Shown here piece after piece: positions 1-64,000 of a stretch of 64,000 nucleotides of DNA. The DNA is from Gracilibacillus suaedae. Its GTDB lineage: Bacteria; Bacillota; Bacilli; Bacillales; Amphibacillaceae. Each line of letters starts with the position of its first letter. Position 1 is the stretch's first letter. The position numbers were made by a program, and so were the translations under genes. Below the pieces are notes generated by a model, which saw only the letters and a program-made list of their open reading frames with translations, did no database searches and was not told the DNA's origin. The stretch lies in the NCBI RefSeq assembly GCF_017599345.1, contig NZ_JAGFVL010000060.1:62001-126000 (forward strand), read 5' to 3'.

Positions 1-33
1 GTAAAGTTTCGATAAGTTTTTAATGCGAATCAT
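1..33 (-). CDS. metN: Methionine ABC transporter ATP-binding protein MetN, N-terminal fragment
   Basis: Only the first 11 codons lie in the window, translating to MIRIKNLSKLY, which matches the opening beta-strand of MetN-type ABC ATPases. The ATG at 33 has a GGAGAG ribosome binding site about eight bases upstream, and the gene runs off the left edge. The protein would energise methionine uptake with the MetI permease and MetQ binding protein, normally the next genes. The SAM-I riboswitch and terminator directly upstream on the same strand support the identification, because S-box control of metNIQ is common in Bacillaceae. The fragment alone could be another ABC ATPase. Confidence 0.75.
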   Translation of the reverse strand, partial: MIRIKNLSKLY

Positions 34-72
34 TTTTTCACTCTCCTTCGTTTATTGTGCCACAAACACAAT

Positions 73-108
73 AAAAAATCCTTTCTGAACTAAGAGGACA
101 GAAAGGAT
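73..108 (-). terminator. Riboswitch-controlled intrinsic terminator
   Basis: A 10-bp stem (79-88 with 99-108) is followed on the minus strand by a run of six T. The ten-base loop, TGTCCTCTTA at 91-100, is complementary to the 3' strand of the riboswitch P1 helix, so antiterminator and terminator exclude each other. Confidence 0.9.
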
Positions 109-121
109 AATTATTCGTTGT

Positions 122-230
122 CCTCTTATCTTTCAAAGCAAAACGCTTTGATGGAATTAGCACCTATCAGCTTTAACTGACGGTTGCCGGGTTTCATAGG
201 GCCATTCCCTCCACCACTCTTGATAAGAGC
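122..230 (-). promoter_or_regulatory. SAM-I (S-box) riboswitch upstream of metN
   Basis: Read on the minus strand, this has the S-box hallmarks: a P1 helix closing bases 222-229 with 123-130, the GGAGGGA..GGCCC..TGAAACCCGGCAACC core, and the GGTGCTAATTCC segment. In this class, SAM binding stabilises P1 and lets the downstream terminator at 73-108 form, switching off methionine uptake genes. The transcript continues into metN at position 33. All conserved blocks are present, so it looks functional. Confidence 0.95.
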
Positions 231-398
231 TATCATATACAAATTCATAACCAATATAATATCATTACGGATGACAATCGTCAATTCTTTTTGAAAAAGT
301 AAAACTATTCAGAAAATAGGAGTGTTGTCATGGTTAGCGCCGTGATAAAGACGAGGTAAGGAGATGGAATAAAGAGACTTTGGCAAAGTATAAGTGTT

Positions 399-1067
399 CT
401 AATAACGAAACTCTGCTTCAACTTTAGCTTGAATATCCAGCTCTCCTGGTTCAATTGGGGTGGTAGCACTGTCAGTGGATATACCTAATACTACTGGACG
501 AGACTCTCTGTCTTCAAACTTAGAAATTTCTTTTAAAGAATACGGCACAGAACTAACGGTTACACCCAGCTCTTGTGCAATAAGGGAGGCTTTCACCTGG
601 GTGTTTTCCACGGCACGTCTGAGCGCACTTTGATAATATCGATCTTGATTAGCAGTGGTTAATTGAATGTTACGAACGATATTTGCTCCTTGATCAACCG
701 CAATATCAATAATGCTGCCGACCTTACTAATTGGTGTAATGGTAACCTGTAGCAAATTAGTTACGCGATACCCTCTAAAAATTTCAATGCCTTCCTTGTA
801 ATCATAATTTATATCTATTCGGTAATCGTGTGTTTTAATATGATTTTGAGGAATATTCTCTTGAAGCAGTGCCTGAATAACATTATTTGTCATCTCGGCA
901 TTGTCATCCTGGGCTTTTTGGAGGTTTACGTTTTCTGTTTTAACACCTAGGATAACTAAAGCTTGATCTGGTTCAACGGATACCATACCATTGCCTATTA
1001 CTAGTATTGAATGACCATTTTCTCTTACTTGTGAGTCGGATCTTGTATAAGAGTTGGCATAATACAT
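399..1067 (-). CDS. SIMPL domain-containing protein (DUF541)
   Basis: A 222-residue protein whose body matches the SIMPL/DUF541 (YggE-like) family: GNGMVSVEPDQALVILGV near the start, alternating beta-strands and helices, and a C-terminal strand ending VEAEFRY. The family has no agreed biochemical role. No signal peptide is visible, so this member looks cytoplasmic. I chose the ATG at 1067 rather than the GTG at 1076 because GAGGTG sits six bases before the ATG, while the GTG lies inside that ribosome binding site. It is a single gene reading left, separate from the metN transcript. Confidence 0.8.
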   Translation of the reverse strand: MYYANSYTRSDSQVRENGHSILVIGNGMVSVEPDQALVILGVKTENVNLQKAQDDNAEMTNNVIQALLQENIPQNHIKTHDYRIDINYDYKEGIEIFRGYRVTNLLQVTITPISKVGSIIDIAVDQGANIVRNIQLTTANQDRYYQSALRRAVENTQVKASLIAQELGVTVSSVPYSLKEISKFEDRESRPVVLGISTDSATTPIEPGELDIQAKVEAEFRY

Positions 1068-1411
1068 GCAAGTCACCTCATTTTAGTAACAACTTTTACT
1101 TCTACTCTATTCGTAATATAGTGCTTACATTCATTCTCCTACGGAAAAAAGATAATCGAAAAACTCGTCAGTGCAGTTATGGATACCACATAGCATATGA
1201 AGGCTAACCTGTATCAAACAAACAAATATTTAACATAATGGATAAATTATTTGATGGTGAACTACTCTCCACGTAGCTACTGTTGGAGATGGAGACTTCT
1301 TGGCTAAAATTATGTTAAACTATATTTATGTTGATCAGTACACAATATAGCAGATTTATTAAATGAGCCCAATAAGATAAATGGTAATATTCGAAATGGG
1401 GGTGTTTTTCA
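1068..1411. other. Intergenic stretch with no convincing feature
   Basis: This gap separates divergently transcribed genes and must hold both promoters. I see no convincing small gene, repeat copy or riboswitch in it. Confidence 0.5.
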
Positions 1412-1621
1412 TTGAATAAAGAAACTCCTGAAAATAGAAGAGAGAGGTTTAGGCAAGAAGAATGGAAAGGAAATCCAGGCGGTAATTTGAATGATTCCTT
1501 TAATAGAGGAAGTAACGGAAGTCTTGTTGATTTAGTTGGAGGATTAGGTTGGAAAGGTACCGGAATTCTAATTATTGTATTAATATTAGGTTTTATCATA
1601 TACTCTGTCTTCTTTCGCTAA
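1412..1621 (+). CDS. DUF6366 family small membrane protein
   Basis: A 69-residue protein with a charged N-terminal half (NKETPENRRERFRQEE), a Gly/Asn-rich middle (GGNLNDSFNRGSNGS) and one C-terminal transmembrane helix (about residues 50-68). This arrangement matches the DUF6366 family of Firmicutes, which has no known function. The start is TTG at 1412, placed by the GGGGGTG ribosome binding site seven bases upstream; no ATG fits. A likely bidirectional terminator follows at 1678-1729. Confidence 0.75.
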   Translation: MNKETPENRRERFRQEEWKGNPGGNLNDSFNRGSNGSLVDLVGGLGWKGTGILIIVLILGFIIYSVFFR

Positions 1622-1677
1622 TAAAAGGTACTTTTAGTTGAATATGAAATAATAATAAAACGCTTGGATTAAAATTG

Positions 1678-1729
1678 AACTGCACCTTAATTGTTGGAAA
1701 CTATCTAACAATCAGAGGTGCAGTTTTTG
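1678..1729. terminator. Bidirectional intrinsic terminator
   Basis: The arms AACTGCACCT and AGGTGCAGTT, with an inner AATTGTT/AACAAT pairing, are followed by TTTTT on the plus strand and preceded by an A-rich run. It sits between convergent genes. Confidence 0.8.
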
Positions 1730-1778
1730 GTGTGCAATTTCACGTGGTATTTTCTTTGCGTAATAGACTGTCAGGCTT

Positions 1779-3140
1779 TTAATTAATCAACGATTGTAAT
1801 GGAGCCGGAATTCTGCCACCTCGTTGTATTAATTTATCAGAAGAAAACTGGTTCACACCTATAATCGGGGCACGACCAAGTAAGCCACCGAATTCGACTG
1901 TTTCTCCTTCTTCTTTACCAATTACAGGAATTACCCGTACTGCCGTAGTTTTTTTATTGATCATTCCAATGGCAGCCTCATCTGCAATAATGGCGGCCAA
2001 TGTCTCAGGACTAGCTTTTCCCTCTAATGCGATCATATCTAAACCAACTGAACAGACGCATGTCATCGCTTCTAATTTGGAAAGGTTTAAGGCTCCTTCT
2101 TCAATTCCACGGATCATGCCGTTATCCTCACTAACTGGAATAAAAGCACCGCTTAACCCGCCCACATAGGAACTTGCCATCGCACCACCTTTTTTAACAG
2201 CATCATTCATCAATGCTAAGGCTGCGATCGTACCGTGTGTTCCGACACGTTCCAATCCAATTTCTTCTAATATTTCGGCAACACTATCATTCATCGCGTT
2301 AGTAGGTGCTAGCGAAAGGTCCATAATCCCAAAAGGGACATTTAAGCGTTCCGCGACAACACGTCCGATTATTTCGCCAGCTCTCGTTATTTTAAAAGCT
2401 GTCTTCTTAATCACGTCGGAGACTTCACCCAAATCAGCATCAGGGTAACGTTGCAAGGCATGAAGGACTACACCTGGTCCACTCACCCCAACACTTAGGA
2501 CTGCTTCACCTTCACCGGCCCCATGAAAAGCTCCTGCCATAAATGGATTATCTTCAACAGGGTTACAGAAGACAACGAGTTTAGCGCAGCCGATACTATT
2601 GTTATCTTGTGTTGATTTAGCTGTGTCGTGAATGATCTGTCCCATTTGGCGGACAGCATCCATATTAATCCCTGTTCTAGTTGTTGCTACTGAAATCGAA
2701 GAACAAACACGCTCTGTTTTACTTAAAGCTTCAGGTAACGCATCAAGTAGTATTTGATCCCCTTTAGAAATTCCTTTATGTACTAAGGCTGAAAAGCCAC
2801 CAATAAAGTCAACATCTAAAGTTTGCGCTGCCTTATCTAACGTTTCGGCAAGTTCAATTGCTTGTTCTTTTGTTGCGTTACCTAATAGTTCAGCAGCAGG
2901 AGAAATCGCGATTCGTTTATTAATAATCGGTACACCATATTCTTTTGCTACCTGATTTGCCGTTGATTTTAAGTCTTTCGCATAACTTGTGATCTTATCA
3001 TATACCTTTTGTTTGACTTTTTCAAAATCGTGATCAGCACAATCACGCAAGCTGATTCCCATTGTCACTGTACGAATATCAAGGTGTTCCATCTCTACCA
3101 TTCGTATTGTTTCTTGAATTTCGGTAAAAGCTATTGGCAT
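1779..3140 (-). CDS. UPF0210 (DUF711/PFL) family protein
   Basis: A 453-residue protein of the UPF0210 family, annotated as PFL family because of a fold related to pyruvate formate-lyase. Its full length matches the family. Gly/Ala-rich blocks such as [10 protein letters not shown] and a C-terminal [10 protein letters not shown] are visible. No glycyl-radical motif or reaction is established for these proteins, so none is claimed. It is translated 12 bases after the ACT-domain gene, with its own AAGGAGGG site before the ATG at 3140. This two-gene order is widely conserved in Firmicutes and implies the ACT protein regulates or partners it. Confidence 0.85.
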
Positions 3141-3152
3141 CTGTTACCCTCC

Positions 3153-3425
3153 TTAGACACGATGCATTGCTTGAAAGACATCTTCTAGTTGAATATTGAT
3201 TTTTAAACCTAATTCTTGCTCGACAGGCTTAAATTTTTCTTGTAACGTTTCAAGATTACTTGGATCATTGATTTCAATTAGCATGATCATCGTAAAAAAG
3301 CCTTCTAAAATCGTCTGACTAATATCTAATATATTGATATTATTATCTGATATTACAGTGGTTACCTTGGCAATAATCCCTACCTGGTCTTTGCCAACTA
3401 CACTGACAACTGCTCGTTTTTGCAT
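3153..3425 (-). CDS. ACT domain-containing protein (UPF0237)
   Basis: A 90-residue single ACT domain. VVGKDQVGIIAKVTTVISD forms the first strand, the ligand-binding turn and the first helix, as in regulatory ACT domains that bind amino acids. It is the first gene of a two-gene operon with UPF0210, and the ATG at 3425 has a GAGGTG site six bases upstream. The likely role is a small-molecule sensing partner of the UPF0210 protein (inference). The ligand cannot be read from sequence. Confidence 0.85.
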   Translation of the reverse strand: MQKRAVVSVVGKDQVGIIAKVTTVISDNNINILDISQTILEGFFTMIMLIEINDPSNLETLQEKFKPVEQELGLKINIQLEDVFQAMHRV

Positions 3426-3458
3426 TTATGTCACCTCATTTTTTATTGTTACTTTTTA

Positions 3459-3560
3459 CCATCGTGCTAATCGTCTGTAAGACCACTTCACACCCCGATA
3501 AGTTTCCCTAATGTCCAGTGAGGCTCAAACCTCCACTGATCATCTACTCACTTTATTATA
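3459..3560 (+). repeat. Modular dispersed intergenic repeat, copy 1
   Basis: This copy starts with CGTGCTAATCGTCTGTAAGACC, continues through GATAAGTTTCCCTAATG, and has a hairpin made of CAGTGAGG and CCTCCACTG. It ends in the ACTCACTTTATT block shared with copies at 8250, 43529, 48664 and 59000. It lies between divergent genes, upstream of both. Confidence 0.8.
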
Positions 3561-3637
3561 CCCCAAGTATCCTTTTTTGCTAAATTATACAGCATCGCAT
3601 AAAATAGAAGAGAATGCACGATGAGAGGAGCTTACAA

Positions 3638-4369
3638 ATGAAAAAGGATATACAACTTATTGCTCTAGATATGGATGGAACCTTGTTAGGCAATGACCAT
3701 CGAGTCTCGGAAACGAACAAAGAAGCAATTAAAAAAGCACGGGAAAAAGGTGTAGAAGTGATTATTTCTACAGGAAGACATTATCAAACAAGCTCTGATA
3801 TTGCAAAAGAATTGGATATCCATTATCTGATAACGGTAAATGGTAGTGAAATCTGGACAATGACTGGAGAATTGATTGCCCGTCAAACGCTTGATGCACG
3901 AGTCATTGAGAAGCTTGTAGCATTAAAAGAAGAACATCAAACATGGGCATGGCTTTCTTCAACAGATCAAATATGGCGTGGAGAAGTACCAGAGGATATT
4001 TTAGCACATGAGTGGTTAAAATTTGGATTTGATACAAAAGATCCGCAAACAAAAGGGAAGATCATGGAGACAATTGAAAGCTGGGAAGAAATTGAATTAA
4101 GTAATTCCAGTCCGACAAATATTGAAGTGAATGCTATTGGTGTTAATAAAGCAGCAGCAATTGAAGTCGTATGTGAGCGGTTAGGAATTAATATGTCGCA
4201 AGTAATGGCGATGGGTGACAGTTTGAATGATATTAAAATGATCAAACAAGCAGGGTTAGGAATTGCAATGGGAAATGCCCAGGAAGAAGTTAAAAAAGTG
4301 GCTGACTCAGAAACGGCAGCAAACGATCAAGACGGTGTAGCAAGAGCTATTGAGAAATGGGTACTGTAA
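3638..4369 (+). CDS. Cof-type HAD-IIB family phosphatase
   Basis: A 243-residue HAD hydrolase. Motif I is LDMDGTLL near residue 10, motif II is the STG of VEVIISTGRH, and the late MGDSLNDIKMI carries the motif IV acidic residues; a C2 cap lies between. Family members dephosphorylate sugar phosphates, nucleotides or pyridoxal phosphate, and the substrate cannot be assigned here. I chose the ATG at 3638 over the one at 3614 because GAGAGGAG sits just before it and the family begins close to the DxDGT motif. It is a stand-alone gene upstream of gnd. Confidence 0.85.
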   Translation: MKKDIQLIALDMDGTLLGNDHRVSETNKEAIKKAREKGVEVIISTGRHYQTSSDIAKELDIHYLITVNGSEIWTMTGELIARQTLDARVIEKLVALKEEHQTWAWLSSTDQIWRGEVPEDILAHEWLKFGFDTKDPQTKGKIMETIESWEEIELSNSSPTNIEVNAIGVNKAAAIEVVCERLGINMSQVMAMGDSLNDIKMIKQAGLGIAMGNAQEEVKKVADSETAANDQDGVARAIEKWVL

Positions 4370-4541
4370 GTTTAATGTATAAATTTTCAGAAAATTAATA
4401 GCTAATACTTGCAGAGGGTGTGTCAATATAATAACTTATTATATGGAGTGAATTTTTCAGATCACTACAGTAATATTCGATTTCATGCTAAAATAGACAA
4501 TGGAATAATACATAGTGACAAAAAAAGGAGCGAATAAGAGA

Positions 4542-5963
4542 ATGGCAAAACAACAATTTGGTGTGATAGGTCTTGCTGTTATGGGTAAAAACCTTGCGCT
4601 TAACGTGGAAAGCAGAGGTTACACTGTAGCAGTATTTAACAGAACTTATCAAAAAACAGAAGACTTTTTAAATAATGAAGCAAAAGGTAAAAACTTTGTT
4701 GGAGCAGAAACGATCGAAGAATTTGTAGATTCTTTAGAAAAACCTCGTAAGATCATGTTGATGGTACAAGCAGGCCCGGCAACAGATGCAACGATTGCTT
4801 CATTAAAACCACTTCTAGATGAAGGAGATATCTTAATCGATGGTGGTAATACATTCTTTAAAGATACTATGCGTCGTAACGCAGAGTTAGACGAGTCCGG
4901 TATCCACTTTATTGGAACTGGTGTATCTGGTGGGGAAGAAGGAGCACTTAAAGGACCTTCTATTATGCCAGGAGGACAAAAAGAAGCTTATGATAAAGTA
5001 GCACCAATTTTTGAAGCAATATCTGCAAAAGTTAACGGTGATCCTTGTGTAACGTACATCGGACCAAATGGTGCTGGTCATTATGTCAAAATGGTACACA
5101 ACGGTATCGAGTATGGCGATATGCAGTTAATTTGTGAAGCATACTTCATTATGAAGCATGTACTTGGATTAAGTGCGGAAGAATTACATGAAGTATTTGG
5201 CGAATGGAACAAAGGGGAATTAGACAGTTACCTTATTGAAATTACCACAGATATCTTCAAGAAGAAAGATAAAGAGACAGGTAAACCAATGGTAGATGTG
5301 ATCCTTGATACCGCTGGTCAAAAAGGTACAGGTAAATGGACAAGTCAAAGCTCTCTAGACTTAGGTGTACCATTACCGGTGATCACTGAATCTGTTTTTG
5401 CACGTTTCATCTCTGCCATGAAAGAAGAACGTGTGGCAGCAAGCAAAGTATTACAAGGTCCGTCAGCTGGAGACAAGCCATATGAAGGTGACAAAGATGA
5501 GCTTATTGAAGCAATCCGTAAAGCACTTTATATGAGTAAAATTGTTTCTTATGCACAAGGTTTCGCGCAAATGCGTGCAGCTTCTGAAGAAAATGACTGG
5601 AACTTGCGCTATGGTGATATCTCGATGATCTTCCGTGGTGGATGTATCATTCGTGCACAATTCCTGCAAAAAATTAAAGAAGCATATGATCGTGATCCAG
5701 GACTTGCGAACTTACTACTTGATCCGTATTTCAAAGAGATCGTGGAAAGCTATCAAACATCACTACGTAAAGTACTTTCTATCGCAATGGAACGTGGTAT
5801 TCCAGTACCAGGCTTTGCAAGTGCATTAGCTTACTATGACAGCTATCGTACAGAAACATTGCCAGCAAACTTACTACAAGCACAACGCGACTACTTCGGT
5901 GCTCATACGTATCAACGTAACGACAAAGAAGGCGTGTTCCATACAGAGTGGTTAGAAGATTAA
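4542..5963 (+). CDS. gnd: 6-phosphogluconate dehydrogenase, decarboxylating
   Basis: A 473-residue enzyme of the oxidative pentose phosphate pathway, turning 6-phosphogluconate and NADP+ into ribulose 5-phosphate, CO2 and NADPH. Visible are the dinucleotide motif GLAVMGKN, the NRT that favours NADP, the substrate loop VSGGEEGA, and the catalytic [13 protein letters not shown] with its lysine. The long C-terminal region matches the homodimeric enzyme. The ATG at 4542 has AAAGGAG upstream; an upstream TTG-like extension lacks one. Upstream lies a short perfect palindrome (4426-4444). zwf, the preceding pathway enzyme, is 5 kb away and separately transcribed. Confidence 0.97.
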
Positions 5964-5970
5964 TATTGAG

Positions 5971-6004
5971 AAAACCTCTTGCTTAAAAGCAAGAGGTTTT
6001 TCTT
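5971..6004 (+). terminator. Intrinsic terminator of gnd
   Basis: The stem AAACCTCTTGCTT/AAGCAAGAGGTTT is followed by T-rich sequence, starting about eight bases after the gnd stop codon. Confidence 0.9.
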
Positions 6005-6093
6005 AAAAGGTAAGAAAGTATATAATCAGCTCGATGACCGTGTTTAACGAAGTAGTTATTTTGACATATTTTTTGGTGGTTGAAAACGCTCCG

Positions 6094-6205
6094 ACTAATT
6101 ACTTCGCTTTCCGCGGGCACGGCCTCAACTAACTTTGCAAAGAAAAACACTTTGCAAAGTGGATTTTCGGCTCGCGCTATTCCCGCAGGAGTCTACGTAA
6201 TTAGT
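6094..6205. repeat. Palindromic intergenic element with variable central hairpin, copy 1
   Basis: The ends are inverted (ACTAATTAC at 6094-6102, GTAATTAGT at 6197-6205). Inside are CCGCGGGCACGGCC and TCCCGCAGG blocks, and the centre is a perfect hairpin, ACTTTGCAAAG/CTTTGCAAAGT. Flanks read from the other strand (GAGCCGAAAATCCACT, AGTTAGTTGAGGCC) align with the copies at 6318 and 29723. It lies in the roughly 760-base gene-free gap 6005-6764, which is almost filled by this and the next two repeats. Confidence 0.8.
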
Positions 6206-6317
6206 CTCCGCTATAAGAGATGCAACAACTATTGTGATAAGTAATAGGTTGCTTTTTTTACAATGGACCGCTATCCATGAGTATAAAAGCAGCTGTGTTA
6301 CTTCATGCTAGCGTTGT

Positions 6318-6480
6318 AGAGCCTGATAATAGCGTAGGCCGCCCCCTTCCACTCCTGTGGGAATCGTTTGACCTGAAGATCCACTTTTTTGAGCGAGTTT
6401 TGCTCAAAAAAGTTAGCTGAAGGACAAACCCCACGGAAAGGGAAAGGGGCAGCCGGAGCGGTTGTTACGCCTATTATTTA
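6318..6480. repeat. Palindromic intergenic element with variable central hairpin, copy 2
   Basis: The outer arms contain ATAGCGTA and TACGCCTAT, and the inner arms CCCCCTTCC and GGAAAGGGG. The core reads CTGAAGATCCACT, then a hairpin ACTTTTTTGAGC/GCTCAAAAAAGT, then TTAGCTGAAGG. The conserved flanks match copies 1 and 3, but the 12-bp stem differs completely. Confidence 0.75.
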
Positions 6481-6559
6481 TGTCAAAATAACTACTTTGG
6501 GCTTTCCTAGTTTTTCTTGTAAGACTTGTAAGATAGGAAAGTATAAATTTTGCGCAGAT

Positions 6560-6767
6560 GTCTAGCTCCGAGCGCCCAGAAACTAGGCGACTTCACGAAT
6601 TGCCCTACGATAAAGAAGACTTGCCGATTGGTGAAACCAGAGGCTTAGTCGCACTTATGCCTTTAGGTGAAAGTCATCATTGGTTCGTAAACTCACCGTG
6701 ATTCCTTTATCTCAGTTGATTCGTTCCATCCGCTACGTTTCTAGACGGGCGCTCTGCGCTTTTCTTA
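6560..6767. repeat. Second dispersed repeat family, full-length copy
   Basis: It begins TGTCTAGCTCCGAGCGCCC and ends GGGCGCTCTGCGCTTTTCTTA, with inverted termini (GAGCGCCC/GGGCGCTC). The interior includes CTTCACGAATTGCCC and TCGTTCCATCCGCTACG. Similar blocks recur between genes in other Bacillaceae as I recall them. The right end supplies the stop codon region of the antiporter gene. An internally deleted derivative lies near 34567-34601. Confidence 0.75.
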
Positions 6768-8228
6768 CCTTAATAATTTCTTCAATTGTGTCTTGTTCTT
6801 TTTAGATACTAAAATAAATAGAATATCACCTTTTTTTATGGTGGTGTCACCAGTTGGGGCAACCAATTCATTATTTCTTATAATTGCACTTATTAAAGCA
6901 TCTTGAGGAAAATCAATATCTACTAATTGTTCACCTACCAAATTTACTTCGTCACGCACCTCATATTCAACCATTTCTGCATTTGCTTTTCCAATCGAAA
7001 TGAGCTCTATGCTGTGCATCGGTTCCGCACGACTGCGTCCAGATAATCCGAGTTTTTCAGCAACAATTGAGATCGTAGAACCTTGGATTAAAGCGGATAG
7101 TAGGACAACGAAGAATACAACATTAAAAAATAGCTGTCCATTATCTAATTCTGCTACCATCGGGAAGGTGGCTAATACGATAGGAACTGCACCCTTTAAA
7201 CCTGCCCACGATAGAAAGATCTTTTCTTTGAAACTATAACTTTGCTTTATCGTACTGATAAAAACAGCAATAGGGCGAGCCAATAAAATTAAGATTAGGG
7301 AAATAACTAGTCCTTGCCAAATAATATCGAATGAAAATAAATCATTTGGAAAAACAAGAAGTCCTAATATCGTAAACATCAGAATTTGTGCAATCCATGC
7401 AATCCCTTCATTAAAACGGAAAATCGAATGGCGATAAGCTATTTCTGCATTTCCAATATACACGGCTAATACATAGACAGCTAATAGGCCACTAGCCTGT
7501 ATAAGATCAGAAAAACTAAATGTTAATAACGCAAATGCCAGGCCAAATACCGGGTATAATCCACTTGAATCTAGATTTATTTTATTGATGGAATAAACTG
7601 CTATAAATCCCATTAGAAGACCGATTAAAACACCAACTAACATTTGCCAAAAAAACGTACCGATTAGAGAAAAGTAAGATGCTTGTTCATTCGTGATCAA
7701 TTCGATGAAAGATATAGTTAGGATCATCGCCATCGGATCATTAGACCCTGACTCAGCTTCTAATGTCGATCCAATTCTTTGCTTAATATTTTGACCTTTT
7801 AGAACAGCAAAAACTGCTGCTGCATCAGTGGAACCAACGATTGCACCAAACAAAAAGCCTTCTAACCAAGTGACATCCAGAATGAATTTCGCAGCAATTG
7901 CAACTACTACTGAGGTAATTAGCACTCCTAATGTCGCTAATGAGATAGAGGGACCAATTACTGGGCGGATATTCTTCCATTCTGTCTGAAGACCACCTTC
8001 AAATAGGATAATAACAAGTGCTAACATCCCAATTAGTTGGGTAAGGTTATAATCACTAAAATAAATAAAATTAAGGCCATCACTGCCAAATAGCATACCA
8101 ATAGCAATGTATAGTATTAGCACAGGTACGCCAATTCTACTGGAGAATTTAGTCGTTATAACGCCAATAATAAACAATAACCCTATCGTTAAAATAAAGT
8201 ATTCTGTCGTAAATAAGTCACCTATCAT
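6765..8228 (-). CDS. Potassium/proton antiporter, CPA1 family (NhaP2/CvrA type)
   Basis: A 487-residue protein with about twelve transmembrane helices (residues 5-385) and a soluble C-terminal TrkA_C-like domain (roughly 405-485, VGEQLVDIDFPQDALISAII). The sequence GSTDAAAVFAVL, with the ion-binding aspartate, and EAESGSNDPMAM are signatures of NhaP2/CvrA antiporters. These exchange K+ or Na+ for protons, and the TrkA_C domain usually binds a nucleotide that gates transport. The start at 8228 follows GGGGAATTGCCT; an upstream in-frame extension lacks membrane character. A dispersed repeat lies just upstream. Confidence 0.88.
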   Translation of the reverse strand: MIGDLFTTEYFILTIGLLFIIGVITTKFSSRIGVPVLILYIAIGMLFGSDGLNFIYFSDYNLTQLIGMLALVIILFEGGLQTEWKNIRPVIGPSISLATLGVLITSVVVAIAAKFILDVTWLEGFLFGAIVGSTDAAAVFAVLKGQNIKQRIGSTLEAESGSNDPMAMILTISFIELITNEQASYFSLIGTFFWQMLVGVLIGLLMGFIAVYSINKINLDSSGLYPVFGLAFALLTFSFSDLIQASGLLAVYVLAVYIGNAEIAYRHSIFRFNEGIAWIAQILMFTILGLLVFPNDLFSFDIIWQGLVISLILILLARPIAVFISTIKQSYSFKEKIFLSWAGLKGAVPIVLATFPMVAELDNGQLFFNVVFFVVLLSALIQGSTISIVAEKLGLSGRSRAEPMHSIELISIGKANAEMVEYEVRDEVNLVGEQLVDIDFPQDALISAIIRNNELVAPTGDTTIKKGDILFILVSKKNKTQLKKLLR

Positions 8229-8249
8229 AGGCAATTCCCCTTTTTGTTT

Positions 8250-8339
8250 ATCACAATGTAATTGTCTGTAAGACCACACACATCAGAAATCTAAGTGGAG
8301 TAACAGACGCTAACACCTTGATCATAGTCTTATTTTATA
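8250..8339 (+). repeat. Modular dispersed intergenic repeat, copy 2
   Basis: The copy contains TTGTCTGTAAGACC, AGTAACAGACGCTAACACC, and the TGATCATAGTCTTATTTTAT end. It lies in the leader region of the antiporter gene, and its last bases reach the stop codon of the recombinase gene at 8335. Confidence 0.8.
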
Positions 8340-8889
8340 AATTTACATCTACTTTAATCGTTGTAGACTCTTTTTTATCCATTCCAATATAGTGAAGTGT
8401 TTCTGATGTAGAGGAATGACCATAAATATCCCTTATGAGCGAGATAGCTATTCCTTTTTTATATGCGTGATAACCGAATGTTTTTCGTAATGTATGGGTT
8501 CCTATCTTATCATCAATGCCAATTTCTCGTGCCGCCTTATTGATGATACGGTATGCCTGCTGACGTGTAATAGGGGACGTTCCATTTTTCGTTATAAATA
8601 AGTAGTCTTCAGAAGATAGAGTGGAATGGAGCATATATTGCTTTATAGCAGAACGGATTTTTGTGTTTAAATAAATAGAGGAAGTTTTATCACTGGTGGA
8701 TTGAATAAATTCCCTTGGTGTTTTACCATCCCACACTTGTTCCACTTTAATTGCTAATAGTTCGTTGATACGAAGACCTGTATTAATTTCAAATACAAAT
8801 AACAGGTAGTCACGAAAAGAGCGTTTTTTTAGATAGGCTTTTAATTTTTTAATATGATTTACATCCTTGATAGGCATTACAAATTCCAT
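8335..8889 (-). CDS. Orphan tyrosine recombinase/integrase
   Basis: A 184-residue catalytic domain of the phage-integrase family without the usual N-terminal core-binding domain. The active-site set is present: arginine in NTGLRINEL, HTLRKTFG supplying His and Arg, the histidine of IYGHSS, and the tyrosine of LHYIGM. It should therefore be able to cleave DNA. Similar short integrases occur as single genes in Bacillus (YoeC-like). The ATG at 8889 has TGGAG eight bases upstream, better spaced than the ATG at 8895. No phage or transposon genes adjoin it, so its substrate is unknown. Confidence 0.85.
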   Translation of the reverse strand: MEFVMPIKDVNHIKKLKAYLKKRSFRDYLLFVFEINTGLRINELLAIKVEQVWDGKTPREFIQSTSDKTSSIYLNTKIRSAIKQYMLHSTLSSEDYLFITKNGTSPITRQQAYRIINKAAREIGIDDKIGTHTLRKTFGYHAYKKGIAISLIRDIYGHSSTSETLHYIGMDKKESTTIKVDVNL

Positions 8890-8970
8890 TATCATCGCTC
8901 CATTTAGGTTACTTAATATAAATTATATCACGGGTTATGTAACATATAAAATAATTTGCATCAATAAGTA

Positions 8971-9123
8971 CTTTACGGACAACTAATTGAAAGTACATGA
9001 AAAACTGTCCGCAAGAACGGATCTAACGGACAGAGAAAGACTATATCAGATAGAATTGTCCGTAAAAATCGATCTTACGGACCAAAATGTATCAAATTAG
9101 CATCAAGTGTCCGTAAGAACCTC
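8971..9123. repeat. 51-bp-period tandem array with palindromic core
   Basis: The motif ACGGAC recurs at 8975, 9026 and 9077, and TGTCCG at 9006, 9057 and 9108, each exactly 51 bases apart. TGTCCG and the following ACGGAC form a palindromic core of about 27 bases centred on a GATC-like sequence; the 24 bases between cores are not conserved. The array fills most of the gap between the recombinase and the cyclase gene. Confidence 0.85.
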
Positions 9124-9133
9124 CAAGCTAAAA

Positions 9134-9763
9134 TTAAGCATTTGGCCATTGATCAAACAGCAACACTCTCGCTGGCGCTGCTTCGGTTCCAACTAATTTT
9201 AAAGGTGCTGCTACCATAAAATACTCCCCAGGTTCAATATCTTTTAATCGCAGACCCTCCACTATAATGATGTCATCACGAAACAATTTTCGATGAGTGG
9301 GATTACCGTCTTGGCTTCGCTCAATTCCTAATGTATCAATACCGATACCTTCAATTTCTTTTTCCACTAAGTAATCTGCACCATCTTCTTTTAAATATAT
9401 AAAGTTAAAGTCAAAATGCTCACTAGAATAATAGGAATTTTTCGTTTTACATAAAAGGAAATCACCCTGTTCAATCGTATGCGCTTCCAAATCTGATCGA
9501 GTAATCCCATCTTTACTGTCTTCCAAATCGAGCACTTTCACTTTTCGTACAAGTCGTTCTAATTGGATCGTTTCAAAGGTATCGGCATTATTAATCATGT
9601 GTAATGGTGCATCGATATGGGTGCCAGTGTGCAATCCAAGTGTAGCGGTAGTTGCGGTAACATGACCACTTGTTTGTCTATCGAAAACGGGTTTATTACT
9701 TTCTATATCCTCCCAGACTTGCATGTTAGGGTAGACATCCATCGAGATATCATAAAATTTCAT
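9134..9763 (-). CDS. Cyclase family protein (kynurenine formamidase-like)
   Basis: A 209-residue metal-dependent hydrolase of the cyclase/arylformamidase (KynB-like) family. The signature HTGTHIDAP (residues about 45-53) provides the metal-binding histidines and aspartate; IGIDTLGIE and LFRDDIIIVEGL are also family-typical. Members open amide or ester rings such as N-formylkynurenine, but no tryptophan-degradation genes are nearby, so the substrate is open. A GGAGGG site precedes the ATG at 9763. A terminator separates it from zwf upstream, though read-through is possible. Confidence 0.85.
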   Translation of the reverse strand: MKFYDISMDVYPNMQVWEDIESNKPVFDRQTSGHVTATTATLGLHTGTHIDAPLHMINNADTFETIQLERLVRKVKVLDLEDSKDGITRSDLEAHTIEQGDFLLCKTKNSYYSSEHFDFNFIYLKEDGADYLVEKEIEGIGIDTLGIERSQDGNPTHRKLFRDDIIIVEGLRLKDIEPGEYFMVAAPLKLVGTEAAPARVLLFDQWPNA

Positions 9764-9787
9764 CTAAATCCCTCCTCATTGATATGA

Positions 9788-9826
9788 AAAAGCAATCAAC
9801 CAACGTTGCATTGATTGATTGCTTTG
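9788..9826 (-). terminator. Intrinsic terminator of zwf
   Basis: The arms AAGCAATCAA (9790-9799) and TTGATTGCTT (9815-9824) give a hairpin followed by TTTTTC on the minus strand, just after the zwf stop codon. Confidence 0.85.
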
Positions 9827-9831
9827 AATTT

Positions 9832-11313
9832 TTATTCAGACTTAACGTCCCACCATTCGAAACCATCTTTATTTAATAGAAGGTCTGCTTCTTCTGGGCC
9901 ATTTGATCCTGATGTATAATTAGGGAAGTCTGCTTTTTTCTTCGACCATGCGCTTGCTATTACATCAACAAACTGCCATGATAATGCAACCTCATCCCAG
10001 TGGGTAAAGTTAGTAGAATCACCGCGCATACAGTCATGTAATAACGTCTCATAAGCTTCCGGTGTATTCATTTTATCTTCTGAGTTATTATCATAGCTTA
10101 ATGTGATTGGTGTAGAAGACGCATTATAGTCGCCTTTCTTCGCATTAACATGTAACGTAATCCCTTCATCAGGCTGTACATGAATCACTAAAAGGTTTGA
10201 TTTGGTTTCATGTTCTTTATCATAGTATAGGTTCATTGGTAAATCTTTAAATTCTACTACGATTTCCGTTGATTTACGTTTCATCCGTTTTCCTGTGCGA
10301 ATGTAGAATGGAACCCCTGCCCAACGGAAGTTATCGATCATTAATTTCGCTGCAACAAAAGTATCGGTATTAGACTCAGGATCTACACCGTTACCTTCAC
10401 GGTATGCCGGTAATTCCTCGCCATTTACAATCCCTTTGTCATATTGACCGCGAACAAAGTAATCATCCACTTCGTTTTCATTTAACTTACGTAAAGCACG
10501 TAATACTTTTACTTTTTCGCCGCGAATTTCTTCAGGTGTTAATTTAATTGGTGGATCCATTGCAATCAGCGCAAGCATTTGCAACATATGGTTTTGCACC
10601 ATATCTTTTAATGCGCCTGCACCATCATAATAACGTCCACGCTCTTCTACACCTAGAACTTCACTTGATGTGATTTGGATATTAGAAATATACTGATTAT
10701 TCCATAATGGTTCAAATAAGGCATTGGCAAAACGGATCACTTCGATATTTTGGACCATTTCTTTACCAAGGTAATGGTCAATACGGTAAATTTGATCCTC
10801 TGTAAATGCTTCACGAATTTGGTCATTTAGCTCTTTTGCTGATTGATAATCATGACCAAACGGTTTTTCGATAACAAGACGAGTCCATCCTTGTGTTGTT
10901 GTTAAACCTTCTGACTTAAGGTTCGCTGCAAGTGTTCCGAAGAAATTAGGCGCCATAGAGAAATAGAATAGGCGATTACCATTTGTTTCATGCTTAGCAT
11001 CTAATTCGTTAATTAATGCTTCCAATTCTTGATAATGTTCAAGGTCTTGGATATCAAATGGATTGTAGTGGAAGTGACTTGCGAATTCATCTTTGTCAAT
11101 ATGAGGATCATCAAAATTATCGATTGATTCTTTTACTTTGTCACGGAATACGTCATTTGTCCATGGACGTCTTGCAACACCAATTACGGCAAAGTTATCG
11201 GATAACTTTCCATTTCGGTAAAGTCTGTAAATGGAAGGATAAAGTTTTCTGTTTGCTAGATCCCCTGTTGCACCAAAAATCACAATTACTGCTTTTGGGT
11301 TATTCGTTGTCAT
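9832..11313 (-). CDS. zwf: Glucose-6-phosphate 1-dehydrogenase
   Basis: A 493-residue enzyme opening the oxidative pentose phosphate pathway, converting glucose 6-phosphate and NADP+ to 6-phosphogluconolactone and NADPH. The N-terminal FGATGDLANRKLYPS binds the dinucleotide, EKPFG is the linker motif, and RIDHYLGKE near residue 178 carries the catalytic histidine and substrate lysine. Length is normal. It is monocistronic, with a terminator at 9788-9826 and a leader holding two inverted repeats (11349-11380 and 11418-11459). gnd encodes the downstream oxidative step. Confidence 0.97.
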   Translation of the reverse strand: MTTNNPKAVIVIFGATGDLANRKLYPSIYRLYRNGKLSDNFAVIGVARRPWTNDVFRDKVKESIDNFDDPHIDKDEFASHFHYNPFDIQDLEHYQELEALINELDAKHETNGNRLFYFSMAPNFFGTLAANLKSEGLTTTQGWTRLVIEKPFGHDYQSAKELNDQIREAFTEDQIYRIDHYLGKEMVQNIEVIRFANALFEPLWNNQYISNIQITSSEVLGVEERGRYYDGAGALKDMVQNHMLQMLALIAMDPPIKLTPEEIRGEKVKVLRALRKLNENEVDDYFVRGQYDKGIVNGEELPAYREGNGVDPESNTDTFVAAKLMIDNFRWAGVPFYIRTGKRMKRKSTEIVVEFKDLPMNLYYDKEHETKSNLLVIHVQPDEGITLHVNAKKGDYNASSTPITLSYDNNSEDKMNTPEAYETLLHDCMRGDSTNFTHWDEVALSWQFVDVIASAWSKKKADFPNYTSGSNGPEEADLLLNKDGFEWWDVKSE

Positions 11314-11348
11314 TAACTTTAACTACCTTTCTACTTGTTTATTTACGA

Positions 11349-11380
11349 GTTAAGCGCATATGTGTCACGATATGCTTAAC
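11349..11380. promoter_or_regulatory. Inverted repeat in the zwf leader
   Basis: GTTAAGCGCATAT (11349-11361) and ATATGCTTAAC (11370-11380) are inverted copies apart from a two-base insertion. It lies 36-67 bases upstream of the zwf start codon and could be an operator or an mRNA hairpin. Confidence 0.5.
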
Positions 11381-11417
11381 TATGTAATTCACTAAAGTAA
11401 CAGCATACTTAAATATT

Positions 11418-11459
11418 TTATCATGTTAAATACTTCTGTTAAATTATTTAACATGATAA
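11418..11459. promoter_or_regulatory. Perfect 14-bp inverted repeat between zwf and the yutF-like gene
   Basis: TTATCATGTTAAAT (11418-11431) and ATTTAACATGATAA (11446-11459) are perfect inverted copies with a 14-base spacer. One arm overlaps a possible zwf -35 (TTTAAC, with TATGCT 17 bases on). The length and symmetry fit an operator for a dimeric regulator in this divergent promoter region; the regulator is unknown. Confidence 0.6.
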
Positions 11460-11565
11460 CATACAAATAACTGCTAAGTCTTTATTGTCATAAATATATA
11501 CTATCATGTATTGTGAAAATGACAAATGAAATACATGGAATTTTCAAAAAATTCAGGAGGATATC

Positions 11566-12336
11566 ATGCAAAAATATAAAGGATTTTTAATCGATCTTGA
11601 TGGGACAGTCTATAAAGGAACAGAAAAAATAATCGAAGCGATTGATTTTGTTAAGGAGCTAGACCATAGAGGTTTACCATATCTTTTTTTAACGAATAAT
11701 TCGACGAAACATCCGAGTGATGTATCGGAAAAATTAGTGAATATGGGAGTGCCGAGTACGACAGAGCACGTTTTTACAACGAGTATGGCAACCGCAAGCT
11801 ATCTAAAAGATCAAAAAGCAGATACGAAGGTCTATCCAATTGGTGAAGAAGGACTACATATGGCCCTAGAAGAGTGTGGCTTGGAAATCGTTGAGGAAGG
11901 GGCAGATTTTGTTGTAATGGGATTGGACCGCACAATTAATTATGAGAAATTAGCTAAAGGTGCGCTTAATATCCGTGCAGGTGCAAAATTTGTAGCAACA
12001 AATGGTGATGTAGCACTGCCAACAGAACGAGGATTTTTACCTGGTGCTGGTTCATTAATTTCTGTATTATCGGTGACGACAGGTGTCGAGCCTAAATTTA
12101 TTGGGAAACCAGAGTCGATTATTGTTGACCAGGCGCTTGAAGTTTTGGGTACTGCAAAAGATGAGACCTTAATGGTTGGCGATAATTATGCGACAGATAT
12201 TCTGGCAGGGATTAACGCAGGGATTGATTCGTTGCTAGTACATACCGGTGTAACTACAAAAGAAGATCTCAAATCAATTGAAAAACAGCCAACATTTACT
12301 ATTGATAGCTTAGCAGAATGGACGTTTGATGAATAA
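11566..12336 (+). CDS. yutF: HAD-IIA family phosphatase, YutF/NagD-like
   Basis: A 256-residue HAD hydrolase of the NagD branch (TIGR01457). Motif I is FLIDLDGTVY (residues 8-17), motif II is FLTNNSTKHP, the motif III lysine is in FIGKPES, and motif IV is LMVGDNYATDILAGINAG. Family members dephosphorylate small phosphoesters such as nucleoside monophosphates or glycerol phosphate. It is monocistronic with AGGAGG before the ATG. Its bidirectional terminator is shared with the convergent EamA gene. The symbol follows the B. subtilis counterpart. Confidence 0.85.
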   Translation: MQKYKGFLIDLDGTVYKGTEKIIEAIDFVKELDHRGLPYLFLTNNSTKHPSDVSEKLVNMGVPSTTEHVFTTSMATASYLKDQKADTKVYPIGEEGLHMALEECGLEIVEEGADFVVMGLDRTINYEKLAKGALNIRAGAKFVATNGDVALPTERGFLPGAGSLISVLSVTTGVEPKFIGKPESIIVDQALEVLGTAKDETLMVGDNYATDILAGINAGIDSLLVHTGVTTKEDLKSIEKQPTFTIDSLAEWTFDE

Positions 12337-12422
12337 AAATGAGACTGGGATTTTAACCCATCCTTGTGTTACATGAAGCTTCGAGTGAGAGGCTAACAGA
12401 TATTTAGCACCGTGATAAAAAG

Positions 12423-12454
12423 AATGAGCCGTTGTAGCGACGGCTCATTTGTTT
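12423..12454. terminator. Bidirectional terminator between convergent genes
   Basis: AATGAGCCGT (12423-12432) pairs with ACGGCTCATT (12440-12449), followed by TGTTTTC. The TGA stop of the EamA gene falls inside the stem. A fragment of the dispersed repeat (GCACCGTGATAA) sits just before it at about 12406-12418. Confidence 0.85.
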
Positions 12455-13326
12455 TCTTTCACTCGATTTGTGATTAGGACTCCAAAGATAACGAATAACG
12501 CTCCGATAAGTTGAATCCAGGTAAGCTGTTCCCCTAAAAAGATCACGGCACCGATCATCGTAAAGACAGGGATGAGATTAAGAAAGACAGCTGCTCGTGA
12601 TGGTCCGATTGCTGCAATCCCTTTGTTATAAGCAATCAATGCCACAAGTGAAGGAAATATCCCCAAATAGAAGAGACCAGAGATAACCTCCCACGACCAG
12701 TTGATTGTTTGGATTTGATCGATTTCGATTGTCATTAATGGGAAGAACATGATAATAGCGACAACTGTCATAACAAGTAGAGCACCATAAGTAGGGAATT
12801 TCCAGGTATGTTGTTTGATAAAGATGGAATAAAACGCCCACGTAATCATGGCAAGAATCATAATCAGATCCCCACTATTAAATTGTAAACTCATAATAAC
12901 TTCTAATGAACCTTTGGTAATCACAAAAAAGACACCAAATAAGGAAATCAATACGCCAATCAATTGCTTTTGTGAGAAACGTTCATTAAATAGTAAAAAG
13001 GTAAGAATTAAAGTGAAAATGGGGGCGGTTGCCTCGACAATCCCAGCATTGATTGATGTAGTATAGTTTAATGCTAAATATATGAAAATATTAAATAATA
13101 CAAGTCCTGTAGCAGATAATGCGAGAATCGCTTTCCATTCCTTTTTCCATAATTCCTTATTATTTTTCCACTCCCGATAACCAAACGGGAAAATAATTAC
13201 CAATGCAATAAGATAGCGGAACAAAGACAATGTAATCGGAGGTATTTCCTGTGCAACAGGCTTCCCGACAATTAGATTACCTGCATAAAAAATCGCTGCT
13301 AATATTAAAAGAAGATAAGCCTTCAT
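12445..13326 (-). CDS. DMT superfamily transporter (EamA)
   Basis: A 293-residue membrane protein with ten predicted helices in two EamA repeats (residues about 3-135 and 150-285). The first repeat opens YLLLILAAIFYAGNLIVGKP, and the second carries the family-typical PSRAAVFLNLIPVFTMIGAV. EamA transporters export metabolites or amino acids; the substrate cannot be predicted. The ATG at 13326 follows GGAGGTG. It is monocistronic and converges on the yutF-like gene. Confidence 0.85.
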   Translation of the reverse strand: MKAYLLLILAAIFYAGNLIVGKPVAQEIPPITLSLFRYLIALVIIFPFGYREWKNNKELWKKEWKAILALSATGLVLFNIFIYLALNYTTSINAGIVEATAPIFTLILTFLLFNERFSQKQLIGVLISLFGVFFVITKGSLEVIMSLQFNSGDLIMILAMITWAFYSIFIKQHTWKFPTYGALLVMTVVAIIMFFPLMTIEIDQIQTINWSWEVISGLFYLGIFPSLVALIAYNKGIAAIGPSRAAVFLNLIPVFTMIGAVIFLGEQLTWIQLIGALFVIFGVLITNRVKENK

Positions 13327-13714
13327 GTTTTCACCTCCAACAGAAGGAGCATAACATTTTTTGATAGGAGAAGGAAGGGAGTTCCTAATATCATTGGAAT
13401 ACCGCCGATAAATATCATAAGTTGGAGTTAGGCAATAATGTACTATTTCGGCAAAAATGTCTTATTGATGGAGAAAATAACATGTGCTAAATTCAAAATA
13501 ATACCTTATAGAAAGTAGGTGAATTGATAAGAATTTAAAATCGTACTCTATGTCCTCTTTTTGCTAATCTTAAACACTACCTCAACAATTCTGAAAAAAC
13601 TTCTACTGACTTATTGTTTGTAAGTAGTATCGTTACTTATTGAATGAAACAGTTGAAAATTAACTTCTATAATTTTGTGACATATTAGAAAATTAAATAA
13701 AGGAGCTGTTAACA
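13327..13714. other. Intergenic stretch between divergent genes
   Basis: This AT-rich gap of about 390 bases must hold the promoters of the EamA gene and the secreted beta-helix gene. I see no convincing ORF with a ribosome binding site, no repeat copy, and no hairpin that stands out. Confidence 0.4.
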
Positions 13715-15331
13715 TTGAAATTTTGTAAAATGATAAGTTTTTTGGTGTTAATAAGCATATTGTCAATCGGATTTGTTAACATTAGTGTTCACGCGGAAAC
13801 TGTAAACGCAACTGATTTTGGTGTAACGCCAGGGGATAATTCATCTCAAACAGAAGCACTTCACGACGCTATGCGCTATTTCTATGACCAAGGTGAAGAA
13901 GGAACCGTTTATATTCCGGCTGGTACCTATTATGTAGATGAAGCACTTCGTTTCCATGCGGGAGTTAACTTGGTTGGTGATGGAAGAGGACAAACTATCA
14001 TTAAAAAAATGGGTACCCGTGCTAATTATGTAGTAGGAAATCCTATTCTACATTCCAATTCCGTTAACTTAAATGTAACCGTTTCAGATATAACATTTGA
14101 TGCTGACAGAGCGAATCGATCTTCGCAGGGACTAAGTCAAGTAGGTGGAATGAATATTGATGCAGAGGTTAGTAATTTAAGATTAGACGGGATCGAAATT
14201 AAAGATGCTACAAATGGTGCCATATTAAGAAGAATGAGAGATTCTGTTATTACGAATAGTGTGTTTGACCAAACAAGTGGTCACTCGATTGCAACAGGAG
14301 ATGAAAACTATCCGGTTGGTGAATTTACTAATGTAGAAATCACTAACAACTTAATCACGAATTCAACGGGTGGGAGTGGAATTAATTTATCACGTGCTAC
14401 TTATACAACTGTTAGAAGCAACCAAGTAATAAATACCCAACAACAGCAAGATAGCTATGGCGGGATTAGGATACCTAATGGTGGGGCATACAATATAGTA
14501 GAAGATAACGTGATTCAAAGTTATCCAAGAGGAATTTTTGTTTTAACAGGTGCGAATAATAATACAATAACTGGAAACACGGTTATTGATTCAAGAATTC
14601 ATGGCATTTTAATTCAGGCTAATGACAATACCTTTACTAATAATACGATTGTCCAAAATAACACGTCACTAAATCCTGAATCAATGATACGCCTTGCTCC
14701 TGGAAGTAGTAATACGATCTCAGATAATTTGATGTCAACCCATTCAGGTTACAACAATCCAGGAATTCGCCTTACAGGTGATTCTGATTATAACGAAATC
14801 ACTAACAATAAGATAGATACAGATGGCGCGTTAGTAAGCAATGAGGCTGGGAGTAACAATACGATTTCAGGAAATAGCAAATTTAATTCAGAATCCTTTG
14901 ATTCTAATTCTTCTTATCAAATAGTAAATAGAAATAGTGGGAAGCTTTTAGAAGTGACTAATGCAAGTACAAGTGATGGAGCAAATATTCAACAATGGAG
15001 TGCAAATGGTTGTTCGTGCCAGAATTGGTCAATTGCTCGGAATGGTGATGGGTATTACAATATTATAAATCAAAATAGTGGGAAGGCGCTAGACGTCTAT
15101 GATTTCTCAACTGCTAACGGAGCAAACATAGTACAGTGGTCGAACTTAAATGGGATAAATCAACAATGGTCAATTATTCAAAATCGTGATGGCTACTTAA
15201 GATTTATTAATCGTAATAGTGGGAAAGCACTTGAAGTAGAAGCAAAGTCAAGTGAAGATGGAGGGAACGTGATCCAGTGGAGTGATAATAAAGGTGCTAA
15301 TCAGCAATGGAATATTGAACAGGTAAACTAG
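13715..15331 (+). CDS. Secreted right-handed beta-helix protein with C-terminal ricin-type lectin domain
   Basis: A 538-residue secreted protein. Residues 1-27 form a signal peptide ending VHA. The next 370 or so residues resemble pectate-lyase-like parallel beta-helices: DFGVTPGDNSSQTEAL, IPAGTYYVDEAL, then many NTITGN/NEITNN coils. Residues about 405-538 form a ricin B-type beta-trefoil with three repeats, each containing NRNSGK(A/L)LEV or a close variant and ending QQW/QNW. This suggests a polysaccharide-acting enzyme with a carbohydrate-binding module. The start is TTG at 13715, set by AAAGGAG nine bases upstream. The substrate is unknown. Confidence 0.8.
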   Translation: MKFCKMISFLVLISILSIGFVNISVHAETVNATDFGVTPGDNSSQTEALHDAMRYFYDQGEEGTVYIPAGTYYVDEALRFHAGVNLVGDGRGQTIIKKMGTRANYVVGNPILHSNSVNLNVTVSDITFDADRANRSSQGLSQVGGMNIDAEVSNLRLDGIEIKDATNGAILRRMRDSVITNSVFDQTSGHSIATGDENYPVGEFTNVEITNNLITNSTGGSGINLSRATYTTVRSNQVINTQQQQDSYGGIRIPNGGAYNIVEDNVIQSYPRGIFVLTGANNNTITGNTVIDSRIHGILIQANDNTFTNNTIVQNNTSLNPESMIRLAPGSSNTISDNLMSTHSGYNNPGIRLTGDSDYNEITNNKIDTDGALVSNEAGSNNTISGNSKFNSESFDSNSSYQIVNRNSGKLLEVTNASTSDGANIQQWSANGCSCQNWSIARNGDGYYNIINQNSGKALDVYDFSTANGANIVQWSNLNGINQQWSIIQNRDGYLRFINRNSGKALEVEAKSSEDGGNVIQWSDNKGANQQWNIEQVN

Positions 15332-15339
15332 TAAACAGA

Positions 15340-15382
15340 AAATAGCTAATCACTAATCTCAAAAGTGGTTAGCTATTTTGTA
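15340..15382 (+). terminator. Intrinsic terminator of the beta-helix gene
   Basis: AAATAGCTAATCAC (15340-15353) pairs with GTGGTTAGCTATTT (15365-15378), followed by a T-containing tail. Confidence 0.85.
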
Positions 15383-15515
15383 TATTTTAGTAATTGTAAA
15401 AATGAAAAAAGAAGGGGAGAAAGAATTTAGTAAGGTGCAAATCACTCGATGTTTAAGGGAGGTGAATAGTAAATATGATGTTATAATAAATGGAATAGCT
15501 AACCCAAAGGAGTTT

Positions 15516-15971
15516 ATGATGAAAGTTAAATATGTTCAAAGTTTAGTTTATATATTATTGTTCGTATTGATTTTACTAACGGGTTGTAACAAGGATTTAA
15601 CAGATGATTTACTAAAGTCTGATTATGGTGAAATAATTGAACAAGACAATTATGAAATGAAACTAGATAAAAATAAATATTCAAAAAAAGTGGACCAGAT
15701 AACACTAGAGATAACGAACAATAGTGCTTCTAATTTAAATTTCGGTCTTATATATTATATGGAAAGATACATAGACGGCTCCTGGTATCAAATGCCGTTT
15801 AAAGATGATACAGAAATTCAAACGATCGGCATTATGGTAAAACCAAATGAATCATATACCCAAACCATTGCCACTAATCATTTAAAACATAATCTTTCTC
15901 CCGGAAAATATCGAGTAGTAAAACCAATAAGCGAGGAAATAACTTTAGCAACAGAATTTGAAATCGAATAA
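15516..15971 (+). CDS. Lipoprotein with bacterial Ig-like domain
   Basis: A 151-residue lipoprotein. A hydrophobic leader runs into the lipobox LTGC, so the mature protein begins at that cysteine and is membrane-anchored. The mature part (YEMKLDKNKYSKKVDQITL, IDGSWYQMPFKDD, LSPGKYRVVK) resembles the Ig-like domain called Big_14 seen in many Bacillus lipoproteins; no enzyme motif is present. ATG codons at 15516 and 15519 follow AAAGGAG; the second has slightly better spacing. A longer in-frame extension exists upstream but would destroy the signal peptide. Confidence 0.75.
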   Translation: MMKVKYVQSLVYILLFVLILLTGCNKDLTDDLLKSDYGEIIEQDNYEMKLDKNKYSKKVDQITLEITNNSASNLNFGLIYYMERYIDGSWYQMPFKDDTEIQTIGIMVKPNESYTQTIATNHLKHNLSPGKYRVVKPISEEITLATEFEIE

Positions 15972-16030
15972 CTAAGAGAAATAATAGAAACGTATATTCT
16001 TTTTATGACGGAGGGGTTACAATTCAATTT

Positions 16031-16630
16031 TTGAAAATGATGATGTTCATTATATTGCTTGGGGTTTGTGCTAGTTGTTCTAACGATCAATCTGAGGTAC
16101 CTACTATTTCGGTGAATGCAGATTCGGAATATGAGAACACATTTACTGACTTAAATTTAGGGAATATATTCGATTTTAACTTTTATTTACCAGATGCAGA
16201 TCAGAGGAGTGTAACTCTTTGGGTAGAAAAATATGAAGATGGTGAAAAAGACGATAAACCGTTAATAGAATTATCCTACTATGACAGTCCAAATAAAGTG
16301 GAAGAAGGTAATGTAGGTTTCGGAATGATAGAGTCTGACACAGAAGATACAATAGCTCATCTTTATTCACCTGGAGCAAATGTACAGCGATCGATAATCT
16401 TGGGAGAAGAAAAAACTGGTACTACATGGGATTATGCCATTGGTGATGACGAAGTAGAGTTAAAGCTAGGAGAAATCAAACTGCTTGCTGGTTATAGAGA
16501 AACCAATAGAAATGCGCTCCACACAATGGATCTACAAGATGAAGAGGTAGTAAACAGAATGATAGAACAAAGTGATTTGGTATTATTATTAAAGGTAAAA
16601 GTAGAAGAATCTAGTGAAAGTGCCCGATAA
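16031..16630 (+). CDS. Putative lipoprotein of unknown function
   Basis: About 199 residues with a short hydrophobic leader and lipobox CASC (cysteine near residue 16), then an acidic beta-rich domain (LWVEKYEDGE, GTTWDYAIGDDEVELKLGEI). I do not recognise a family. The start is unclear: TTG at 16031 lies 16 bases from the GGAGGGG at 16010-16016, ATG follows at 16037, and an in-frame ATT at 16022 has ideal seven-base spacing. The last residues, SAR and the TAA, are supplied by the first unit of the 21-bp array. It probably shares a transcript with the preceding lipoprotein gene. Confidence 0.65.
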   Translation: MKMMMFIILLGVCASCSNDQSEVPTISVNADSEYENTFTDLNLGNIFDFNFYLPDADQRSVTLWVEKYEDGEKDDKPLIELSYYDSPNKVEEGNVGFGMIESDTEDTIAHLYSPGANVQRSIILGEEKTGTTWDYAIGDDEVELKLGEIKLLAGYRETNRNALHTMDLQDEEVVNRMIEQSDLVLLLKVKVEESSESAR

Positions 16631-16739
16631 ATTAAAAAAAGTGCCCGATATACTACGATAAGTGCCCGATATCATCAAAAAAGTGCCCGATAAAACATGG
16701 AAAGCGCCCGATATTATTAAAAAAGTGCCCGATAAAAAA
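16619..16739 (+). repeat. 21-bp-period array, GTGCCCGAT core, six units
   Basis: GTGCCCGAT (GCGCCCGAT in the fifth) begins at 16620, 16641, 16662, 16683, 16704 and 16725, exactly 21 bases apart. Core bases are nearly invariant; the remaining 11 or so are unrelated A/T-rich sequence. The first unit overlaps the end of the lipoprotein gene. The array lies between convergent genes. Confidence 0.95.
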
Positions 16740-16770
16740 CCAGTGAGTATGATCGCTCACTGGTTTTAAC
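16737..16770. terminator. Bidirectional terminator
   Basis: AAACCAGTGAG (16737-16747) pairs with CTCACTGGTTT (16756-16766), with A and T tracts on the two sides. It sits between the array and the convergent ABC permease gene. Confidence 0.85.
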
Positions 16771-16781
16771 CGTACACTGTT

Positions 16782-17819
16782 TTATTTTGATCTAATCTCC
16801 TGGCGCATAAACAATAAATAGGAAATCGCAAAACAGATCAATGTTGCGGCGATTAGTCCTGTTAGTTGTGGCCAAATTAACATTAAGCTTTGACTTAATG
16901 GCAATGGTCCGGCAATTGCTCCTGTTGTTTGTTCAACGGTTAATGGTCCAAGACTCCGAACTGACGGTGACAAAAGTGTTGTCGTTGATTCCGTGAACAG
17001 GTAGTTTGGTGAAAGCCTCATTAGATTAAGGACTATACCCTGTCTGCTAATAGCATCAGCCGTGCTTGCGATGCTTTCGGGATTTAAAATCGACTTCGAT
17101 AACAATTCCACAATCATCTGATAAAAAATGTTAAAGAAAATCCAGATAGCAATCGCTGCTAATGCAGAAGTTGCTGGTTGTTTAAAGCGAACCGAAAAAA
17201 GAATTCCTAGATTTAGCCAAAAGGCAATATAGGCAATACATAAAACAAGAAAGCAAAGAATCCGCAAAAATTCCTCGCCAGTCGGAGGAATGCCAAGGAT
17301 CAAGATCCCAAGTGCCATTACCATAAATCCTAACGCGACAAAAAGTACCGTATTTATCAATAAGGCTGCTGTAAACTTTGCATTTAGTACATAGTCACGA
17401 GGGATAGGCTGTGAAATAAGCCGGCTCAATGTTCCTTTGTTACGTTCAGAATTAATCGCATCAAAGCCAAGTGCAATCCCTAGAAGTGGACCTAAAAAAG
17501 AAACAAAGGTAATAAAAGATGGTAACGTACCATCAGAAATCGTAAATAATTTTAAGAAAAGAAAGGAGCTTTTGGCGATTTCTTTGGCATCCTCATTGGT
17601 ATCTATTGCATCCTGAATCGAAGTAATTGCAGTATAGAGAGAACCAACACAAGTCAGCACAATTAAAGCTAGCATAATGATGATACGCCAGCTAGTAATA
17701 TAATCGGTAAACTCCTTACGAACAAGTGCTTTAAATGCTTGGAGATTGTCATTATTGTTTGACCGCATATCTAAGCTTATGTCAGGTATCCACTTTTTAA
17801 GCGCTTGAAGCTTTACCAT
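16782..17819 (-). CDS. ABC transporter permease (ABC-2 type)
   Basis: A 345-residue integral membrane protein with about six helices. An N-terminal cytoplasmic segment leads to KEFTDYITSWRIIIMLALIV, followed by a large external loop, then FDAINSERNKGTLSRLISQP, the cytoplasmic sequence typical of ABC-2 permeases. It is the last gene of the NEW3-ATPase-permease operon. The ATG at 17819 follows GGGAG and overlaps the ATPase gene by 23 bases, which suggests translational coupling. The likely role is export, with the preceding ATPase; the substrate is unknown. Confidence 0.85.
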   Translation of the reverse strand: MVKLQALKKWIPDISLDMRSNNNDNLQAFKALVRKEFTDYITSWRIIIMLALIVLTCVGSLYTAITSIQDAIDTNEDAKEIAKSSFLFLKLFTISDGTLPSFITFVSFLGPLLGIALGFDAINSERNKGTLSRLISQPIPRDYVLNAKFTAALLINTVLFVALGFMVMALGILILGIPPTGEEFLRILCFLVLCIAYIAFWLNLGILFSVRFKQPATSALAAIAIWIFFNIFYQMIVELLSKSILNPESIASTADAISRQGIVLNLMRLSPNYLFTESTTTLLSPSVRSLGPLTVEQTTGAIAGPLPLSQSLMLIWPQLTGLIAATLICFAISYLLFMRQEIRSK

Positions 17820-18759
17820 CTGCGCCACTCCCTTCAAAATAACGATGATAGATTTCATCTAAACCATAATTTTTCTTTCTGATGTAATATAAATCAGAGC
17901 CAGCTTCTACAACGGTTCTAGCTACTGCAGAAGAAATATCTGTTTCGGCATAGATTTCTAATTGTTCATCGGTTTCCACAACTCGATTAACTCCGTCTAT
18001 ATCCTGTAATTGTTCATTTAATTTGTTATCAACTGGATTAGCCTTGGCATAGATAACAAATGAATCTTCCAAAAATAATTGTTTCGCTAAACCTTCAACA
18101 TTACCTTCCGCAAGTAATTTTCCTTTAACAAAAATACCAACACGATCACAAATTTGTTGCACCTGATGGAGCTGGTGAGAGGAAAGAAGTACCGTAATTC
18201 CTTCCTCTCGGTTTAGCCGTTTAATTAATGCAAGTAATTCGCGAACACCTTCAGGATCAATACCGAGTGTAGGTTCATCTAGAATGATAACTTCAGGATT
18301 TTTCATTAATACATCAGCCAAGCCCAAGCGCTGGCGCATACCACGTGAATATTTGCCAGCCTTTTTGTCGCCTGATTCTTTAAGCCCGACTTTTGCTAAT
18401 AAATCCCTTGCCCGTTCTTCTGCGATAGTACGAGGAATGGCGTTTAAACTAGCAGTGAAAAGTAAATTTTCATAGCCTGTCATATGTTCATAAAAACCAA
18501 GATCATCAGGTAAATAACCGACTCTTTTCTTAACAGCGAGTGGATTGGTTGTTGAGTTCATTCCACATACTTTGACACTACCGCTTGTCGGTTCACTTAA
18601 TCCTAACATCATCAGAATAGTAGTTGACTTTCCTGCACCGTTAGGACCTAACAGACCAAATATTTCTCCTTTTTCAATTGATAATGTCAGCTCATTGACT
18701 GCATATTGTTGATCATATTTTTTGGAGATACGATCGAGTTGAATAATCGGTTCAACCAT
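17797..18759 (-). CDS. ABC transporter ATP-binding protein
   Basis: A 320-residue ATPase with Walker A GPNGAGKST, Q-loop region YLPDD, signature YSRGMRQR, Walker B VIILDEPTLG and the SSHQ switch histidine. The C-terminal 100 residues are typical of exporter ATPases. It starts three bases after the NEW3 gene, whose last codons (GGG AGG AGA) double as its ribosome binding site. It pairs with the overlapping permease. The NEW3-ATPase-permease grouping recurs in Bacillaceae; its function has not been defined as far as I know. Confidence 0.9.
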   Translation of the reverse strand: MVEPIIQLDRISKKYDQQYAVNELTLSIEKGEIFGLLGPNGAGKSTTILMMLGLSEPTSGSVKVCGMNSTTNPLAVKKRVGYLPDDLGFYEHMTGYENLLFTASLNAIPRTIAEERARDLLAKVGLKESGDKKAGKYSRGMRQRLGLADVLMKNPEVIILDEPTLGIDPEGVRELLALIKRLNREEGITVLLSSHQLHQVQQICDRVGIFVKGKLLAEGNVEGLAKQLFLEDSFVIYAKANPVDNKLNEQLQDIDGVNRVVETDEQLEIYAETDISSAVARTVVEAGSDLYYIRKKNYGLDEIYHRYFEGSGADGKASSA

Positions 18760-18762
18760 TGA

Positions 18763-19923
18763 TTATCTCCTCCCGTATTTTCTAATAATCAAGTATAGTC
18801 CGCCTACTACTGCTAAGATGATTAATACACTAATAATTCCCCATAACGTCGATGTTTCGACGGATACACGGAAATCCGCGTCAGAAGAAGCTTCAGATGT
18901 TTCTGCTGTAAAGGTAGTGACATAATCACCGGCAATGGCATCATCTGGAGCTGTTAATGTTGCCTTCACTGTTTTCGATTCACCCGCCTTCAACGTCGCA
19001 ATGGAGCTCTCGTCAAATTCAGATTCCCAATTTGGCGGAGTGGAGGCAGAAATGGAAATATCATTTAGTGTTGCAGTTCCGGTATTCTCTACCACGAGAT
19101 CAATGGTTCGATTGTTTCCTGCTGTAACATCTGCACTTAAGTTTCCATCAGGTGTGGATACAGCTATTTCATAAGAGCCGGTAATAACCGCCTCCAGTGT
19201 AAGGTCAGATGATGTTGAACTATTGGTGGCACGAACTGGTATTTCATAGGTATCTGCTTTCACATCTGTTGGAGGCGTTACTTCGACTGTGATATCCTTT
19301 GATCCGTTCGGTTCCAATGTTACAGAAGTTACATTGTTACCATCAGCTTGAAATTGAACTCCCCAGCCTTCACCTGTTCCCGCTGATAAAGCATAGGTCT
19401 GTTCATCTGCTGTCCGGTTACGTAATGTGGCAGAATAAGAGAAGGTGGCATCCGCATGTCCTTCCATATTCGGTTGATCAGAACTAAACTCAGAATTAAA
19501 CGTTCCTTCCTCTGTAACCCTTGTGACAAATGGTAATTCTGCATAAGCATCACCTTCACCATCAGCGACGAGTTCGAACGAGTAAGCATCTTTTTCGATT
19601 TCAAGCGGAACCGTTACTTCTAGAGAAAGATCCTGCTCATTATTTCCACGGATCGAGAGTTGACTAATATCATTCCCGCCGGCTGTGATTGCATAATCCC
19701 ATCCCTCCGGCAGACCATTCACATCAAAAGACACATTCTGAATGGAAGAATTGTCATTAATAACCGTGACATCATACGTTAATGTTTCACCAGGTGTAAC
19801 AGATAGTCCTGTGTAAGGTGTGTACAACGTTAGACCACCAGCAGCAAACACGCTGCTAAGCGGAGTGAAAAGTAATAAGCCTAATAAAATAGTTAACGAG
19901 AGCGCTAATTTTTTGCGAAGCAT
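18763..19923 (-). CDS. NEW3 domain cell-surface protein with C-terminal membrane anchor
   Basis: A 386-residue exported protein. The signal peptide ends near residue 27 (SSVFAAGG). Three tandem Ig-like NEW3 domains follow, each with a turn such as TPGETLTYDVTV and GLPEGWDY/GTGEGWGV/STPPNWES. One transmembrane helix (about 361-380) ends in a positively charged tail, IIRKYGRR, so the bulk lies outside the cell. It is the first gene of an operon with an ABC exporter. It may be an extracytoplasmic partner or adhesin of the transporter (inference). The promoter region is shared with the divergent ECF sigma gene. Confidence 0.82.
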   Translation of the reverse strand: MLRKKLALSLTILLGLLLFTPLSSVFAAGGLTLYTPYTGLSVTPGETLTYDVTVINDNSSIQNVSFDVNGLPEGWDYAITAGGNDISQLSIRGNNEQDLSLEVTVPLEIEKDAYSFELVADGEGDAYAELPFVTRVTEEGTFNSEFSSDQPNMEGHADATFSYSATLRNRTADEQTYALSAGTGEGWGVQFQADGNNVTSVTLEPNGSKDITVEVTPPTDVKADTYEIPVRATNSSTSSDLTLEAVITGSYEIAVSTPDGNLSADVTAGNNRTIDLVVENTGTATLNDISISASTPPNWESEFDESSIATLKAGESKTVKATLTAPDDAIAGDYVTTFTAETSEASSDADFRVSVETSTLWGIISVLIILAVVGGLYLIIRKYGRR

Positions 19924-19987
19924 TTTAATTCCCCCTTATGTTTATTGGTTATTCATCAAGTGATACGGAGGAAAAAAGATTTTGGAT

Positions 19988-20015
19988 TTGTCATTTTCAA
20001 AAAAATTTGTAAAAT
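19988..20015 (+). promoter_or_regulatory. Probable promoter of the ECF sigma gene
   Basis: TTGTCA (19988-19993) and TAAAAT (20010-20015) are 16 bases apart, about 30 bases upstream of the GTG start. It looks like a housekeeping (SigA) promoter rather than an ECF autoregulated one. Confidence 0.5.
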
Positions 20016-20044
20016 AGAAATTAAAAAGGGAAGGGGCAGTACAT

Positions 20045-20605
20045 GTGGATGATTATTTGTTGTTGGAACACATGCGTGCAGGTAATCAAGAGGCATTTGA
20101 CGAATTCTATCAACGATATCATCAATATATTTTTCAAATTGCGTATAAAGTGTTAGCGAATCGCCCGGAAGCAGAAGATATTACTCAGGAAGTATTTATT
20201 GAAATCTATCAAAGGTGTGATCAATATCAAGCTTCCAGAGGCAGTATTAAAGCCTGGGTTGCGGTGAAAACTAGATCGAGAGCGATCGACAGGTTACGGA
20301 AAAAACCTGAGGTGTTAGCCGATAAGCTGGAAGATATCATTACCAATGCCAGTCCGGCAGCAGATCAATTTGTAATAGAGAAAATGGAGAAAGATATACT
20401 GCGGGCAGCACTTCTTAAGCTTCCTTTACCACAGCAACAGGCCATTTATCATATGTATTATGACCAATTCACTCAAAAAGAGATTGCCTTAAAAACCAAT
20501 CGTCCACTAGGTTCAGTGAAATCATCGATTCGTTATGGTTTACAAAATTTAAAAAAACAAAAATCATTATTGCGTTGGATCGGTTCTGGTGGAGGTGACA
20601 AGTAA
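20045..20605 (+). CDS. ECF-type RNA polymerase sigma factor
   Basis: A 186-residue sigma-70 family protein. Region 2 contains RPEAEDITQEVFIEIYQ, and region 4 contains LPLPQQQAIYHMYYDQFTQKEIA followed by the recognition helix GSVKSSIRYGLQNLKK. It resembles SigK-like ECF factors paired with RskA-type anti-sigma factors. The start is GTG at 20045 behind GGGAAGGGG. Its TAA overlaps the ATG of the anti-sigma gene by one base, so the two are translationally coupled. The target genes are unknown; the divergent NEW3/ABC operon is one candidate. Confidence 0.88.
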   Translation: MDDYLLLEHMRAGNQEAFDEFYQRYHQYIFQIAYKVLANRPEAEDITQEVFIEIYQRCDQYQASRGSIKAWVAVKTRSRAIDRLRKKPEVLADKLEDIITNASPAADQFVIEKMEKDILRAALLKLPLPQQQAIYHMYYDQFTQKEIALKTNRPLGSVKSSIRYGLQNLKKQKSLLRWIGSGGGDK

Positions 20606-21330
20606 TGGTGAAGGATAAACATATATCGGAAGAAAAGTTAGTTGATTATCTGGAAGATCAGCTATCAGAATCAGAAGCTCAAGACATTCAACGTCATGTA
20701 GATGGTTGTGTGAAGTGTCAGCATACATTAGCTTTTTGGCAGGAAACATTAGAAATAGATGAAGATCTTCAACCTTCAGCCCAGTTAAAGGAAAAAATTG
20801 ATCAATCACTACTTGCGGATCGATCTCCTAAGCAACGACAGGTCAAATGGAAAACGCCTTTGTTCGGATTAGCCGGTGTAATGATTGTAGTGATTCTGTT
20901 CTTTAGTTTGTCAGACTTTTTGAAAATAAAGCAGACGGTGGAACCTGATTATGAAGTATATCAAAATCAAGATATCATAAGTGATCAAGTGTTTATGAAT
21001 AATCCGGTTGTCGACAGTCAGCCGATTAAGCCCTATGAAGATTTCGCTGATATGGAAGGAATGGTCTGGATTAACCCGCAAACACAGGAAATTTTATTAG
21101 AGATGGAAGGGTTAACCAATTTTTATAATAATGATTATCAGATTTGGATAATCGATAAGAATGGAAACATTAACGGTGATCTTATTATGGTTGAAAATGG
21201 ATCAGCCCGGGTGTTATATCGAGTAGAAGACTTATCAGATTTCCGCTTTATGAAAGGAAGCGTCGAACCACCGGGAGGCAGCCATCAACCAACAGGACCA
21301 GAAACATTCTATGTAGATATTGAAAAATAA
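20605..21330 (+). CDS. Anti-sigma factor (zinc-finger, RskA C-terminal type)
   Basis: A 241-residue membrane protein. The N-terminal cytoplasmic part has the ZAS motif HVDGCVKC (about residues 31-38) that holds sigma. One transmembrane helix follows at about 87-105 (LFGLAGVMIVVILFFSL). The extracytoplasmic domain (WINPQTQEILLEMEGL through PPGGSHQPTGPETFYVDIE) matches the RskA C-terminal domain. It should sequester the co-encoded sigma factor at the membrane until a signal triggers release. A terminator follows at 21333. Confidence 0.88.
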   Translation: MVKDKHISEEKLVDYLEDQLSESEAQDIQRHVDGCVKCQHTLAFWQETLEIDEDLQPSAQLKEKIDQSLLADRSPKQRQVKWKTPLFGLAGVMIVVILFFSLSDFLKIKQTVEPDYEVYQNQDIISDQVFMNNPVVDSQPIKPYEDFADMEGMVWINPQTQEILLEMEGLTNFYNNDYQIWIIDKNGNINGDLIMVENGSARVLYRVEDLSDFRFMKGSVEPPGGSHQPTGPETFYVDIEK

Positions 21331-21332
21331 GT

Positions 21333-21375
21333 CTGTTCACGAGATAAAATTCTCGTGAACAGAAGCTAACTATTT
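21333..21375. terminator. Terminator between anti-sigma gene and DUF2164 gene
   Basis: CTGTTCACGAGA (21333-21344) and TCTCGTGAACAG (21351-21362) form a perfect 12-bp stem. The T run (21373-21378) is displaced by about nine bases, so termination strength is uncertain. Confidence 0.65.
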
Positions 21376-21606
21376 TTTGACTTTCTCAATCTCAAACACA
21401 TCTTCTAATTTCTCACTTAAAAACTGATGTGCGTCTTTCACTCCTTGGTTATAAAAGAAAGGTGCCATCTCTACCATGAAAAAATCTAGTATGAATCCGG
21501 CCTCTAAATTGCCCAATTCTTCCTGCCGTTCAGCAGCAAAATAATCCTGGATCGCAATAATCATTTCATCCCGTTTTTCTTTTGGTAAGGAAAAAGGTGT
21601 CTGCAT
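21370..21606 (-). CDS. DUF2164 family protein
   Basis: A 78-residue mostly helical protein. LPKEKRDEMIIAIQDYFAAERQEELGNLEAGFILDFFMVEMAPFF-type composition, with GVKDAHQ in the second half, matches the DUF2164 family of Firmicutes and Proteobacteria, whose function is unknown. The ATG at 21606 is preceded by AAAGGAG; an upstream in-frame start lacks one. It lies downstream of mreBH on the same strand, 36 bases away, and may be co-transcribed with it. Confidence 0.78.
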   Translation of the reverse strand: MQTPFSLPKEKRDEMIIAIQDYFAAERQEELGNLEAGFILDFFMVEMAPFFYNQGVKDAHQFLSEKLEDVFEIEKVKK

Positions 21607-21642
21607 GGAAAAACTCCTTTCGTTTTTCCTCATTATACCAGA

Positions 21643-22653
21643 CTATTTAACTGCTTTTTGCAATTTCTGAATCATTTGTAAGGAACGTCCTGTACCAACT
21701 GCCACAGATTCCAATGGATTATCAGCAAGGTGTACAGGTACATCATTGATTTCGTTGGATAGCCATTGCTGCATTCCTCTTAATAATGCACCACCACCAG
21801 TAATCGTAATACCTTGATCGACAATATCACCACTTAATTCCGGTGGGCAGCTTTCAAGTGTCTCCGTAATCGCATGTAAAATGGATTCTAATACTTCCTT
21901 AAAGGCATCATGAACCTCAGAAGAGCGTAACCTAATTACTTTTGGTAAACCTGTTACGAGATCACGGCCTCTGACATCCATTTCTTCTTCAGGATGGTCC
22001 TTGTGTGCATAACCGATTTCCATTTTTACTTTTTCAGCTGTACTTTCCCCGATTAGAACATTGTGCTGACGTTTAATATATTGAATAATCTCTTCATCCA
22101 TATGGTCACCGCCAACACGAACAGACCTACTTGCAACAACACCACCAAATGAAATAATACCTACTTCACTCGTGCCACCACCAATATCTACAATCATACT
22201 AGCTTGTGGCTCTGCTACTGGTAAATCAGCACCAATTGCTGCTGCTACCGGCTCTTCAATAAGGTGAACTTCTTTAGCACCAAAGCTTTTCACCGCATTA
22301 TCAATTGCTCTTCGTTCCACAGCGGTACTTCCTGATGGTGTACAAACAACAACACTTGGTTTACGTGTAGATACACCAGCCTTTTTACTGACTTTCTTCA
22401 AGAAAGCCTTAAGCATTTGCGTCGTCATATCAAAATCGGCGATGACCCCGTCTTTTAATGGACGGATAGGGACAATGTTTCTAGGTGTTTTCCCGATCAT
22501 ATTTTTGGCTTCATTACCGACTGCTACCACTTGGTTTGTTCTGGTATCGACCGCAACGACGGATGGCTCATTTAAGATGATGCCTTTACTTTTTGTATAT
22601 ATAAGAATATTTGCTGTTCCTAAATCTATTCCAATTTCTGTATTTGAAAACAT
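21643..22653 (-). CDS. mreBH: Rod-shape actin homologue MreBH
   Basis: A 336-residue MreB-family protein: [12 protein letters not shown] (phosphate 1 loop), [34 protein letters not shown] (phosphate 2 loop) and [13 protein letters not shown] (adenosine motif). The opening [19 protein letters not shown] resembles MreBH, the paralogue that positions lateral wall hydrolases in B. subtilis, more than MreB or Mbl, and the gene lacks mreC/mreD neighbours. The ATG at 22653 follows GGAGGTAAC. Assignment among the three paralogues rests on the N-terminus and context. Confidence 0.85.
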
Positions 22654-22789
22654 GATGTTACCTCCAATTAAGTATAATCTCTTTCTATAGTTATTCTGTT
22701 TTTCGTAAGGAATTATGACCGTAGATGGCATGGAGGATTTTGACATTTTTGTTACAAGAGAAAAGCTGTCTTGCTGCTAACGTTTTTTG

Positions 22790-22975
22790 AGCGGACATTT
22801 GGTTCGTTATTTGATGAAATACCAGCCATTTTTCGGTGTTAGCGGACATTGAATCCTTTATTTGGTTCATTTTGGCTTGAATTAGTATGATTATCAATGA
22901 ATAGCGGAATAGATGTCCGAGTGCGTCCTAAAAAGAGCTCTTTTGTCACAAATAACGGAACGAATGTCCGCAATC
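22790..22975. repeat. 51-bp-period array, two direct and two inverted units
   Basis: AGCGGACATT begins at 22790 and 22841, 51 bases apart. The inverted motif (GCGGAA or ACGGAA, then ATGTCCG) recurs with its TGTCCG at 22914 and 22965, again 51 apart. The two halves face each other across about 10-50 bases. The array lies in the roughly 390-base gap between mreBH and yflJ, which otherwise holds only the yflJ terminator. Confidence 0.85.
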
Positions 22976-23012
22976 ACTTTTGTAAGCCCCATCGTCTCTG
23001 TGCGCAACACAA

Positions 23013-23041
23013 CAAAAAACAGGTCGATCGCTCGACCTGTT
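23013..23041 (-). terminator. Intrinsic terminator of yflJ
   Basis: AACAGGTCGA and TCGACCTGTT form a perfect stem (23019-23028 with 23032-23041), followed on the minus strand by TTTTTTG. Confidence 0.9.
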
Positions 23042-23047
23042 AATATA

Positions 23048-23182
23048 TTAATTATTTTCTTTTTCGTCTAATAAATTAGCAAGGACATGTGCTTTAAATT
23101 TTTCAACTTTTCTACCTTCAATATAGCGCACACCTTTTTCCTTCAATTTTTCTACGTACCAGCCTTTACTTCCTACATGCAT
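23048..23182 (-). CDS. yflJ: DUF2639 family small protein (YflJ-like)
   Basis: A 44-residue protein opening MHVGSKGWYVEKLKEKGV and continuing RYIEGRKVEKFKAH. The GSKGWYV segment is the signature of the DUF2639 family represented by B. subtilis YflJ; its function is unknown. The ATG at 23182 follows GGGGTG with seven-base spacing. A strong terminator follows its stop codon directly. It is divergent from a MOSC-domain gene, as yflJ is next to yflK in B. subtilis, which supports the assignment. Confidence 0.85.
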   Translation of the reverse strand: MHVGSKGWYVEKLKEKGVRYIEGRKVEKFKAHVLANLLDEKENN

Positions 23183-23320
23183 CACTCAACACCCCTTACC
23201 ATTAATATTGCAGGTGCCATTCTATCATCTGTAAAATTCATTGAAAAGAGTTTATTATTAATTCTTTCTAGAAATTTTTAGTATAATAATAATAAGTATG
23301 TTGAAAAGGGAGTTTTGGAT

Positions 23321-23968
23321 GTGTCATATGTAATCGAATCCTTAAATGTGGGGAAACCAACTGTCCATCATTTAGATGGCCAGGAAATCAATACAGGCTT
23401 TAAGAAAACACCTACGCATCAACCCAACTATTTAACGGTTACAGGTTTTGAGAATGATGGACAAGCGGACCTTAAAAACCATGGCGGAGAAGAAAAAGCG
23501 TTATTAATGTATCCGAAAGTTCATTATCGATATTGGGAAGATAAGTATCAGCGAAGTTTTTCATATCCGGCCTTTGGTGAGAATATAACAATTAATGGTT
23601 TAACAGAGCAGGATTTATATATTGGAGACATTTTTCAGCTTGGCGAGACAGAAATTCAAGTTTCACAGCCAAGACAGCCGTGTTATAAAATAGCTAAAGT
23701 TCATGGTATTCAGGAGATGCCAGCTGTCGTAACGAAAACGGGCTACAGTGGATTTTACTTCCGTGTGCTCCAAGAAGGAATAGTAAAACCAACAGACCGA
23801 TTAATTAAAGTGAAGGAAGATCCGCAACAGGTAACACCAGTTGACGTATTTGATTGTTTATTTCATGACCGGAAAAATAGAGAACGAATGGAACAATACC
23901 TTCAAATAGATGCTTTAGCAGCCAATGTCAAAAGAAGTTTAACGAAACGAATCGAAAAGTTAGGATGA
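23321..23968 (+). CDS. yflK: MOSC domain protein (YflK/YiiM-like)
   Basis: A 215-residue protein with a MOSC domain in the first 160 residues: NHGGEEKALLMYP, FGENITINGL, and the cysteine motif SQPRQPCYKIA, where the conserved cysteine is thought to carry sulfur or bind the molybdenum cofactor. A helical C-terminal extension matches YiiM-type proteins, which reduce N-hydroxylated bases. I prefer GTG at 23321 because GGGAG lies eight bases upstream; TTG at 23315 is too close to it. The next gene starts six bases after the stop, so the two form an operon. Confidence 0.8.
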   Translation: MSYVIESLNVGKPTVHHLDGQEINTGFKKTPTHQPNYLTVTGFENDGQADLKNHGGEEKALLMYPKVHYRYWEDKYQRSFSYPAFGENITINGLTEQDLYIGDIFQLGETEIQVSQPRQPCYKIAKVHGIQEMPAVVTKTGYSGFYFRVLQEGIVKPTDRLIKVKEDPQQVTPVDVFDCLFHDRKNRERMEQYLQIDALAANVKRSLTKRIEKLG

Positions 23969-23974
23969 TACAAG

Positions 23975-24343
23975 ATGGACGTATTTTCACAACTTGCAGA
24001 AGAACGAATTAAACAAGCAATGAAAGATGGCGAGTTTGATCAGATAGAAGGAAAGGGAAAACCACTAAAGAAAGACCCGCTAGAACATGTCCCAGCAGAA
24101 TTACGAATGAGTTATCGTATCATGAAAAATAGCGGATATCTGCCTGAAGAAGTACAAATAAACAAAGAGTTAGCGTCATTACGAGATTTGCTGAAATATT
24201 GTACAGGTGATAAGGATAAACAACGTCTCGAGAAACGAATTTCAGAAAAAGAATTACAATTTCAAATGCTCCTAGACAAAAGAAATATGAAACAATCTTC
24301 CGCATACAAAAGATATAGCAGTAAAATTAATCGGTTATTTTAA
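23975..24343 (+). CDS. DnaJ-family domain protein (DUF1992)
   Basis: A 122-residue protein of the DUF1992 family. MDVFSQLAEERIKQAMKDGE and the IEGKGKPL stretch in the first 35 residues are typical, and the rest is helical with coiled-coil character. The family is annotated as DnaJ-homologue, but there is no HPD tripeptide here, so a co-chaperone role is unproven. It starts six bases after the MOSC gene. Confidence 0.82.
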   Translation: MDVFSQLAEERIKQAMKDGEFDQIEGKGKPLKKDPLEHVPAELRMSYRIMKNSGYLPEEVQINKELASLRDLLKYCTGDKDKQRLEKRISEKELQFQMLLDKRNMKQSSAYKRYSSKINRLF

Positions 24344-24433
24344 GGGAAAATGTAGAAAAGTTAGGAGATAGTACTTTTTTCATGTAACCTTTTCACGTAT
24401 ACTAGAAGAAAATAAAAAACAAAGGTGACTATT

Positions 24434-26098
24434 ATGCCACGCGAAAACAATCTATATTCAGGTACTAACGATGATTTATTAAGAATATTACATCATAACA
24501 TGAACCTTATGTTCGTAATTAGAAGGCGGGAAGGGCAATTCTATTGTTCATTTCTATCGGGGAAGTTGAAAGAGCAGTTGGAATTGCCGGAAATAATGAC
24601 AGCTACTGGTCAGGAATTCACCTTGGAATTTATATCAGTACAGAAAAGTAAGCTAACCCAGGCATTTACAGGTAAAGAAATCACGTTTAGACACCATTTT
24701 CATAATCATTATTTATACACCATGTTATCCCCCGTTACGAAAGATGGCGAAGTGATTGAGGTAGTAGGGACTACTATTGACATTACGTCATTTGAAAAAT
24801 CTGAACAACAAATTGAATTTATGGCAACTCACGACATCCTTACAAAGCTTCCTAATCGACAAAAGTTACTTGATGATTTAGACAGAAATATACATAATAA
24901 TTATAATGAAAAACCGAAAGCAATCATGATTTGTGATCTGGATCGGTTAAAGAATGTGAATGATACATTAGGACAATTTGCTGGTGATCAGGTAATCACT
25001 TTAATAGCAGATCGTCTAAAGGAAGCTGTATCGGAAAGGTGTCCGGTCTATCGCTTGGGTGGAGATGAGTTTGTTATTGTCATTGACCAAGAAGTACCAG
25101 ATATAAAAGCATTTGCAGAGCAGATTTTACAGGTTGTCAGACAACCAATTATTATCTCCAAGCATGATTTTTATATGACAGCGACGATTGGGGTATGTTG
25201 TGTGAACGAAAAAGCTTGCAAAACAGAGGACTATATCAATCGGGCAAGTGTAGCTGTTCATTATGGTAAAGTCCAAGGTGGCAACCGTATTAGTGAATAT
25301 ACGAATAAAATGAGTGAACAATATAATGAATTGATATTGTTAGAATCAGATATTCGTAAAGCATTCAAATTTAACGAATTTACGCTGTCCTATCAACCAA
25401 AAGTGGATGTGCATACTAATGAGATTGTTGGAGTAGAAGCATTGATTCGTTGGGAACATGGGAAAAAAGGCAAAATACCGCCATCTCTTTTTATCCCGAT
25501 TGCTGAAGAAATAGGTATGATCGATCAAATCGGGGAATGGGTGTTACGAGAAGCGTGTAAGCAATTCGTAAGATGGCATGAGAGTGGAGCGAATCCTGTA
25601 ATGGTTGCAGTCAATATTTCTGCAGTCGAACTGCAGAACCCGGATTTTCTGTCTCGAGTCAAACAAGTTATTAAGGAAACTGGCATGGATCCTAATTATT
25701 TAGAAATAGAGATTACGGAGAATAGTGTAATGCAAAATACCGAAGAATGTATTGAAATGATGAATGAATTACGTTCTATGGGTGTCTCTTTATCGATTGA
25801 TGACTTCGGTACCGGTTATTCCTCGATGGGATACTTACAAAAGTTTCCGATTAATTATTTGAAAATAGATCAATCTTTTATTAAGGAATTGTTTGAAGAA
25901 TCTGGCAGTGCGGAAATTATAAAAGCAATGATTCAATTAGGGCATACGTTTGGTTTGAAGGTAGTAGCGGAAGGTGTAGAAGGTGAACGAATACTTTCTT
26001 TTATTAGAAATGAGAAATGTGATTATTATCAAGGGTATTTTTATAGTAAACCGCTTGAGGCGGATTTAATTGAAGAGAAATTGTTAGCATTTTCATAG
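24434..26098 (+). CDS. GGDEF-EAL protein, putative bifunctional c-di-GMP enzyme
   Basis: A 554-residue protein in three parts. Residues 1-115 look like a PAS-type sensor ending VVGTTIDITSFEKSE. A GGDEF domain (about 125-285) has the intact active site YRLGGDEFVIVI and the metal site in ICDLDRLK. An EAL domain (about 305-550) has VGVEALIRWEH, ITENSVM, DDFGTGYSS and LKIDQSFI. Both domains keep catalytic residues, so it could make and break cyclic di-GMP. No membrane segment is present, so it is cytoplasmic. The ATG at 24434 is preceded by AAAGGTG, which overlaps the upstream GTG alternative. Confidence 0.9.
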   Translation: MPRENNLYSGTNDDLLRILHHNMNLMFVIRRREGQFYCSFLSGKLKEQLELPEIMTATGQEFTLEFISVQKSKLTQAFTGKEITFRHHFHNHYLYTMLSPVTKDGEVIEVVGTTIDITSFEKSEQQIEFMATHDILTKLPNRQKLLDDLDRNIHNNYNEKPKAIMICDLDRLKNVNDTLGQFAGDQVITLIADRLKEAVSERCPVYRLGGDEFVIVIDQEVPDIKAFAEQILQVVRQPIIISKHDFYMTATIGVCCVNEKACKTEDYINRASVAVHYGKVQGGNRISEYTNKMSEQYNELILLESDIRKAFKFNEFTLSYQPKVDVHTNEIVGVEALIRWEHGKKGKIPPSLFIPIAEEIGMIDQIGEWVLREACKQFVRWHESGANPVMVAVNISAVELQNPDFLSRVKQVIKETGMDPNYLEIEITENSVMQNTEECIEMMNELRSMGVSLSIDDFGTGYSSMGYLQKFPINYLKIDQSFIKELFEESGSAEIIKAMIQLGHTFGLKVVAEGVEGERILSFIRNEKCDYYQGYFYSKPLEADLIEEKLLAFS

Positions 26099-26145
26099 GA
26101 CTTCTTGAAGAAAATAAGATTAAGATATAGTTGAGGTGGTATTAT

Positions 26146-26625
26146 ATGATTAAAGTATTGTTTATTTGTTTAGGAAATATTTGCAGATCTCCAATGGCCG
26201 AAGCGGTATTTCGTCATATCGTCAAGGAAAAGGGAGTAGAGGATCAGTTTGTAATTGATTCAGCAGGATTAGGCGATTGGCATATAGGTAATCCTCCACA
26301 TCAAGGAACAAGAGCAAAGCTAGATGAATTAAATATTTCGTATCATGGACAACAAGCGAGACAAATTCAAGCAAATGATGTAGAAGAATTTGATTATGTC
26401 ATTGCAATGGATCAGCAAAATATGGATGATTTATCACAATTTTCGTATCAAACAACTGGTGTGACTGTAAAAAAATTGATGGATTTTGTGGATCAACCGA
26501 AAGAACAAAATGTACCAGATCCATATTTCACCAAAAACTTTGATTACACGTATGAGTTAGTGAAAGAAGGCTGTGAGCAATTATTTGCGTACATTTCCAA
26601 TAAGCATGATTTAGACATAAAATGA
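26146..26625 (+). CDS. yfkJ: Low-molecular-weight protein-tyrosine phosphatase
   Basis: A 159-residue LMW-PTP with the catalytic loop CLGNICRSP at residues 8-16 and the general-acid aspartate in VPDPYF near residue 125. It removes phosphate from tyrosine in target proteins and has been linked to stress resistance in Bacillus. The ATG at 26146 follows GAGGTGG. It heads a cluster with a YtxH-like gene and yfkH in the order seen in B. subtilis. A hairpin-bearing repeat fragment lies in the 72-base gap before the next gene. Confidence 0.9.
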   Translation: MIKVLFICLGNICRSPMAEAVFRHIVKEKGVEDQFVIDSAGLGDWHIGNPPHQGTRAKLDELNISYHGQQARQIQANDVEEFDYVIAMDQQNMDDLSQFSYQTTGVTVKKLMDFVDQPKEQNVPDPYFTKNFDYTYELVKEGCEQLFAYISNKHDLDIK

Positions 26626-26697
26626 GACATTCATCAAGGGGGCTTACCCCATGATGGTTAGCGCCATGAAAAACTAAGATCAGAGGGGTTGAGAGTC

Positions 26698-26985
26698 ATG
26701 GGAAAAGAAAGATTAATCAAAGGTATACTTACTGGAGCAGTTGTTGGAGGGCTTATTACATTGAGTGATCGAGAAACGCGATCATATGTGACAAGGAAAT
26801 TACAGGTTTGTGGCAACAAGGCGGCCTATTATGCTAAGAATCCAGCAAATGCAATCCATCAATTAAATCTAAACTATGCCAAATGTTCTGAACAGCTTGC
26901 TACAGGACTAACCTCTGCATTAAACATGCTTCATCAATTGCAAGAACTGACAGAAAAAGTAGACAAACGAGACAACAATGGTTAA
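26698..26985 (+). CDS. YtxH domain-containing protein (YfkI position)
   Basis: A 95-residue protein. GILTGAVVGGLITLSDRET in the first 25 residues is the glycine-rich hydrophobic segment of YtxH-type proteins, and the remainder is helical with a C-terminal coiled-coil segment (LHQLQELTEKVDKR). Function is unknown; these are stress-associated, membrane-associated small proteins. It overlaps the start of yfkH by eight bases, indicating translational coupling. The ATG at 26698 follows AGAGGGG. Confidence 0.7.
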   Translation: MGKERLIKGILTGAVVGGLITLSDRETRSYVTRKLQVCGNKAAYYAKNPANAIHQLNLNYAKCSEQLATGLTSALNMLHQLQELTEKVDKRDNNG

Positions 26986-27832
26986 GAATCAATTTGCTAA
27001 TAATCGTTCAGTTCGTTTTATCAAGCAATTGATAGAGCGAATAACGAGAGACGATGTCCCGGGTTTAGCGGCGCAATTGTCTTATTTTTTTCTGCTATCG
27101 TTATTTCCTTTTATGATTTTCCTTATAACATTAATTGGTTATTTACCATTTGATGAAATTAACGTCATGAATTTTATATCCACGTATGCACCAGAGCAAA
27201 TCGTAACCATGTTAAATGATAACCTTGTACAAATCATGAACAACCGTAATGGTGGCTTATTATCGATCGGGATTATCGGTACGCTTTGGTCTGCATCAAA
27301 TGGGATTAACGCATTAGTACGCTCGTTTAATAAAGCTTATAATATTGAGGAAGAACGTTCGTTTATTGTAATGAGAGGGATATCGATTATATTAACAATC
27401 GCGATGCTGCTTGTCATTTCTGTCGCCTTTTTGTTACCGATTTTCGGAAAAATGATTGGAGTGTACCTCTTTTCATTGTTCGGATTATCACAAGGGTTCT
27501 TAGATATATGGAACACCTTAAGATGGGTAATTTCCTCGATTATTTTCTTTATTGTTTTAACGATGTTATACCGAATGGCACCAAGTAAGCGTGTCTATTT
27601 TAAGCATATCTACATTGGAGCCATATTTGCTACTATTTGTTGGCAATTAACATCACTCGCCTTCTCCTACTACGTAACATCGATGGGCAACTACTCAGCT
27701 ACATATGGCAGCCTCGGGGGAGTGATTATTCTGATGATCTGGTTCTACCTCTCAGGAATGATTATCATCACTGGAGGCGAAATTAACGCACAAATCGAAA
27801 ACAGGGAAAGGAACAGAGTAAATCCAAGTTGA
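26978..27832 (+). CDS. yfkH: YihY/BrkB family membrane protein (YfkH)
   Basis: A 284-residue protein with six transmembrane helices. The N-terminus DDVPGLAAQLSYFFLLSLFPF and the central GTLWSASNGINALVRSFNKAYNIEEERSF are signatures of the YihY/BrkB family, once misannotated as ribonuclease BN. It probably transports a small molecule or envelope component. It is the last gene of the yfkJ-yfkH operon; a long hairpin follows. Confidence 0.9.
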   Translation: MVKNQFANNRSVRFIKQLIERITRDDVPGLAAQLSYFFLLSLFPFMIFLITLIGYLPFDEINVMNFISTYAPEQIVTMLNDNLVQIMNNRNGGLLSIGIIGTLWSASNGINALVRSFNKAYNIEEERSFIVMRGISIILTIAMLLVISVAFLLPIFGKMIGVYLFSLFGLSQGFLDIWNTLRWVISSIIFFIVLTMLYRMAPSKRVYFKHIYIGAIFATICWQLTSLAFSYYVTSMGNYSATYGSLGGVIILMIWFYLSGMIIITGGEINAQIENRERNRVNPS

Positions 27833-27849
27833 ATATCCTTCATTGAAAG

Positions 27850-27930
27850 ATAGGACTGTTTCACTGAAGTTAGTTAATCGGTTGCAATTAAGTGAATCGT
27901 GAACTGACAGTGAGCAGTCCTATTTGTTTT
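27850..27930 (+). terminator. Probable terminator after yfkH
   Basis: ATAGGACTG..TCACTG (27850-27866) pairs with CAGTGAGCAGTCCTAT (27908-27922 region), followed by TTGTTTTG. The 40-base loop is long, so it may work less efficiently. The 160 bases that follow up to the next gene are very AT-rich and contain no supported gene. Confidence 0.6.
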
Positions 27931-28093
27931 GCTACACAAGCACAAATTCCATTAAATATATTGAAAAAAATGGAATATAACAGTTATATAAAAATATATG
28001 AAACAGATATTAAAAATATTGAAATAATAAAAATAAACTGTTATCTTTTAATAGAGAAAAATAATATAACAAGTATAAAGGGGTGCGTTTTTT

Positions 28094-28981
28094 ATGAGGA
28101 AATTATTGCTATCATTTAGTTTAGTAACTGTTATTAGTTTGCTTGTTGCATGTGGAGAAGGTGACGAGAATCAGACAGCCTCCGACGCGATCGACAATAC
28201 GAACGCTACGGAAGAACTTAAATCAGAAAAATGGGACGAGATTCAGGAGAAAGGTGAGATTGTAGCAGGCACATCAGGTACTTTAATTGGTGCTTCTACA
28301 TATGACGAAAATGACAACTTGACAGGTTACGATGTCGAAATTATGAAAGAAATAGCAGAGCGTCTCGACTTAGAGGTTAGGTTTGAAATAATGGGAATTG
28401 ACAGTATGTTGCCAGCGGTTGAAAGTGGTAGAATTGATGTAGCTGTGAATGATATTGAAGCAACAGATAATCGAAAAAAACAATTTGCTTTTTCAGAACC
28501 ATATAAATATTCTTATTCGACAATGGTTGTACGAGAAGATGATAATTCAGGAATAGAGAGCTTGGAAGACCTAGAAGGTAAACGTGCTGGTGGTGGAGCG
28601 ACAACGATTTACAGTCAGATCGCTGAACATTTTGGTGCAGAAGTGGTTACTTATGGAAATGCACCAAATGAAGCCTATTTACGTGATGTGAATAATGGCA
28701 ATACAGACGTGATTGTCAATGATTATTATTTATCAAAGTTTGGTGTGGGTGGCTTTCCTGAATTCGATATTCACCTGCATCCGGATTTGAAGTTCCATCC
28801 AACAGAACAAGCTGTAGTAATGGATTTAGAAGCAGAAACATTGCAGCAAAAAATAAATGAAACACTAGCAGAAATGAGAGAGGACGGAACTTTAAGCGAA
28901 TTAGCGATAGAGTTTTATCAAGAAGATGCTTCACAAAAACCAGAGGAAGAGATCGAAGAAATTGAGGGTCTTGATCTGTAA
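28094..28981 (+). CDS. Amino-acid ABC transporter substrate-binding lipoprotein
   Basis: A 295-residue family 3 solute-binding protein. The signal peptide ends in the lipobox LVAC (cysteine at 20), anchoring it outside the membrane. GYDVEIMKEIAERL, IDVAVNDIEATDNRKKQFAFSEPY and the following SLEDLEGKRAG are typical for polar amino-acid or cystine binding proteins. Its permease follows 12 bases downstream, and no ATPase gene is adjacent, as with B. subtilis yckB-yckA. The C-terminus is unusually acidic. The substrate is not determined. Confidence 0.88.
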   Translation: MRKLLLSFSLVTVISLLVACGEGDENQTASDAIDNTNATEELKSEKWDEIQEKGEIVAGTSGTLIGASTYDENDNLTGYDVEIMKEIAERLDLEVRFEIMGIDSMLPAVESGRIDVAVNDIEATDNRKKQFAFSEPYKYSYSTMVVREDDNSGIESLEDLEGKRAGGGATTIYSQIAEHFGAEVVTYGNAPNEAYLRDVNNGNTDVIVNDYYLSKFGVGGFPEFDIHLHPDLKFHPTEQAVVMDLEAETLQQKINETLAEMREDGTLSELAIEFYQEDASQKPEEEIEEIEGLDL

Positions 28982-28992
28982 GGTGTGATACC

Positions 28993-29661
28993 ATGGGAAA
29001 TTTTTTTGATGTCCAATTAGCGATAGAGAACTTACCACTGATTTTAAGTGGTTTACCGATGACATTGATTGTGTCGTTCGCAAGTATGGGATTAGGGCTT
29101 GTGTTAGGATTATTTATATCCTTAGGACGAAGCTCGGATATGACTCTTTTACGTTATCCTGCCAGAGTCTATATATCGTTCATGCGTGGGACACCAATTC
29201 TTGTTTTTTTATTTATTTTATATTATGGCTTACCAATGATCGACTTGAAAATGCCAGCAATTATGGCAGCAATATTAGGTTTTGGTTTAAACAGTGCCGC
29301 CTACATTGCGGAAGTTATTCGATCGTCTATTAATAGTGTGCCAAAAGGTCAGTGGGAATCTGCAAAGGCATTAGGTTTTGGCTATTGGCAATCTTTAATG
29401 AAAATTATCTTACCTCAAAGTACGCGAATTGCGTTACCACCATTAACAAATGTCTTCTTAGATTTAGTTAAGGCAACATCCTTAGCAGCAGTCATCACCG
29501 TGCCGGAGCTTTTTCAAAAGGCACAAATTGCCGGAGGACGTTCCTTCGATTCATTGACTATGTATGTACTGGTCGCACTTATTTACTGGCCGGTTTGTAT
29601 CCTAATATCGGTTTTTCAAGAACGTTTAGAAAACAAATTCAGCAAATTTATGAAGCCCTAA
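28993..29661 (+). CDS. Amino-acid ABC transporter permease
   Basis: A 222-residue permease of the His/Glu/Gln/Arg class with about five helices. The cytoplasmic EAA-type loop is AKALGFGYWQSLMKIILPQ, the site that contacts the ATPase, and FMRGTPILVFLFILYYGLP is family-typical. It is the second gene of a two-gene unit with the binding protein. The missing ATPase must come from another locus if the importer is functional. Confidence 0.9.
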   Translation: MGNFFDVQLAIENLPLILSGLPMTLIVSFASMGLGLVLGLFISLGRSSDMTLLRYPARVYISFMRGTPILVFLFILYYGLPMIDLKMPAIMAAILGFGLNSAAYIAEVIRSSINSVPKGQWESAKALGFGYWQSLMKIILPQSTRIALPPLTNVFLDLVKATSLAAVITVPELFQKAQIAGGRSFDSLTMYVLVALIYWPVCILISVFQERLENKFSKFMKP

Positions 29662-29722
29662 GAGGGACATAATTAAATAGGTAGAACGAGAATCCGAACA
29701 ATCTGGACTAAGCGTAGACAAA

Positions 29723-29830
29723 ATTCGCAGACTCCTCATGACGAGCACGTGAGCTGAAGATCTACTGTGTGAAGTGTTCTTCTTCACACAGTTAGCTAAA
29801 AGCCGTCACGGTATAGGATGCACTGCGAAT
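29723..29830. repeat. Palindromic intergenic element with variable central hairpin, copy 3
   Basis: The ends ATTCGCAG (29723-29730) and CTGCGAAT (29823-29830) are inverted. The core reads GAGCTGAAGATCTACT, then a hairpin ACTGTGTGAAG/CTTCACACAGT, then TTAGCTAAAAGCC, aligning with the copies at 6094 and 6318. It lies in the 595-base gap 29662-30256; the rest of that gap is AT-rich with no supported gene. Confidence 0.75.
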
Positions 29831-30229
29831 GCAAGCTTTGAGCAGGTGTTGACTTATGACATTTAGGTGAAAGCGAAATATGAAGTGTTATGTGTACTTA
29901 GATATTAATGTTCGGATTTTTCCTGTCTAATTACTCTTTTGTCCCAAGCCTTTTTTAAAAAGAAAGTATACACGTTCTGTAAATACACACCCAATTCAAG
30001 ATGTTCGAATTGCCCCCTGTTCGAGGACAATAGATAGGAAACCAGGGAATCGTATTCTTTATATAGAACAAAGGTAAAAGGAAGGGAAAAACGGTAGTAT
30101 CGATTTATGTGAAAACTAAAGGTGGTCATGCGATTAAAAATAGTAAAAACTATGTAAAAATTCAGAATAAACTACCTCATGATATTGAATGAATGTTAAT
30201 ATATATAATTATAGGTTTTTTATTTTTAA

Positions 30230-31405
<1,176 letters not shown>

Positions 31406-31435
31406 TCGAACTAGAAGAATAAGGGTGATCTAGTA

Positions 31436-32578
31436 ATGCACATACTCATCATCACGGAAACATTTCTGCCCTCTACAGATGGTGTGGTAACAAGGTTAAC
31501 GAATAGTATACGCTATTTTTTAAAAAATGGACATCAGGTGACGGTAATTGCGCCGGATTTAGGAGTAAATGAATTCGAAGGGGCAAAAGTAATCGGGTTA
31601 CCAGCTCGTAAATTGCCGTTTTATCGATCGAAAGCTTTTGCCTTACCTAGCCAACGCGTGAAAAAGCTAATCATAGAATGCGATCCGGATGTTATTCACG
31701 TAGTCAATCCGGCGCTACTTGGCGCCACAGGTGTTCACTTTGCCAAAAAACTTGGCTATCCGTTAATAGCGTCGTATCACACACAGGTCCCCAAGTACGC
31801 TGAGTATTATCATTTATCAATATTTAAAGGGTTTCTCTGGTGGTATTTTCGGAAATTACATAATCAGGCTTCGATTAACCTCTGTACATCAAATGTCGTG
31901 AAACAAGAATTAGACCAACAGCATTTTCGTAATGTACATGTATGGAAACGCGGTGTAGACACGAGCCTTTTTCATCCAAAGAAGTCGGATCTGGAGATGC
32001 GGACGCGATTAACAAATGGAATCGATGATAAAACGCTATTATTATATGTTGGCAGACTTGCACCAGAAAAAGAAATAGAAAAGATCCGAACAGTTTTAGA
32101 ACAATCTGACCAATTCGTATTAGCGATTGTAGGTGATGGACCTCACCGAGCAGAATTGGAACAACATTTTCAAGGAACAAATACTGTATTTACCGGATTT
32201 ATGCATGGTGAAGAGTTAGCGCAAGCCTATGCTTCTAGTGATGTGTTTGTATTTCCATCAACAACTGAAACGTTAGGATTAGTACTAATGGAAGCTATGG
32301 CATCAGGGTTACCAATTGTTGCAGCGGACAGCGGGCCAACACGTGAGCAAATCGAACATGAAAAACACGGCTTATTATATAACCCTCAACGTCTGGACAG
32401 CTTTAAAGAAACGGTATTACGACTAGAAAATGAAGCATTGCGTAATAGGCTTGCGGAAAAAGCTTGGCAGGATATTCATGAAATGGGATGGGATGATCAG
32501 TCACAGCAGGCGTTAGCTTTTTATCAACAAGTAATTGATTCACACCATAAAGACTACGATAAGAAGGAATGTTCATGA
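31436..32578 (+). CDS. GT4 glycosyltransferase, probable sulfoquinovosyltransferase (SqdX-like)
   Basis: A 380-residue GT-B enzyme. The acceptor-domain GVVTRL loop lies near residue 16, the donor domain begins LLYVGRLAPEKEIEKI, and the nucleotide-sugar motif is TETLGLVLMEAMASGLPIV with the conserved EX7E. Adjacent to sqdB, it most likely transfers sulfoquinovose to diacylglycerol, as SqdX/SQD2 does; related enzymes use mannose or glucose, so the specificity is inferred. Its stop codon overlaps the GtrA start (ATGA), so the genes are coupled. Confidence 0.8.
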   Translation: MHILIITETFLPSTDGVVTRLTNSIRYFLKNGHQVTVIAPDLGVNEFEGAKVIGLPARKLPFYRSKAFALPSQRVKKLIIECDPDVIHVVNPALLGATGVHFAKKLGYPLIASYHTQVPKYAEYYHLSIFKGFLWWYFRKLHNQASINLCTSNVVKQELDQQHFRNVHVWKRGVDTSLFHPKKSDLEMRTRLTNGIDDKTLLLYVGRLAPEKEIEKIRTVLEQSDQFVLAIVGDGPHRAELEQHFQGTNTVFTGFMHGEELAQAYASSDVFVFPSTTETLGLVLMEAMASGLPIVAADSGPTREQIEHEKHGLLYNPQRLDSFKETVLRLENEALRNRLAEKAWQDIHEMGWDDQSQQALAFYQQVIDSHHKDYDKKECS

Positions 32579-33006
32579 AACGAAAAAGTGGTCGTTTTCA
32601 ATTTTTTCAATTTAGTATTATAGGTGTCAGTAATGCGCTGATTGACATAGGTGTGCTTAACTTACTGTTATTGCTATTCCATACTGACAAATCTGCCATG
32701 CTTCTCTTATACAATAGTATCTCTTATTGCCTGGCAATCTTAAATAGTTATATTTGGAATGCTTCCATTACCTTCAACCGCACTTCAAAGGGTAGTTCTT
32801 ATCAACGTATTGCTTTTTTTGTCCAAGCACTAATTAGTTTAGGAATTAGTAACCTAGTTTTCTTGGGGGCTAATTCCTTATTTGCTATAATGGAAATACC
32901 AAATTGGTGGCGATATAATCTTTCCAAAGCCTTAGCAATGGGTTTATCCTCTTTAGCCAGTTTTTTTATGATCAAGTATATGGTATTTAAAGATTACAAA
33001 CAATGA
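32575..33006 (+). CDS. GtrA family membrane protein
   Basis: A 143-residue protein with four transmembrane helices. QFFQFSIIGVSNALIDIGVLN, NSYIWNASITF and the C-terminal ALAMGLSSLASFFMIKYMVF fit the GtrA family, whose members are thought to move lipid-linked sugars across the membrane. The ATG at 32575 overlaps the glycosyltransferase stop and has AAGGA six bases upstream. In this operon it may flip or organise the glycolipid product (inference). Confidence 0.82.
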   Translation: MKRKSGRFQFFQFSIIGVSNALIDIGVLNLLLLLFHTDKSAMLLLYNSISYCLAILNSYIWNASITFNRTSKGSSYQRIAFFVQALISLGISNLVFLGANSLFAIMEIPNWWRYNLSKALAMGLSSLASFFMIKYMVFKDYKQ

Positions 33007-33031
33007 ATACTACACTAAAGGAGGAATTCAG

Positions 33032-33424
33032 ATGGATTTTTATTTATCAGAAGGTGGCGTTCGAACCATTTTACCATTCGGAGAATTAGACATATCAGGA
33101 AATGAAGAATTGGGCTACCGCCCGTTCCAATTAATGGTCGCTTCTGTTGCAGGGTGTAGTGCTTCGGTATTTCGCAAAGTATTGGATAAAAAAAGAATTA
33201 CGATTGATGATTTAAAGATTTCAGCAGAGACCGAAAGATCACCAGATGAAGCAAACAAGATTACATCAATTCATCTTCAGTTTGTTGTAAAAGGTGTGGG
33301 TCTGAAAAAAGATCAAATCGAAAAAAGCATGGAAATTGCCCGAAAGAATTGTTCGATGATTCGGACGATTGAAGATAGTGTGAAAATTACAGAAACACTT
33401 GAAATCGTGAATTTAAGTAATTAG
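33032..33424 (+). CDS. OsmC family protein
   Basis: A 130-residue protein of the OsmC/Ohr superfamily. GYRPFQLMVASVAGCSASVFRKVL carries the first reactive cysteine on the central helix, and ARKNCSMIRTIEDSV carries the second. OsmC proteins reduce organic hydroperoxides with this cysteine pair. It has its own AAAGGAGG site and lies 26 bases after GtrA, so it may be co-transcribed, although a link to sulfolipid is not expected. Confidence 0.85.
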   Translation: MDFYLSEGGVRTILPFGELDISGNEELGYRPFQLMVASVAGCSASVFRKVLDKKRITIDDLKISAETERSPDEANKITSIHLQFVVKGVGLKKDQIEKSMEIARKNCSMIRTIEDSVKITETLEIVNLSN

Positions 33425-33482
33425 CTTGCATAGTTTTCGCTCCTTTTGTAACACTAAGGGAAAAAAGGAGCGGAAACAAATA

Positions 33483-34250
33483 ATGGAGAAACTCGGTCTT
33501 TCTGTAATTTTATGTTTAATGATGTTAACAATCCCGCTAATTGCAGAGTCCAAAGAAGAAAAGCAAGATGATCTCGTATCAATCGAAAATGAAAACAGCT
33601 ATAAACAAATGTCGGAAGAAGATACATCGATCGAACCGAGTAAATTAGTAAAGGAACTCTTAGAGGATGTTAATGTTGAGATAGATAATCCACTGTTAAT
33701 CAAATCATTGAATGAATCAACCATTAATCCATCGCCAATTGCTTTTGGCTATCGTGCTAACGTGTATCTTGGACATTGGCCTTTATCGTATCAATCAGAA
33801 TCTTCTAAGATTAATTGGGATTTTCAAACAGTAAATACGAATGAAGTGAATAATATTAATGGTGAGAAGAATGAGGAAATTTTCTATTATCAAATAGAAG
33901 AAAAGCACGTAGAAGGCGCATTGACAGCCAAAGTCGACCAAACCGATCAGATTAAACAAATGATTTTACAAAAAGCAAGAGATCAGCACGACCTTCCTCT
34001 TACCTTTCATGCAGTAGTTGGAAAGGAAACAAAGCTTAGTAAAACATATACTGTTCCGCCTTCGAAAACCGGAATTTTAAAAGCCAATATGCCCGTAGTG
34101 AAGGATGAAGGACAAGTCATACTAGGTGAAGTATACCTTGAATTAAAGGGATCAAAAAAGAAACTTGTTATTAAAAATGTCACTAAACAGGAAATAGGGG
34201 CACATATTCCGATTGCGAATCATCTCACTTTTACATTTGAGACGAAATAA
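33483..34250 (+). CDS. yfkD: YfkD-like exported protein
   Basis: A 255-residue protein with a signal peptide of about 20 residues (VILCLMMLTIPLIA ending near AES). The central GYRANVYLGHWPLSYQSES, then INWDFQTVNTNE, match the YfkD family found in Bacillaceae; function is unknown. The ATG at 33483 follows AAAGGAGCGG. In B. subtilis yfkD also lies near the yfkH-yfkJ cluster, which supports the name. A terminator follows at 34258. Confidence 0.8.
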   Translation: MEKLGLSVILCLMMLTIPLIAESKEEKQDDLVSIENENSYKQMSEEDTSIEPSKLVKELLEDVNVEIDNPLLIKSLNESTINPSPIAFGYRANVYLGHWPLSYQSESSKINWDFQTVNTNEVNNINGEKNEEIFYYQIEEKHVEGALTAKVDQTDQIKQMILQKARDQHDLPLTFHAVVGKETKLSKTYTVPPSKTGILKANMPVVKDEGQVILGEVYLELKGSKKKLVIKNVTKQEIGAHIPIANHLTFTFETK

Positions 34251-34257
34251 CGTATAT

Positions 34258-34306
34258 TGCATGCATTTCTCGTAAAAATGAGGGATGCATGCATTTCTAT
34301 TTGTTT
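34258..34306 (+). terminator. Intrinsic terminator of yfkD
   Basis: TGCATGCATTTCTCG and TGAGGGATGCATGCA pair, followed by TTTCTATTTGTTTT. Confidence 0.8.
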
Positions 34307-34329
34307 TAAGGTGAAAAATAATTTTCTTC

Positions 34330-34605
34330 AATAAATTAGCTGAAGTCATGCCAGTGGAAAGCGAAACATTTTTCCGGAGCTTCTCCTAGCAGTCACAAAC
34401 TTTCAAAATGATACTAACAGTTAGCGCCTTATGTGTACAACTGAGGATTTAATGATAATGAACATCCTTCATGCCTCCACTTCAACTTGAAGGCTGAGTG
34501 GGAAGATAACTAAGCAGCAGTGATGGAAGTCTTACTTAAGGAGAGGAGGTATAAAATTCGGGTGTTTGTCTAGCTCCTAGCACCCTACGCTTTTCTTATT
34601 AAAAA
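34330..34605. repeat. Decayed remnants of three repeat families
   Basis: TTAGCTGAAGTCATGCC followed by GGAAAGCGAA (34337-34367) resembles one flank of the palindromic element. GTTAGCGCCTTATG near 34415 resembles the modular repeat. TGTCTAGCTCC joined to TACGCTTTTCTTA at 34567-34601 is the second dispersed family with its middle removed. This makes up most of the 419-base gap before the next gene; no ORF is supported. Confidence 0.55.
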
Positions 34606-34669
34606 AGTGCTAGACATGTTTGTTTTTTTCAATTAGGATGAGTAGGGGAAGTTGGAAAGGGGTGTTGTT

Positions 34670-34819
34670 GTGAGCAACGGAGAGAAAATAAAAGAGCTTC
34701 GCATGCAGCTCGAGCAGTTTATGGAACGTTTAGATCATTTGGATCCAGAACAGACGTCAATTAAAGATGTTGATCAACTAATTCAGATGATCGAAAAAAT
34801 AGAAAAAGATCTTGGTTAA
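34670..34819 (+). CDS. SE1561 family small protein
   Basis: A 49-residue acidic helical protein opening MSNGEKIKELRMQLEQFMER and ending MIEKIEKDLG. The HLDPEQTSIKDVDQLIQMIE segment is the signature of the SE1561 family, common in Bacillales and of unknown function. The GTG start at 34670 is preceded by GAAAGGGGTG. It lies 24 bases upstream of the antiporter gene, which has its own ribosome binding site; the two are probably co-transcribed. Confidence 0.8.
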   Translation: MSNGEKIKELRMQLEQFMERLDHLDPEQTSIKDVDQLIQMIEKIEKDLG

Positions 34820-34843
34820 GAAAAAGAGGGAGAGGGAAACAGT

Positions 34844-36148
34844 ATGGAATGGGTAGTTGTCGTTTCAGTTATTGTCATGCTTGCCCTAAGTTTGTTAAGA
34901 GTTCATGTTATTTTTGCGATTATTATCGCTGCGGTAGTAGCTGGGCTGATGGCAGGGATGAGTATTCAGGATACAGTTACAATGTTAATTGAAGGGATGG
35001 GGGAACAGGCAGAAACGGCATTAAGTTATATTCTGCTTGGTGTTTTCGCGACTATGATCAGTTATACCGGGATTACTTCGATATTGGTACAATCGTTAAT
35101 TAAAGTACTTACAGGTAAGAAAACAATGCTTGTATTAGTTATCGCTGGAATTGCATCATTCTCACAAAATATTGTACCGGTACATATCGCATTTATTCCG
35201 ATTTTAATACCACCATTATTAAAATTATTTGATCAAATGCAATTGGACCGTCGTGCAGTAGCAACTGCTTTGACATTTGGTCTTAAAGCACCATACATCA
35301 TGATTCCAGTAGGGTTTGGCCTTGTTTTTCACCAAACGCTACAAAAGGGAATGAGCAGTAATGGTGTAGATATTACGATTAAGGAAAGTGCTCTATCTAT
35401 GCTATTACCTGGTATTGGTATGGTTATCGGTTTATTGATAGCAGTATTTATTACGTATCGCAAACCTCGAGAAGCAAAGAAATGGTTAGCGTTTGAAAGT
35501 GTAACAAGTGATGTTCAGGAAAAAGTAACATTTAATTATAAACACGGCTTAACACTTGTAGCCATATTAGTTGCATTAGTTGTACAAATTTTTACCGAAA
35601 GTCTTGTGATTGGAGCACTGACAGGGATTATTTTAATGGTATTACTATTTGCTGTGCCATTACGTGAGGGAGATACATTTGTACAGCAAGGGGTCAGTAT
35701 GATGGGGACCATTGCGTTTGTTATGCTTATTTCAGCTGGTTTTGGAGAGATTCTGAAGAAAACAGGTGCTGTAGATTCCTTAGTAGCATCATCTTCTGAT
35801 ATTTTAGCAGAACACCAGGCCATTATCGCCTTTATTTTATTATTAGTTGGTTTAGTAATCACATTAGGCATAGGTTCTTCCTTCGGTACGATCCCGATTA
35901 TCGCTGCACTTTATGTTCCGATTTGTATGGCAGCGGGATTCTCGCCAATGGCAATAGCCGTATTGATCGGAACCGCAGGCGCGTTAGGGGATGCTGGTAG
36001 CCCTGCCAGTGATAGTACATTAGGTCCGACATCCGGATTAAGTGCTGACGGGAAACACCACCATATCTGGGATACATGTGTACCAACCTTTATCCACTTT
36101 AATATTCCGTTGTTTTTATTTGGATGGATTGCCAGCATTATTTTATAA
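34844..36148 (+). CDS. NhaC-like Na+/H+ antiporter family protein (YuiF-like)
   Basis: A 434-residue membrane protein with about eleven helices. SFSQNIVPVHIAFIPILIPPL and GDAGSPASDSTLGPTSGLSADGKHHH are typical of the Na+/H+ antiporter family that includes B. subtilis YuiF. Family members may carry amino acids as well as Na+, so the cation is not certain. Two antiporters in the window (also 6765) fit a salt- or alkali-tolerant organism. GAGGGAGAGGG precedes the ATG. Confidence 0.8.
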   Translation: MEWVVVVSVIVMLALSLLRVHVIFAIIIAAVVAGLMAGMSIQDTVTMLIEGMGEQAETALSYILLGVFATMISYTGITSILVQSLIKVLTGKKTMLVLVIAGIASFSQNIVPVHIAFIPILIPPLLKLFDQMQLDRRAVATALTFGLKAPYIMIPVGFGLVFHQTLQKGMSSNGVDITIKESALSMLLPGIGMVIGLLIAVFITYRKPREAKKWLAFESVTSDVQEKVTFNYKHGLTLVAILVALVVQIFTESLVIGALTGIILMVLLFAVPLREGDTFVQQGVSMMGTIAFVMLISAGFGEILKKTGAVDSLVASSSDILAEHQAIIAFILLLVGLVITLGIGSSFGTIPIIAALYVPICMAAGFSPMAIAVLIGTAGALGDAGSPASDSTLGPTSGLSADGKHHHIWDTCVPTFIHFNIPLFLFGWIASIIL

Positions 36149-36204
36149 AATCATAGGATATGAACATCATTTTTACTTAAACTAAAAATAAAAAAGGTGA
36201 TCAT

Positions 36205-36999
36205 ATGAAAAAAATAATCGTAATGGTGATGTTGTTCTTGCTGGTTATCCCTATGGAAATAGGAGCTGTCAGCTATGGTTGGGGATATAAAAAAGGTTCC
36301 AATCAACAACCGCCGGACGTAGGTATGTACAAGCAAATATTAGAAAAGCATCAAAGCTATTACATGGATCCATCTGGTGATAAACATGTTTATTTAACGT
36401 TTGATAATGGTTATGAAGCTGGTTTCACCGAGCAAATTTTAAATGTATTGAAAGAAAAAGAAGTACCAGCAACCTTTTTCTTAACTGGTCATTATGTCGA
36501 TGATCAACCTGAACTAGTTCGTCGTATGTTGGCAGATGGTCATATCATTGGTAACCATTCTTACGATCACCTTGACTTTACAGAGGTATCGAAGGAGACG
36601 TTTACCAAAGATGTTACGAAATTAACCAAGAACATTAAAAAAATAGATGATGAAGCTGTGGTCCAATATATACGTGCTCCAAGTGGAACATTCAACGAAG
36701 ATTCCTTAAGCTGGGCAAATGAACTAGGCTATACCCATATATTTTGGTCTCTGGCTTTTGTCGATTGGAACAAAGGATCAGAAAAAGGATGGAAGCATGC
36801 CTACGAACAAGTGATGAATCAGATTCATCCAGGAGCAATCATCTTGATGCACACAGTCTCTCAGGATAATGCTGATGCATTGGAACATTTGATTGAAGAC
36901 TTGCGCGAACAAGGATACCAATTCAAAAGTTTAGATGATCTCATGTTAAAACAGTTGCTTCCTGAGGAACTAATCGGATTCACTAAAAGTGCCCGATAA
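36205..36999 (+). CDS. pdaA: Delta-lactam-biosynthetic de-N-acetylase PdaA
   Basis: A 264-residue exported polysaccharide deacetylase. A signal peptide (1-21) is followed by SYGWGYKKGSNQQPP, VYLTFDNGYEAG with the PdaA-type Asn in the first motif, the metal motif HIIGNHSYDH, RAPSGTF, and the late ILMHTVSQDNADAL. PdaA removes acetyl from N-acetylmuramic acid during spore cortex synthesis so that muramic-delta-lactam can form. Its presence points to sporulation. The last three residues, SAR, and the stop codon are contributed by the first unit of the 21-bp array. Confidence 0.92.
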   Translation: MKKIIVMVMLFLLVIPMEIGAVSYGWGYKKGSNQQPPDVGMYKQILEKHQSYYMDPSGDKHVYLTFDNGYEAGFTEQILNVLKEKEVPATFFLTGHYVDDQPELVRRMLADGHIIGNHSYDHLDFTEVSKETFTKDVTKLTKNIKKIDDEAVVQYIRAPSGTFNEDSLSWANELGYTHIFWSLAFVDWNKGSEKGWKHAYEQVMNQIHPGAIILMHTVSQDNADALEHLIEDLREQGYQFKSLDDLMLKQLLPEELIGFTKSAR

Positions 37000-37083
37000 A
37001 GGGGAAAAAGCGCCCGATATCCATTCAAAAGTGCCCGATATACGACAGAAAGCGCCCGATATATGAAAAAAAGTGCCCGATTT
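36989..37083 (+). repeat. 21-bp-period array, GTGCCCGAT core, five units
   Basis: GTGCCCGAT or GCGCCCGAT begins at 36989, 37010, 37031, 37052 and 37073, exactly 21 bases apart. Core and spacing are identical to the array at 16619, although the loci are 20 kb apart. It overlaps the end of pdaA and faces ppk. Confidence 0.95.
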
Positions 37084-37085
37084 TA

Positions 37086-37125
37086 AACGACCCCCGTTTG
37101 ATTTATCCAAACGGGGGTTCGTTTA
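37086..37125. terminator. Bidirectional terminator between pdaA and ppk
   Basis: AACGACCCCCGTTT (37086-37099) and AAACGGGGGTTCGTT (37109-37123) form a G+C-rich stem reaching the ppk stop codon. A and T tracts on the two sides allow termination in both directions. Confidence 0.85.
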
Positions 37126-39219
37126 TTCCTCATCTTCTAACACATTATAGGCCATATCGAATAACATTAGTTGGCTATCCAGTAAAGTACCGCTTGTTTG
37201 ATATCTGACACGTGAATAACTACCATCATGTGCTTGGACTCTTGCCTTGGCAGTGTCCTTCAGCGTAATGTCAAGAATGGAAAGAATTCTTGATTTGATT
37301 CTTCCTTCAAAAATCGGGAACATTAATTCCACACGTTTGACCATGTTTCTTGTCATTAAATCAGCAGAAGATAAGAATATTTTCTCTTCCCCATTATGAT
37401 GGAAATAGTAAATACGACTATGTTCTAAAAACCTGCCTACAACACTTTGAACCTGGATATTATCACTGACACCAGAGATTCCCGGACGTAAACAGCAAAT
37501 CCCTCGAATGATTAGATTGATTTTTACTCCAGCCTGAGACGCTTGATAAAATTTTTGAATCAATGGTTTATCCGTTAAGGAATTCATCTTAGCGATAATC
37601 CGGCCATTTCCATGACGTTTATGAAATTCGATTTCCTTATCAATATAATTCATGAGATCGTTGCGGATATCAAACGGTGACATCGATAAATGATGGTAAG
37701 TCGGCTTCTCGGTATAACCACTTAAATAATTGAAAAAATTAGTCGCATCTACACCGAATTTTCGTTTAGTCGTGAGATAGGACATATCGGTATAAAATTT
37801 CGCCGTTTGGTCATTGTAATTACCTGTTCCCAGATGAACAATGCGTTCAATTCCTCCTGCTGTCTTACGGACAATAAGTGTGATTTTGCTGTGTGTTTTT
37901 AATGAAATCATACCATAAATAACATGACAGCCTGCTTTTTCTAATTCCTTTGCCCATTGGACATTATTTTCTTCATCAAACCGTGCCTTTAATTCGACTA
38001 GAACGGTAACTTGTTTTCCGTTTTCGGCAGCTCGTTTTAATCCTGCTATGATCGGGGAACCACCACTGACACGATACAATGTTTGCTTAATCGCTAATAC
38101 TTCTGGGTCATCCGCGGCATCACGAATTAAATCCACAATTGGCTCAAATGATTCATATGGATGGTGTAAAAATAAATCTCTTTTTCTCACAGCCTCAAAG
38201 ACATTTTCATCCTCATGAATATCCTGGGCAGGTTGAGGGATTAACGTTTCATATACTAAATGCTCGTATTCTTTTTTTACATGACCATAGAAATCCTGTA
38301 AAAATGTCAGGTCAAGCGGTCCATTGATGATATATAAGTCTTTTTTATGAATCTCAAGCACATGAAGTAGAAATTCAACCATATCGGGGTTATTTTCACG
38401 TGCATCTACCTCTAAGCGGACAGCAGCTCCCCATTTTCTTTTCTTTAATTCCTTCTCAATTTCTTTCAAAAGGTCACGCGCACCTTCTTCATGAATGGTC
38501 ATATCAGCATTTCGTGTGATACGAAAAGTGGTGGTAGACAGTACTTGATAACCAGTGAAAAATTTATGAATAAAATAACGAATCAAATCCTCTAGCAGTA
38601 TATATTGTTGATTATCACCGATTGCAATGAATCGGTCCAATAAAGCGGGAACTTGAACAATCGCAGTTTTTATTTGCTGATGCTCCAAATCATAAACATC
38701 TTCAATCTGTACAGCGAGGTTTATCGATTTATTTAATAACATCGGGAAAGCTCGATACGCATCAATCGCCATTGGAGTTAATACCGGGAAAATTTCTTCC
38801 TCAAAGTAATTCTCCAATCGATTGATTTCTTGCGAGTTTAAGTCCTCCATATCTACAATGTAAATTCGTTCTTTCTTTAGCTTTGGTAATAGCTCTTTAT
38901 ATAAATCATATTGTTGTTCAACAAGTTCATGGTTAAAGCTAGAAATTCTCGATAATTGTTGTTTCGGCGTTAATCCAGATTTATTATCCGGGCGATTGAA
39001 ACCGGCTTTTACTTGGTCTTTTAAACCGGCAACTCGTACCATGAAAAATTCATCTAAATTAGAAGAAAAGATGGCAAGGAAACGTAATCTCTCTAATAAA
39101 GGATTCGTTTCATCATCTGCTTCTTCAAGTACTCGTTTATTAAAGGAAAGCCAACTTAATTCACGGTTGTTATAATAAGCTGGTAGTTCTAAATTCTTCT
39201 CTTGTTTGACAGTTGACAT
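37123..39219 (-). CDS. ppk: Polyphosphate kinase 1
   Basis: A 698-residue PPK1, which builds inorganic polyphosphate from ATP. The N-terminal domain opens YYNNRELSWLSFNKRVLEEA. The first phospholipase-D-like domain has the autophosphorylated histidine in LKTHSKITLIVR, followed by HLGTGNYND. The second has FHHNGEEKIFLSSADLMTRN. It is cytoplasmic or membrane-peripheral. I chose the ATG at 39219, preceded by AAAGGATG. It follows ppx on the same strand with a 96-base gap, and the two are likely co-transcribed. Confidence 0.95.
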   Translation of the reverse strand: MSTVKQEKNLELPAYYNNRELSWLSFNKRVLEEADDETNPLLERLRFLAIFSSNLDEFFMVRVAGLKDQVKAGFNRPDNKSGLTPKQQLSRISSFNHELVEQQYDLYKELLPKLKKERIYIVDMEDLNSQEINRLENYFEEEIFPVLTPMAIDAYRAFPMLLNKSINLAVQIEDVYDLEHQQIKTAIVQVPALLDRFIAIGDNQQYILLEDLIRYFIHKFFTGYQVLSTTTFRITRNADMTIHEEGARDLLKEIEKELKKRKWGAAVRLEVDARENNPDMVEFLLHVLEIHKKDLYIINGPLDLTFLQDFYGHVKKEYEHLVYETLIPQPAQDIHEDENVFEAVRKRDLFLHHPYESFEPIVDLIRDAADDPEVLAIKQTLYRVSGGSPIIAGLKRAAENGKQVTVLVELKARFDEENNVQWAKELEKAGCHVIYGMISLKTHSKITLIVRKTAGGIERIVHLGTGNYNDQTAKFYTDMSYLTTKRKFGVDATNFFNYLSGYTEKPTYHHLSMSPFDIRNDLMNYIDKEIEFHKRHGNGRIIAKMNSLTDKPLIQKFYQASQAGVKINLIIRGICCLRPGISGVSDNIQVQSVVGRFLEHSRIYYFHHNGEEKIFLSSADLMTRNMVKRVELMFPIFEGRIKSRILSILDITLKDTAKARVQAHDGSYSRVRYQTSGTLLDSQLMLFDMAYNVLEDEE

Positions 39220-39315
39220 CAATCATCATCCTTTTTCGACAATCTCTACCATTATCATAACGTTTCACAACTAATATTTTGTTAATGAAATGTAAATATT
39301 TTGTAAATTCATGCT

Positions 39316-40839
39316 TTACAATACAAATTTCAACTCAACATCTTTTTTAATCGCCTTCTCCACATGTTTCTTTTGTTTCTCAGATTGATACTCTTCAGGC
39401 TTTGTGTCACCATCACAATGTAACGTTATCGTCAAGGTATCATTGTTGTTGTCACAAGTCATTTGTTTGACAACCTGACGCTTGGTAGCATCTAAACAAT
39501 AACTAAATTTCAATAGCGCTCCTAAATGACGCAGCTTTTTTTGTTCTTCTTTTAGAAACCATTTTTTATAAGGCTTGATAAATTGTTTAAATATCGTTTT
39601 GTTTTTATAGGAAGCAATTAATGCCAGTTGCAGGCGGTCCTTGTGCATTAACCCATCGATTGTTCGATTAGCTAGTAAGTAAAAGGTGTGCTGTGCACTT
39701 GATTCAGCATCGATATATTCTCCGAGATGGCATAAATAGCTTGCTCTTTTTAATAATGTCCAATCTTTTTTCGTTAAATGCAGAAGACCATTTTCTTTTA
39801 AATAATCAAAAAGTATACGTGTAAGATATTGGACGTGTAAAATTTGTTTTGGATCTAGGTCAAAATCATTGATCAGCTCTTGAATACTATCCTCTAACAC
39901 ATTTGGAAAAAGGATAGATCCCATCTCCTTTGATAGTTGCTCATAGAAGATACCGTCACGCAGACCTTTTCGACTTAAAATAAAACAGTCTGCCTGAATC
40001 ATTTTATATAAACTGTGGAACACTTCAATTGCAGGTATAATAATATCTGCCCGGTCTTTTGATAATCCTTCAACTTTTGGTAACTTTTCTGGCTTAAGTG
40101 ACGTTAAATAGTTACTAACATGGATGATGTCCGTATCATACATTTTGTATTGATGGAGGCCGGCAAGCGGATAATCCTTCAGGTTTTGATCGATTTGCAC
40201 AAGGTTCCGAGCACTTCCCCCGATAGCTATCAATGGGACTTCCCGATTACGTAACCATGGTAATGTGGTAAATTGATCTGCTAAATAATCTCGCAATGCT
40301 TGCAATTCCTCGCGAGTAGGAATTTCCTTAGCAAAGAATTCTTTTAAGGTTAAAGCACCAAAGGGAAAACTATGTGACTCAATTAATTCTCGATTTTCAA
40401 AATAAGTAACCTCCGTACTGCCACCACCAATATCAACGGTAATGCCTGTTTCAATAGAGGTGGAATTGACAACTGCTAAATAGCCGTAATAGGCTTCCTC
40501 TTCTTCTGATAAAATCCGCATTGTCATGCTTGTTTGTTTTTCTACTTGGATCAAAATATCCTCTTGATTCTCTGCCTGTCTGATCGTCGCAGTCGCGACA
40601 CAAACGGTCTCTTGTAACTCATATGTTGCTAATACATCTTGAAAGCTCTGAAGTGTCGTAATTAATCGTTTGATACCAGCCGAATTTAACGTATTATCTG
40701 TTTCCAAAAATGTACGTAGTCTGGCAACTGCTTTGACATTTTCTACTTCTTTTAATCTGCCGCCTTTTTCTCTTAAATAGATTACTAGTCGCATTGTGTT
40801 AGAACCTATGTCGATGATGGCGTAATATTGTTTTTGCAT
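39316..40839 (-). CDS. ppx: Exopolyphosphatase, Ppx/GppA family
   Basis: A 507-residue enzyme of the actin/ASKHA fold. DIGSNTMRLVIYL (residues 10-22) and TVDIGGGSTEV are the two phosphate loops, and FPFGALTLKEFF and IAIGGSARNL are also family motifs. The C-terminal HD-like region, about 190 residues, matches long Ppx proteins. It shortens polyphosphate from the ends, opposing Ppk encoded just downstream. A guanosine pentaphosphatase activity cannot be excluded. Confidence 0.9.
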   Translation of the reverse strand: MQKQYYAIIDIGSNTMRLVIYLREKGGRLKEVENVKAVARLRTFLETDNTLNSAGIKRLITTLQSFQDVLATYELQETVCVATATIRQAENQEDILIQVEKQTSMTMRILSEEEEAYYGYLAVVNSTSIETGITVDIGGGSTEVTYFENRELIESHSFPFGALTLKEFFAKEIPTREELQALRDYLADQFTTLPWLRNREVPLIAIGGSARNLVQIDQNLKDYPLAGLHQYKMYDTDIIHVSNYLTSLKPEKLPKVEGLSKDRADIIIPAIEVFHSLYKMIQADCFILSRKGLRDGIFYEQLSKEMGSILFPNVLEDSIQELINDFDLDPKQILHVQYLTRILFDYLKENGLLHLTKKDWTLLKRASYLCHLGEYIDAESSAQHTFYLLANRTIDGLMHKDRLQLALIASYKNKTIFKQFIKPYKKWFLKEEQKKLRHLGALLKFSYCLDATKRQVVKQMTCDNNNDTLTITLHCDGDTKPEEYQSEKQKKHVEKAIKKDVELKFVL

Positions 40840-40918
40840 GTTATCACCCTATTATTGTTGTGAATTTTTCTATATTGTACCATAATAGAGTGAAAACTCT
40901 GAAATATTGGAAGGAGTT

Positions 40919-41797
40919 ATGCTAGTGTGGCAAGAAAAAATAGAACTTGGAATGCCTTATGATTTTGATTATCTTCTATTTCGGTTAGAGATGGATAAGT
41001 TGAATTATGTCGATTTCAAGAAGCGATCTGTGTTAGTGCCATTAAGAACCGATCAGGAAAAACATGTGGTAACCGTGACAGCAACTGGCACAACAGCAAA
41101 ACCAAGCTTTTTAATAGAAGGACAAGACACAGCAAGGAAGAATGAGTTGCTTGTCCAAATAGCTGATATATTTGCTTGGGATCAGGATTTACAAATGATT
41201 CAGCAGTTTTTTACCGAAACTGATTTAGCAGGCTTGTTTGAAGCCTATCCAGCAACACCATTGATTCGAGAATTTGATCCATTTAGTAATTTGGTTAAAA
41301 CGATTATTCATCAGCAACTAAATATGGCGTTTGCCCAAACGTTAACCGCAAGATTTGTGACAACCTATGGCGAGCAAATAGACGGTGTCTGGTTTTATCC
41401 GACACCTGATAAGGTAGCAATCATTCCTTATCAGGAGCTGCAAGATATGCAATTTAGTAGGCGAAAAGCAGAATATGTCATTGATACCGCGAAGAAAATC
41501 GTCGCAAAAGAGCTCAATCTAACGTCATTTTATGACAAAAGCGATCAAGAAGTGATGCAACAATTAACCAAAATCCGCGGAATTGGCGCATGGACTGTAC
41601 AAAATTGGTTGATGTTCTCACTGGGTAGACAGGACCTTTTTCCATCAAGTGATATTGGCATTCAAAATGCATTAAAACTTTATTTTGGCCTGGAAACTAA
41701 GCCAACTGCAGCCAAGCTTGATGAATGGAATCAAGCTTGGAAACCTTACCGTTCTTACGCTGCCATGACGTTATGGCGCAGTATTGAAGAGGGCTAA
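40919..41797 (+). CDS. DNA-3-methyladenine glycosylase (AlkA/YfjP-like)
   Basis: A 292-residue base-excision glycosylase. The HhH-GPD domain covers roughly 120-285: the helix-hairpin-helix is KIRGIGAWTVQNWLM and the catalytic aspartate lies in FPSSDIGIQNAL. It removes alkylated bases from DNA. ATG at 40919 and GTG at 40925 are both possible after GGAAGGAG; the GTG is better spaced. Its position near pdaA matches yfjP near yfjS in B. subtilis. It overlaps the convergent TPR gene by four bases. Confidence 0.87.
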   Translation: MLVWQEKIELGMPYDFDYLLFRLEMDKLNYVDFKKRSVLVPLRTDQEKHVVTVTATGTTAKPSFLIEGQDTARKNELLVQIADIFAWDQDLQMIQQFFTETDLAGLFEAYPATPLIREFDPFSNLVKTIIHQQLNMAFAQTLTARFVTTYGEQIDGVWFYPTPDKVAIIPYQELQDMQFSRRKAEYVIDTAKKIVAKELNLTSFYDKSDQEVMQQLTKIRGIGAWTVQNWLMFSLGRQDLFPSSDIGIQNALKLYFGLETKPTAAKLDEWNQAWKPYRSYAAMTLWRSIEEG

Positions 41798-43137
41798 GAA
41801 GGTATGTTGACCATTAATTGTTTATAGGTGTTTGCTTGTTCCTTATCTCCTTTTGCTAAATAGCTTTTGTAAAGGTATTGAATTGGTGCAGGGTCATCTG
41901 GCGTTAATTCCATTTCCCATTCGAAACAAGCAATTGCTTGGTCATACTGTTCCAGATCAAAGTAGATTTCACCTAAGGCAAATTGCTGGTCTGGATTATC
42001 TGTTAACTTTTTCATTTTCTTTAGTTTCTGCATAATTGGTAGCTCTGTATCTTGTAGTGATGTGATGATTTCATTTAAAGGCAGATGCTGTAACAGCTTT
42101 TTGATGGTTAAATGGAGAACTCTCTCCAGTTGTGCAGCATCCTCTTTGTATAAGGTCAGTAAAGTTTGTAATAAAGGTTGATAATCCTTTGCTAATTGCT
42201 CACTAGAAACTGAGTCAATAGCCTTTTCGAACAGGTCATGATCTTCAATCGCTTCATTATGGTGAACGTAATACCTTAAAATTGCTTGATAACCATTCAG
42301 TTTTACGAGCTTTTCAATGATTTCTTTTGGTTTAGGATATTCTAGTAATAATTGTTCCCATAAGCGAATTTGATCTTGTTTAGTAAGCAATTCTTGGGCT
42401 AACTCATCCATTTTTGCTACTGCTTGTAGGGATGAACACTTCATGTAAAAGAGGCAAAGCTGATCAAATTTTCGATTATCTATATGATATTGCTCGATAA
42501 TAGATTTTATGACAGTGTCAGGGAAATTCTGCTCGAAATAAACGGATTCTAAATAAAGAGGATCTGACCATTCTATTGTAAGTTGATCAAGGTTTTGGTA
42601 TTGGTCTTTATATTTTTGGAAGTCAAAATGATGCAGCATATCTTTGGCGAACGTGTCGTTTGGGCGTACTTGCCCATAGTTGACAAGAATTCGGAATGCT
42701 TTCTTTAACTGGCCATTCCTTCGGTAATTGTAAAATGTCTTCTTGCAGAGTGCCTGGATCTTCTTTTCATTGACATAGTTATCGAACATCGCCAGTACAT
42801 AGAGCATTTCTATTTCGTTGTATTTGTTGGTTAGTTTTTGTACCATTTGATTATTGGAAGTAAGGCGATAAGCATTTTCTTCATTGAGCAGTGCTTTTGT
42901 TAATGGATGATCAGCAGTGAATGTATATCCATATTGGAGAGCATTTTTTAGAAAGGATTGTAGTCTTATAGAAGTCGTTTTCTTTGCGTTAATATAGCGG
43001 TCTTTGTAAAAAAATAAATAATATGATTGATTTTTTTGACCGGTAGCTTCTACGATTTTTGCTTGTTTATATACGGTCAATTGTACTACTTCAAAACGCA
43101 TTGTCTTTTTATTATGCATTAGCTGGATGGTTGTCAT
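41794..43137 (-). CDS. TPR-repeat protein of unknown function
   Basis: A 447-residue, lysine-rich helical protein. The C-terminus (about 385-440) contains a clear tetratricopeptide pair, QFALGEIYFDLEQYDQAIAC and then PAPIQYLYKSYLAKGDKEQA; earlier regions look like degenerate helical repeats. The first 60 residues are beta-rich (KIVEATGQKNQSYYLFFYKD). No catalytic or membrane motif is visible, so it may be a scaffold. I do not recognise a named family. Start ATG 43137 (or TTG 43140) lies behind AAGGAG. Confidence 0.65.
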   Translation of the reverse strand: MTTIQLMHNKKTMRFEVVQLTVYKQAKIVEATGQKNQSYYLFFYKDRYINAKKTTSIRLQSFLKNALQYGYTFTADHPLTKALLNEENAYRLTSNNQMVQKLTNKYNEIEMLYVLAMFDNYVNEKKIQALCKKTFYNYRRNGQLKKAFRILVNYGQVRPNDTFAKDMLHHFDFQKYKDQYQNLDQLTIEWSDPLYLESVYFEQNFPDTVIKSIIEQYHIDNRKFDQLCLFYMKCSSLQAVAKMDELAQELLTKQDQIRLWEQLLLEYPKPKEIIEKLVKLNGYQAILRYYVHHNEAIEDHDLFEKAIDSVSSEQLAKDYQPLLQTLLTLYKEDAAQLERVLHLTIKKLLQHLPLNEIITSLQDTELPIMQKLKKMKKLTDNPDQQFALGEIYFDLEQYDQAIACFEWEMELTPDDPAPIQYLYKSYLAKGDKEQANTYKQLMVNIPS

Positions 43138-43304
43138 CAATGAAACAACTCCTTTTCCTTACGGGTTACCTCTAGTGTAGCATAAATAATCTGAAGGCAA
43201 AAGAATGTTGTGATTGTAAATTCTTTGTAATGTTTCCTTGCAAAGTATAAGCAGTTGTCTCGAAATATGATACGATGAACGAAAAGCTTACTAGGAGGAT
43301 ATCT

Positions 43305-43379
43305 GTGATAAAAGAAGTTTTATGGTCGATACTCTTAGCTTTATTGCTTGTGTTTATACCTTTTGGTGTTGTGATATAA
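43305..43379 (+). CDS. Putative 24-residue single-pass membrane peptide
   Basis: GTG at 43305 is preceded by a perfect AGGAGG with six-base spacing. The peptide starts MIKEVLWSILALLLVFIP and ends GVVI: a short charged start and one hydrophobic helix. An independent terminator hairpin follows 20 bases after the stop. I recognise no family. The combination of ribosome binding site, membrane-helix composition and own terminator makes it a plausible gene, but no homology is available. Confidence 0.55.
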   Translation: MIKEVLWSILLALLLVFIPFGVVI

Positions 43380-43399
43380 AAACATATAGAGAAAGCGTG

Positions 43400-43425
43400 C
43401 AATCTACTTTTGTGGGTTGTTTTTT
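43400..43425 (+). terminator. Intrinsic terminator after the 24-residue ORF
   Basis: CAATCTAC pairs with GTGGGTTG (two G-T wobbles) across a four-base loop, followed directly by TTTTTT. Confidence 0.75.
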
Positions 43426-43455
43426 ATTTGTTTAAAATTTTTTTGAGCAAAGATC

Positions 43456-43514
43456 TTGAAAGTCAAAAAAGGTCAGATTATAATAGTAGACAAGAAAGGT
43501 CAAATATAGTCAAA
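43456..43514 (+). promoter_or_regulatory. clpE promoter with two CtsR operators
   Basis: TTGAAA (43456-43461), a 17-base spacer and TATAAT (43479-43484) form a near-consensus SigA promoter. Two heptad direct repeats match the CtsR box: AGTCAAAAAAGGTCAGA (43461-43477), inside the spacer, and GGTCAAATATAGTCAAA (43498-43514), at or just after the start of transcription. CtsR repression relieved by heat or protein stress is established for clp genes in Firmicutes. Confidence 0.92.
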
Positions 43515-43528
43515 GTCAAAATTGACCT

Positions 43529-43668
43529 TAACGTCTGTAAGCCTACCACTTCAAGCTTCAAGTAAAACAAAGAAGATAAGAGTGAGTTAACAGACGCTAA
43601 CACCCTGATAAGTTTCGCTAATGATCAGTGGGGTCATTCCCCCCACGCTGATCATAGTCTCACTATAT
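43529..43668 (+). repeat. Modular dispersed intergenic repeat, copy 3 (longest)
   Basis: The copy contains ACGTCTGTAAG, AGTTAACAGACGCTAACACC, TGATAAGTTTCGCTAATG, a strong hairpin TGATCAGTGGGG/CCCCCCACGCTGATCA, and the CATAGTCTCACTATAT end. It fills the clpE 5' untranslated region between the CtsR boxes and the ribosome binding site. Confidence 0.85.
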
Positions 43669-43692
43669 AAAAAATTGAAGGAGGAATAACAA

Positions 43693-45819
43693 ATGAAATG
43701 CCAACAATGTGGTATTCATCAAGCAACGATAAATGTAAACCTTCGATTTAATGATCAAACCGAATCTTTACATGTTTGTGAATCATGCTTTCAAGATATA
43801 AAAAATCAAATGAAAAATCCATCTGGTATGTTTGGGGGACAAGACTTTGAAAATTTCTTTTCCGGAGGAGCAAATGGTTCCAACCAAGCACATGCTAAAA
43901 CACAATCAAGACAGGGTGGAAAAGGTAATGGTCTGCTAGATCAATTAGGCAAAAACCTAACAGACGCTGCAAGAGCAGGATTGATTGATCCCGTCATCGG
44001 ACGTGACCAAGAGGTTAAACGTGTCATTGAAACCTTAAACCGTCGCAACAAAAATAACCCAGTTTTAATCGGGGAACCTGGTGTTGGTAAGACGGCAATC
44101 GCAGAAGGATTAGCATTAAAAGTAACAGAAGGAAACGTGCCAACTAAACTGTTGGACAAAGAAATTTATATCCTGGATGTTGCATCATTAGTCGCTAATA
44201 CTGGAATACGCGGTCAATTTGAAGAGAGAATGAAACAATTAGTAACGGAACTACAAGAACGTCAAAATGTTATCCTTTTTGTTGATGAGATTCACTTGCT
44301 TGTAGGTGCAGGAACGACAGAAGGTTCTCAAATGGATGCCGGAAACATCTTAAAACCAGCATTGGCACGAGGTGAATTACAATTAATCGGTGCGACGACA
44401 TTAAAAGAGTACCGCCAAATTGAAAAGGACGCAGCATTAGAGCGTCGTTTCCAGCCAATTATGGTCAAAGAGCCATCATTAGATGAAGCAGAGCAAATTC
44501 TGCAAGGATTAAAAGAACGCTATGAAAAATATCATCAAGTAAGCTATTCTGATGAAGTCTTACGTGCTGCGGTTACATTGTCTAAACGTTATATTCAGGA
44601 CCGCTTCTTACCAGACAAAGCCATTGATTTAATTGATGAAGCAGGTGCACGTCTCAACCTAGATGTAAGTGAGTCAGATCACGAAGCGTTACAGAAACGT
44701 CTTGATGAAATCAGCAAAGAAAAAATGGAGGCTGCTGAAAAAGAAGACTATGAACGTGCAGCTAACTTAAGACATCAAGAGATCAAACTTGAGAAAAAAT
44801 TAGCAGAAACAAAAGAAGCTCCAAAAGCAGAAGTAACAGTCGAAGACATTCAATTAATCATTGAAGAGAAAACCGGAATCCCGGTTCGTAAAATCCAGGC
44901 AGACGAACAATCCAAAATGAAAAACTTAGCGGACAACTTAAGCCAAAAAGTAATTGGCCAACAAGTTGCTGTTGATAAAGTAGCCAAAGCGGTTCGTCGC
45001 AGCCGTGCTGGTTTGAAACCTAAACATCGTCCGATTGGTTCCTTCCTTTTTGTTGGACCAACTGGTGTCGGTAAAACAGAACTAACCAAGGCACTAGCAG
45101 AAGAACTGTTCGGTACAAAAGATGCGATGATTCGTCTTGATATGAGCGAATATATGGAGAAACATGCCGTATCTAAAATTATCGGTTCACCTCCAGGATA
45201 TGTAGGTCATGAAGAAGCAGGACAATTAACAGAAAAAGTTCGTCACAATCCTTACAGTTTGATTCTATTAGACGAAATCGAAAAAGCACACCCAGATGTA
45301 CAGAACATGTTCCTGCAAATCATGGAAGATGGTCAGCTAACTGATAGTCATGGCAGAACGGTAAGTTTTAAAGACTCTGTGATTATCATGACAAGTAATG
45401 CTGGTACTGGGGTGAAGAAAATTACGGTTGGCTTCAACAGCGACAACAATGAAGCTGTTTCAACACTAGAAAACTTAAGCAGCTATTTCAAACCAGAATT
45501 CTTGAACCGTTTTGATGCGATTATTCCATTCAATGAATTAGAGCAAGAAGATCTACTCGAAATTGTAGACCTTATGATCGCAGAATTAAGCGAACAATTA
45601 GAAGAATCTGATCTTGCAATAACCGTAAGTGATGAGGCGAAGAAATTTCTAGCTGATAAAGGCTATGATCCTCGCTTCGGTGCACGTCCATTACGTCGTG
45701 TTATCCAGGATAAAGTAGAAGACGGCATCACAGACCTTGTCTTGGAAGAAGAGGATGTAAAACAAATAGAGATCGTATTTGAAAACGAAGATATCGTTGT
45801 GAAGAAGAGCGCTAGCTAG
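43693..45819 (+). CDS. clpE: ATP-dependent Clp protease ATPase subunit ClpE
   Basis: A 708-residue class-1 Clp ATPase. The N-terminal zinc finger (CQQCGIHQ and CESCF) is specific to ClpE. The first AAA+ module has [13 protein letters not shown] and [13 protein letters not shown], a UVR-like linker ([14 protein letters not shown]) follows, and the second module has [14 protein letters not shown] and [12 protein letters not shown], ending with the D2-small domain. It unfolds damaged proteins for ClpP. Regulation by CtsR is evident upstream. GAAGGAGG precedes the ATG. Confidence 0.97.
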
Positions 45820-45840
45820 TATTTAGCTAGTGCTTTTTTC
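45808..45840 (+). terminator. Intrinsic terminator of clpE
   Basis: AGCGCTAGCTA (45808-45818) pairs with TAGCTAGTGCT (45824-45834), followed by TTTTTTC; it overlaps the clpE stop codon. Confidence 0.85.
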
Positions 45841-45938
45841 TTTACGTAAAGTTTTGATAAAATTATTTAAAATGTATTGCCTCTCTTTTACAAAAGATTC
45901 CTACTAGGCCTAAAGTTACACTTGTGGGGGGGAAAGAG

Positions 45939-46439
45939 TTGAAAAGAGAAATTCGAACTGCAGAAAAGTTGCTAGTCTTAGGCTTGAGTTTAATTCTTAT
46001 TTTTATGATTGTTCAAGATTTAGTTCCGCTTGGTCCACTTAATGATGTTGATGCTATTTCGGTCGATCGTAGTTTCAATGAAATATTGACTGTTACCTTA
46101 ATAGGTGCTGTCCAAATTTTAATCTTACTAAGTATTGTATTAATATTTATTGGCAAGAGGTATCCAATCTGGATTAGGCTCTGGTTAATTATTCATCAAT
46201 CTTTTATTTTTGTTGGAGCACTTTTAGATTGGTGGATTCCATACTTTTTTGGTTATGGAGCAGAAGAAAGAGTGGATAGATACCAGCAAATGTTTGGAGA
46301 TACACACTCATTTTTACCGGAAATCAATGGAATTGTCCCGAATACACTCCATGTTATCTTTCATTCGCTTTTATTGCTTTGTATGCTCTTAACAATCTAT
46401 ATTAGCTTCACAACTAAGAATAAAAATCATCTCGCATAA
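45939..46439 (+). CDS. Four-helix membrane protein of unknown function
   Basis: A 166-residue integral membrane protein with four hydrophobic helices (about residues 9-30, 47-68, 75-98 and 133-155) and an extracytoplasmic loop containing WWIPYFFGYGAEERVDRY. I do not recognise a family. TTG at 45939 follows GGGGGGA with five-base spacing; the GTG at 45924 lies just upstream of that G-run, so it is the weaker candidate. A terminator overlaps its end and a 21-bp array follows. Confidence 0.6.
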   Translation: MKREIRTAEKLLVLGLSLILIFMIVQDLVPLGPLNDVDAISVDRSFNEILTVTLIGAVQILILLSIVLIFIGKRYPIWIRLWLIIHQSFIFVGALLDWWIPYFFGYGAEERVDRYQQMFGDTHSFLPEINGIVPNTLHVIFHSLLLLCMLLTIYISFTTKNKNHLA

Positions 46440-46458
46440 ATGTGGGGTGATTTTTTTG
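46425..46458 (+). terminator. Intrinsic terminator overlapping a stop codon
   Basis: AATCATCTCGCAT pairs with ATGTGGGGTGATT (13 bp including wobbles), followed by TTTTTTTG. The TAA stop lies in the loop. Confidence 0.8.
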
Positions 46459-46473
46459 TTTACATAATCGGAA

Positions 46474-46596
46474 AGTGGCCATAAAAAGATTAGAAGTGGC
46501 CATAAAACCATGGAAAGTGGCCATAAAGTACTCAAAAGTGGCCATATAATCACGAAAAATGGCCATAAAACTCCCGAAAGTGGCCATAAAATTTTA
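46474..46596 (+). repeat. 21-bp-period array, GTGGCCATA core, six units
   Basis: GTGGCCAT begins at 46475, 46496, 46517, 46538, 46559 (A in place of the first G) and 46580, exactly 21 bases apart. The spacer halves are unrelated. The period is the same as in the arrays at 16619 and 36989, but the core is different. Confidence 0.95.
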
Positions 46597-46603
46597 ATCC
46601 ATC

Positions 46604-46628
46604 CAAACTTTTTGTACTTCTCTGCGTC
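46604..46628 (+). promoter_or_regulatory. Probable ECF-type autoregulated promoter
   Basis: CAAAC (46604-46608), 16 bases and CGTC (46625-46628) match the GAAAC-N16-CGTC layout of extracytoplasmic-function promoters. It sits about 40 bases before the ECF sigma gene, as expected for autoregulation. Confidence 0.6.
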
Positions 46629-46665
46629 TAATAGATAAGATAGAGAAAGAAAAGGGGGTAGTGTA

Positions 46666-47172
46666 ATGACTGATGTCACCAAAAAGGATTTTCGCAAAAA
46701 CAATGATGCGTTCGTGTACATCATCACTACATACCGTGCAGATTTGTTTCGCACTGCGATGGCCTTTTTGAAAAATAAAGAAGAAGCATTAGAAGCGATA
46801 CAGGAAGTAACTTTTCGTGCTTATAAAAAACGTAAGCAGCTAAGAGACATTCGTTATGTCAAAACATGGCTGATTCGGATCATGATTAATTACTGTAATG
46901 ATGTCTTGAAAAAATCCAAGCGACTAACAGATGACCGCAAGCTTGAAAACAAAGCCTCAGTAGATAATTCGATGAGTATTTGGCTTGAAGATGCGATTCA
47001 TCATTTGAAAAAGGCGGATCAGGAACTGATTTATTTCAAATATTTCCATGGTATGACATTTCCGGAATTGGCAGAGCAATTAAAGATATTAGAGAGTACT
47101 GTAAAAACTAGGGTTTACAGTGCATTAGAAAAGTTAAAACGTCAATTGGTAGACGAAGGAGGGGAGCTATGA
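46666..47172 (+). CDS. ECF-type RNA polymerase sigma factor
   Basis: A 168-residue sigma factor. Region 2 includes LKNKEEALEAIQEVTFRAYKK and RYVKTWLIRIMINYC, and region 4 includes YFKYFHGMTFPELAEQL and then ESTVKTRVYSALEKLKRQL. It resembles SigV-like ECF factors that respond to envelope stress. Its end overlaps the next gene, which encodes its probable membrane anti-sigma factor. GGGGGT precedes the ATG, and an ECF-like promoter lies upstream. Confidence 0.9.
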   Translation: MTDVTKKDFRKNNDAFVYIITTYRADLFRTAMAFLKNKEEALEAIQEVTFRAYKKRKQLRDIRYVKTWLIRIMINYCNDVLKKSKRLTDDRKLENKASVDNSMSIWLEDAIHHLKKADQELIYFKYFHGMTFPELAEQLKILESTVKTRVYSALEKLKRQLVDEGGEL

Positions 47173-48467
47173 TGAAAAAGCAGCTGAAAGAGTGGAAAAA
47201 GCAATATGATGTTTTAGAAGTAAGAGATCATGAGTTGGACCAAGCAATTGAGGCAGGTATGCAAAAAGCAGCAAAGCAACAATTTTGGAAAAGGTGGGGG
47301 ATTACTCCAGTTGTAACAGTAGCCATTATCTTCCTATCATTTATAACGATCATTAATGCATCTCCTACCTTTGCCGCACAAGTAGCGAAGTACCCCGGAA
47401 TGGAAAAATTGATCGAGCTCGTTCAATTTGATAAAGGACAGAAAGCAGCGATCGAGAATGACTACTTTCAAGTGATCAATAAGTCCGTAACAAAAGGGGA
47501 TCTGACATTAACATTAGATGGAGTAATTAGAGATGCGCATGGCCTGGTACTTTTTTATACGATTTCTAGTGATAAAGGCCTTGAACGCGTCCGCCTTGAA
47601 AATAGTAAAATTACCGATGATAAAGAAGAGGAACTTACTTACCATTCTAAAAGCTACCATCCACAGAATGAAGTACAAGGAACAATAGAATATTATACAG
47701 AAGATCCGATCCCATTTGATGACTTTACCTTTACAACAGAAGTAGTTGGAGTCGAAACATTGGATAATGGTGTCGGCAATCAATTAAGGGAAACTATTTC
47801 GATTGATTTTCATGCGGAAAATACCAAAGAATCGATTCAGTATCAGGTGGACGAAACAGTTAAGATAGTAGGTCAGAAGGTCCATATAAATTCTGTAATG
47901 ATTCAACCACTCCGAACAACGGTTAATCTCTATGCAGATCCTGAAAATGATATGCGAATACTTTCTATTGATGATATTACACTTGTTGATGAAAAAGGAG
48001 AAGAATGGTCAGGTATCCGAAATGGTATGACAGCAAGCGGAACCATCGAGGATGAGAACTATGAAGTCTATTTGCAAAGTAATTATTTTGAACAGCCAGA
48101 ATCATTATCGCTCACTTTCTCTGAAATACAGGCTGTTAAAAGAGATGAAGATTATTTCCGTTTTGATTTGGAAAAGGAGCAAATTCTTCATGACCCATAT
48201 GATATGTTTTATGATCTAACATATGAAAATGGCTGGCTCTCGATCTCAATGGATAAAATGGAAAACTATCATATGAACCCATTCGGTGAGATCTTGGACG
48301 TGGATGGAAACAGGATTGAGCAAATCAGATCAAGTTTCAGTCATCAATCAAACCAAAAAACAAGTATCTTTAAAAAAGCAATCCAAACCGACGAACGAAT
48401 TATCGATATTAAATTAAGTGGATATCCGAACTGGATAGAGCAGAAAGTGGCAATACCGCTCAATTAA
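47169..48467 (+). CDS. DUF4179 protein, probable anti-sigma factor
   Basis: A 432-residue single-pass membrane protein: an N-terminal cytoplasmic helix-rich segment (1-42), one transmembrane helix (about 46-66, TPVVTVAIIFLSFITII), then a large external domain starting DUF4179-like and ending with a C-terminal beta domain (ENGWLSISMDKMENYHM). DUF4179 proteins adjacent to ECF sigma factors act as their anti-sigma partners (the general pairing is known; this case is inferred). It starts ATG 47169 or 47172, overlapping the sigma gene. Confidence 0.82.
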   Translation: MMKKQLKEWKKQYDVLEVRDHELDQAIEAGMQKAAKQQFWKRWGITPVVTVAIIFLSFITIINASPTFAAQVAKYPGMEKLIELVQFDKGQKAAIENDYFQVINKSVTKGDLTLTLDGVIRDAHGLVLFYTISSDKGLERVRLENSKITDDKEEELTYHSKSYHPQNEVQGTIEYYTEDPIPFDDFTFTTEVVGVETLDNGVGNQLRETISIDFHAENTKESIQYQVDETVKIVGQKVHINSVMIQPLRTTVNLYADPENDMRILSIDDITLVDEKGEEWSGIRNGMTASGTIEDENYEVYLQSNYFEQPESLSLTFSEIQAVKRDEDYFRFDLEKEQILHDPYDMFYDLTYENGWLSISMDKMENYHMNPFGEILDVDGNRIEQIRSSFSHQSNQKTSIFKKAIQTDERIIDIKLSGYPNWIEQKVAIPLN

Positions 48468-48478
48468 TCTATAAAGAA

Positions 48479-48518
48479 AAAGCACGATTGGCAGTCTATT
48501 GACGAACCAACCGTGCTT
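48479..48518 (+). terminator. Probable terminator after the DUF4179 gene
   Basis: AAGCACGATTGG and CCAACCGTGCTT pair as the arms of a hairpin. The T tail is weak (ATTATC), so efficiency is doubtful. Confidence 0.55.
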
Positions 48519-48564
48519 ATTATCAGGATATTACTTTATCTGTATGAAAGAATGAATCATTTGA

Positions 48565-48639
48565 TTACTGAAACATGACTTTAAATGTTAAAATGATGCA
48601 TGTGAACAAGTTCGGATTTTTTCTTTTGGGACGATTCAT
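48565..48639 (-). CDS. Putative 24-residue basic/hydrophobic peptide
   Basis: The ATG at 48639 is preceded by a perfect AAGGAGG with eight-base spacing. The peptide begins MNRPKRKNPNLFTCIILTF and ends MFQ: five basic residues then a short hydrophobic stretch. A copy of the dispersed repeat lies directly upstream, as with several real genes here. I recognise no family. It is supported mainly by the ribosome binding site. Confidence 0.4.
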   Translation of the reverse strand: MNRPKRKNPNLFTCIILTFKVMFQ

Positions 48640-48663
48640 GAAAAGATCCTCCTTAATAAGTAT

Positions 48664-48732
48664 TTATCACGGTGCTAACCGTCTGTAAGATCCCCGCTTC
48701 AAGGAACACCCTGATCATAGTCTCACTTTATT
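48664..48732 (+). repeat. Modular dispersed intergenic repeat, copy 4
   Basis: The copy reads TTATCACGGTGCTAACCGTC, then TGTAAGATCCCC, then AACACCCTGATCATAGTCTC and CACTTTATTG. The middle modules found in the clpE copy are missing. The rest of the 495-base gap 48468-48962 is AT-rich; GGTATAATAATAA near 48926 may be the promoter of the next gene. Confidence 0.8.
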
Positions 48733-48962
48733 GAAACATAAGCTTAAACGTCAAGATAACACAAGTAAAAATGTTAGGGTTTTGCATTCTTTTACTATTC
48801 AAAGTAATACCCTCCCGCCTTGTTTTTTAAGTTATAGTAAGATTAACACGGTCTTTTTCACAGTAAAACGAACCTGTAAGAACATGTAACAGACTTTTTT
48901 CTTAAGAATGAATGAATATAAATTAGGTATAATAATAAATAAAAAAGGGAGCGCTTTTCTCG

Positions 48963-49799
48963 ATGATTTTTCAGCAAAATGAATATGATCGCTTAAAAAG
49001 AGTGATTGTCTGTCCGCCCAAATACATGGAAATCAAAAATGTTATCAATGAAACGCAAAAATTTTATGAAGATGAAAATATTGATGTAAAAATCGCAATG
49101 GAGCAGCATGAACGCTTTGTCCAAACTTTGAAGCAGTTCAATATTGAAGTGATCGAACTAATGACAGATTCTAAGCTGAACGAACAAGTCTTTACGAGAG
49201 ATATTGGATTTGCGGCTGGGGACACCTTATTTACTTGCGAGATGGGGCGTAATATAAGAAAGCCTGAAATAGATGTTTTACAACTATTCCTTGACCATGA
49301 GAATTTGCCTTATACTCCATTGACGACACGTTCCATTGAAGGTGGGGATGTGGTTGTTGCCAATGAGAAAGTGTATATAGGGAGAAGCCTTCGCACCACA
49401 ACAAAAGCGATTGAAGATTTGCAAAGACAGTTACCAAATAAAGAAGTCGTTGCTGTTGAGATTCGTGAAGATATTTTGCATTTGGATTGTTGTTTTAATA
49501 TTGTCAGTGATAAGGTAGGACTTATTTATAATGATGCATTTAATGAAAGGGAACGTAACATACTTCACAATGAATATGATTTAATTGAAGTCAGCGATGA
49601 TGAACAGTTTACACTTGGTACCAATGTTTTTTCAATCGGAGAGGGTAAAATCATTTCATTGCCCGAAAATAAACAGGTGAATAAGCAGTTAACAGAAAAA
49701 GGCTTTGAAGTGGTTGAAGTACCTTTTTCTGAAATCATTAAATCTGGAGGTTCCTTCCGCTGTTGTACACTTCCGATTGAGAGAGAGAAATCATCATGA
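48963..49799 (+). CDS. Dimethylarginine dimethylaminohydrolase/amidinotransferase family protein
   Basis: A 278-residue guanidino-modifying hydrolase. VFTRDIGF and SIEGGDVVV provide the substrate-binding acids, HLDCCFN the catalytic histidine, and the C-terminal SGGSFRCCTLPI the nucleophilic cysteine. The family includes DDAH and arginine deiminase relatives that release citrulline or ornithine. The exact substrate is unknown; no arginine genes are adjacent. GGGAG lies 11 bases upstream of the ATG, and a terminator follows. Confidence 0.83.
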   Translation: MIFQQNEYDRLKRVIVCPPKYMEIKNVINETQKFYEDENIDVKIAMEQHERFVQTLKQFNIEVIELMTDSKLNEQVFTRDIGFAAGDTLFTCEMGRNIRKPEIDVLQLFLDHENLPYTPLTTRSIEGGDVVVANEKVYIGRSLRTTTKAIEDLQRQLPNKEVVAVEIREDILHLDCCFNIVSDKVGLIYNDAFNERERNILHNEYDLIEVSDDEQFTLGTNVFSIGEGKIISLPENKQVNKQLTEKGFEVVEVPFSEIIKSGGSFRCCTLPIEREKSS

Positions 49800-49801
49800 C
49801 A

Positions 49802-49830
49802 AGCATGCCATTACAGGTATGCTTTTTTTT
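49802..49830 (+). terminator. Intrinsic terminator of the DDAH-like gene
   Basis: AGCATGCC pairs with GGTATGCT, followed by eight T. Confidence 0.9.
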
Positions 49831-49906
49831 ATTATTACAATAAATTAACAAATAATCTGAAACTATTTCCTAACAAGTAACGTATCTCTTATAGGAGGTG
49901 AACGCA

Positions 49907-50092
49907 ATGGATGTTTTCATGATGCTTGCTCCGTTAATTATTATTCAATTTTTATTAATGATTGTCGCAATTATAGCCCTCTTAAAAACAGAACAAACAA
50001 ATGGCCCCAAGCCAATGTGGGCAGCAATTATTATTTTAATTAGTTTTATTGGTCCGATTTTATTCTTTATTGTTGGAAGGAGACAATATTAA
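49907..50092 (+). CDS. yxlE: PLDc N-terminal domain protein (YxlE-like)
   Basis: A 61-residue protein with two transmembrane helices (about 5-25 and 37-55). The pattern MLAPLIIIQFLLMIVAII followed by GPKPMWAAIIILISFIGPIL is the phospholipase-D nuclease N-terminal domain found alone in YxlE. It starts an operon with an ABC ATPase (adjacent, no gap) and permease, the same order as yxlE-yxlF-yxlG in B. subtilis, where those proteins affect SigY activity. The ATG at 49907 follows AGGAGGTG. Confidence 0.85.
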   Translation: MDVFMMLAPLIIIQFLLMIVAIIALLKTEQTNGPKPMWAAIIILISFIGPILFFIVGRRQY

Positions 50093-51001
50093 ATGACAGT
50101 AATTGAAGTCGAAAAACTGACAAAGGCGTTTAAAGGTAAAACCATCGTGAAAGGTCTTGATTTTCAGTTAGAAAAAGGCAGATGTGTTGCACTGCTCGGT
50201 CCGAACGGTGCGGGTAAAACAACAACATTAAGAATGCTCTCTGGGTTGTTGAAGTCAACTTCAGGAATCATTAACTTTTCTGGATCACAAAAAGGAGAAG
50301 ATATTCGAAAATATATCGGCTATCTTCCGCAATATCCGGTTTTTCACCCATGGATGACAGGGAAGGAATTTCTCGTTTATGTTGGTCAGCTCGCACATTT
50401 AACAAAACAAGAAGCATCAGAAAAAGCAGATCAACTCCTCAAAAAAGTAGCAATCTATGAATCTCGTAATCAACGAATCGGTAAATATTCAGGTGGGATG
50501 AAGCAACGTCTAGGGATAGCTCAAGCGATGATTCATAGTCCACAACTACTTATGCTGGATGAGCCAGTTTCCTCACTAGATCCGATTGGACGTCGTGAAG
50601 TATTAACATTAATGGAGGAATTAAAAACACAAACAACGGTCCTTTTTTCCACACACATATTAGGAGACGCAGAGGAAATTTGTGATGATTTATTATTAAT
50701 GCATCAAGGAGAAATACTCGAATCAGGATCGATTGATGCATTACGACAAAGGCATCAATCCGCTAAGTTTGAAATCGCATTACGTGGTGATTCTGCTACA
50801 TATTTGGAAACGCTCCAAGCTTTTTCATCGGTACAAGATGTTTTTCAAGAAAAAGGAGAAGTCCATGTTGTCGTAGAAGATATCGAGTTAGCCAGGAAAG
50901 AAATATTAACGAAAGTACTAGAAGAGGATTGGCCGCTTGAGAAGTTAGCGCTAAGTAAGACAACACTGGAAGATTTATTTATGAAAGTGGTGAAAAAATA
51001 A
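50093..51001 (+). CDS. yxlF: ABC transporter ATP-binding protein (YxlF-like)
   Basis: A 302-residue ATPase: Walker A GPNGAGKTTT, signature YSGGMKQRLG, Walker B LLMLDEPVSS and the switch in FSTHIL. The C-terminal 90 residues form a regulatory extension. It begins directly after yxlE and overlaps the yxlG start by one base, so the three genes are coupled. It would drive the YxlG permease; the transported compound is unknown. Confidence 0.9.
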   Translation: MTVIEVEKLTKAFKGKTIVKGLDFQLEKGRCVALLGPNGAGKTTTLRMLSGLLKSTSGIINFSGSQKGEDIRKYIGYLPQYPVFHPWMTGKEFLVYVGQLAHLTKQEASEKADQLLKKVAIYESRNQRIGKYSGGMKQRLGIAQAMIHSPQLLMLDEPVSSLDPIGRREVLTLMEELKTQTTVLFSTHILGDAEEICDDLLLMHQGEILESGSIDALRQRHQSAKFEIALRGDSATYLETLQAFSSVQDVFQEKGEVHVVVEDIELARKEILTKVLEEDWPLEKLALSKTTLEDLFMKVVKK

Positions 51002-51777
51002 TGCAATGGATCACAATTTTTAAAAAGGAATTATTAGAAGACTGGCGCAATTTCAAATGGGTTTGGGTACCACTTGTGTTCATTATCATTTGTATTATGG
51101 ATCCATTGTCAACCTATTATTTGCCGCAAATATTAGATGCGGTTGGTGGTGTGCCGGAAGGAACCGTGATTGAAGGACCGGAATTAGGACCAACTGAGGC
51201 AATAATGTTCAGTTTGACAGAAGTTAGTATGCTTGGTGTTCTTGTCATTGTGGCAATCTCAATGGCTGTAATTGCAGGTGAAAGAAAAAGTGGTGTGGCT
51301 GAATTGGTATTAGTTAAACCAGTAAGTTATTTTACTTATATCTCTGCAAAATGGGCAGCGAAATTATTATTAGTATTTACAGCTTATTTGATTGGTATGT
51401 TAACAAGCTGGTACTATGTGAATCTTTTATTTGGTGATCTAAGTGCGTCACAATTCATCGGGTTGTTTTTGTTTTATTTTATTTGGCTGATTTTTGTAGT
51501 GACATTAACTTTTCTTTATAATACGGTAGTTAAAATACCTGGACTTGTATTAACATTGTCGCTTATAACGATTATGGCAATGTCAGCGATTAATCAGATT
51601 TTTTCTTTCCGGATGCCATGGTTTCCAAATAGTATTAGTGAGCACATCACAACTATGCTGGCAGAAGGAGCAATCCCGAATGATTTATGGGGAGCGGCTG
51701 GCATTACGTTAGGATTGTCAGTCATATTACTGGTCGCATCTAATTTCATTTTAAAAACGAAAGAAATGGCTGATTAG
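51001..51777 (+). CDS. yxlG: ABC transporter permease (YxlG-like)
   Basis: A 258-residue ABC-2 type permease with six helices. The N-terminal TIFKKELLEDWRNFKWVWVP and the cytoplasmic AGERKSGVAELVLVKPVSY are typical of the NosY-like branch that contains YxlG. It ends the yxlEFG operon; a terminator overlaps its stop codon. Confidence 0.87.
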   Translation: MQWITIFKKELLEDWRNFKWVWVPLVFIIICIMDPLSTYYLPQILDAVGGVPEGTVIEGPELGPTEAIMFSLTEVSMLGVLVIVAISMAVIAGERKSGVAELVLVKPVSYFTYISAKWAAKLLLVFTAYLIGMLTSWYYVNLLFGDLSASQFIGLFLFYFIWLIFVVTLTFLYNTVVKIPGLVLTLSLITIMAMSAINQIFSFRMPWFPNSISEHITTMLAEGAIPNDLWGAAGITLGLSVILLVASNFILKTKEMAD

Positions 51778-51807
51778 AGTTCGTGCATTCGGACTCTTTT
51801 TTTATTA
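51776..51807 (+). terminator. Intrinsic terminator of yxlEFG
   Basis: AGAGTTCG pairs with the CGGACTCT arm around a TGCATT-type loop, followed by TTTTTTT. A TATAAT for the tRNA gene begins just beyond it. Confidence 0.85.
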
Positions 51808-51826
51808 TAATAGAATCATGAGATAC

Positions 51827-51899
51827 GGGGCATTAGCTCAGCTGGGAGAGCATCGTGCTGGCAGCGCGAGGGTCAGCGGTTCGAGCCCGCTATGCTCCA
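51827..51899 (+). tRNA. tRNA-Ala (anticodon GGC)
   Basis: A full 73-base cloverleaf: acceptor GGGGCAT/ATGCTCC including the G3-U70 wobble that alanyl-tRNA synthetase requires, D stem GCTC/GAGC, anticodon stem TCGTG/CGCGA with loop CTGGCAG (anticodon GGC, reading GCC), and T arm AGCGG-TTCGAGC-CCGCT. The discriminator is A; CCA is not encoded. It is a single gene with TATAAT about 15 bases upstream and its own terminator. Confidence 0.97.
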
Positions 51900-51930
51900 T
51901 CTATTTAAAATGCTTGTTAGTATTAGCTTT

Positions 51931-51978
51931 AACGCTACCTTCCATCTCCTATAAGAGGAAAGAAGGTAGCGTTTGTTA
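51931..51978 (+). terminator. Terminator of tRNA-Ala
   Basis: AACGCTACCTT (51931-51941) pairs perfectly with AAGGTAGCGTT (51963-51973), followed by TGTTATCTTTT. The next 180 bases to the DUF4386 gene hold an imperfect hairpin near 51985-52021 and no gene. Confidence 0.8.
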
Positions 51979-52161
51979 TCTTTTACTATCATCAAGTATA
52001 AACTTTGCTTGTTGATAGTATCAGTCTTAGTTTTTCTGTATGTGGATTTTCCTGTAAACATTTCTTCGTTGTCCAGAAAATAAAAAAACACTTTAGTGTC
52101 TATACACATCAGCGTGTTGTCAACTAATCTATAAATAAAGACAACATAAGGATGTGAGTAT

Positions 52162-52851
52162 ATGATAATAGAACAACAAGCGTCACAGAAGAAGGCAGCT
52201 AGCATTGCGGCATTCAGTTTGCTTATGATGGCCATGCTTGGCCCCTTCGCTTATTTATTTGTGTTCCAAAGTTTAATAGTATTTGACGAAGCGACAGAAA
52301 CAGCAGTAAATGTTTTGGGTTCTGAAGGAGTGTTTCGCAGTGCGATTGCCAGCCTTATCGTTGTAGTGATCCTCGATGTCATTGTAGCTTGGTCACTCTA
52401 TACGGTTTTTAAGCCAGTTCATGATACACTCTCCTTGCTAGCAGCAAGCTTCCGAGTTGTGTATGCAGGTATGTTTGGAGTTGCTGTGCACCAGCTTTAT
52501 AACGCATTAAGAATATTGACCGATGACGAATTCTTAATTGGATGGGAAGAGGCAGAGCGAAGTGCTCAGGCTATGTTATACTTTAATGCGTTTAACAACG
52601 GATGGAATACTGCTCTTATCATCTTTGGTCTCCATTTGCTCGTTCTTGGTTACATGATGATTAAGTCCATTTATTTTCCAAAATTATTAGGAATTTTAAT
52701 CCTCATTGCAGCGTTAGGATATATCATTGATTCATTTGGCTTGATTCTCTTTGAAACTTATAGCTTTGAATTATCAATGTATACTTTCATCGGAGAACTG
52801 CTATTGATTATCTGGCTATTTATTAGAGGTAGAAAAGGATTCCCATCCTAA
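52162..52851 (+). CDS. DUF4386 domain membrane protein
   Basis: A 229-residue integral membrane protein with six helices and few charged loops. The opening SQKKAASIAAFSLLMMAMLGPFAYLF-type segment, the NALRILTDDEF loop and the C-terminal LIIWLFIRGRKG fit DUF4386, a family of unknown function often found near regulators in Bacillales. A LuxR-type regulator follows on the same strand, 116 bases away, across a G+C-rich hairpin (52871-52890). Confidence 0.78.
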   Translation: MIIEQQASQKKAASIAAFSLLMMAMLGPFAYLFVFQSLIVFDEATETAVNVLGSEGVFRSAIASLIVVVILDVIVAWSLYTVFKPVHDTLSLLAASFRVVYAGMFGVAVHQLYNALRILTDDEFLIGWEEAERSAQAMLYFNAFNNGWNTALIIFGLHLLVLGYMMIKSIYFPKLLGILILIAALGYIIDSFGLILFETYSFELSMYTFIGELLLIIWLFIRGRKGFPS

Positions 52852-52967
52852 TTTGGATACAGTAAGCAGGGCCCTTGCGTGAGCAAGGGCTACTTAATTG
52901 CAATTTTCCGCTCTTCGAGTTAATCTAAGATAAAAGCAGCTCGATCGAAAGATGTGGTGATGTTCAA

Positions 52968-55586
52968 TTGAAGGATGATCGCATAATAGGTACCAAACTT
53001 CATATTCCTAAACTGCGTAAGCATATGGTGCCTCGCACACGGTTGAGTGAAATACTGAGTGAAGGCCTTGATCGTAAAGTAACACTGGTTTCAGCACCGG
53101 CAGGATTCGGAAAAACAACTTTGATCAGCGAATGGCTAACATCATGCAAACGTGAGACTTCTTGGTTCTCGATAGACCAAGAAGATAATGCCCCCAATCG
53201 TTTTTTAACCTACCTCATCTTAGCACTACAGAGCATCTCAAAGTCGATTGGAGTGAGACTCCTTCCATTAGTTCATTCTTCACAGCCACTTTCAGTGGAA
53301 ACGATCATGACTCATATAGTTGATGAAATATCCAATTTACCAAATTCCTACATCCTTGTCCTGGATGACCTCCATGTTATTAAGACTGAACAGGTTTATG
53401 ATGCAATTCATTTTTTAATCGAATATATGCCACCAGAAATCCACTTGGTAATTTCTACTCGTGAGACTGAATCACTACGTTTATCTTCATTACGGGTTCG
53501 AGACCAGATCACGGAACTGCGTGCAGATGACCTACGATTTACTTCCTCAGAAATAGAAGGGTTTATGAATCGAACGATGGGTCTAACCCTCGATCGTGAA
53601 GAAGTCTATTTGCTTGAGTCACGTACCGAAGGATGGATAGCAGGGCTCCAGTTAGCTGCGTTATCTATGCAAGATGGCACGGATCACAGTGAGTTTATTC
53701 AATCCTTCAGCGGCAGTCATCATCTGATATTGGATTATTTATTAGAAGAGGTATTGAAAAAGAACACGAAGACCATACAAAATTTTTTGTTGCGAACCGC
53801 AGTGCTTGATCGTATGTGTGGTTCGCTATGTGACGCTTTGTATGAAGGTGAACTTGAAGGAGATTTCAGATCAGGGCAGGAAGTACTGGAATACCTTGAA
53901 CAGGTCAATTTGTTTATCATACCTCTAGATAACGATCGGTGCTGGTATAGGTATCACCATCTTTTTTTAGAACAACTACGACACAGACTGCACCGAAGTT
54001 CACATAACCAAATGCGAGCCCTTCATCTTCTGGCCAGCCAATGGTATGAAGAGGAGGGACTGTTTCTTGAAGCCTTCTACCATGCAGTTGAAGCAGATGA
54101 TATTGAACGGGCAGCTCGTCTGCTAGAAGGTAATGGTATGCCGCTACATTTGGGGGGTGCCACAGCGCCAGTTCTCCATTGGTTATCATCGCTCGACAGA
54201 TCTGTATTGAATGATCGACCAGCCTTGTGGGTGGCATATGCGTCTGCTTTAACGGTTTCGGGTCATCCTATAAGTAATGTAGAAGAGAAGCTGCGTATGG
54301 CAGAGGCAGCCCTACAACAGAAAGAATCAAGTGAGGAGAAAAGAGATCTTTCCGGTCACATCTCTGCTATTAGAGCGATGTTAGCCATTCCACAGAATGA
54401 TGCAGAGATAATAGAACGCCATTCTAAGCGCGCATTAGAGCAGCTTCGTCAAGACAATTTGTCGATTCGAACATCCGCTACTTGGACACTAGGGTTTGCG
54501 CATCAGCTTCAATGCAATTATGCTTTGGCAAGTCAATCCTATACCGAGGCGATCGCCTCAGGTCGGGCTACAGGTAATTTACTTATTACCATAGGTGCTA
54601 CAATCTGTCTGGGGCAAGTGCAGGAGGCTGAACTCCAGTTATATTTATCTGAGAAAACTTTTAAGCAAGCTTTGAAATTAGCAGGGGATTCACCATTACC
54701 AAGCACATGTGAAGCGTATTTTGGCATGGCACGTATATTGTATCATTGGAATCGCTTAGCTGAGGCAGAGGAGTATGTTCATCAGGCGGAAAAATTAGCA
54801 CTGCAACTGAAAACAATTGATACTCCAGCAGCATGCTATGTGCTTCTTGCCAGAATAAAGCTAGCTCAAAGAGACAAAACTGGAGCGGCAGCATATATAA
54901 AGCAAGCTGAACAGTTTTTGCGTAGTCATCATCCTCAATCTCATATTCCTGAGTTGACCGAAGTAAAGGGAATGTTACTGCTTCAGAAGGGTCAGTTTGC
55001 AGCTGTTGAAAAGTTGGCAGCGAAGCACGAAGATACCGTGATCAGATCACGTGTCCTATGGGCACAGGGGGAATTTACAGAAGCTTTGAAATTGTTAGAG
55101 TCTCAAATACGCAGAGAGGATAAGAAACGTGAAAAATATGATAGATTAAAGCTATTAATTGTTTGGGCACTTATTCAGTATGCTCATCGTGAGAAGGAAG
55201 CTTCTCTCCTTACGCTGGTAGAAGCCTTGGAGCTTGCAGAACCAGCTGGCCTCATCCGGCTCTTCCTAGATGAGGGGGAACCAATGAGACAGCTCTTATT
55301 AGAAGCGCATACTAGAGGGTGGATGCCGGGCTTTACTAATCAACTGCTGGTAGCACATCAAGACACACAAGTTTCGTTCACAGAGTTCCTTGTAGAGCCA
55401 CTAACCAAGCGTGAACTGCAAGTGTTACAGCTCATTGCGCAAGGTTTATCGAACGATGAGATTGGAAAGAAGCTCTACCTAGCCCTCGACACCGTCAAAG
55501 GACACAATCGCAGAATTTACGGCAAACTTCAAGTCAACCGTCGAACCGAAGCCGTTGCCCGAGGTCGTGAACTCGGATTGATCTAG
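52968..55586 (+). CDS. MalT-like LuxR-family ATP-dependent transcriptional regulator (LAL)
   Basis: An 872-residue large regulator. The N-terminal STAND ATPase has SAPAGFGKTTLISEW (about 41-55) and Walker B SYILVLDDLHVI. A winged-helix segment and a TPR-like helical region follow (about 360-790). The C-terminal LuxR DNA-binding domain contains LTKRELQVLQLIAQGLSNDE and then IYGKLQVNRRTEAVARGREL. Length is close to MalT (about 900). It probably needs an inducer and ATP to activate nearby genes. The start is TTG at 52968 with only a weak GGTGATG site. Its codons look more G+C-rich than those of its neighbours. Confidence 0.88.
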   Translation: MKDDRIIGTKLHIPKLRKHMVPRTRLSEILSEGLDRKVTLVSAPAGFGKTTLISEWLTSCKRETSWFSIDQEDNAPNRFLTYLILALQSISKSIGVRLLPLVHSSQPLSVETIMTHIVDEISNLPNSYILVLDDLHVIKTEQVYDAIHFLIEYMPPEIHLVISTRETESLRLSSLRVRDQITELRADDLRFTSSEIEGFMNRTMGLTLDREEVYLLESRTEGWIAGLQLAALSMQDGTDHSEFIQSFSGSHHLILDYLLEEVLKKNTKTIQNFLLRTAVLDRMCGSLCDALYEGELEGDFRSGQEVLEYLEQVNLFIIPLDNDRCWYRYHHLFLEQLRHRLHRSSHNQMRALHLLASQWYEEEGLFLEAFYHAVEADDIERAARLLEGNGMPLHLGGATAPVLHWLSSLDRSVLNDRPALWVAYASALTVSGHPISNVEEKLRMAEAALQQKESSEEKRDLSGHISAIRAMLAIPQNDAEIIERHSKRALEQLRQDNLSIRTSATWTLGFAHQLQCNYALASQSYTEAIASGRATGNLLITIGATICLGQVQEAELQLYLSEKTFKQALKLAGDSPLPSTCEAYFGMARILYHWNRLAEAEEYVHQAEKLALQLKTIDTPAACYVLLARIKLAQRDKTGAAAYIKQAEQFLRSHHPQSHIPELTEVKGMLLLQKGQFAAVEKLAAKHEDTVIRSRVLWAQGEFTEALKLLESQIRREDKKREKYDRLKLLIVWALIQYAHREKEASLLTLVEALELAEPAGLIRLFLDEGEPMRQLLLEAHTRGWMPGFTNQLLVAHQDTQVSFTEFLVEPLTKRELQVLQLIAQGLSNDEIGKKLYLALDTVKGHNRRIYGKLQVNRRTEAVARGRELGLI

Positions 55587-55755
55587 TGAAATGTACTAGA
55601 GGAAAACATTCTCCATTCACTTGCAGCAACAAGATTTCTGTTTTGTACTGAAAAAATACATGAACTTTTCACGATTACTATTATTTTTTACTAAAAAAGG
55701 GAAAACGAATAATAAGTAGTTTTCATATCATACTAGCAAAGAGAAGGTAGGTGAA

Positions 55756-56874
55756 ATGATGAAAATCGGTGTACCAAAAGAAATCAAAAGCAATGAAAAT
55801 CGTGTGGCGATCACACCTGCTGGGGTAATGATGCTCACACAAGCGGGTCATCAAGTGAAAATAGAGAGTGGGGCAGGACTTGGCAGTGGCTTTGATGATC
55901 AAGTATACAAAAACGCAGGAGCGGATATTGTATCTTCAGCAGACCAAGTTTGGGCTCAGGAATTAGTAGTCAAAGTAAAGGAGCCTCAACCATCAGAGTT
56001 TTCCTTCTTCCGCAAAGATTTACTGCTGTTTACTTATTTACACTTAGCTGCTGAAAAAGAAGTAGCCGAAGCTTTATTGGAAAATCAAACAACAGGTATT
56101 GCCTATGAAACGATTCAACTAGCAAATGGTGCATTACCTCTGCTTACACCAATGAGTGAAATCGCTGGACGAATGTCAGTGCAAGCTGGCGTCAGATTTT
56201 TAGAAAAAATACATGGAGGAAAAGGTGTTCTTCCTAGTGGTGTACCGGGGGTTTCACCAGCCAATGTTGTCATTATTGGCGGCGGTATAGTAGGAACCAA
56301 TGCAGCAAAAATGGCAGTCGGATTAGGAGCCAATGTTACGCTGTTAGACATCAATATTGAACGGTTACGTCAATTAGAGGATCTATTCCAAGGCAAAATT
56401 CGGACATTAGCATCCAATCCATATAATATTGCCGAGCAAGTAAAAAAAGCAGATTTACTAGTAGGTGCCGTCCTGATTCCAGGTGCAAAAGCGCCGAAAT
56501 TGGTAACAGAAGAAATGGTAAAAACAATGGAACAAGGATCTGTGATTGTGGACGTAGCCGTCGATCAAGGTGGTTCGATTGCAACCATTGACCGGGTTAC
56601 CACACATCAGGATCCAGTCTACGTTAAACATGGAGTGAATCATTATGCTGTAGCTAACATTCCTGGTGCGGTGTCAAAAACCGCCACATATGCACTAACA
56701 AATGTGACGACACCATATGTTTTAAACCTTGCCAATAAAGGCTTAAAAGATTATGCTCAATCAGATAAAGCTTTCGCAAAAGGTATGAACACGTATCAAG
56801 GAAAAGTCGTCCATGAAGCAGTTGCGAAAGCACATGATAAAAGGTATATCGATATCGACTCCATTTTTGAATAG
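55756..56874 (+). CDS. ald: Alanine dehydrogenase
   Basis: A 372-residue enzyme interconverting L-alanine and pyruvate with NAD+ and ammonia, important for alanine use in sporulation and germination. [20 protein letters not shown] opens the family; the lysine of [10 protein letters not shown] and the histidine of [10 protein letters not shown] form the active site, and [20 protein letters not shown] binds NAD. ATG at 55756 or 55759 follows AAGGTAGGTG. It is monocistronic and ends in a bidirectional terminator. Confidence 0.96.
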
Positions 56875-56878
56875 AACC

Positions 56879-56919
56879 AAAGTGGTCCCGTAGCAGTAGC
56901 ATTAGGGGGCCACTTTTTT
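56879..56919. terminator. Terminator between ald and the DUF1450 gene
   Basis: AAAGTGGTCCC and GGGGGCCACTTT pair imperfectly, followed by TTTTTTA on the plus strand. It reaches the stop codon of the convergent gene. Confidence 0.75.
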
Positions 56920-57163
56920 AGTGGAAGAAAGCCAACTCTTCTTCAATAGCTTTTTTAATTTTTTCCAACGTTTCCTCTGGTGTTTTCCCGTGGATTCGCC
57001 GATTATTTACTAATGCATATGGTTTGAGCCTGCATAATCCACAGAAATTTAAGCAGTCGTTAATCAACACTGCTACCTCCGGATATTCTGTTTCAATGAT
57101 GTTTTCTATATCAAATATGTTCATTAAATTACTATCACATATTTCTACCACAACGATTCCCAC
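56918..57163 (-). CDS. DUF1450 family small protein
   Basis: An 81-residue protein. The central cysteine motif CLNFCGLCRLKPYALVNNRR and the C-terminal GKTPEETLEKIKKAIEEEL are diagnostic of DUF1450 (YuzB-related). The three cysteines may bind metal. GTG at 57163 was chosen because GGAAGGTG lies five bases upstream and the family begins with GIVVVE-like sequence; a longer ORF upstream adds an atypical extension. It is divergent from the HTH regulator gene. Confidence 0.8.
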   Translation of the reverse strand: MGIVVVEICDSNLMNIFDIENIIETEYPEVAVLINDCLNFCGLCRLKPYALVNNRRIHGKTPEETLEKIKKAIEEELAFFH

Positions 57164-57286
57164 CCAATCACCTTCCATCTGCGCCTGTATGATTTTTATC
57201 ACAGACATTTAGAGAATCATTTTATAAACTAACTCTATCATATCTACTTTGTCAACATAAAAGTTTTGAAAGAAGAGGTGAAACAA

Positions 57287-57913
57287 ATGGTAAAGGAACA
57301 ATCTACCCGGGCTATGATTCTAGAATTATTAAAAAAGAACCGATCACTGTCTGTCAACGGAATTAGTAATTATTTAAATATTACCGAAATGGCGATCCGA
57401 AAACATCTTATAAAGCTGGAAAGTAAAAAATTAATAACCTCTCGTACTGTTCGTCAACCGATGGGGCGCCCTGTTATCTACTATTCACTGACGACAGCTG
57501 GAGAAAATGTCTTTCCTAAAAGTTATGACCTGCTAACAATGGAATTTTTGCAGGACATTGAAGACACAATAGGTATGGAAGCAATTGATCAACTATTTGA
57601 AAAAAGGGAAAAGCGTTTACGTCAGAAATACCTCAGACGAATTTTTATCGAAGACCCCATTGTGGAAAGGGTAAAAGCATTAGTGAAAGTACAAAGTGAC
57701 AATGGATATATGTCAGAATATCATCAAGAAGATGATCAGAAGCTATCCTTTTCCCAATATAATTGCCCGATAGCAGCAATTGCTGATAAATATGATAAAC
57801 CATGTGACTGTGAATTGAATTTGTTTAAATCAGTACTTGGAACGGAGAATGTAAAGCGTGTCGAATGCATCGCAAAAGGGGGCACTGCTTGTAAATATGT
57901 CGTAGAAAAATAA
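57287..57913 (+). CDS. HTH regulator with C-terminal cysteine cluster (SufR-like)
   Basis: A 208-residue regulator. An N-terminal winged helix (about 8-75; MAIRKHLIKLESKKLI is the recognition region) is joined to a C-terminal domain with four cysteines in YNCPIAAI, PCDCELN, VECIAKGG and ACKYVVE. Similar cysteine layouts in SufR hold an Fe-S cluster, so this may sense iron-sulfur or redox state; that is inference. The ATG at 57287 follows AGAGGTG. It converges on lrgB. Confidence 0.78.
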   Translation: MVKEQSTRAMILELLKKNRSLSVNGISNYLNITEMAIRKHLIKLESKKLITSRTVRQPMGRPVIYYSLTTAGENVFPKSYDLLTMEFLQDIEDTIGMEAIDQLFEKREKRLRQKYLRRIFIEDPIVERVKALVKVQSDNGYMSEYHQEDDQKLSFSQYNCPIAAIADKYDKPCDCELNLFKSVLGTENVKRVECIAKGGTACKYVVEK

Positions 57914-57914
57914 A

Positions 57915-57950
57915 GCTGTAGAGCGTAAGTACTCTACAGCAGACTTAAAA
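57915..57950. terminator. Bidirectional terminator between the regulator and lrgB
   Basis: GCTGTAGAG (57915-57923) pairs with CTCTACAGC (57932-57940). The minus-strand side is followed by TTTATTTTTC, favouring termination of the lrgAB transcript. Confidence 0.8.
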
Positions 57951-58626
57951 ATAACGGCACCAAAAAGGATACAACAACTGCACTTATCGTCATTGAGAGA
58001 GCACTGACTGCACCGTCCAGTTCACCTAATTCTAATGCCTTGGAAGTGCCGATCGCATGTGATGCCGTTCCAATTCCTATACCTCTGGCAACAGGGTGTT
58101 GAATCCGAAGTAATCGCACAATGACTGGCCCGAACATCGCACCACTAATTCCGGCTAGCATAACAAAGACAGCAGCAAAGGATAAATTGCCACCTGCTGT
58201 ATCAGTAATACTTAATGCTACAGGTGTAGTAACGGACTTTGCTGCAACAGACTGAATAATCCAATCTTCAAATCCGAGCATTTTTGCACTGGCAATTCCT
58301 GTTACGATACCAATAATCGAACCAGCAAATATGCCAATAAAAATAGTTCGGGCATATTTTTTGATTAAGTCAAGCTGGCGATAGAGCGGTAATGCTAATG
58401 CGACAACGATTGGTCCAAGAAACAGATCAATCCATTGTCCACCAAGCATGTACGATTGATAGGAAAGATCGCTGAATCCTAATAATATTATAAAAAATCC
58501 AGAGGTTAAAAAAATCGGCAAGGTAAATGGATTCGAGTATTTGCGATAGATCCTTTTGGTTACCGTGTAAACAGCTATCGTAATTATTAAAAATATAACT
58601 CCGTTCCAGATATTAATCATGAGCAT
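57934..58626 (-). CDS. lrgB: LrgB family membrane protein
   Basis: A 230-residue protein with about seven helices. VTTPVALSITDTAGG and RGIGIGTASHAIGTSKALELGE are signatures of the LrgB/CidB family, thought to act with LrgA in holin-like control of murein hydrolases or in transport of pyruvate or glycolate. It overlaps lrgA by 14 bases. ATG at 58626 or 58620 is possible. No LytSR two-component genes are adjacent in the window. Confidence 0.88.
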   Translation of the reverse strand: MLMINIWNGVIFLIITIAVYTVTKRIYRKYSNPFTLPIFLTSGFFIILLGFSDLSYQSYMLGGQWIDLFLGPIVVALALPLYRQLDLIKKYARTIFIGIFAGSIIGIVTGIASAKMLGFEDWIIQSVAAKSVTTPVALSITDTAGGNLSFAAVFVMLAGISGAMFGPVIVRLLRIQHPVARGIGIGTASHAIGTSKALELGELDGAVSALSMTISAVVVSFLVPLFLSLL

Positions 58627-58981
58627 CTACTTCTTTCTTCAACAACAATGAGGTAACCCAGCCACTGATGCCAATGATTAAAAAAGTGCTAAGCATGACG
58701 AGTGGAATCATCAAACTCCCTTTGCCATAAAAAAAATCCAAATATTGTACAACGCCGACTGTAACGGGAACGAAGAATATCGGCATATCTTTGATCAATA
58801 AATCGATTCCATCAGCAACCCATTCGACCCGGATCAGTTTAAAAGTTAACAACGCAAAAAAGAGCAACATGCCAATAATGCTACCTGGAATAAATAAAGA
58901 AAAGGCAGATTGAATCGCTTCCCCCATATAATAAAACAAAAATAGCACACTAATCTGTAAGATGATTTTTACATATTTCAT
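58613..58981 (-). CDS. lrgA: LrgA/CidA family holin-like protein
   Basis: A 122-residue protein with four transmembrane helices. FIPGSIIGMLLFFALL and FFVPVTVGVVQY are typical of LrgA/CidA holin-like proteins. It is the first gene of the lrgAB operon. The start at 58981 follows GGAGGTC. A dispersed-repeat copy lies immediately upstream. Confidence 0.88.
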   Translation of the reverse strand: MKYVKIILQISVLFLFYYMGEAIQSAFSLFIPGSIIGMLLFFALLTFKLIRVEWVADGIDLLIKDMPIFFVPVTVGVVQYLDFFYGKGSLMIPLVMLSTFLIIGISGWVTSLLLKKEVDAHD

Positions 58982-58999
58982 AATAAGACCTCCGCTTTC

Positions 59000-59110
59000 A
59001 TCATGGTGCTAACCGTCTGTAATCCCCCGTAACACTAGGAAGTAAACACCTTGATAAGTTTCGCTAATGATCAGTGCAATAAATCCCCCAATCAAAGCCT
59101 TACTTTATCA
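59000..59110 (+). repeat. Modular dispersed intergenic repeat, copy 5
   Basis: The copy contains TCATGGTGCTAACCGTCTG, AACACCTTGATAAGTTTCGC and TAATGATCAGTG, and ends near ACTTTATC. It is upstream of lrgA on the minus strand and faces the small gene at 59139. Confidence 0.8.
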
Positions 59111-59138
59111 TACGTCTTACAGAAACATGTGCGCAAGT

Positions 59139-59318
59139 TTAATCATCTTGTAGTTCTTTTTGCAAGCATTGCTTACAATAGATAGTGCCATACTCTTGAT
59201 AATATTTCTTTACATTAGTGATTCCCAGACTATCTTGTAGTCTACTATGAAAGAAATATTCTTCATTAAATTGTAATTGTCGTGAGCATTTGTCACATTT
59301 TATTTTTGCTATAAACAT
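59139..59318 (-). CDS. Small zinc-ribbon-like protein
   Basis: A 59-residue protein with two CxxC pairs, IKCDKCSR near the start and YCKQCLQK near the end, separated by a loop rich in aromatic residues. The layout fits a small zinc ribbon; similar Bacillus proteins carry misleading transporter names in databases. The ATG at 59318 follows GCAGGTGATGAA. It is separated from the GNAT gene by a DnaA-box-rich region. Confidence 0.65.
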   Translation of the reverse strand: MFIAKIKCDKCSRQLQFNEEYFFHSRLQDSLGITNVKKYYQEYGTIYCKQCLQKELQDD

Positions 59319-59357
59319 TTCATCACCTGCCAACCATAGATTAACATATTCACAACG

Positions 59358-59519
59358 TTATCAACAGCCAAAAACAGATATGCCAGCTTTAAGCTCATTT
59401 ATCCACGCTATCCCCATTGAAGCAAGCAATCTAGACACTGAATAACTGTCCTTATGAAAACAAGATCCACAAACCTTATGCACATTATGCACAGATTTGT
59501 GGATAACTGATGTGGATAG
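59358..59519. promoter_or_regulatory. Cluster of DnaA boxes
   Basis: Six matches to TTATCCACA with at most one mismatch: TTATCAACA (59358), TTATCCACG (59399), TTATGCACA twice end to end (59476, 59485), and on the other strand a perfect copy (59498-59506) and a one-mismatch copy (59511-59519). They fill most of the 200-base gap between the zinc-ribbon gene and the GNAT gene. Confidence 0.75.
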
Positions 59520-60065
59520 TTACATGGCTTCTTCCCCTTCTGTAACAGTTTCTAAATGGGAAAAGTAATTTTCTTTCGTAATTACATATAAATCATAAAC
59601 AAGTTCTTCCTGTGGGTTAATTTTTTCAAAAACTTCAGGATAACTTTCATTACCATACATGACGAAAGGGATTTTTAAAATTGCTCTTAAAGAGCGTACA
59701 TTCGTACGTCTGATTTTAATAAAAATTGCGTCGATGTCATGATGATAAAACAGTTCTTCGAAAAAAGCGTCTTTTGCTAATTTATTATAGCCTTTGCCAA
59801 AGTATGGCTTACCGATCCACGTCGCCAAAAACCCAGCCTTATTTTCTATATCAAATAAATTGATCGTCCCGATTGGATTAAAATATTCATCGACAATGGT
59901 GCGGGAGATCAATTCCCCGTTTTCTTCGGCTTCCATTGTCTGTTTTGTTAAAAAGTAAAATTCGTCACTGGAATAAGCTTTATGTCTTACGTATGGAAAT
60001 ACTTCTGGATCAGACATGAGATCGAATAACACTGGCGCATCCTGGACGTCTCTTTTTTTAAGCAT
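59520..60065 (-). CDS. GNAT family N-acetyltransferase (RimJ/RimL-like)
   Basis: A 181-residue GNAT enzyme. ISRTIVDEYFNPIGTINLFDI, then GFLATWIGKPYFGKGYNKLAKDAFF give the central strands and the acetyl-CoA loop (GKPYFGKGYN). The position of family arginines (IRRTNVRSLRAI) fits the RimJ/RimL branch that acetylates amino termini or small amines; the substrate is unknown. The ATG at 60065 has AAGGAGGG seven bases upstream, and that site can be paired by the leader. The C-terminus (EGEEAM) overlaps no other gene. Confidence 0.82.
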   Translation of the reverse strand: MLKKRDVQDAPVLFDLMSDPEVFPYVRHKAYSSDEFYFLTKQTMEAEENGELISRTIVDEYFNPIGTINLFDIENKAGFLATWIGKPYFGKGYNKLAKDAFFEELFYHHDIDAIFIKIRRTNVRSLRAILKIPFVMYGNESYPEVFEKINPQEELVYDLYVITKENYFSHLETVTEGEEAM

Positions 60066-60252
60066 AAAAAATCCCTCCTTAGTCATTGGAGGGTGAAAAG
60101 AAGACAGAAACCTGGTGTAGCTGTGTCCTTACCACCCTCGAATTTTTATCAAAGTTTAAACAAAAATTCGGGGTGGGAATCGAACCCACTAGAACCAGTC
60201 TACTTCCACTGGTGGCGCACCATTTGCCTTCCCTTATATCAACTGCTCGATA
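60066..60252 (-). promoter_or_regulatory. Structured leader of the GNAT gene with tRNA-like domain and SD-sequestering hairpin
   Basis: A promoter (TTTACA at 60287-60282, TAAGAT at 60263-60258, 18-base spacer) predicts transcription from about 60251. The RNA then shows a tRNA-like layout: acceptor-like ATAAGGG (60237-60231) with CCCGAAT (60172-60166), D-like arm 60228-60214, five-bp anticodon-like stem CCAGT/ACTGG (60212-60208, 60199-60195), five-base variable segment, and a T arm GTGGG-TTCGATT-CCCAC (60189-60173). Then come alternative strands: 60176-60161 can pair with 60147-60132; 60139-60133 with 60095-60089; and 60093-60088 with the Shine-Dalgarno 60078-60073. Confidence 0.6.
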
Positions 60253-60401
60253 CCCTTATCTTACACAATAAACAAGATAGTTGTAAATAGAAAATCACAA
60301 AAAAACATGAAAAAAATTAAGTAAAAGGAAGGAATATTAAGAAAATTTACTTTAAATTAATATAAACGTTGAAAATGGTCGTAAATGACATGATAAGACG
60401 A

Positions 60402-61301
60402 TTAATTGTAAATTTCGGTTAATGCTTGGTCAATGGTAGCGTGGTGAAAATGATAGCCTGACTCCATCGCTTTTTCGGGTAAAACTTTCTGTCCATCCAC
60501 GACTAGTATACTCATTTCACCTAGAAGTGTTCTTAACAGAAAGCTTGGTGTAGGAAACCAATTTGGTCTGTTTAACGTTTGTGCAAGAGCTTGTGCTAAT
60601 TCTTTATTTTGAACAGGGCTTGGGGCAGTGATATGTAAGGTGCGTTCAACATGTTTATGATCGATTGCATATAATAAGAGACCAACGACATCCTTAATAT
60701 GGATCCACGATACCCACTGTTTACCGGAACCAATTTTTCCTCCGGCGAATAGTCGAAACGGGATGGCCATTAGTGGTAAGGCACCTTCCTCTCCTAAGAT
60801 AACACCAAATCTCGCCACAACCGTCCGAACACCAAAGGATCTTGCTTGTAGTGCCGTTTCTTCCCATGCTTCTGTCACTTCAGCAAGAAAGTCATTGCCT
60901 TGTTCTTCTGATTGTTCCGTAAAAGTTTTCGTGTCCGATGTGCCAAAGTAGCCGATAGCTGAAGCATTAATAAGCACTTTAGGTTTTTCTGACAGTTTTC
61001 GAATTAAATCGATAACCGCGTATGTCGCATTAATTCTGCTTTGATAGATTTTATCCTTTTTTGCTTTGGTCCAATAGCCGAATAAGGAATCTCCAGCCAA
61101 GTTAATGATGCCATCAAGCTTTGGTAAATGTTGTTCAGGATGAAAGTCGTCATGTAGCCATCCAATATAAGATACTTGTTGATTACTTTTATATTTGTTA
61201 GGAGATCGAGTTAAAATGTAAACTGAATCGCCGCGTTCGGTTAATGCTTTTGTTACATGTTTTCCGACAAACCCAGTTCCACCAGCTATTGCGATGTTCA
61301 T
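60402..61301 (-). CDS. yfhF: TIGR01777 family NAD-dependent oxidoreductase (YfhF-like)
   Basis: A 299-residue atypical short-chain dehydrogenase. AGGTGFVGKHVTKAL (residues 6-20) binds the nucleotide, LINASAIGYFG lies at the active-site region, and the C-terminal 50 residues (LLRTLLGEMSILVVDGQKVLP) form the DUF1731 domain. The family includes cell-division inhibitor SulA homologues of E. coli YfcH type, but the function is unknown. The ATG at 61301 follows GGAGGGG. Its position next to recX matches B. subtilis. Confidence 0.88.
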   Translation of the reverse strand: MNIAIAGGTGFVGKHVTKALTERGDSVYILTRSPNKYKSNQQVSYIGWLHDDFHPEQHLPKLDGIINLAGDSLFGYWTKAKKDKIYQSRINATYAVIDLIRKLSEKPKVLINASAIGYFGTSDTKTFTEQSEEQGNDFLAEVTEAWEETALQARSFGVRTVVARFGVILGEEGALPLMAIPFRLFAGGKIGSGKQWVSWIHIKDVVGLLLYAIDHKHVERTLHITAPSPVQNKELAQALAQTLNRPNWFPTPSFLLRTLLGEMSILVVDGQKVLPEKAMESGYHFHHATIDQALTEIYN

Positions 61302-61368
61302 TATAAGCCCCTCCATTTCGTTTGTAGAACAAATGTTTGTGTGTTAAAATAATAGTGAGGTGATAAAC

Positions 61369-62184
61369 TTGCCCGAAATAGCTAAAATAACGACGCAAAA
61401 GAAATCGAAGCACCGTTACAATATTTTTTTAAAGGAAAATGAGCAAGAGTACTATGGTTTTAGTGTCAATGAAGATATTTTGATCGAATATTATCTGCGA
61501 AAAGGGTTGTTCCTTACTCCTGAAATGATCGAGCAAATTCAGGAAAAAGATGAATCCTATAAAGCCTATACCCTTTCTGTTAAGTATTTAAGTTATCGAA
61601 TGCGTTCCGAGCAGGAATTAGTTGATCACCTACTACGAAAAGAAGTAGACGAGACTTATATCGGCGAAGTAATCTCTCGTTTGAAACGGGAAGGATTAGT
61701 TGATGACCTTGCATTTAGTAAAGCATTAGTACGAACAAAAATACAAACATCCACTAAAGGTCCGTTAATGTTAAAGAAGGAACTAACTGAAAAAGGTATA
61801 CAAGCTTCTATTATAGATCAGGCATTATCCCTCTATACATTTGAGAAACAATTCGCAAAAATAGATAAATGGGTGAAAAAGAAATTACAAGCCTCCAGTA
61901 AAAAATCCCACCAGCAACAAATCGACAGTATCAAACAGTCGTTATTACAAAAAGGGTTTTCATTCGATGTTATTACAGAAGTGTTAAATAATATTGAATT
62001 GGAGCGAGACGATGATGAGGAGTACGATGCTGTCGTATTTCAAGGTGAGAAACTGGTTGCAAAATATCAGAAAAAAGATAGTGGGTATGGATTGAAACAA
62101 AAAGTGAAAGCAGCTTTATATCGCAAAGGATTTACAGCTGATCTAATTGACCGTTTTATAGATGAGTATCTAAGTGAGCACTGA
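61369..62184 (+). CDS. recX: Recombination regulator RecX
   Basis: A 271-residue RecX made of helical three-helix repeats: YTLSVKYLSYRMRSEQELVDHLLRKE-type first repeat, LVDDLAFSKALVRTKIQ, and a C-terminal SGYGLKQKVKAALYRKGF repeat. RecX binds RecA filaments and modulates recombination. TTG at 61369 was chosen because GAGGTG lies six bases upstream; the GTG at 61360 overlaps that site. The gene is divergent from yfhF and abuts the convergent HAD gene. Confidence 0.93.
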   Translation: MPEIAKITTQKKSKHRYNIFLKENEQEYYGFSVNEDILIEYYLRKGLFLTPEMIEQIQEKDESYKAYTLSVKYLSYRMRSEQELVDHLLRKEVDETYIGEVISRLKREGLVDDLAFSKALVRTKIQTSTKGPLMLKKELTEKGIQASIIDQALSLYTFEKQFAKIDKWVKKKLQASSKKSHQQQIDSIKQSLLQKGFSFDVITEVLNNIELERDDDEEYDAVVFQGEKLVAKYQKKDSGYGLKQKVKAALYRKGFTADLIDRFIDEYLSEH

Positions 62185-62979
62185 TTAACTTGTGCTCACT
62201 TTACCTTGAATAAATTCTATCGCCTCAAATACGTTATCTACAACGTGTGTTGCTTTCTGTTTAACAGCCACTGGTGCTGTCGCCATTGCAAAGCTATTAG
62301 CTGACATTTCAAACATCGGAATATCATTAAATGAATCACCGATCACCGCTATTTCCTCTGGGTTAATGTTTAAGTATTCTGCTAGTGCTGTTAACCCTAG
62401 TGCCTTACTTACTCCCTTTGGCACGATATCCACACAGTGTGGATCAGATAAATATGTTTCACTCACCTCAGAAAATAATTCATCTATCTTTTGCTGGAAA
62501 CCAACGATATCCTGTTCTTCGCCTAGCAGCATGTATTTACTAGGTAAGAATTCCTCGTTATAGTCATCTGCAAAATCAATACCTTCTATAAGTGGGAAGT
62601 AAAGAATTTCTTCCATTGCTTTAATTTCTGGTGTTTTAAAAGAAATATATGATTCATCTGCCGTTGTAATGCAGAATGGGTTAGGAAAAGCGCTAACTGC
62701 ATGATGCAGGGCACTGCTTGTTGCAGCATCAAACGTTCTCGTAAGAATTTTTTGATTATCTTTCGTGTCAACAAACGCACCATTTTGACTGATGCGGTGT
62801 GCATCATGATTTATTTCTGAACAGATTTTCACGATATCTCGTTCCATTCTCCCAGTGGCAACGGCAAAATCAATGCCATGTTCTTTTAAACGATGAATAG
62901 CATCTATATCTTCTTGTTTGATGATATTGCCTGGTTTTAATAGTGTTCCATCTAAATCTGTCGCAAATAATTTTATCAA
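62185..62979 (-). CDS. Cof-type HAD-IIB family phosphatase
   Basis: A 264-residue HAD hydrolase: motif I LFATDLDGTLL (residues 4-14), motif II VATGRM, a C2 cap with SKYMLLGEEQD, the motif III lysine in PKGVSKALGL, and motif IV VIGDSFNDIPMFE. The substrate is unknown; it is a paralogue of the enzyme at 3638. Its stop codon abuts that of recX with no gap. It is a single gene reading left. Confidence 0.87.
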   Translation of the reverse strand: MIKLFATDLDGTLLKPGNIIKQEDIDAIHRLKEHGIDFAVATGRMERDIVKICSEINHDAHRISQNGAFVDTKDNQKILTRTFDAATSSALHHAVSAFPNPFCITTADESYISFKTPEIKAMEEILYFPLIEGIDFADDYNEEFLPSKYMLLGEEQDIVGFQQKIDELFSEVSETYLSDPHCVDIVPKGVSKALGLTALAEYLNINPEEIAVIGDSFNDIPMFEMSANSFAMATAPVAVKQKATHVVDNVFEAIEFIQGKVSTS

Positions 62980-63125
62980 GCTGGATCATCCTTTTTTGTA
63001 AGATTACCCTCATTATACAGGTTAACGAGCTGTATACGAAAATAATACAGCGCCGGTTTACGATATTTTAACATTTCCCAAAGTAATGATAAAATGAAAA
63101 TAGAAACTAACATGGTGGTGTAGCA

Positions 63126-63458
63126 ATGGAGCGTAGATATAGTACTTATACGGTTGATGAATTACGAGCGGAAGTAGCACAATTAAAGGAAAAATTACAA
63201 AAAGCAGAACAATGGGGAAATGTCAGTGAATATGAGATCCTCCAGCGAAAAATGCAAATGGCAGCGGCTTATCTCGTGAATCCGGCTGATTTTGAGAAAG
63301 GTGAGTGCTACGAGTTGGCTGGGGATCCAGGGCAAACCTTTGAAATTACATATATAAATGGCGTGTTTGCCTGGGGACATCGCGTTAACTTACTAGGTCA
63401 AAAATTTGAGACAGAAGAAGCGGTGCCATTATCAATATTAGGGGATAAACAATCTTAA
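63126..63458 (+). CDS. yfhH: YfhH family protein (DUF1811)
   Basis: A 110-residue protein. The helical start YSTYTVDELRAEVAQLKEKLQKAEQ is followed by LNPADF-like LVNPADFEKGECYEL and a small beta-barrel ending LGQKFETEEAVPLSILG, all matching YfhH (DUF1811), of unknown function. It is the first gene of a two-gene unit with yfhJ, 20 bases apart, as near recX in B. subtilis. The spore gene sspK found between them in that species is absent here. Confidence 0.87.
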   Translation: MERRYSTYTVDELRAEVAQLKEKLQKAEQWGNVSEYEILQRKMQMAAAYLVNPADFEKGECYELAGDPGQTFEITYINGVFAWGHRVNLLGQKFETEEAVPLSILGDKQS

Positions 63459-63478
63459 TATAAGCGGGGGACATAGAG

Positions 63479-63748
63479 ATGCAAGAAGAGATTCAAAGAC
63501 TAGCAGAGGAATTACATCAAAAAAATCCATCCCTAACCTTGCTTGAGGCAAGAAGTTGGGTGGAATTACTTTGGGAAGATTTTGAATCCACAAGAGCAAA
63601 AGCAGGAAGGAAATACGAAGGAGTAGAAGTGACAAAGAAAATTGTACGTCACTGGATCGCACAATATGGCGATAAACTAGATGACTTCGCGACGAGATAC
63701 CCAAGATATCAGAAACTAATCAATGGTGAAAATACAACGTTACATTAA
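63479..63748 (+). CDS. yfhJ: YfhJ family protein (WVELL motif)
   Basis: An 89-residue helical protein. The hallmark SWVELLWEDFESTRAKAGRKYEGVE-type region carries the WVELL motif near residue 27. It is restricted to Bacillales, and its function is unknown. GCGGGGG precedes the ATG. A perfect terminator follows the stop codon. Confidence 0.87.
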   Translation: MQEEIQRLAEELHQKNPSLTLLEARSWVELLWEDFESTRAKAGRKYEGVEVTKKIVRHWIAQYGDKLDDFATRYPRYQKLINGENTTLH

Positions 63749-63783
63749 AGAAAGCTTGGCTAATCGCCAAGCTTTCTTTAATT
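63745..63783 (+). terminator. Intrinsic terminator of yfhJ
   Basis: TTAAAGAAAGCTTGGC pairs perfectly with GCCAAGCTTTCTTTAA across a five-base loop. A and T tracts on both sides make it bidirectional. Confidence 0.9.
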
Positions 63784-63936
63784 GGAAAAGTCCTTCTTTA
63801 CCTTATACAGCAGGAACATCAATTGCTTTAACAACTTTATGAAGGACAAAAAATGCGGAAATCGGAAAAAAGTGTCTTTCATAACAAGCTGAACACTAAA
63901 TATATCAAATATCCTTCTTCCTTTTCAGTGATGTGA

Positions 63937-64000
63937 TTACAGCAAATAATTAAAATCTTCATAAATTTTGTACATGTCGGTGAAGAAATATCTCACACTG
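63937..64000 (-). CDS. C-terminal tail of a protein running off the right edge
   Basis: Read on the minus strand, an open frame enters from the window edge and ends with SVRYFFTDMYKIYEDFNYLL and a TAA at 63939-63937. By synteny with B. subtilis it could be the metal-dependent hydrolase gene yfhP, but 20 residues are too few to prove it. The bases between 63784 and 63936 contain no supported feature. Confidence 0.45.
   Translation of the reverse strand, partial: SVRYFFTDMYKIYEDFNYLL

Follow-up and report, generated by a model that had tools for sequence, protein, structure and literature searches.

A conserved tRNA-like leader RNA, probably a translational ON-switch, upstream of a GNAT acetyltransferase gene in Gracilibacillus suaedae and its relatives

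Leader RNAs that resemble tRNA have been described before. For the yjdF riboswitch, a tRNA-like fold was reported in 2022, together with a translational ON switch in which a strand of the T arm hides the ribosome-binding site (RBS); in the sections of that report considered here, BLAST searches, with a tRNA database among their targets, gave no kinship with tRNA, and the discussion mentions acetyltransferases under yjdF control (PMC9142559). A crystal structure followed in 2024 and is described, in the part of the paper considered here, as showing tRNA-like placement of the helices with no direct contact between L2b and L4 (PMC10987639), and the riboswitch is reported to lie almost exclusively before one gene (PMC4793209, in part). 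In Bacillus cereus, tRNAOther is described as a pseudo-tRNA flanking a genomic island, and its deletion is said to alter the expression of numerous other genes (PMC3399842, in part). An initial annotation of the locus described here held that no RNA family of this design was known, a statement that overlooks the yjdF riboswitch with its reported tRNA-like fold and T-arm translational control (PMC9142559). Among the literature matches listed, from a search with most subscription papers and bioRxiv outside it, no title or abstract start named a tRNA-like GNAT leader. We regard the tRNA-like leader as a kind already known and, as far as these searches reach, the present class as new.

The window, a 64,000-nucleotide stretch of the Gracilibacillus suaedae genome, carries the leader on its minus strand at about 60252-60066, flanked on one side by a yfhF-like epimerase gene (60402-61316) and on the other by the gene for a GNAT N-acetyltransferase of 181 aa (59520-60065, minus strand, ATG at 60065). 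All parts given below lie on the minus strand, and their order is a cloverleaf, a hairpin, an anti-Shine-Dalgarno strand and then the Shine-Dalgarno (SD). Direct reading of this strand bears out the succession of tRNA segment lengths seen initially: an acceptor-like 5' strand, ATAAGGG (60231-60237), of which only GGG (60233-60231) is kept and paired; a 2-nt joint, AA (60230-60229); a D-like arm, GGC-AAATGGTGC-GCC (60214-60228), whose GG corresponds to tRNA G18 G19; a single A (60213) joining it to a 5-bp anticodon-like arm, CCAGT-8 nt-ACTGG (60195-60212); a variable segment, TTCTA (60190-60194); a T arm, GTGGG-TTCGATT-CCCAC (60173-60189); and an acceptor-like 3' strand, CCCGAAT (60166-60172), without CCA after it. 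The anticodon-like loop has 8 nt in the window, as had been noted, and varies in length and sequence among homologues. The 5' strand of helix H1 (60161-60176) comprises the 3' strands of the T and acceptor stems and a T run, and its 3' strand (60132-60147) contains a switch strand, GAGGGTGG (60139-60132). Farther on lie the anti-SD strand, CACCCTCC (60088-60095), which has either the switch (H2) or the SD (H3) as its partner, and the SD itself, GGAGGG (60073-60078), followed by ATTTTTT. The three alternative pairings proposed at the outset are all present in the sequence, namely 60176-60161 with 60147-60132, GAGGGTG (60139-60133) with CACCCTC (60095-60089), and CCCTCC (60093-60088) with the SD GGAGGG (60078-60073).

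The window leader folds more stably than its shuffles (minimum free energy z -3.7; equal stability in 1 of 200 shuffles), and at minimum energy it adopts the refolded state, with H1 formed and the SD paired. ARAGORN made no tRNA call on this leader, and no Rfam family matched it at the gathering threshold; in a permissive Rfam scan a 17-nt match to the tmRNA T arm scored 15.5 bits and the other matches were at chance level. That short match being its sole support, a tmRNA identity was dropped. The Rfam comparison recommended initially thus places the element in no described family among those searched. Elsewhere in the window there is a SAM riboswitch (123-229, minus strand, 100 bits). Coding on the plus strand, where open reading frames run at 60086-60271 and 60093-60290, was also dropped, since single-nucleotide differences in the length of the anticodon arm (11-20 nt in the 66 distinct leaders described below) leave no reading frame intact. 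On sequence evidence, the conserved tRNA-like leader is real and more than a chance fold.

Conservation is unevenly distributed over the tRNA-like domain. The initial count of five pairs out of seven in the acceptor-like stem holds in the window, but among 132 loci only pairs 5-7, three G-C pairs, are kept throughout (132/132), and positions 1-4 are paired in 78, 29, 84 and 14 loci, respectively. These counts rule out a full 7-bp stem, and, judged by pairing, the acceptor stem of the element is 3 bp. Sequence variation in the remaining parts was tallied in 66 distinct leaders (84 loci minus 18 duplicates, not chosen by T-arm sequence). All 66 have TTCGATT as their T loop, with all 84 loci fitting the pattern, and the T stem, fully paired in every case, is GTGGG/CCCAC in 57, GTAGG/CCTAC in 7 and ATGGG/CCCAT in 2. 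The D loop is AAATGGTGC in 64 of the 66, position 26 is A in every one, J8-9 is AA in 65 and AAA in the other, and the variable segment is TTCTA in 55, TCCTA in 10 and TTTTA in 1. This near-invariance is somewhat flattered, because the set consists of the best-scoring loci from BLAST and model searches, with 13 of the 43 relatives that carry the element and 10 of 40 genomes from another family, f35, excluded. The conserved loops and junction, the free anticodon arm and the three acceptor pairs imply that the elbow and junction of the tRNA fold have been held, and that the decoding loop and amino-acid end have not. In an alignment of 51 leaders, hand-picked from 112 distinct ones, both-sided changes occur at 5/5 pairs of the anticodon-like stem and 2/5 pairs of the T stem, and the whole structure has a covariation score of 0.151, as compared to 0.061 for shuffles and 0.013-0.056 for slid controls.

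Kinship with tRNA was assessed with a covariance model of the tRNA-like domain (R1). Copies of the element scored 79-94 bits in a sample of the class, among the matches listed. The next-best matches, at 46 bits or less, were in 28 of 28 listed loci ARAGORN tRNA genes matched in register, and included genes for tRNA-Asn, -His, -Gln, -Gly and -Lys; because these next-best loci are tRNA genes aligned in register, the derivation from tRNA put forward initially is supported. One of 49 element loci scanned, L134, has a leader that ARAGORN calls as tRNA-Lys and that reaches 32.0 bits against RF00005 with permissive filters (gathering threshold 29). With fast filters, none of 20 element loci was among the RF00005 matches, and the window leader had no match. 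Descent from tRNA would be the simplest reading; close mimicry of tRNA may be an alternative to descent.

The element was found in 43 of 61 relatives, and 19 of the 25 families sampled from the order have it (DNA search, E 1.2e-8 or better). Conservation upstream of GNAT orthologues, which the initial annotation had singled out as decisive, is complete in this sample, with the element adjoining GNAT in all 42 GNAT-bearing genomes among the 61. Among the 19 relatives that gave no GNAT match, a single one carries the element: in this Virgibacillus genome (G033; loci L104 and the end of L210), an apparent insertion behind the SD separates the leader from the start codon, and the contig stops shortly past the apparent insertion. 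An exact 28-mer over the T arm retrieved 103 stretches from the genome_contigs collection, among them stretches from Gracilibacillus, Oceanobacillus, Halobacillus, Virgibacillus and the Bacillus licheniformis group; because these loci (L031-L133) were picked by an exact T-arm match, T-arm invariance among them is by selection. Several genomes are present in both locus collections. Over loci L001-L161 the downstream gene is GNAT at 159 of 161 (153 by script and 6 by eye); L067 ends with the fetched stretch and L104 is interrupted by the apparent insertion, and no gene other than GNAT was seen downstream of the element at these loci. The class sample, 348 genomes searched with R1 under stricter filters by which weak matches are lost (as were f35 and the genomes carrying both this element and yjdF), yielded 28 genomes with the element at a score of at least 79 bits among the matches listed, and GNAT was present in 28/28. 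However, strong GNAT matches (at least 237 bits) occur in 89 genomes of the sample, and 61 of these are without the element, all but one of them outside the order of the window; the GNAT gene therefore does not need it. The element is specific to the GNAT gene, yet not universal for it. Upstream regions of GNAT orthologues in 18 element-less genomes gave a single 4.9-bit fragment with R1 and nothing with Rfam. Among 96 representatives, with less than 85% GNAT identity to one another, a yfhF-like gene lies upstream in 59; no conserved operon partner was evident downstream of GNAT. Six plasmid records have a GNAT relative, all at less than 60% identity.

The cloverleaf and H1 are mutually exclusive, since H1 takes the 3' strands of the T and acceptor stems. 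Across the 96 representatives, H1 positions 65-72 are paired in 95-100%, 63 and 64 in 92%, 62 in 79% and 61 in 51%, where the 3' strand was located by an A-run/TTC/GG pattern that favors the inner pairs; position 72 shows a two-sided change (TA in 75 and AT in 16 of 96). The covariation test suggested for homologues was likewise positive: besides the anticodon-like and T stems, which covary, H2 and H3 strands pair better with their own partners than with those of foreign species, and none of 2000 permutations equaled the observed result for either helix among the 96 representatives. For H2 this remained 0/2000 in 47 clusters below 75% protein identity and in 18 clusters below 65%, and for H3 the corresponding numbers were 8 and 7. 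When single sequences were shuffled (5 or fewer of 100 shuffles), H2 stood out in 51 of the 96 and H3 in 23, and both stood out, with overlapping strands, in 14. When 94 leaders were folded under constraints, the SD-buried H1 state was more stable than the cloverleaf state in 92, the mean difference being 9.2 kcal/mol, with 0.5 of the 6 SD bases unpaired in the OFF state and 2.8 in the ON state (n = 94). The ON state is thus modeled as unfavorable, with the SD about half free; because the energy model is without tertiary contacts, the true gap between OFF and ON should be smaller. The picture that emerges from the models is of a default-off leader that would need a stabilized tRNA-like fold. 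The design proposed initially, a tRNA-like GNAT leader with exclusive helices in which a folded T arm would leave the SD free and a broken one would bury it, is supported by conservation, synteny and covariation. Such an arrangement, a conserved sensor-like domain exclusive with an expression platform, is that of a riboswitch as far as it can be recognized from sequence.

Some leaders depart from this layout. Among the matches listed, 40 of 121 genomes of family f35 have an R1 match, 37 of them at 78 bits or more and three at 54-66 bits. In part of this family (20 of 29 distinct leaders) the strand after H1 pairs over at least 8 bp with the variable segment and the anticodon 3' strand, as in GCTAGAGCCAG with CTGGTTCTAGT; the excess for own partners is modest, the observed score being reached by 193 of 5000 permutations. 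The minimum-energy structure of L160 brings its T loop and stem into direct pairing with the SD. In L014 (1360-1591, minus strand), the loop of H1 contains extra sequence, and the two strands of the helix are retained. The leader of a GNAT orthologue from another family (L240, 88-237, minus strand) has a long H1-like hairpin (z -4.0) and no recognizable tRNA-like domain. In family f36, which has large genomes, three GNAT leaders (L249, L250 and L253) share another hairpin before an AGGTGG SD (z -2.4 against shuffles in L250). Those of family f48 (L242-L244 and L254) have a GGTTCAAAC, GGTTCGAAC or GGTTCGATT motif, T-loop-like by eye, and the one examined by folding (L243) folds little better than its shuffles (z -1.6).

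The GNAT protein matches Pfam PF13302 (E 1.5e-13, on a 188-aa open reading frame), as do 54 of 54 orthologues, and its AlphaFold model has a mean pLDDT of 94.7. The nearest solved folds among the best 50 listed by Foldseek are SpeG, FdhC, RimL and MccE (query TM 0.64-0.76, 12-20% identity), and none of these structures is described as RNA-binding. A phmmer search of the PDB gave no relative at E≤0.01, and a profile search for structural relatives gave 12 weak matches, with MccE and SpeG first. PADLOC gave no match. A polyamine or an aminoacyl-nucleotide would be our guess for the substrate.

We consider it probable that the element is a cis-acting, tRNA-derived regulatory leader that would serve as a translational ON-switch for GNAT. 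By default, H1 would form and use up the switch strand; CCCTCC would then pair with the SD (H3) and GNAT translation would be off, and in many species the T run after H3 could also terminate transcription. Stabilization of the tRNA-like fold would break H1, whereupon the switch would pair with the anti-SD strand (H2), leaving the SD free and translation on. The chances are perhaps even that the stabilizer is a small molecule or an ion that binds to the near-invariant junction or elbow, and a protein would be the second candidate. Somewhat more tentatively, a former tRNA gene may have become a ligand-gated translational switch for one acetyltransferase, with the elbow and junction as the sensor, the T-stem strand as the lever, and the anticodon and CCA end abandoned. 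A promoter-like TTTACA-18-TAAGAT (60258-60287, minus strand) would place the RNA start near 60251; promoter-like sites are no commoner than in shuffles (5 found, 3.4 expected), and no conserved promoter was detected upstream of homologues (mean best score 15.35, as compared to 15.25 for shuffles, in 95 of the 96 representatives).

One could also envision the leader acting mainly as a transcription attenuator, with H3 and the T run forming an intrinsic terminator and burial of the SD secondary. At least 5 T within the 8 nt after the SD core, found in 71 of 96 representatives, would suit such a role, which is compatible with the ON-switch; however, the element is kept in 21 of 96 with 3 or fewer T, and the terminator scan lists none at the leader on the minus strand (perhaps because it admits loops of up to 8 nt), so that attenuation as the main mode seems unlikely. 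We give similarly little weight to the domain being a protein sensor, bound by GNAT itself (autoregulation), by another tRNA-binding protein or by a tRNA-modifying enzyme that would set GNAT synthesis. ThrRS acts on its own mRNA, and the association of the element with one gene, the retention of tRNA elbow nucleotides and a faint match of GNAT (17.9 bits, E 4.7e-4, far below the cut-off) to a model of isoleucyl-tRNA synthetase that includes a GNAT domain would fit such a scheme; but the nearest folds listed are not described as RNA-binding, GNAT orthologues elsewhere do without the element, and the 90 GNAT proteins compared are for the most part acidic (median pI 5.4; net charge from -12 to +2, median -7), which does not favor RNA binding by GNAT itself.

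That the element is a divergent yjdF (azaaromatic) riboswitch we hold to be very unlikely. The reported tRNA-like fold of yjdF, its RBS-hiding T-arm strand and its translational ON switch would invite this assignment, as would the pairing of the T loop with the SD in L160, but covariance models speak against it from both sides: the yjdF model RF01764 has no match in any of 60 genomes from the window's family (a B. subtilis positive control matches) and is absent at E≤5 from the window leader and the L134 stretch, and at 12 yjdF loci R1 detects none of the yjdF copies, the single match that it gives (7.9 bits, L203) lying elsewhere. In addition, two genomes (G133 and G235) carry both RNAs at separate places, and the joining segment of the element has 2 nt instead of being an extended purine-rich J1/2. 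Scarcely credible, finally, is a decayed tRNA or functionless integration scar that came by chance to lie before GNAT; kinship with tRNA, the short acceptor stem and the missing CCA could be so explained, but not so readily the near-invariance over 19 of 25 sampled families, the compensating changes in stems and the position as leader of one gene, with a yfhF-like gene upstream in 59 of 96.

The element, present in 19 of the 25 families sampled from the order, is a second leader RNA on a tRNA-like fold, one whose kinship with tRNA is visible in a covariance-model search. Were it a ligand-gated former tRNA, no other riboswitch would show descent from tRNA as clearly. Two questions become testable with it: in what way a tRNA may turn into a switch for a gene and, because whatever triggers the switch may hint at the substrate, what an uncharacterized GNAT enzyme acts on.

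With tRNA (RF00005) the element shares segment order and lengths, the GG of the D loop and the TTCGATT T loop. It differs in being part of an mRNA leader, in an acceptor helix of 3 bp without CCA (a T run follows in the window), in an anticodon loop free in length rather than of 7 nt, and in having A at positions 8 and 48, where the rules of the tRNA core call for U8 and Y48. T-box leaders are likewise Gram-positive leaders with exclusive helices, and contain a GGGTGG strand; T-boxes bind tRNA in trans, whereas the tRNA-like part of the element is built in. A T-box identity was rejected, no Rfam T-box matching the window at gathering, the leader at E≤5, or the L134 stretch. Like tRNAOther as described, the element is tRNA-like within a larger regulatory RNA; unlike it, it is the leader of a single gene, which tRNAOther is not described to be in the account considered here. 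The likeness to yjdF lies in the reported tRNA-like fold, the T-arm strand as RBS-hiding partner and the position before one gene, and the yjdF off state, as described, resembles the T-arm:SD pairing of L160. The two differ in the gene downstream (yjdF versus GNAT), in the joining segment (extended purine-rich J1/2 versus the 2-nt AA) and, L160 apart, in the platform, which in yjdF is direct pairing of the T arm with the RBS and in the element comprises the three-strand helices H1, H2 and H3.
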